DNA of 14,477 bases from Candidatus Eiseniibacteriota bacterium. Lineage in GTDB: Bacteria > Arandabacterota > Arandabacteria > JAGLYR01. Location of the stretch: NCBI GenBank assembly GCA_023132135.1, contig JAGLYR010000010.1, positions 1 to 14,477 of the forward strand. The letters run 5' to 3'. Each line of letters starts with the position of its first letter. Position 1 is the stretch's first letter. This document shows, one piece after another, positions 1 through 14,477 of the stretch. The notes under the pieces are model-generated. The model worked only from the letters and a program-made list of their open reading frames with translations. It made no database searches and was not told where the DNA came from. The translations under genes were made by a program, and so were the position numbers.

Positions 1-83
1 CAACGTAGCCACGGCTACGCCTTCGGGAGCGACTCAGTCCAAAGGCGCCTCTCGCCACATGGCCCGGTCCCTCGCGACGAAAC

Positions 84-103
84 CTGGTGAGAAACGCAGG
101 CTA
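84..103 (+). repeat. Dispersed 20-nt element, copy 1
   Basis: The sequence is CTGGTGAGAAACGCAGGCTA. It matches copy 2 at 218-237 in 18 of 20 bases and the reverse complement of 12827-12846 in 19 of 20. The flanks of the three copies are unrelated, so the conserved unit is about 20 nt. I cannot name the family. Confidence 0.75.
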
Positions 104-217
104 AATGGGACGATGATCTGACCAGCTCAGGGCCGACACCGTGTTCATCCCGCGGGGCCCTCAATACCATGGACAATCCTTGCTGCCCCGATCACTTGCG
201 ATCTCCGCTGACTCAGG

Positions 218-237
218 CTGGTGAGAAATGCAGGATA
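218..237 (+). repeat. Dispersed 20-nt element, copy 2
   Basis: The sequence is CTGGTGAGAAATGCAGGATA, in direct orientation to copy 1 and 134 nt downstream of it. Its first 17 bases match the inverted copy at 12827-12846 exactly. It lies in non-coding DNA upstream of the response regulator gene. Confidence 0.75.
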
Positions 238-405
238 GCACTTTCAAGTTCCCGGCCGCATATGCCGATGATGCATATTGTATTGTTCTTGCAGCAGTTA
301 CCATAGCGTGGATTCCTCCGGAGTGTGCGGAGACAACGCGGAAGTGTGCCCGTGCAACAAGGGAACGAGAACAGGCATAAGTCGCCCACGAGGCTTGGCG
401 CAGGC

Positions 406-1446
406 ATGCCCATCGAAATGCCCAACGTCGATGAGAGCGAATCCCTGCGCTCCACACCGACCGGGGAGTACGCTGGACGGAAGATCCTGATCGTCGAGGA
501 TGAACCGGCAATCATAGACGTGGTGCGGAGGATTCTGTGTCTCAAGGGATACCGGGTTATCGAGGCGGTCGACGGGCGCAGTGGGATTGAACTTGCCATC
601 TCCGAAAAGCCCGATCTCATCCTGCTGGACGTGATGATGCCGGGCATGGACGGTTTCGAGGTGTGCCGCAGCTTGCGTGAGGATCTGGACACGATGATGA
701 TCCCCGTGATCATGCTGACGGTGAAGTCGCGTACCGAAGACCGGATCAAGGGGATGGAAAGCGGCGCGGATGACTACGTAGTGAAACCCTTCAATGCGGT
801 GGAGCTGCTGGTGAGAATCGAGGCGGTTCTCAAGCGGAAGGAACGCGATCTCTACGCCAGTCCTCTCACACGTCTCCCCGGCAACATTTCCATCGATAGC
901 GAGCTCAAGCGGCGCATTGCCTCGGGTGGTCCGCTGGCCGTGATGGCTCTGGACATAGACCACTTCAAGGCGTACAACGACGAGTACGGCTACCAGAAGG
1001 GCGACGACGTCATCTCCATTGTCTCGATGCTGATTGTCCGTTCCGTCCGCGAGAAGGGGGACCGCGGGGATTTTGTGGGCCACATCGGGGGGGACGATTT
1101 CATCGTTATCACCAGTCCTGAGGCGGTGGACAACATCGGTGAGCACATCATTGAACTCTTCGATCTGACCATGCCGGAGCATTACAGCCCGGAAGCCCGG
1201 AAACGGGGATACATCGAGGGCCGCGATCGTCATGGACGGATGGAGAAATTCCCTCTGATGTCCTTCAGCGTTGTGGCCGTGTCCAACGAATGGCAGTCCA
1301 TTGACCATCCGGGCCAGGTGGCCGAGATTCTGGCGGAGCTGAAGAAGGCGGCCAAGGCGATGGCGGGGAGCATCTACCTCAAGGACCGCCGGAAGAAACC
1401 GGTGCCAGCGCATCACCTGCCGGTGGAGCCCGCGGGCGGAGCGTAG
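406..1446 (+). CDS. Response regulator with degenerate GGDEF (GGDDF) output domain
   Basis: This is a cytoplasmic two-component response regulator of 346 aa from ATG 406. Residues about 27-143 form a receiver domain: acidic pair E31/D32, phospho-acceptor D75 in LLDVMMPGMDG, T105 and K127 (KPF). Residues about 151-328 form a GGDEF-like domain with the DIDHFK signature (183-188) and GGDDF at 228-232. Active diguanylate cyclases have GG(D/E)EF, so the catalytic Glu is Asp here. The RxxD inhibitory site five residues upstream is also absent (DRGD instead). It may therefore bind nucleotide or act through protein contacts rather than make c-di-GMP. The frame is open back to GTG 325, and GTG 346 is a second alternative. 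No start has a clean ribosome binding site. I prefer 406 because third-position GC rises there and the receiver domain starts soon after. The histidine kinase gene 108 nt downstream is the likely partner. Confidence 0.85.
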   Translation: MPIEMPNVDESESLRSTPTGEYAGRKILIVEDEPAIIDVVRRILCLKGYRVIEAVDGRSGIELAISEKPDLILLDVMMPGMDGFEVCRSLREDLDTMMIPVIMLTVKSRTEDRIKGMESGADDYVVKPFNAVELLVRIEAVLKRKERDLYASPLTRLPGNISIDSELKRRIASGGPLAVMALDIDHFKAYNDEYGYQKGDDVISIVSMLIVRSVREKGDRGDFVGHIGGDDFIVITSPEAVDNIGEHIIELFDLTMPEHYSPEARKRGYIEGRDRHGRMEKFPLMSFSVVAVSNEWQSIDHPGQVAEILAELKKAAKAMAGSIYLKDRRKKPVPAHHLPVEPAGGA

Positions 1447-1483
1447 GGGAAGAAAGCACAGATCCCCGGGAGGGTTTTTGGTC

Positions 1484-1512
1484 TTCTCATTTCCTGCGAT
1501 GTGGTCTACAAT
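1484..1512 (+). promoter_or_regulatory. Candidate promoter for the histidine kinase gene
   Basis: TTCTCA (1484-1489, 4 of 6 to TTGACA) and TACAAT (1507-1512, 5 of 6 to TATAAT) are separated by 17 nt. Transcription would begin near 1519, leaving a leader of about 36 nt before ATG 1555. The -35 match is only moderate, and the kinase could instead be cotranscribed with the regulator. Confidence 0.35.
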
Positions 1513-1554
1513 TCACGGGCGGAGTGAGATTGATCACCTTCCAGTGCGGTGGGT

Positions 1555-3921
1555 ATGATGGCAATAAGAGGGCGGAAGAAGCCGGCGGCCGATGAGGCGT
1601 GGAGCAATCTGACCCAGGGCTTCGGCCGCACGAAGACCGGCAAGGGCGCATGCGCTTTTGTGGCGCGCAATCTGGCTTCTGCCCTGTCCCTGCTCAGCCT
1701 GACCATCTACACATCCGATCCGCAGGGGAAGTCCCTCCGTCTTGCCGCGGCGGAACCCGCGAGACAGAAACCCGATGACTCAGTCAGGGAACTTGCCGAA
1801 CGTGCGGTTTCCTCCCGGCGAGCCGTCGGCGATGTCATCGAGGTTCACAGAACAAAGAGGAAAATCGTACAGCGTTACGCCCACGCATTCCCGCTGACGG
1901 GGCTCGGGGAATCTTCAGGAGCCCTCGTTGCCGTCCTCGCCAGCACAAGGCGCCCCGGCCGGGGTGTTCTCCAGAAGCTTCAGATCTCGGCGAGTTTGCT
2001 CGCCGAGAGACTCGTTTGCCTTGCGGCCTTGCGCGGCTGTGAGACCTGCGAGGCCCGCTACCGGGACCTTTTCGAAAACATCCACATTCCCGTGGCCGCG
2101 TTTCGGATGCCGAGCGGCGAGCTGCTCACCTGGAATCCCAAGTTCGCCGAACTCACGGGTTACTCGGATGAGGAGATGGCGGTCAAGACCATGATGGACT
2201 TCATTTGCCCCGACGATGCACCCAAGCTTGCGAAACGGTTCCTGGATCGCAGGGCGGGCAAAGACGTCCCCGATGTCTACGAGATCTCCGGGATTCATGC
2301 CAGCGGCGAGAAACGGGATATCGAGCTCTACGCCCAGCTCTACTACGAACAGGGTGAGGTTGTGGGAACCCTCGTGGCGATGCTGGACGTCACCGACCGC
2401 AAGCGGGCGGAGCAGGAGCTGAGGGAGTCCAACGAGATTATCGGCATGAGTCCTGCAATTGCCTTCCTCTGGAGAAACGCCGATGGTTGGCCCGTTGAAT
2501 ACGTCTCTGACAATGTGGAAGAACTCTTCGGCTATTCGGCAGACGAGTTGATGTCGGGCAAAGTGCCCTACGCGAGGACGATTCACCCGGATGATCTGGA
2601 GAAAGTGGCAACGGAGGTCCTCAGGTACAGCAAGGAAGAGGGCCGGAGCGAATTCAGTCAGATGTACAGGATTGTCACCAAAGATGGTGCTGTCAGGTGG
2701 ATTGACGACAGGACATGCATCAGGCGAGACGAGAACGGGGAGATTACGCACTATCAGGGTATTGTGCTGGACATCACCGGCCGCAAGCGGATGGAGGAAG
2801 CGCTGCGGGAAAGTGAGGAGAAATTCCGCAAAATGGGCAGTTCCGCTTGGGATGCTCTTGTCATGATGGACGACGACGGGAGAATCTCCTTCTGGAATGA
2901 AGCGGCGGAGAAGATGTTCGGCTATTGCGAATCCGAGGCTTTGGGCAAGGAGCTGCACCCGTTTCTCGCTCCCGAACGTTACCTGAAAAGGTACAAAGAA
3001 GGCTTCGCCGGGTTCAGGACGACGGGCGAGGGACGTGCTGTCGGGTTGACGCTCGATCTGGTGGGCGTGAGGAAAGATGGTACGGAGGTTCCGATTGAGC
3101 TGTCTCTCTCGTCGGTGAAGCTGGCGGGCAAGTGGAACGCTATCGGGATAATGCGGGATGTCACGGAGCGCAAGCGAGCCGAGAAAGCGCTCAGGGACGT
3201 GAACACAGCGCTCCGTGCGGCGGACGAAATGAAGGATGAGTTCCTGTCCATGGTTTCCCATGAGCTGAAGGCCCCGCTGACCTCGATCAAGGGGTCGGCG
3301 GACCTGATGCTGTTGGGGAAGGAAGGGGAACTCACGCCGGGCCAGGCGCGTTTCCTCAACCTCATCAGCACCAGTACCACACGAGCAGACCGTTTGATCC
3401 AGGACCTGCTGGACCTGTCGCGGGTTGAGTCCGGTTTCCGCGAGCGACCGCCGCAGGACGTGAATCTGCAGCAGCTGGCCTACGAAGCGATCGATCCCAT
3501 GAAGCACCTTGCGCTGGAGAAGGACATTGCCCTCGATGTTGAGAACATGACAGCGCTGCCGGCGGTCCGGGCGGGCATGGATCAAATCCGCCAGGTTATG
3601 ACCAATCTCATTTCCAATGCTCTCCGGTTCACTGCCCAGGGGGGGCGCGTCTGGATTGACGGCCGGGTCGAGGGCAACGAGGTCATAGTGAGCGTCGACG
3701 ACACCGGCATCGGAATTACCCCGGAAAACCACGAGCGGATCTTCGAGAAATTCCACCAGCTCGGCCCGGGGAAAGTGCGGGAGGGTGGCACCGGTCTCGG
3801 CCTGACGATCTGCAAGCGGATCGTGGAGAACCACGGAGGGCGAATCTGGGTCGAGTCCAAGCCCGGCGATGGGAGCCGGTTCTGCTTCAGCTTGCCGATT
3901 CGGACAGGCGAGAAATCCTGA
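1555..3921 (+). CDS. Soluble GAF-PAS-PAS-PAS sensor histidine kinase
   Basis: This 788-aa sensor kinase autophosphorylates on His and would pass phosphate to a receiver, most simply the adjacent response regulator. Domains in order: a GAF-like N-terminus (about 15-155); three PAS domains (about 165-281, 293-411, 419-540), each ending in a DxTxRKR linker; a HisKA helix pair with phospho-acceptor H569 in SHELKAPLT; and an HATPase_c domain with N-box (N684), DDTGIGI G1 box (D716), IFEKF F-box and GGTGLGL G2 box (744-750). All catalytic boxes are intact. I see no membrane segment or signal peptide, so it should sense a cytosolic cue (redox, gas, small ligand), but the sequence does not identify the ligand. 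Start choice is uncertain: GTG 1549, ATG 1555 and ATG 1558 are adjacent and in frame, with no separated Shine-Dalgarno. The next gene, tldD, has its own promoter starting 5 nt after this stop codon. Confidence 0.9.
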   Translation: MMAIRGRKKPAADEAWSNLTQGFGRTKTGKGACAFVARNLASALSLLSLTIYTSDPQGKSLRLAAAEPARQKPDDSVRELAERAVSSRRAVGDVIEVHRTKRKIVQRYAHAFPLTGLGESSGALVAVLASTRRPGRGVLQKLQISASLLAERLVCLAALRGCETCEARYRDLFENIHIPVAAFRMPSGELLTWNPKFAELTGYSDEEMAVKTMMDFICPDDAPKLAKRFLDRRAGKDVPDVYEISGIHASGEKRDIELYAQLYYEQGEVVGTLVAMLDVTDRKRAEQELRESNEIIGMSPAIAFLWRNADGWPVEYVSDNVEELFGYSADELMSGKVPYARTIHPDDLEKVATEVLRYSKEEGRSEFSQMYRIVTKDGAVRWIDDRTCIRRDENGEITHYQGIVLDITGRKRMEEALRESEEKFRKMGSSAWDALVMMDDDGRISFWNEAAEKMFGYCESEALGKELHPFLAPERYLKRYKEGFAGFRTTGEGRAVGLTLDLVGVRKDGTEVPIELSLSSVKLAGKWNAIGIMRDVTERKRAEKALRDVNTALRAADEMKDEFLSMVSHELKAPLTSIKGSADLMLLGKEGELTPGQARFLNLISTSTTRADRLIQDLLDLSRVESGFRERPPQDVNLQQLAYEAIDPMKHLALEKDIALDVENMTALPAVRAGMDQIRQVMTNLISNALRFTAQGGRVWIDGRVEGNEVIVSVDDTGIGITPENHERIFEKFHQLGPGKVREGGTGLGLTICKRIVENHGGRIWVESKPGDGSRFCFSLPIRTGEKS

Positions 3922-3925
3922 TTTC

Positions 3926-3955
3926 TTGACACTGCCCTTTGCTCTTCCGTAAAAT
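3926..3955 (+). promoter_or_regulatory. Strong sigma-70-type promoter for tldD
   Basis: A perfect TTGACA (3926-3931) and TAAAAT (3950-3955, 5 of 6) are separated by 18 nt. The -35 box begins 5 nt after the kinase stop codon. Transcription would start near 3962, giving a leader of about 31 nt that includes the GGAGGG ribosome binding site before ATG 3993. This promoter overlaps the upstream in-frame TTG 3939 and ATG 3954, which argues against those starts. Confidence 0.7.
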
Positions 3956-3982
3956 GCGGCCTGCCTCATCCGCACGGCATTT

Positions 3983-3988
3983 GGAGGG
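3983..3988 (+). promoter_or_regulatory. Ribosome binding site fixing the tldD start
   Basis: GGAGGG lies 4 nt before ATG 3993. The alternative in-frame starts at 3939 (TTG) and 3954 (ATG) lie in or before the promoter's -10 region and have no such site. Confidence 0.7.
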
Positions 3989-3992
3989 CCGG

Positions 3993-5393
3993 ATGTCCCT
4001 GGATCTGTCCAAAGAAACCCTGACCGCGCTCCTGGAGATTGCCCTGTCAAAGGGCGGGGACTTCGCGGATGTTTTTGTGGAGCACACCCGCACGACGAGC
4101 ATCGGGCTCGGCGAGGACAAGATCAAGAGCATGTCCGTGAGCCTGCGCCAGGGACTGGGTGTGCGCGTGATTGATGGCGACGAGGTCCGGCTGGCCTTCA
4201 CGGACGAGCTCAACGAGAAGAAGATTGTGGATACCGCCCGGGCGGTTGCCGCGGCCGGAGGCGGCCACACAACGGTTGTCGGAGACCTCTGCGCAGAGAG
4301 CGCGCCCGACCGGTTTACTGTGGATGTTCCGCTGTACGATGTGGAGGCATCCCGGAAGGCGGACCTCCTGCGGCGGGCAAACCAGGCGGCGAGAGACTAT
4401 GATCCGAGGGTCACCGAGGTCGGCGTCTCCTACTATGATCAGGAGCGGAGCATTGCCGTCGCCAATTCGGAAGGGTGCTGGGTCCGGGACCGGCAGCCCC
4501 TGAACCTGTTGGCTGTTTCCGCAGTGGCCGTGGATGGGTCCCGGCGGCAGACGGGCTATGAGCGTGTCAGCGAGCGCAGGGGCTACGAGCTCTTCGAGGA
4601 CGTCCAGCCGGAATCCATCGGCCGGGAAGCTGCGCGGGAGGCGATTTCCATGCTCGGCGCCGGGGACGCCCCGGCGGGAGAGATGACGGTCGTCATGCCC
4701 CGTGGATGGGGTGGTGTGCTTCTTCACGAGGCGGTGGGCCATGGCTTCGAAGGTGACTTCGTGCGAAAGGGTACGTCCTTCTTCGCGGACAAGCTGGGGA
4801 AGCAGGTAGTATCGCCCCTTGTGACGGTGGTGGACGATGGCACTTTGCTCAACCACCGGGGGAGTCTGGGTGTGGATGACGAGGGGACGCCGACCCGGCG
4901 AACGGTTCTCATCGAGAATGGGATCTGCAGGAGTTTTCTCTTCGATCTCCACAACGCGCGGTTGATGGATGTTCAGTCTACGGGCAACGGACGGCGGGAG
5001 TCCTTCCGTCACCCCCCATTGCCCAGGATGACCAACACCTTCATGGTGGGCGGCGACGCGTCGGCGGACGACCTGGTTCGCGAGACCAGGTATGGGCTCG
5101 AGGTGCGGAAGCTGGGGGGTGGGCAGGTGGACATCACCTCGGGCAATTTCGTGTTCAAGGTGAACGAGGCATACTTGATTGAGAACGGGCAGACGACCCG
5201 GGCGGTCAAGGGGGCGACCCTGATCGGGAAGGGTCCCGAGATCATGACACGGGTGGACATGGTAGCTTCGAGGGAGGGTTGCGCCGCTGGTTCCTGCGGC
5301 AAGGGCGGCCAGATGGTGCCTGTTTGCGTGGGCGAACCGGGTCTGCGTATCTCGGCTATGACGGTAGGCGGGACTGGCCTGGATTATTCATGA
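3993..5393 (+). CDS. tldD: Metalloprotease subunit TldD
   Basis: This is the catalytic, zinc-binding subunit of the cytosolic TldD/TldE (PmbA) protease, 466 aa (the E. coli protein is about 480). The active-site helix reads LLHEAVGHGFEGDF, with the HExxxH ligands H245 and H249 and catalytic E246. The C-terminal CGKGGQ segment (C435) matches the region that supplies the third metal ligand in E. coli TldD. The family's S-T-G-N segment and the terminal MTVGGTG stretch are also present. In known systems TldD/E degrades unfolded peptides, acts on the CcdA antitoxin and matures some peptide natural products such as microcin B17. No peptide precursor or antitoxin gene is visible here, so a general peptide-degrading role is the safe inference. 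It has its own promoter, and pmbA follows after 112 nt. The last codons and the stop lie in the left arm of a long inverted repeat (5376-5438). Confidence 0.95.
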   Translation: MSLDLSKETLTALLEIALSKGGDFADVFVEHTRTTSIGLGEDKIKSMSVSLRQGLGVRVIDGDEVRLAFTDELNEKKIVDTARAVAAAGGGHTTVVGDLCAESAPDRFTVDVPLYDVEASRKADLLRRANQAARDYDPRVTEVGVSYYDQERSIAVANSEGCWVRDRQPLNLLAVSAVAVDGSRRQTGYERVSERRGYELFEDVQPESIGREAAREAISMLGAGDAPAGEMTVVMPRGWGGVLLHEAVGHGFEGDFVRKGTSFFADKLGKQVVSPLVTVVDDGTLLNHRGSLGVDDEGTPTRRTVLIENGICRSFLFDLHNARLMDVQSTGNGRRESFRHPPLPRMTNTFMVGGDASADDLVRETRYGLEVRKLGGGQVDITSGNFVFKVNEAYLIENGQTTRAVKGATLIGKGPEIMTRVDMVASREGCAAGSCGKGGQMVPVCVGEPGLRISAMTVGGTGLDYS

Positions 5394-5438
5394 ATCCCTG
5401 CTGCGCTCTCGCTACGGGATTCATGAATAACCCAGGCC
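5376..5438. repeat. Long inverted repeat over the tldD stop codon
   Basis: The arms at 5376-5398 and 5416-5438 are 23 nt long and complementary except for one A-C mismatch (5383/5431), with a 17-nt loop. Each arm contains the perfect palindrome ATTCATGAAT (5386-5395 and 5419-5428). The tldD stop TGA (5391-5393) lies inside the left palindrome. There is no T tract, so it is not a classical Rho-independent terminator. It could be a REP/MITE-like mobile hairpin that supplied the last codons of tldD, or an RNA hairpin that shields the tldD mRNA 3' end and tunes expression of pmbA. Confidence 0.85.
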
Positions 5439-5443
5439 ATAAC

Positions 5444-5470
5444 GGCAGCGTTGCAGACCACATAGCTGCC
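5444..5470. repeat. Second, shorter inverted repeat before pmbA
   Basis: GGCAGC (5444-5449) and GCTGCC (5465-5470) form a 6-bp stem around a 15-nt loop, starting 5 nt after the long inverted repeat. It lies between tldD and the pmbA ribosome binding site. It may be part of the same repeat unit or may be chance. Confidence 0.4.
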
Positions 5471-5505
5471 GCACCACACCGCAAAATCTGCTGAAAGGTT
5501 TGCCC

Positions 5506-6855
5506 ATGAATGGGGACGCGAAATACCGAGAGCTTGCGGAGCGGATTGTCGAGCAGGCCGTCAAAGCCGGGGCGACGGAGGCCGAGGCCTTCCTGCAGTG
5601 GGGAGAGCGGGTCAATGTCCAGATCAACCGCGGGCGGGTTGAGAACCTGACCTGCGCGGGGTCCAAGGGAATCGGCCTTCGGGTCTTTGTCCACGGCAGA
5701 CTCGCGTTCATGTCCTCCTCGGATTTTGACGAGCACATACTCGCCGGGCTTGTTCACGAAGCCGTATCGCTGGCGTCGGAAGCTTCGCCGGAGCCCTACA
5801 ACGTGCTTCCAGATCCAGGCCCGGCCGGAGAGATTTCCGGACTGGACGATCCGGAGCTGAGTACCATCCCGCTTGAGAAGAAGATCGACTGCGCCAGAAA
5901 GCTGGATGCTCTGATCTTTGAACAGGGCCCGGAGATCCAGAACACCGAGGGCGCGGTGTACTCGGACGGGCGATTCGAGAACCTCATTGTCAACTCCAGG
6001 GGACTGGCCCACAGATGGAAGGAATCCTTCGCGTCGACCGTGGTCTCTCCGGTTGCCGGGAAGGACGGGCAGAAGCAGGTCGCGCACAGCTGGTCATCCG
6101 CCCGGAGATTCCGGGACCTGAAGCCTCTGGAGGAAATAGCGGCGGAGGCATGCCGCCGGGCGCGCATGTTGCTGGGCGGCGAGGCGGTGCCTACGCAGAA
6201 GGTTCCCGTGGTGATGGATTTCCGGGCCGGGGCTACGCTGTTCGAAGGACTGGCCTATGCAGTCAATGGCGAGAGCGTGTACCGCGACCGGTCGTTCCTG
6301 GCGGACAAACTCGGGAAGCGCATCGGGTCGGACCTCGTCAACGTGGTGGACGATGGAACGCTGCCCGGGGGAATGGGGTCGTCCCCGGTGGATGGCGAAG
6401 GGGTGCCGACATCACGGAAGTATGTGGTCCGCAGGGGCGTGCTGGCGTCTTTCCTGTACGACACCTACACGGCCCGGAAGGCGAACACAACGTCGACGGG
6501 CAACGCAGCCCGCAATTCCTACGCCAGCCGGCCCGTGATCGGGGGATTGAACTTTTACCTGGAGGCCGGCGACCGCACTCCCGAAGACATCATTTCCGAG
6601 ATCGACAAGGGCTTCTACGTTTTCCGAACGATGGGCGGGGGACCCGATGCTGTGACGGGTGATTTCTCCGCCGGGGCCGCCGGTGTGTGGATTGAAGGTG
6701 GAAAGCTGACCCGCCCCGTTGCGAAGGTGACCATTGCCGCCGGCATGCTGGACATGCTGGCGGGAATCGATGCCGTGGCCAACGACCTCATCCTCGATTC
6801 TCCAACCGCGACACCGACGTATCGGATTCGGGAGATGATGGTGAGCGGAGTTTAG
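5506..6855 (+). CDS. pmbA: Metalloprotease subunit PmbA/TldE
   Basis: This 449-aa protein (E. coli PmbA/TldE is 450 aa) is the non-catalytic partner of TldD. In the related heterodimer both subunits share the fold, but only TldD has the zinc site. Consistent with that, the place of HExxxH reads AGATLFEGLAYAVNGESVYR and has no metal-binding helix. The SFLADKLGKRI segment after it parallels TldD's FFADKLGKQV, and the STGNAARNSYA and TGDFSAGAAGVWIEGG motifs typical of PmbA are present. The start is ATG 5506, with GAAAGG (5493-5498) 7 nt upstream; the in-frame TTG at 5500 has no such spacing. I saw no separate promoter, so it is probably cotranscribed with tldD through the intervening hairpins. 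The gene ends in a long repeat-rich convergent intergenic region. Confidence 0.93.
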   Translation: MNGDAKYRELAERIVEQAVKAGATEAEAFLQWGERVNVQINRGRVENLTCAGSKGIGLRVFVHGRLAFMSSSDFDEHILAGLVHEAVSLASEASPEPYNVLPDPGPAGEISGLDDPELSTIPLEKKIDCARKLDALIFEQGPEIQNTEGAVYSDGRFENLIVNSRGLAHRWKESFASTVVSPVAGKDGQKQVAHSWSSARRFRDLKPLEEIAAEACRRARMLLGGEAVPTQKVPVVMDFRAGATLFEGLAYAVNGESVYRDRSFLADKLGKRIGSDLVNVVDDGTLPGGMGSSPVDGEGVPTSRKYVVRRGVLASFLYDTYTARKANTTSTGNAARNSYASRPVIGGLNFYLEAGDRTPEDIISEIDKGFYVFRTMGGGPDAVTGDFSAGAAGVWIEGGKLTRPVAKVTIAAGMLDMLAGIDAVANDLILDSPTATPTYRIREMMVSGV

Positions 6856-6859
6856 CCGC

Positions 6860-6939
6860 GACAAGGTGACAAGGCGAGGGCGCGAGGGCGTGACAAGGCG
6901 AGAGCGCGACAAGGCGACAAGGCGAGAGCGCGATGTAGC
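6860..6939. repeat. Phased octamer tandem array
   Basis: This is ten consecutive 8-bp units in strict phase, each beginning with GA. In order: GACAAGGT, GACAAGGC, GAGGGCGC, GAGGGCGT, GACAAGGC, GAGAGCGC, GACAAGGC, GACAAGGC, GAGAGCGC, GATGTAGC. The array starts 4 nt after the pmbA stop codon. On the - strand it reads as low-complexity LVALS/SPCRLV peptides, which I regard as spurious. The last two unit types recur at 12889-12904. Confidence 0.85.
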
Positions 6940-6943
6940 GCCC
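6922..6943 (+). repeat. 22-nt dispersed repeat, copy 1
   Basis: It begins with GCGAGAGCGCGATGTAGCG and ends in CCC. It matches 12887-12908 in 21 of 22 bases, the difference being C/T at the eighth base. It includes the last two octamers of the tandem array, so the second copy may be the remnant of a similar array. Confidence 0.7.
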
Positions 6944-6974
6944 TGGCCTGCCCCGGGCGGATTCTTGCCTTGAA

Positions 6975-6989
6975 GCCCCCGGAGGGGGC
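6975..6989. repeat. GC hairpin
   Basis: GCCCCC (6975-6980) and GGGGGC (6984-6989) surround a GGA loop. There is no following T run. It may still slow polymerase in this convergent region, but it more likely belongs to the same repeat block as the hairpin at 7003-7031. Confidence 0.5.
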
Positions 6990-7002
6990 GGCTCAGTGTT
7001 AG

Positions 7003-7031
7003 CCCCGGGTGAAGCGAAGCGGAACCCGGGG
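7003..7031. repeat. CCCCGGGT/ACCCGGGG hairpin
   Basis: CCCCGGGT (7003-7010) and ACCCGGGG (7024-7031) form a perfect 8-bp stem around a 13-nt loop rich in GAAGC. Together with the hairpin at 6975-6989 it resembles a compound intergenic repeat that I recall, without certainty, from other environmental bacterial genomes. Confidence 0.55.
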
Positions 7032-7044
7032 GGACAGAGCGCAA

Positions 7045-7075
7045 CGTCATCCCCGCGCACGCGGGGATCCATCCT
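7045..7075. repeat. CCCCGC-GCGGGG intergenic hairpin repeat, copy 1
   Basis: This 31-nt unit begins CGTCATCCCCGCG and ends GGGGATCCATCCT. ATCCCCGCG (7049-7057) and CGCGGGGAT (7060-7068) form a 9-bp stem with a 2-nt centre. It matches copy 2 except in the loop and the last bases. Its form resembles widespread dRS3-like (ATTCCC-GGGAAT) intergenic repeats. Confidence 0.8.
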
Positions 7076-7101
7076 CACGCCTTACGCCTCACGCCTCACG
7101 T
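7074..7101. repeat. Four 7-bp tandem repeats
   Basis: CTCACGC, CTTACGC, CTCACGC and CTCACGT follow without gaps. They fill the space between the two hairpin repeats, and the last unit runs into the second hairpin copy. Only four units are present and there is no spacer structure. Confidence 0.75.
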
Positions 7102-7129
7102 CATCCCCGCGAAGGCGGGGATCCATCTT
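7099..7129. repeat. CCCCGC-GCGGGG intergenic hairpin repeat, copy 2
   Basis: This is a direct repeat of 7045-7075, beginning CGTCATCCCCGCG and ending GGGGATCCATCTT. ATCCCCGC (7103-7110) and GCGGGGAT (7115-7122) form an 8-bp stem with a GAAG loop. It lies downstream of the - strand glycosyltransferase gene (stop at 7189-7191), so it could also act on that transcript's 3' end. Confidence 0.8.
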
Positions 7130-7188
7130 GACCTTGCACAGTTCTCCCCTTCGTGTTCTTTGTGGACTTCGTGGTTCAAGCTTTTGGG

Positions 7189-8403
7189 CTACGAACTCCT
7201 ACCGCTCGCCCAGATCCGGCGCACGAACTCACAGGCCCCGTAGACTGCCAAGATTATCAGCAGGGGCGTTAGCGGGCTGCGGTGTCTTGCATTGGCAACG
7301 AGTAACGAGTGGGCAACAGTCAGGTACGCGATGAAGCCTGACAGAATGAGATATCGGCCTCTTCTAAGAGAAAACGCCGCGCCGGCTAACGCTGGAACGA
7401 GAACAACCCAGAACATTGGGGCGCTGGTCTTGGCCAGAATCCTCCGGCAAAGACCGACGCCCCGCGGGCTCATCTGCTTCCTGACGTCGATGGTCGGATA
7501 GAGGCCGGAGGCCGACCAGAATTTGGAGAATCGCCGCCCGCAATGCTTGGTGTAGTAGGCCGGGTCCGACCGGATAGATTTCAACCCCTCGCGCATCCCC
7601 TCCCGCTGCCTTTGAACCGGGTTTTCAATCTTCTGCCAATAATCCCTGCTGAACTCCCTTATTGGGATGTCGGGGGTGTTTGTAAGCCACAGATTGAAGG
7701 CGGCGGTGTTGTCGATGAGCATGAACCCGCCGTACCGCGCGTAGTTGCGAATGGTCCATGGGGAAATGACAAGCAGGAAAGTCACACCCGCCAGCAGCAC
7801 GGTCTTGCGGGGAATGCGGATCCTCCGGGACAGGATCAGAAAAACGATCAGGACCAACGCGAAGTATCCGGCCGCCACGGCCCGGGTCAATGCCGCCAAC
7901 CCCCAGAACACAGCGCTGACGAGAATCCACTTCCTCTCCCCCGGTTCGTTCAGTGCTCGAGCCACAGCCCATATGGCAAGCAACAGGAGGGGTGTGAAGA
8001 TGAACTCAGTCAGAATCAGCCAAGGTCCGATGATGGAAGCGGGATAGATGGCAAGAATCCCTGTGCAGACTAGGGCAAGTTTGGAGCCAAGCAGCCTCCT
8101 CGCCAGTAGAAAGCATGCCCACAGCCCGAGAATGGACAACAGGGCTTGGGTGATTCTGATTGCGTTGACGCTCGGACCAAAGAGTCGAACTACTGCGGAG
8201 AGGAAACCCACGTAAACCGGCGGGCGAACAACGTAGTCCTCGGGAAGGGTTCCTTGCCCAGCCAGTGCCACGGCCTGCCTGTAGTAGAACTTCTGGTCAA
8301 AGGCGATGTCGATGTCGGTGTGTTGAAGCGCAAATGTCAAGCGCAGACCTGCGCCAAGAACGAGTATGGCAAGAAGCAAGATGATCTCGCGCCTCTTCGA
8401 CAA
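7189..8403 (-). CDS. GT39/PMT-like membrane glycosyltransferase
   Basis: This is a polytopic inner-membrane protein of 404 aa that would transfer a sugar from a polyprenyl-phosphate donor on the periplasmic side (GT-C fold, PMT_2/ArnT-like family). The N-terminus is a basic SKRRE stretch followed by a membrane helix (about 6-26). The first external loop is acidic (DIDIAFDQKFYY, about 30-41), as expected for the catalytic loop. Several further hydrophobic helices follow. The family hallmark SPWTIRNY is at about 214-221 and is followed by FNLWLTNTP. The C-terminal ARHRSPLTPLLIILAVYG matches the conserved end of the family. The start is TTG 8403, with GGGGGAAG 3 nt upstream. The longer TTG start at 8436 lacks a ribosome binding site and lies in a small palindrome. 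A good - strand promoter is at 8460-8488. It is the only - strand gene here, divergent from another membrane protein. Acceptor and donor are unknown. Confidence 0.85.
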   Translation of the reverse strand: MSKRREIILLLAILVLGAGLRLTFALQHTDIDIAFDQKFYYRQAVALAGQGTLPEDYVVRPPVYVGFLSAVVRLFGPSVNAIRITQALLSILGLWACFLLARRLLGSKLALVCTGILAIYPASIIGPWLILTEFIFTPLLLLAIWAVARALNEPGERKWILVSAVFWGLAALTRAVAAGYFALVLIVFLILSRRIRIPRKTVLLAGVTFLLVISPWTIRNYARYGGFMLIDNTAAFNLWLTNTPDIPIREFSRDYWQKIENPVQRQREGMREGLKSIRSDPAYYTKHCGRRFSKFWSASGLYPTIDVRKQMSPRGVGLCRRILAKTSAPMFWVVLVPALAGAAFSLRRGRYLILSGFIAYLTVAHSLLVANARHRSPLTPLLIILAVYGACEFVRRIWASGRSS

Positions 8404-8406
8404 AAA

Positions 8407-8414
8407 CTTCCCCC
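8407..8414 (-). promoter_or_regulatory. Ribosome binding site for the GT39-like gene
   Basis: On the - strand this reads GGGGGAAG, followed by TTT and the TTG start at 8403. It decides for that start over the upstream in-frame TTG 8436, which has no purine-rich site. Confidence 0.55.
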
Positions 8415-8459
8415 GTTCTGTGATTGTACCCCTCAAGGGGGCACAGCCAGACTACGATG

Positions 8460-8488
8460 ATTATGTCGGTAGGACTGCCGCTGGTCAA
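8460..8488 (-). promoter_or_regulatory. Promoter for the GT39-like gene
   Basis: On the - strand, TTGACC (8488-8483, 5 of 6) and CATAAT (8465-8460, 5 of 6) are 17 nt apart. Transcription would start near 8453, giving a leader of about 50 nt to TTG 8403. The leader contains the small palindrome CCCCT-CA-AGGGG at 8429-8440. Confidence 0.6.
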
Positions 8489-8552
8489 GGCAGGAACAAC
8501 GGCCGCTTGGCTGCGATCCCCGGAGTCCTTGGGGGGCAGGTTGCGGGTGTGG

Positions 8553-8581
8553 TTGAAGTCATTGCCTTCCGCGGGTATGAT
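8553..8581 (+). promoter_or_regulatory. Promoter for the GT-C-like membrane protein gene
   Basis: TTGAAG (8553-8558, 4 of 6) and TATGAT (8576-8581, 5 of 6) have a 17-nt spacer. Transcription would start near 8588, about 56 nt before GTG 8644. With the - strand promoter at 8460-8488 it forms a divergent pair whose -35 boxes are about 65 nt apart. Confidence 0.5.
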
Positions 8582-8632
8582 ACGGGGAAGATCGCCCGTC
8601 AATTCGGCGCACGTGTCGTGTGGACTTCGGAG

Positions 8633-8638
8633 AGGAGG
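8633..8638 (+). promoter_or_regulatory. Ribosome binding site fixing the GTG 8644 start
   Basis: AGGAGG lies 5 nt before GTG 8644. The upstream in-frame GTG 8620 has no such site and would place this sequence inside the coding region. Confidence 0.65.
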
Positions 8639-8643
8639 ATGGG

Positions 8644-10365
8644 GTGCGGGCCTTGCAACGTAGTTCGCTCCACGGCGTCTGGTGGGACGCCATGGTCATC
8701 GTCTTCCTTACCATCGTAGCAGCCCTTGCCGCCCTTCCAGCTCCTTGGCGTTGGGCTACCCACCTGCCCAATGTCCGCCCTACGGACGAACTGGAATTGC
8801 TTTGGCATTTCTGGCACGTGAAGCAATTCGTCTTGGGAGATGTCCAGGAGCTGTTCCACACGAATCTCATCTACTACCCGACCGGCACAACGCTGGCGTT
8901 TGGAACTATGCCGTTGACCACCGCTTTTGCAGCGGTGCCTGTCATGCTGTTGCTCGAGGGTACGCGAGGACTGCTGCTCTCGTACAACCTTGCTGTCCTC
9001 GCAAGCCTTGTCCTCACCGGCTATTCCGTTTTCCTGCTGGTGCGCCTGATCACACGCTCGAATCTGGTGGGTCTCACCTGTGGAACGGCTGCCGCGTTCG
9101 TACCATTCAACTTCGCATATCTTGGACAGCTCCACCTCCTCGTTTTCTACTGGGTGCCGCTATTCCTGTTTTTCCACCTGCGGCTGTGGGAGTCGCCATC
9201 GAAACGGGACGCTCTCTTTGCGTCATTGGCAGCCATGGGTTGCGCGTTCAGTTCCCTAACTTACTTCGCCCATCTCGTCGGAGCGTGGCTCGTTTTCGTG
9301 TTGGTGGGGTCTGCTCTTGAGTGGGACCGAGTGCGGAGGCGGCGACCGTGGGCAAGTCTCGCCCTCGTTGTGGCTGGCATCGCGGCGGCGAGTGTCCTTG
9401 CCCTAGTGCCACTCGAAAGAGCTGGCCCGATTGCCCAGATTCAGCACATGTCGACAGATCTATTGCCGGTGGGTACGGACCCGGTGTACTTTATCACTCC
9501 TCAGGAGGGCTCGGTGCTCGCCAATCTGGCGAGCCGCATTGGGATTGCCAGTGCCCCGTCAATGCACGGCGCGGCGTACATTGGCGTGACGCTCATTGTC
9601 TTCTCCGTTGTCGGTGTGGTCACCTCTCGCCGGCGGCAACGTTGGGTTTGGGTCGCTGTTGCCGCCGTGTTTGCCGTGCTTGGGCTCGGGGCATCGCTGA
9701 AGTGCGGGGAGAAGCTGTACCTGCAGGACATGCTGCCGTACGCATGGTTGCGTGATGTGGTCCCCTTCTTCTCGACCGACCGTGCGCCGGCCCGATTCAT
9801 GAAGACTTCCCATCTTGCTCTGACAGTTTTGGCAGGTTGGGGGTTCCTCTTCGTGCTTGACTACGCGCGGAGGAAACTGGGGCGAACTGCCAGCCTGCTG
9901 GTTCCACTTCTCGTGGCACTCGTTGTGGTGGAGTATGTGCCCACCGGTGTTGAGTCATGGGAACCTCGGATTCCGGGTGCATATAGCATTGTGGCCAGCG
10001 ACGCGGATTCCATCGCAGTCTGTCCAGTGCCTCTGCAGTACGGTGTCAAGAGGAGCTACATGTTCTATCAAACCTTCCATGGCAAGGCGATAACCGGTGG
10101 GAAAATTGCACGCCACTCGGTGGGCGCGGGCTTTCTGCATGACGGCGCCCGTATTGAGAAGCAGGTATACTCGTTGTCGGGCCGGCGCGACCTACCGCGG
10201 GTTGAGGAGATGAGATGCGTCTTGACTGCGAATGGGGTGAAGTACGTTGTCCTGCACCGAATCGGGCGCCCCCAATCCCTGTTCGATAGAGATCGGACAC
10301 GGCTTGGGCAATGGTTGGAGGAGATTGACGAATCGGAGGACGCCGTGGTTTTTCGGGTGTTCTAG
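8644..10365 (+). CDS. GT-C-like polytopic membrane protein
   Basis: This is a 573-aa inner-membrane protein of a GT-C/YfhO-like type found in envelope-sugar loci; its exact reaction is unknown. The first membrane helix is at about 16-34. It is followed by an external loop with PTDELELLWHFWHVKQFV (about 46-63; acidic D48/E49 in the place of GT-C catalytic residues) and LFHTNLIYYPTGTTL. About ten further hydrophobic segments follow. FFSTDRAPARF (about 375-385) matches the R-x-P-x-RF motif I associate with this group. A soluble C-terminal tail (about 433-573) contains MFYQTFHGKAITGGKIAR, resembling the conserved Q-T-x-H-G-K-P-x-x-G-G segment of the group. The start is GTG 8644 with AGGAGG at 5-nt spacing. 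The PHP-domain gene follows after 79 nt on the same strand and may be cotranscribed. The divergent neighbour is a second membrane glycosyltransferase, which suggests a shared polysaccharide or lipid-sugar pathway. Confidence 0.8.
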   Translation: MRALQRSSLHGVWWDAMVIVFLTIVAALAALPAPWRWATHLPNVRPTDELELLWHFWHVKQFVLGDVQELFHTNLIYYPTGTTLAFGTMPLTTAFAAVPVMLLLEGTRGLLLSYNLAVLASLVLTGYSVFLLVRLITRSNLVGLTCGTAAAFVPFNFAYLGQLHLLVFYWVPLFLFFHLRLWESPSKRDALFASLAAMGCAFSSLTYFAHLVGAWLVFVLVGSALEWDRVRRRRPWASLALVVAGIAAASVLALVPLERAGPIAQIQHMSTDLLPVGTDPVYFITPQEGSVLANLASRIGIASAPSMHGAAYIGVTLIVFSVVGVVTSRRRQRWVWVAVAAVFAVLGLGASLKCGEKLYLQDMLPYAWLRDVVPFFSTDRAPARFMKTSHLALTVLAGWGFLFVLDYARRKLGRTASLLVPLLVALVVVEYVPTGVESWEPRIPGAYSIVASDADSIAVCPVPLQYGVKRSYMFYQTFHGKAITGGKIARHSVGAGFLHDGARIEKQVYSLSGRRDLPRVEEMRCVLTANGVKYVVLHRIGRPQSLFDRDRTRLGQWLEEIDESEDAVVFRVF

Positions 10366-10444
10366 GTACATTGGATGTTGGAATAGGGGTGGAGCCCGGC
10401 TTGCTGTGTCCCAATGGATTTTCTAATGAAGGGATGGATATGTC

Positions 10445-12829
10445 ATGATGGCCGCTGGTCCTTGGCAGGTAGCTCGAATTCTGCGGAAAGGCCTCGCAAT
10501 CTCGGCCATTGGCTTGCTTGGGCTACTACTTGTCCAGTGCCAAGCGGCTCTCGGCCAGGATGCGCCCACGAGAAGGCGCCTCCCCTTGCGTGCGATGAAA
10601 GACCTCAGCATCGCTGCGGACCACTACAAGCTCGGGGATGACCTCGGTGGTCGAGTCGAGTACCCCGCGATTGCTGTCGACCATACCGGAGTTCCTTGGG
10701 TTTTCTGGGATCGATGCGATCGGGAAGAGAGCAGAGTCTACACGTGCCGTATTGAGAACGGTCGTCAGATGACTCCAGAACCCGTTAGCCCACTCGGCCA
10801 TGTTGCCTTCGAAAGCGCAGCGGCTGTCGACAGTTCGGGGAACATCTGGGTCTCCTGGGCGTGGTGGCATGACGGAGAATGGGATATCGAGGGAAGGATC
10901 TTTGACGGAAGCATCTGGCGTTCCGCCAGACAACTGGTGGCGGAGCGTGGGTCGGATCTCTCGCCGTCCTTGGCAGCGGATTCCGAGGGGCGGGTCTGGC
11001 TGGTCTGGCAGGCGTACCGGGGAGAGGGTCTTGAAATCCATGCCAAGTACTGGAAGCACGGCGTGGAATCGGAGACCAAGGTTGTCAGTCTCGGTACAGC
11101 CTGCAGTAACTACCGGCCGGCCATCACCGCTGGACGCGACGGTAGTGTGTGGGTGATTTGGGATGGGTGGAAGGACAAGAACTACGAGATATTTGCGAGC
11201 CGCTACACCGATGGCTCTTGGAGCCCACCGCGCAATATCAGCATTAATCCCGGGTATGATTGCTATCGCCCGCAGTGTGCGCCGGATCCATCGGGCGGGA
11301 TCTGGGCAACGTGGAACATCGTCACTCGCGGAGAGACGGAATGGGGAACTGCAGCTGCGAGGGTTACTGAAGAATCCGTCGAACCGGTACTCCTCCCGCC
11401 GGGATTGGTCTCCAAAGCGACGAACTTCGCAAGCATTGCTCTGGATGCAACGGATCGCCCTTGGATCATCTGGCAGGAACGACAGCCGGGGAGGCGATGG
11501 AACGCCTTGGCCTGCGTTTTTGACGGAAACCGGTGGGCCGGACCCTACCCGGTCTGGGAGCAGGGGCCCGAGGCCAAGCAGTTCTCGCCCTGTGTGGCTC
11601 GAGGCCCCGGCGGCGACCTCTGGGTCGCATGGGCGCGGAAGCACCCCATGGCAGCGCGGATCGCCGGGGGCTGGATTGGTGAACTGGAGCAGAGCTCTTT
11701 CGCTGCTGAGCCGGTACGTTGGGAAACCAGAACTCCCCTGGAGTTCGGTGCCACGGCGGACTCCAAGCGTAGCCACGCGATCAAAGCAGAGGGCGAGGAG
11801 TACCATCTATACTGGGGAGATCTCCACAACCACAGCGAACTGTCGGATGGACGCCAGCCGCTAGACCACTGTTTTGCATTGGCACGGGATGTCTACGCCC
11901 TCGATTTCGTTTGCATGGCTGACCACGATGCCAACGTAACCGAGGGCAAATGGAGACTCACCCAGGCGATCTCATCCATCATGAATGAGCCTGGTCGCTT
12001 CGTGACTCTTGCCGGCTATGAGTCGTCCTACAGATGGGCAAGAGCTGGCGCCGGCCACCGTAACATCGTCCATCCTGGTGATGAGGGGGCAATCTGCCAT
12101 TACCGGGAGGGGTTTACACTGCCGGAGCTGCTTCATTGTGTGAGAACGAACAAGGGAATTGCCATTCCTCATCACATTGGTCGCTGGTTCGCACCCATCG
12201 ACTGGGAAAGCTTCGATCCCGCCGTCCAGCCGATCGTTGAGATTTGCTCCGTCCATGGCATCTTTGAGTATTTCGGAAATCCGTGGAAGCCTCGTCCGGA
12301 GTATCTTCCTGCGCCGGCCGTGGACCAGCACAAGACACCGGTGGAGGGTTCCTTTGTGCAGGATGGGTGGGCGCGCGGTCTCCGCTTCGGCGTGATTGGA
12401 TCCACCGACTCCCACATCAACTACTCCTACGGCATTCGGAGGATGGCTCTGGCCGCCGTGTATGCGAAGGACCTCACTCGCGAGGATCTGTTCGACGCGT
12501 TTCGGGCCAGGCGGACCTACGGGACAACCGGCGAGCGGGTTTTTCTCGATTTCAGGGTCAACGATCACATCATGGGCGAGGAGTTTACTCTTCGCCGAGG
12601 CAAGTCGGTTACCGTACGCGTAACCATTGAAGCACCCGTGGTGGTCAAGCGAGTGGATATCGTCCGCGACAACGAGACTGTTCACTCAAGAACTGTGAAC
12701 GGCAGACAAGTGAATTTCTCTTGGAAGGATGCCGAACCATCCTCGTTTTCCACCTATTACTATGCCCGCGTTGTGATGGAAGAGGATAACTACGCTTGGT
12801 CCAGCCCGGTATGGGTAGATTGGGAGTAG
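10445..12829 (+). CDS. Exported seven-bladed propeller-PHP metallohydrolase fusion
   Basis: This 794-aa protein starts with a basic, then hydrophobic signal segment (about 11-38, ending ALGQ), so it is probably secreted or periplasmic. Residues about 70-400 hold seven repeats of 50-53 aa, each built on AxDxxGxxWVxW, with tryptophans at 85, 135, 185, 236, 287, 340 and 393. This is what a seven-bladed beta-propeller would show. Residues about 453-700 form a PHP-type metal-dependent hydrolase domain of the CehA/McbA or DUF3604-like kind: YWGDLHNHSELSDG (H461, H463, D468), MADHD (D493, H494), GYESS (E526), IPHHIG (H576, H577) and STDSH (D655, H657). The C-terminal 100 residues look like a beta-sandwich. 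The metal ligands appear intact, so a phosphoesterase or other hydrolase activity is plausible, but the substrate is unknown. The start is ATG 10445 (ATG 10448 is adjacent), with GAAGGG 11 nt upstream. The stop TAG is also the first three bases of an inverted 20-nt repeat. Confidence 0.85.
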   Translation: MMAAGPWQVARILRKGLAISAIGLLGLLLVQCQAALGQDAPTRRRLPLRAMKDLSIAADHYKLGDDLGGRVEYPAIAVDHTGVPWVFWDRCDREESRVYTCRIENGRQMTPEPVSPLGHVAFESAAAVDSSGNIWVSWAWWHDGEWDIEGRIFDGSIWRSARQLVAERGSDLSPSLAADSEGRVWLVWQAYRGEGLEIHAKYWKHGVESETKVVSLGTACSNYRPAITAGRDGSVWVIWDGWKDKNYEIFASRYTDGSWSPPRNISINPGYDCYRPQCAPDPSGGIWATWNIVTRGETEWGTAAARVTEESVEPVLLPPGLVSKATNFASIALDATDRPWIIWQERQPGRRWNALACVFDGNRWAGPYPVWEQGPEAKQFSPCVARGPGGDLWVAWARKHPMAARIAGGWIGELEQSSFAAEPVRWETRTPLEFGATADSKRSHAIKAEGEEYHLYWGDLHNHSELSDGRQPLDHCFALARDVYALDFVCMADHDANVTEGKWRLTQAISSIMNEPGRFVTLAGYESSYRWARAGAGHRNIVHPGDEGAICHYREGFTLPELLHCVRTNKGIAIPHHIGRWFAPIDWESFDPAVQPIVEICSVHGIFEYFGNPWKPRPEYLPAPAVDQHKTPVEGSFVQDGWARGLRFGVIGSTDSHINYSYGIRRMALAAVYAKDLTREDLFDAFRARRTYGTTGERVFLDFRVNDHIMGEEFTLRRGKSVTVRVTIEAPVVVKRVDIVRDNETVHSRTVNGRQVNFSWKDAEPSSFSTYYYARVVMEEDNYAWSSPVWVDWE

Positions 12830-12846
12830 CCTGCATTTCTCACCAG
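12827..12846 (-). repeat. Dispersed 20-nt element, copy 3 (inverted)
   Basis: Read on the - strand this is CTGGTGAGAAATGCAGGCTA, 19 of 20 identical to copy 1 (84-103) and 19 of 20 to copy 2 (218-237). Its CTA end supplies, on the + strand, the TAG stop of the propeller-PHP gene. It is in opposite orientation to the other two copies. Confidence 0.75.
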
Positions 12847-12886
12847 TTTTCTGCTACGGTACCGGTCCATGGGCTGCGGGGCGAGT

Positions 12887-12908
12887 GCGAGAGTGCGATG
12901 TAGCGCCC
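12887..12908 (+). repeat. 22-nt dispersed repeat, copy 2
   Basis: It begins with GCGAGAGTGCGATGTAGCG and ends in CCC, matching 6922-6943 in 21 of 22 bases. It contains the octamers GAGAGTGC and GATGTAGC, in the same phase relation as the end of the array at 6860-6939. A related GTGTAGCGCGACC string follows at about 12921. Confidence 0.7.
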
Positions 12909-12969
12909 GGGAGATGGTCGGGGTGTAGCGCGACCCTCCACATAGGCAATGCGCATGCTCAGATTGGAG

Positions 12970-12989
12970 GGACGGCTTCCACGCCGTCC
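12970..12989. repeat. GGACGGC/GCCGTCC hairpin
   Basis: GGACGGC (12970-12976) and GCCGTCC (12983-12989) form a perfect 7-bp stem with a TTCCAC loop. No T tract follows. It resembles GGAGGGACG...CGTCC intergenic repeats that I recall from other environmental genomes, but I cannot assign a family. Confidence 0.55.
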
Positions 12990-13103
12990 ACATCGAGGGA
13001 CCTTGGAAAAGAGCATTGTAGGGCTTGGCGCCACCGCCCGCTTGATTCCCCGCTCCATCCATGTTAGCCTTCACGGAAGCTTCCCCGGTACCATGGAGCG
13101 GAA

Positions 13104-14459
13104 ATGCGCCGGATCTTCTCTGTTGTCATCGCTGTCGTCGTTGTTGCCGTCGTGGTTCTGGGTCTCCAGAACGGCTGGTTCGAGAAGGAGCCGTACAACG
13201 TCATCATCATCTCAGTGGACACCCTCCGTCCCGATCATCTTGGTTGCTACGGCTACGGTTCTCCGACCTCCCCGGCGATTGACGCGCTCTTTGACCGCGG
13301 CGTGCGATTTACCCGGGCCGTCTGCCAGACGCCGACCACGGGGCCCTCGTTCTGCTCCATTATGACAGGCGCGTATCCCCACACCCACGGTTCGCTTCAG
13401 AACGCGATGCCGCTGCGCGATGACATTCAGACCTTGGCGGAAGTTCTCAAGGAGCACCAGTATCACACGGCGGCATTCGTGAGCAGCTACACCGTCTCGG
13501 ATGAATCATCGGGGCTGGGCCGGGGATTTGACCGCTTCGACGATGAGTTTGCCGGCGAGGAGAGAAGCGCCGGGTGCACCAACGATAGCCTGTTTGCCTA
13601 TCTGGAGGATCGATCCCATACTCCTCTGTTCATCTGGATCCACTACTTCGAACCTCACGGGCCCTACATCGGGCATTCGGACTCGAGAATCCACCCCGCG
13701 TCGCCGCGATCCGAGGCGCCTCTGAATATGATGGAAGACAACGTCGTGCAGCACCTGCCGTGGGTTTCGCCGAAGCTGGGACTCGATCACTATGTTCGAC
13801 TCTACGACGGCGAGATAGCGCACGTAGACCGCCGGATCGGCATCTTGCTGGGCGAATTGCAGAAGAGGAGTCTGCTGGAGAATACACTCGTTGTTTTTCT
13901 CTCCGATCATGGAGAGAGCTTCGATCATGGTCTCTACTGTCGCCATGGGCTCTTTCTCTATGAGTCCTCCATTCGGATTCCTCTTGCCTTCGTCTTCCCG
14001 GCGGGGAAGCATGGAGGCGGAATCGTGGAGGGCGTTGTGCAGAGCATCGACATCCCCTGCACGATCTGTGACTTCCTGGGGTTTCCACCACCGGAGGGTG
14101 CTGAGGGACGAAGTCTCCTGCCCATGATCGAAGAGGGAGAGAGCCATCCCGGGACGGCGTTTCTGGAGCGGCGGCGGTACGAGGAGGATAACCGTTTCGG
14201 AGTTACGGGCAGTCGACATGCGATCCGCACCGCCGAGTGGAAGTACATCCACAGCACGGAGGAGCCGGACGAGCTGTACAATCTCCAGCTGGATCCGGGC
14301 GAACTGCGCAACCTGGTTGAGGAAGAACCGGACCGGGCTGCGTCCATGCTGGATGATCTCCAGGCATGGATCGGGGAAGCCGGGGTTTGCTGCGAGGAAT
14401 TGCCGGAGCTGAGTGATGAAGCGCGGGAGAAACTCAAGGCGTTGGGGTATATACAATAA
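13104..14459 (+). CDS. Membrane-anchored sulfatase/alkaline-phosphatase superfamily protein
   Basis: This 451-aa protein belongs to the sulfatase branch of the alkaline phosphatase superfamily. An N-terminal helix (about 5-22) would anchor it, with the enzyme domain outside the cytoplasm. Metal and active-site motifs: D39 in IIISVDTLRPDHLGCYGY, H180 and H185 in WIHYFEPHGPY, D268/H269 in LSDHGESF and H281 in CRHG. The nucleophile segment reads TPTTGPSFCSIMTGAYPHTHG. Aligned to C-x-P-S-R of sulfatases, the modifiable Cys is T79 and the Arg is F83, so formylglycine cannot form. It is therefore more likely a phosphoesterase or phosphotransferase-type member, or an unconventional sulfatase. The C-terminal ELYNLQLDPGELRNL and LKALGYIQ are typical of the family. 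The start is ATG 13104, with GGAG (13095-13098) 5 nt upstream. It follows the propeller-PHP gene after a repeat-rich gap and may act on the same envelope polymer. Confidence 0.88.
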   Translation: MRRIFSVVIAVVVVAVVVLGLQNGWFEKEPYNVIIISVDTLRPDHLGCYGYGSPTSPAIDALFDRGVRFTRAVCQTPTTGPSFCSIMTGAYPHTHGSLQNAMPLRDDIQTLAEVLKEHQYHTAAFVSSYTVSDESSGLGRGFDRFDDEFAGEERSAGCTNDSLFAYLEDRSHTPLFIWIHYFEPHGPYIGHSDSRIHPASPRSEAPLNMMEDNVVQHLPWVSPKLGLDHYVRLYDGEIAHVDRRIGILLGELQKRSLLENTLVVFLSDHGESFDHGLYCRHGLFLYESSIRIPLAFVFPAGKHGGGIVEGVVQSIDIPCTICDFLGFPPPEGAEGRSLLPMIEEGESHPGTAFLERRRYEEDNRFGVTGSRHAIRTAEWKYIHSTEEPDELYNLQLDPGELRNLVEEEPDRAASMLDDLQAWIGEAGVCCEELPELSDEAREKLKALGYIQ

Positions 14460-14477
14460 CAAGAGAGTGCTTCGTGC

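Follow-up and report, generated by a model that had tools for sequence, protein, structure and literature searches.

What would an exported metallohydrolase do with a β-propeller joined to its N-terminus? This question is raised by one gene in a stretch of 14,477 nucleotides from Candidatus Eiseniibacteriota (the whole stretch is called the window here; contig JAGLYR010000010.1, assembly GCA_023132135.1). A first-pass annotation made from the sequence alone had described its product as an intact protein combining a seven-bladed propeller with an exported PHP-type metallohydrolase. This architecture is supported by the open reading frame (794 amino acids with an ATG start, intact), the structural model and the family scores, with export being predicted. 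The domain content, the complete set of metal ligands and a likely export signal are thus established by computation (Table 1). We propose that the protein is an exported PHP metallohydrolase which uses the propeller as a targeting module, and we give this reading a probability of about three in four.

Table 1. Coordinates of the propeller-PHP fusion gene, its parts and neighbouring genes in the window
Feature	Position	Strand	Basis
PMT_2-type GT-C membrane glycosyltransferase	7189..8436	-	Pfam; best-match linkage
Polytopic membrane protein, 581 aa, 79-bp gap upstream of the fusion	8620..10365	+	no Pfam/NCBIfam match
Whole gene, predicted exported propeller-CehA/McbA metallohydrolase, 794 aa	10445..12829	+	ORF, NCBIfam, AlphaFold2 model
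Likely N-terminal signal region, aa 1-36	10445..10552	+	sequence; model helix 6-35
Seven-bladed β-propeller, aa ~55-408	10607..11668	+	motif repeats, model, fold matches
Low-confidence linker, aa ~409-444	11669..11776	+	pLDDT about 44-54 across much of the linker
PHP catalytic domain, aa 452-697, with ten ligand residues H461-H657	11798..12535	+	NCBIfam, profile and alignment
C-terminal β-rich tail, aa 698-794	12536..12826	+	NCBIfam model, AlphaFold2 model
Alkaline-phosphatase-superfamily 'sulfatase-like' protein	13104..14459	+	Pfam; active-site motif

The N-terminal half contains seven W[VILAFM]xW motifs at residues 85, 135, 185, 236, 287, 340 and 393 with a spacing of 50-53 residues, exactly the positions given in the first-pass annotation, and one further motif is present at residue 790 in the C-terminal tail. 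Shuffling of residues 28-440 (5000 shuffles) produced a mean of 0.55 and a maximum of 4 such motifs. An AlphaFold2 model built with 58 aligned sequences (pLDDT 86.0, pTM 0.87; a single-sequence model with pLDDT 41.7 was discarded) revealed repeated β-strands across residues ~55-407, with confidence below 50 only at residues 1-3, 36-52, 408-422 (linker) and 661-664. Residues ~52-412 match solved seven-bladed propellers with Z-scores of 29-37 over ~300-340 residues (Foldseek, VIA-align), CylK being matched at Z 36.6, and the seven-bladed lectins of the PLL/PHL/BP39L type at Z ~28-31 over ~300 residues. The closure of the ring, on which the annotation had staked its proposal, is borne out, with an open propeller seen neither in the model nor in the fold matches.

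Other fold matches include rhamnose-glucuronate lyase, BT3686-type glycoside hydrolases, sialidases, polysaccharide lyases and integrin alpha, and many of the matches are lectins and carbohydrate-active enzymes. Sequence identity to the matched propeller structures is 7-15%, and therefore the fold is uninformative on the ligand. No function can be read from a seven-bladed fold alone, and the ligand of many propellers is a protein instead of a glycan. The C-terminal propeller of CylK and the PLL-type lectins share the fold of the window propeller at 10-15% sequence identity, but we know of no PHP domain in either. The only propeller-type Pfam match in the fusion protein is a weak one to Reg_prop, no Pfam family of sialidases, glycoside hydrolases or polysaccharide lyases was detected in it (the likeness to these enzymes being one of fold, at 8-15% identity), and a phmmer search of PDB sequences with the single protein returned only chance matches to antibodies. 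Very long propeller-like proteins related to the propeller half are encoded by G001:C162 and G001:C42 (open frames of 1415-1417 amino acids).

The hydrolase half belongs to the CehA/McbA family of metallohydrolases. NCBIfam model NF038032 matches residues 456-792 with 97.8 bits (cut-off 80) over profile positions 3-315 of 315, that is, the whole model, and it also matches all 21 fusions collected in this work at E 1e-3. The Pfam family DUF3604 (PF12228) gave a partial match (44.6 bits against a gathering threshold of 20.4, best stretch 668-703) and was matched in 21 of 21 fusions. The PHP domain and the β-rich tail noticed earlier are both present, and the tail ends in the CehA/McbA family motif YYxxRV..AWSSPxWV. 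However, the tail is not an extra module, because NF038032 covers both parts, which makes them one known family unit. The window protein thus has the PHP domain, β-tail and all metal ligands in common with CehA/McbA proteins, and differs from them in having a seven-bladed propeller as its N-terminal half. A paralogue in the same genome (G000:C201, L003; 715 amino acids) matches DUF3604 and has a PHP region 37% identical to that of the window protein, but its N-terminal region lacks W-x-x-W repeats.

In the model, strands and helices alternate across residues 451-697; the listed fold matches are all propellers, with no PHP structure among them. A distant profile match was found to the PHP structure 3E38 (E 1e-8, 38 bits). 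The ligand pattern HxH, D/H, H, E, H, H, D-x-H is present in the fusion protein as H461, H463, D468, H494, E526, H538, H576, H604, D655 and H657. These residues are invariant across the 21 fusions except for H463 and D655, each conserved in 20 of 21, so the earlier impression of an apparently complete metal site holds. In the PHP-superfamily diesterases Sb-PDE and No-PDE, metal analysis revealed trinuclear zinc, with H61, H63 and D260 at the alpha site, H142 and H203 at the beta site, E135 as a bridge, and D68, H93 and H262 at the gamma site (PMC11656708). The window ligands were mapped on these enzymes and 3E38 as H461/H463/D655, E526 and D468/H494/H657, with H538, H576 and H604 as beta-site candidates by sequence mapping. 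Sb-PDE, No-PDE and 3E38 share this ligand pattern, but they are short proteins without a propeller and have only distant profile similarity to the window protein.

These relatives point to two kinds of chemistry. If 3E38, the closest solved PHP relative, and the homologous diesterases Sb-PDE and No-PDE are taken as the guide, the fusion might scavenge nucleotides or small organophosphates as a phosphodiesterase or phosphatase, with the propeller serving for oligomerisation or as a lid and not for targeting. We treat this as a tentative alternative, as the profile match is distant and CehA and McbA are carbamate hydrolases acting on carbamate pesticides (PMC8292978), so that a phospho chemistry cannot be taken for granted. 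Somewhat less probable in our estimate is a carbamate or carboxylester hydrolase similar to CehA and McbA, which would act on natural carbamates or on O-carbamoyl or O-acyl groups of sugars. The family score above the cut-off and the location in the PHP domain of the His residues required for CehA and McbA activity (PMC8292978) favour this possibility; on the other side, the family is named after two pesticide-degrading enzymes, with the natural substrates of its members largely unknown, and the likeness to CehA comes from a family model. For the exported PHP metallohydrolase proposed here the bond type is not fixed, because CehA and McbA cleave carbamates and the Sb-PDE relatives phosphodiesters.

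By inspection, the N-terminus of the fusion protein likely represents a Sec-type signal; residues 6-35 form a helix with a hydrophobic core in the AlphaFold2 model. The sole Cys of this region (residue 32, LLLVQC) lacks a canonical lipobox, and lipoprotein status is therefore unsupported. Several homologues start with twin-arginine, Tat-type signals (Pfam TAT_signal in 2 of the 21 fusions), and export is predicted to be common to the fusion homologues, with a differing route.

Relatives were collected by an alignment-based contig scan seeded by fusions, from which the best 80 of 239 loci were retained; a scan with the single protein gave no matches. The same domain order is present in approximately 20 other genomes from the class of the window, Sumerlaeota, Planctomycetota (Phycisphaerae) and Neomarinimicrobiota, and was not found on the plasmids searched. 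Within the phylum, the window genome and four class relatives carry it (5 of the 8 genomes examined, including both of high quality). The first-pass annotation had named a common and already assigned domain order as the finding that would speak against it: the order does recur and is thus not unique, but it is without an assigned function. Among the best 80 of 239 loci, most family members that are not fusions have another N-terminal region, commonly 250-450 amino acids in length and free of W-x-x-W repeats. In an unrooted maximum-likelihood tree of 80 PHP domains, the 21 fusions lie on one side of a single branch (support 99/98), and the own-genome paralogue falls outside this group. The grouping was recovered in all 200 bootstrap trees, and none of 500 shuffles was as low. 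Because the fusions form one group, the propeller-PHP combination probably arose once.

The two halves have diverged to different extents. Among fusions, identity to the window protein is 17-22% in the propeller and 37-46% in the PHP domain, and 13 of 354 propeller columns are conserved at the 90% level versus 52 of 246 in the PHP domain. The faster divergence of the propeller would fit a conserved enzyme carrying a drifting binding or targeting module, and points to no particular ligand. It would thus suit a binding role as such in the suggestion of the first-pass annotation, by which the propeller could hold on to a glycan or the cell envelope and offer substrate to the hydrolase. Conservation also bears on whether the propeller might itself be catalytic (a lyase, sialidase or CylK-like module) with the PHP domain as an accessory, as could be imagined from the carbohydrate-active enzymes and CylK among the fold matches. 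We consider this most improbable given the low sequence identity to those matches, the small number of conserved propeller positions compared to the near-invariant PHP ligands, and the nature of the positions conserved in the class of the window, where Trp, Gly, Pro and aliphatic residues predominate. In a sister group of 16 members, a set of polar residues late in the propeller is conserved (GRASHNF, DGWGGRG, ARRDL). This polar set is absent from the class of the window, and the propeller may therefore serve the two groups in different ways.

The gene neighbourhood was compared in the same genomes. When the window GT-C protein was searched in four class relatives, the top match was the GT-C gene adjoining the fusion in 4 of 4, despite changed gene order. 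The five genomes contain 11-21 PMT_2 matches each, and a nearby PMT_2 gene alone is therefore weak evidence; the argument rests on best-match linkage. The GT-C linkage is real, within the class of the window only. In two class relatives (L062, 9081-13298; L143, 7416-11668) the fusion directly follows pdxJ and converges on the GT-C gene, with PdxJ assigned by Pfam in L143 and by sequence likeness in L062. The 581-residue membrane protein has no counterpart adjoining other fusions at E 1e-6. Elsewhere in the window, genes for a response regulator-GGDEF protein (325-1446) and a PAS histidine kinase (1549-3921) lie upstream of adjacent PmbA/TldD-type genes (3939-5393 and 5500-6855). This pair is followed by an intergenic 24-bp tandem repeat (3.2 copies, 6857-6933) and two copies (7047-7071 and 7101-7125) of the palindromic dispersed repeat TCATCCCCGCGNANGCGGGGATCCA, which occurs 12 times in the genome versus 0 for the reversed control.

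The gene downstream of the fusion is less closely tied to it. Its product has TTGPSF in place of the formylglycine motif C/S-x-P-S-R, with Thr for Cys/Ser and Phe for Arg, and the linked genes of class relatives likewise have Thr at the Cys/Ser position. A formylglycine sulfatase (C/S-x-P-x-R) was rejected for this product, and judging by the motif, it and its linked relatives would be better called alkaline-phosphatase-superfamily enzymes. In 3 of 4 class relatives such genes are present a few kb or less from the fusion (the fourth contig ends close by), each genome has 11-25 of them, and a 60% identical paralogue of the window protein is encoded on G000:C285. Orthologous synteny was rejected, since the best matches of the window gene in relatives are copies other than the linked ones. 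The suggestion that GT-C and sulfatase-like genes stay near the fusion thus holds for GT-C inside the class, is weaker for the sulfatase-like genes, and fails as a general property, since neither linkage was seen outside the class. Fusions of other phyla have varied neighbours (GH4, xylose-isomerase-like, symporter, acyltransferase and URO-D-like proteins) with no common theme. One fusion (L090) adjoins a calcineurin-like phosphoesterase; this gene, and the Thr-type phosphatase-superfamily gene of the window, would suit the scavenging phosphodiesterase considered above.

We found no description of a propeller-PHP fusion in the literature searched, from which subscription journals were mostly absent. 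The first-pass view that this is not a characterised family therefore stands for the fusion but not for its hydrolase half, which has a family name. The fusion is a coherent, uncharacterised architecture of the CehA/McbA family. We place the protein in the CehA/McbA (DUF3604-like) branch of the PHP superfamily and envisage it as an exported, metal-dependent hydrolase in which the propeller would take the place of the non-propeller N-terminal region of most relatives. Water activated by its multinuclear metal centre would break an ester-type bond, which may be a phosphodiester, a carboxylester or a carbamate, and the fast-evolving propeller would keep the enzyme docked to a surface glycan or a polymer of the envelope. 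In the class of the window, the linked GT-C glycosyltransferase might make or modify the substrate. That this substrate is an envelope glycan is a possibility we hold loosely. More speculative still is the full proposal, in which an envelope-glycan esterase or phosphodiesterase would be paired with the linked GT-C for surface-polymer editing, and the sister-clade propeller would keep a separate ligand site formed by the polar set.

If true, this would give a candidate phylum a previously undescribed pair of enzymes for editing surface polymers. The propeller pairing, the apparent single origin and the one GT-C gene kept alongside in one class delimit a defined subfamily of the widespread CehA/McbA (DUF3604) hydrolases, whose natural roles are largely unknown, and provide it with a concrete substrate hypothesis, an envelope glycan.
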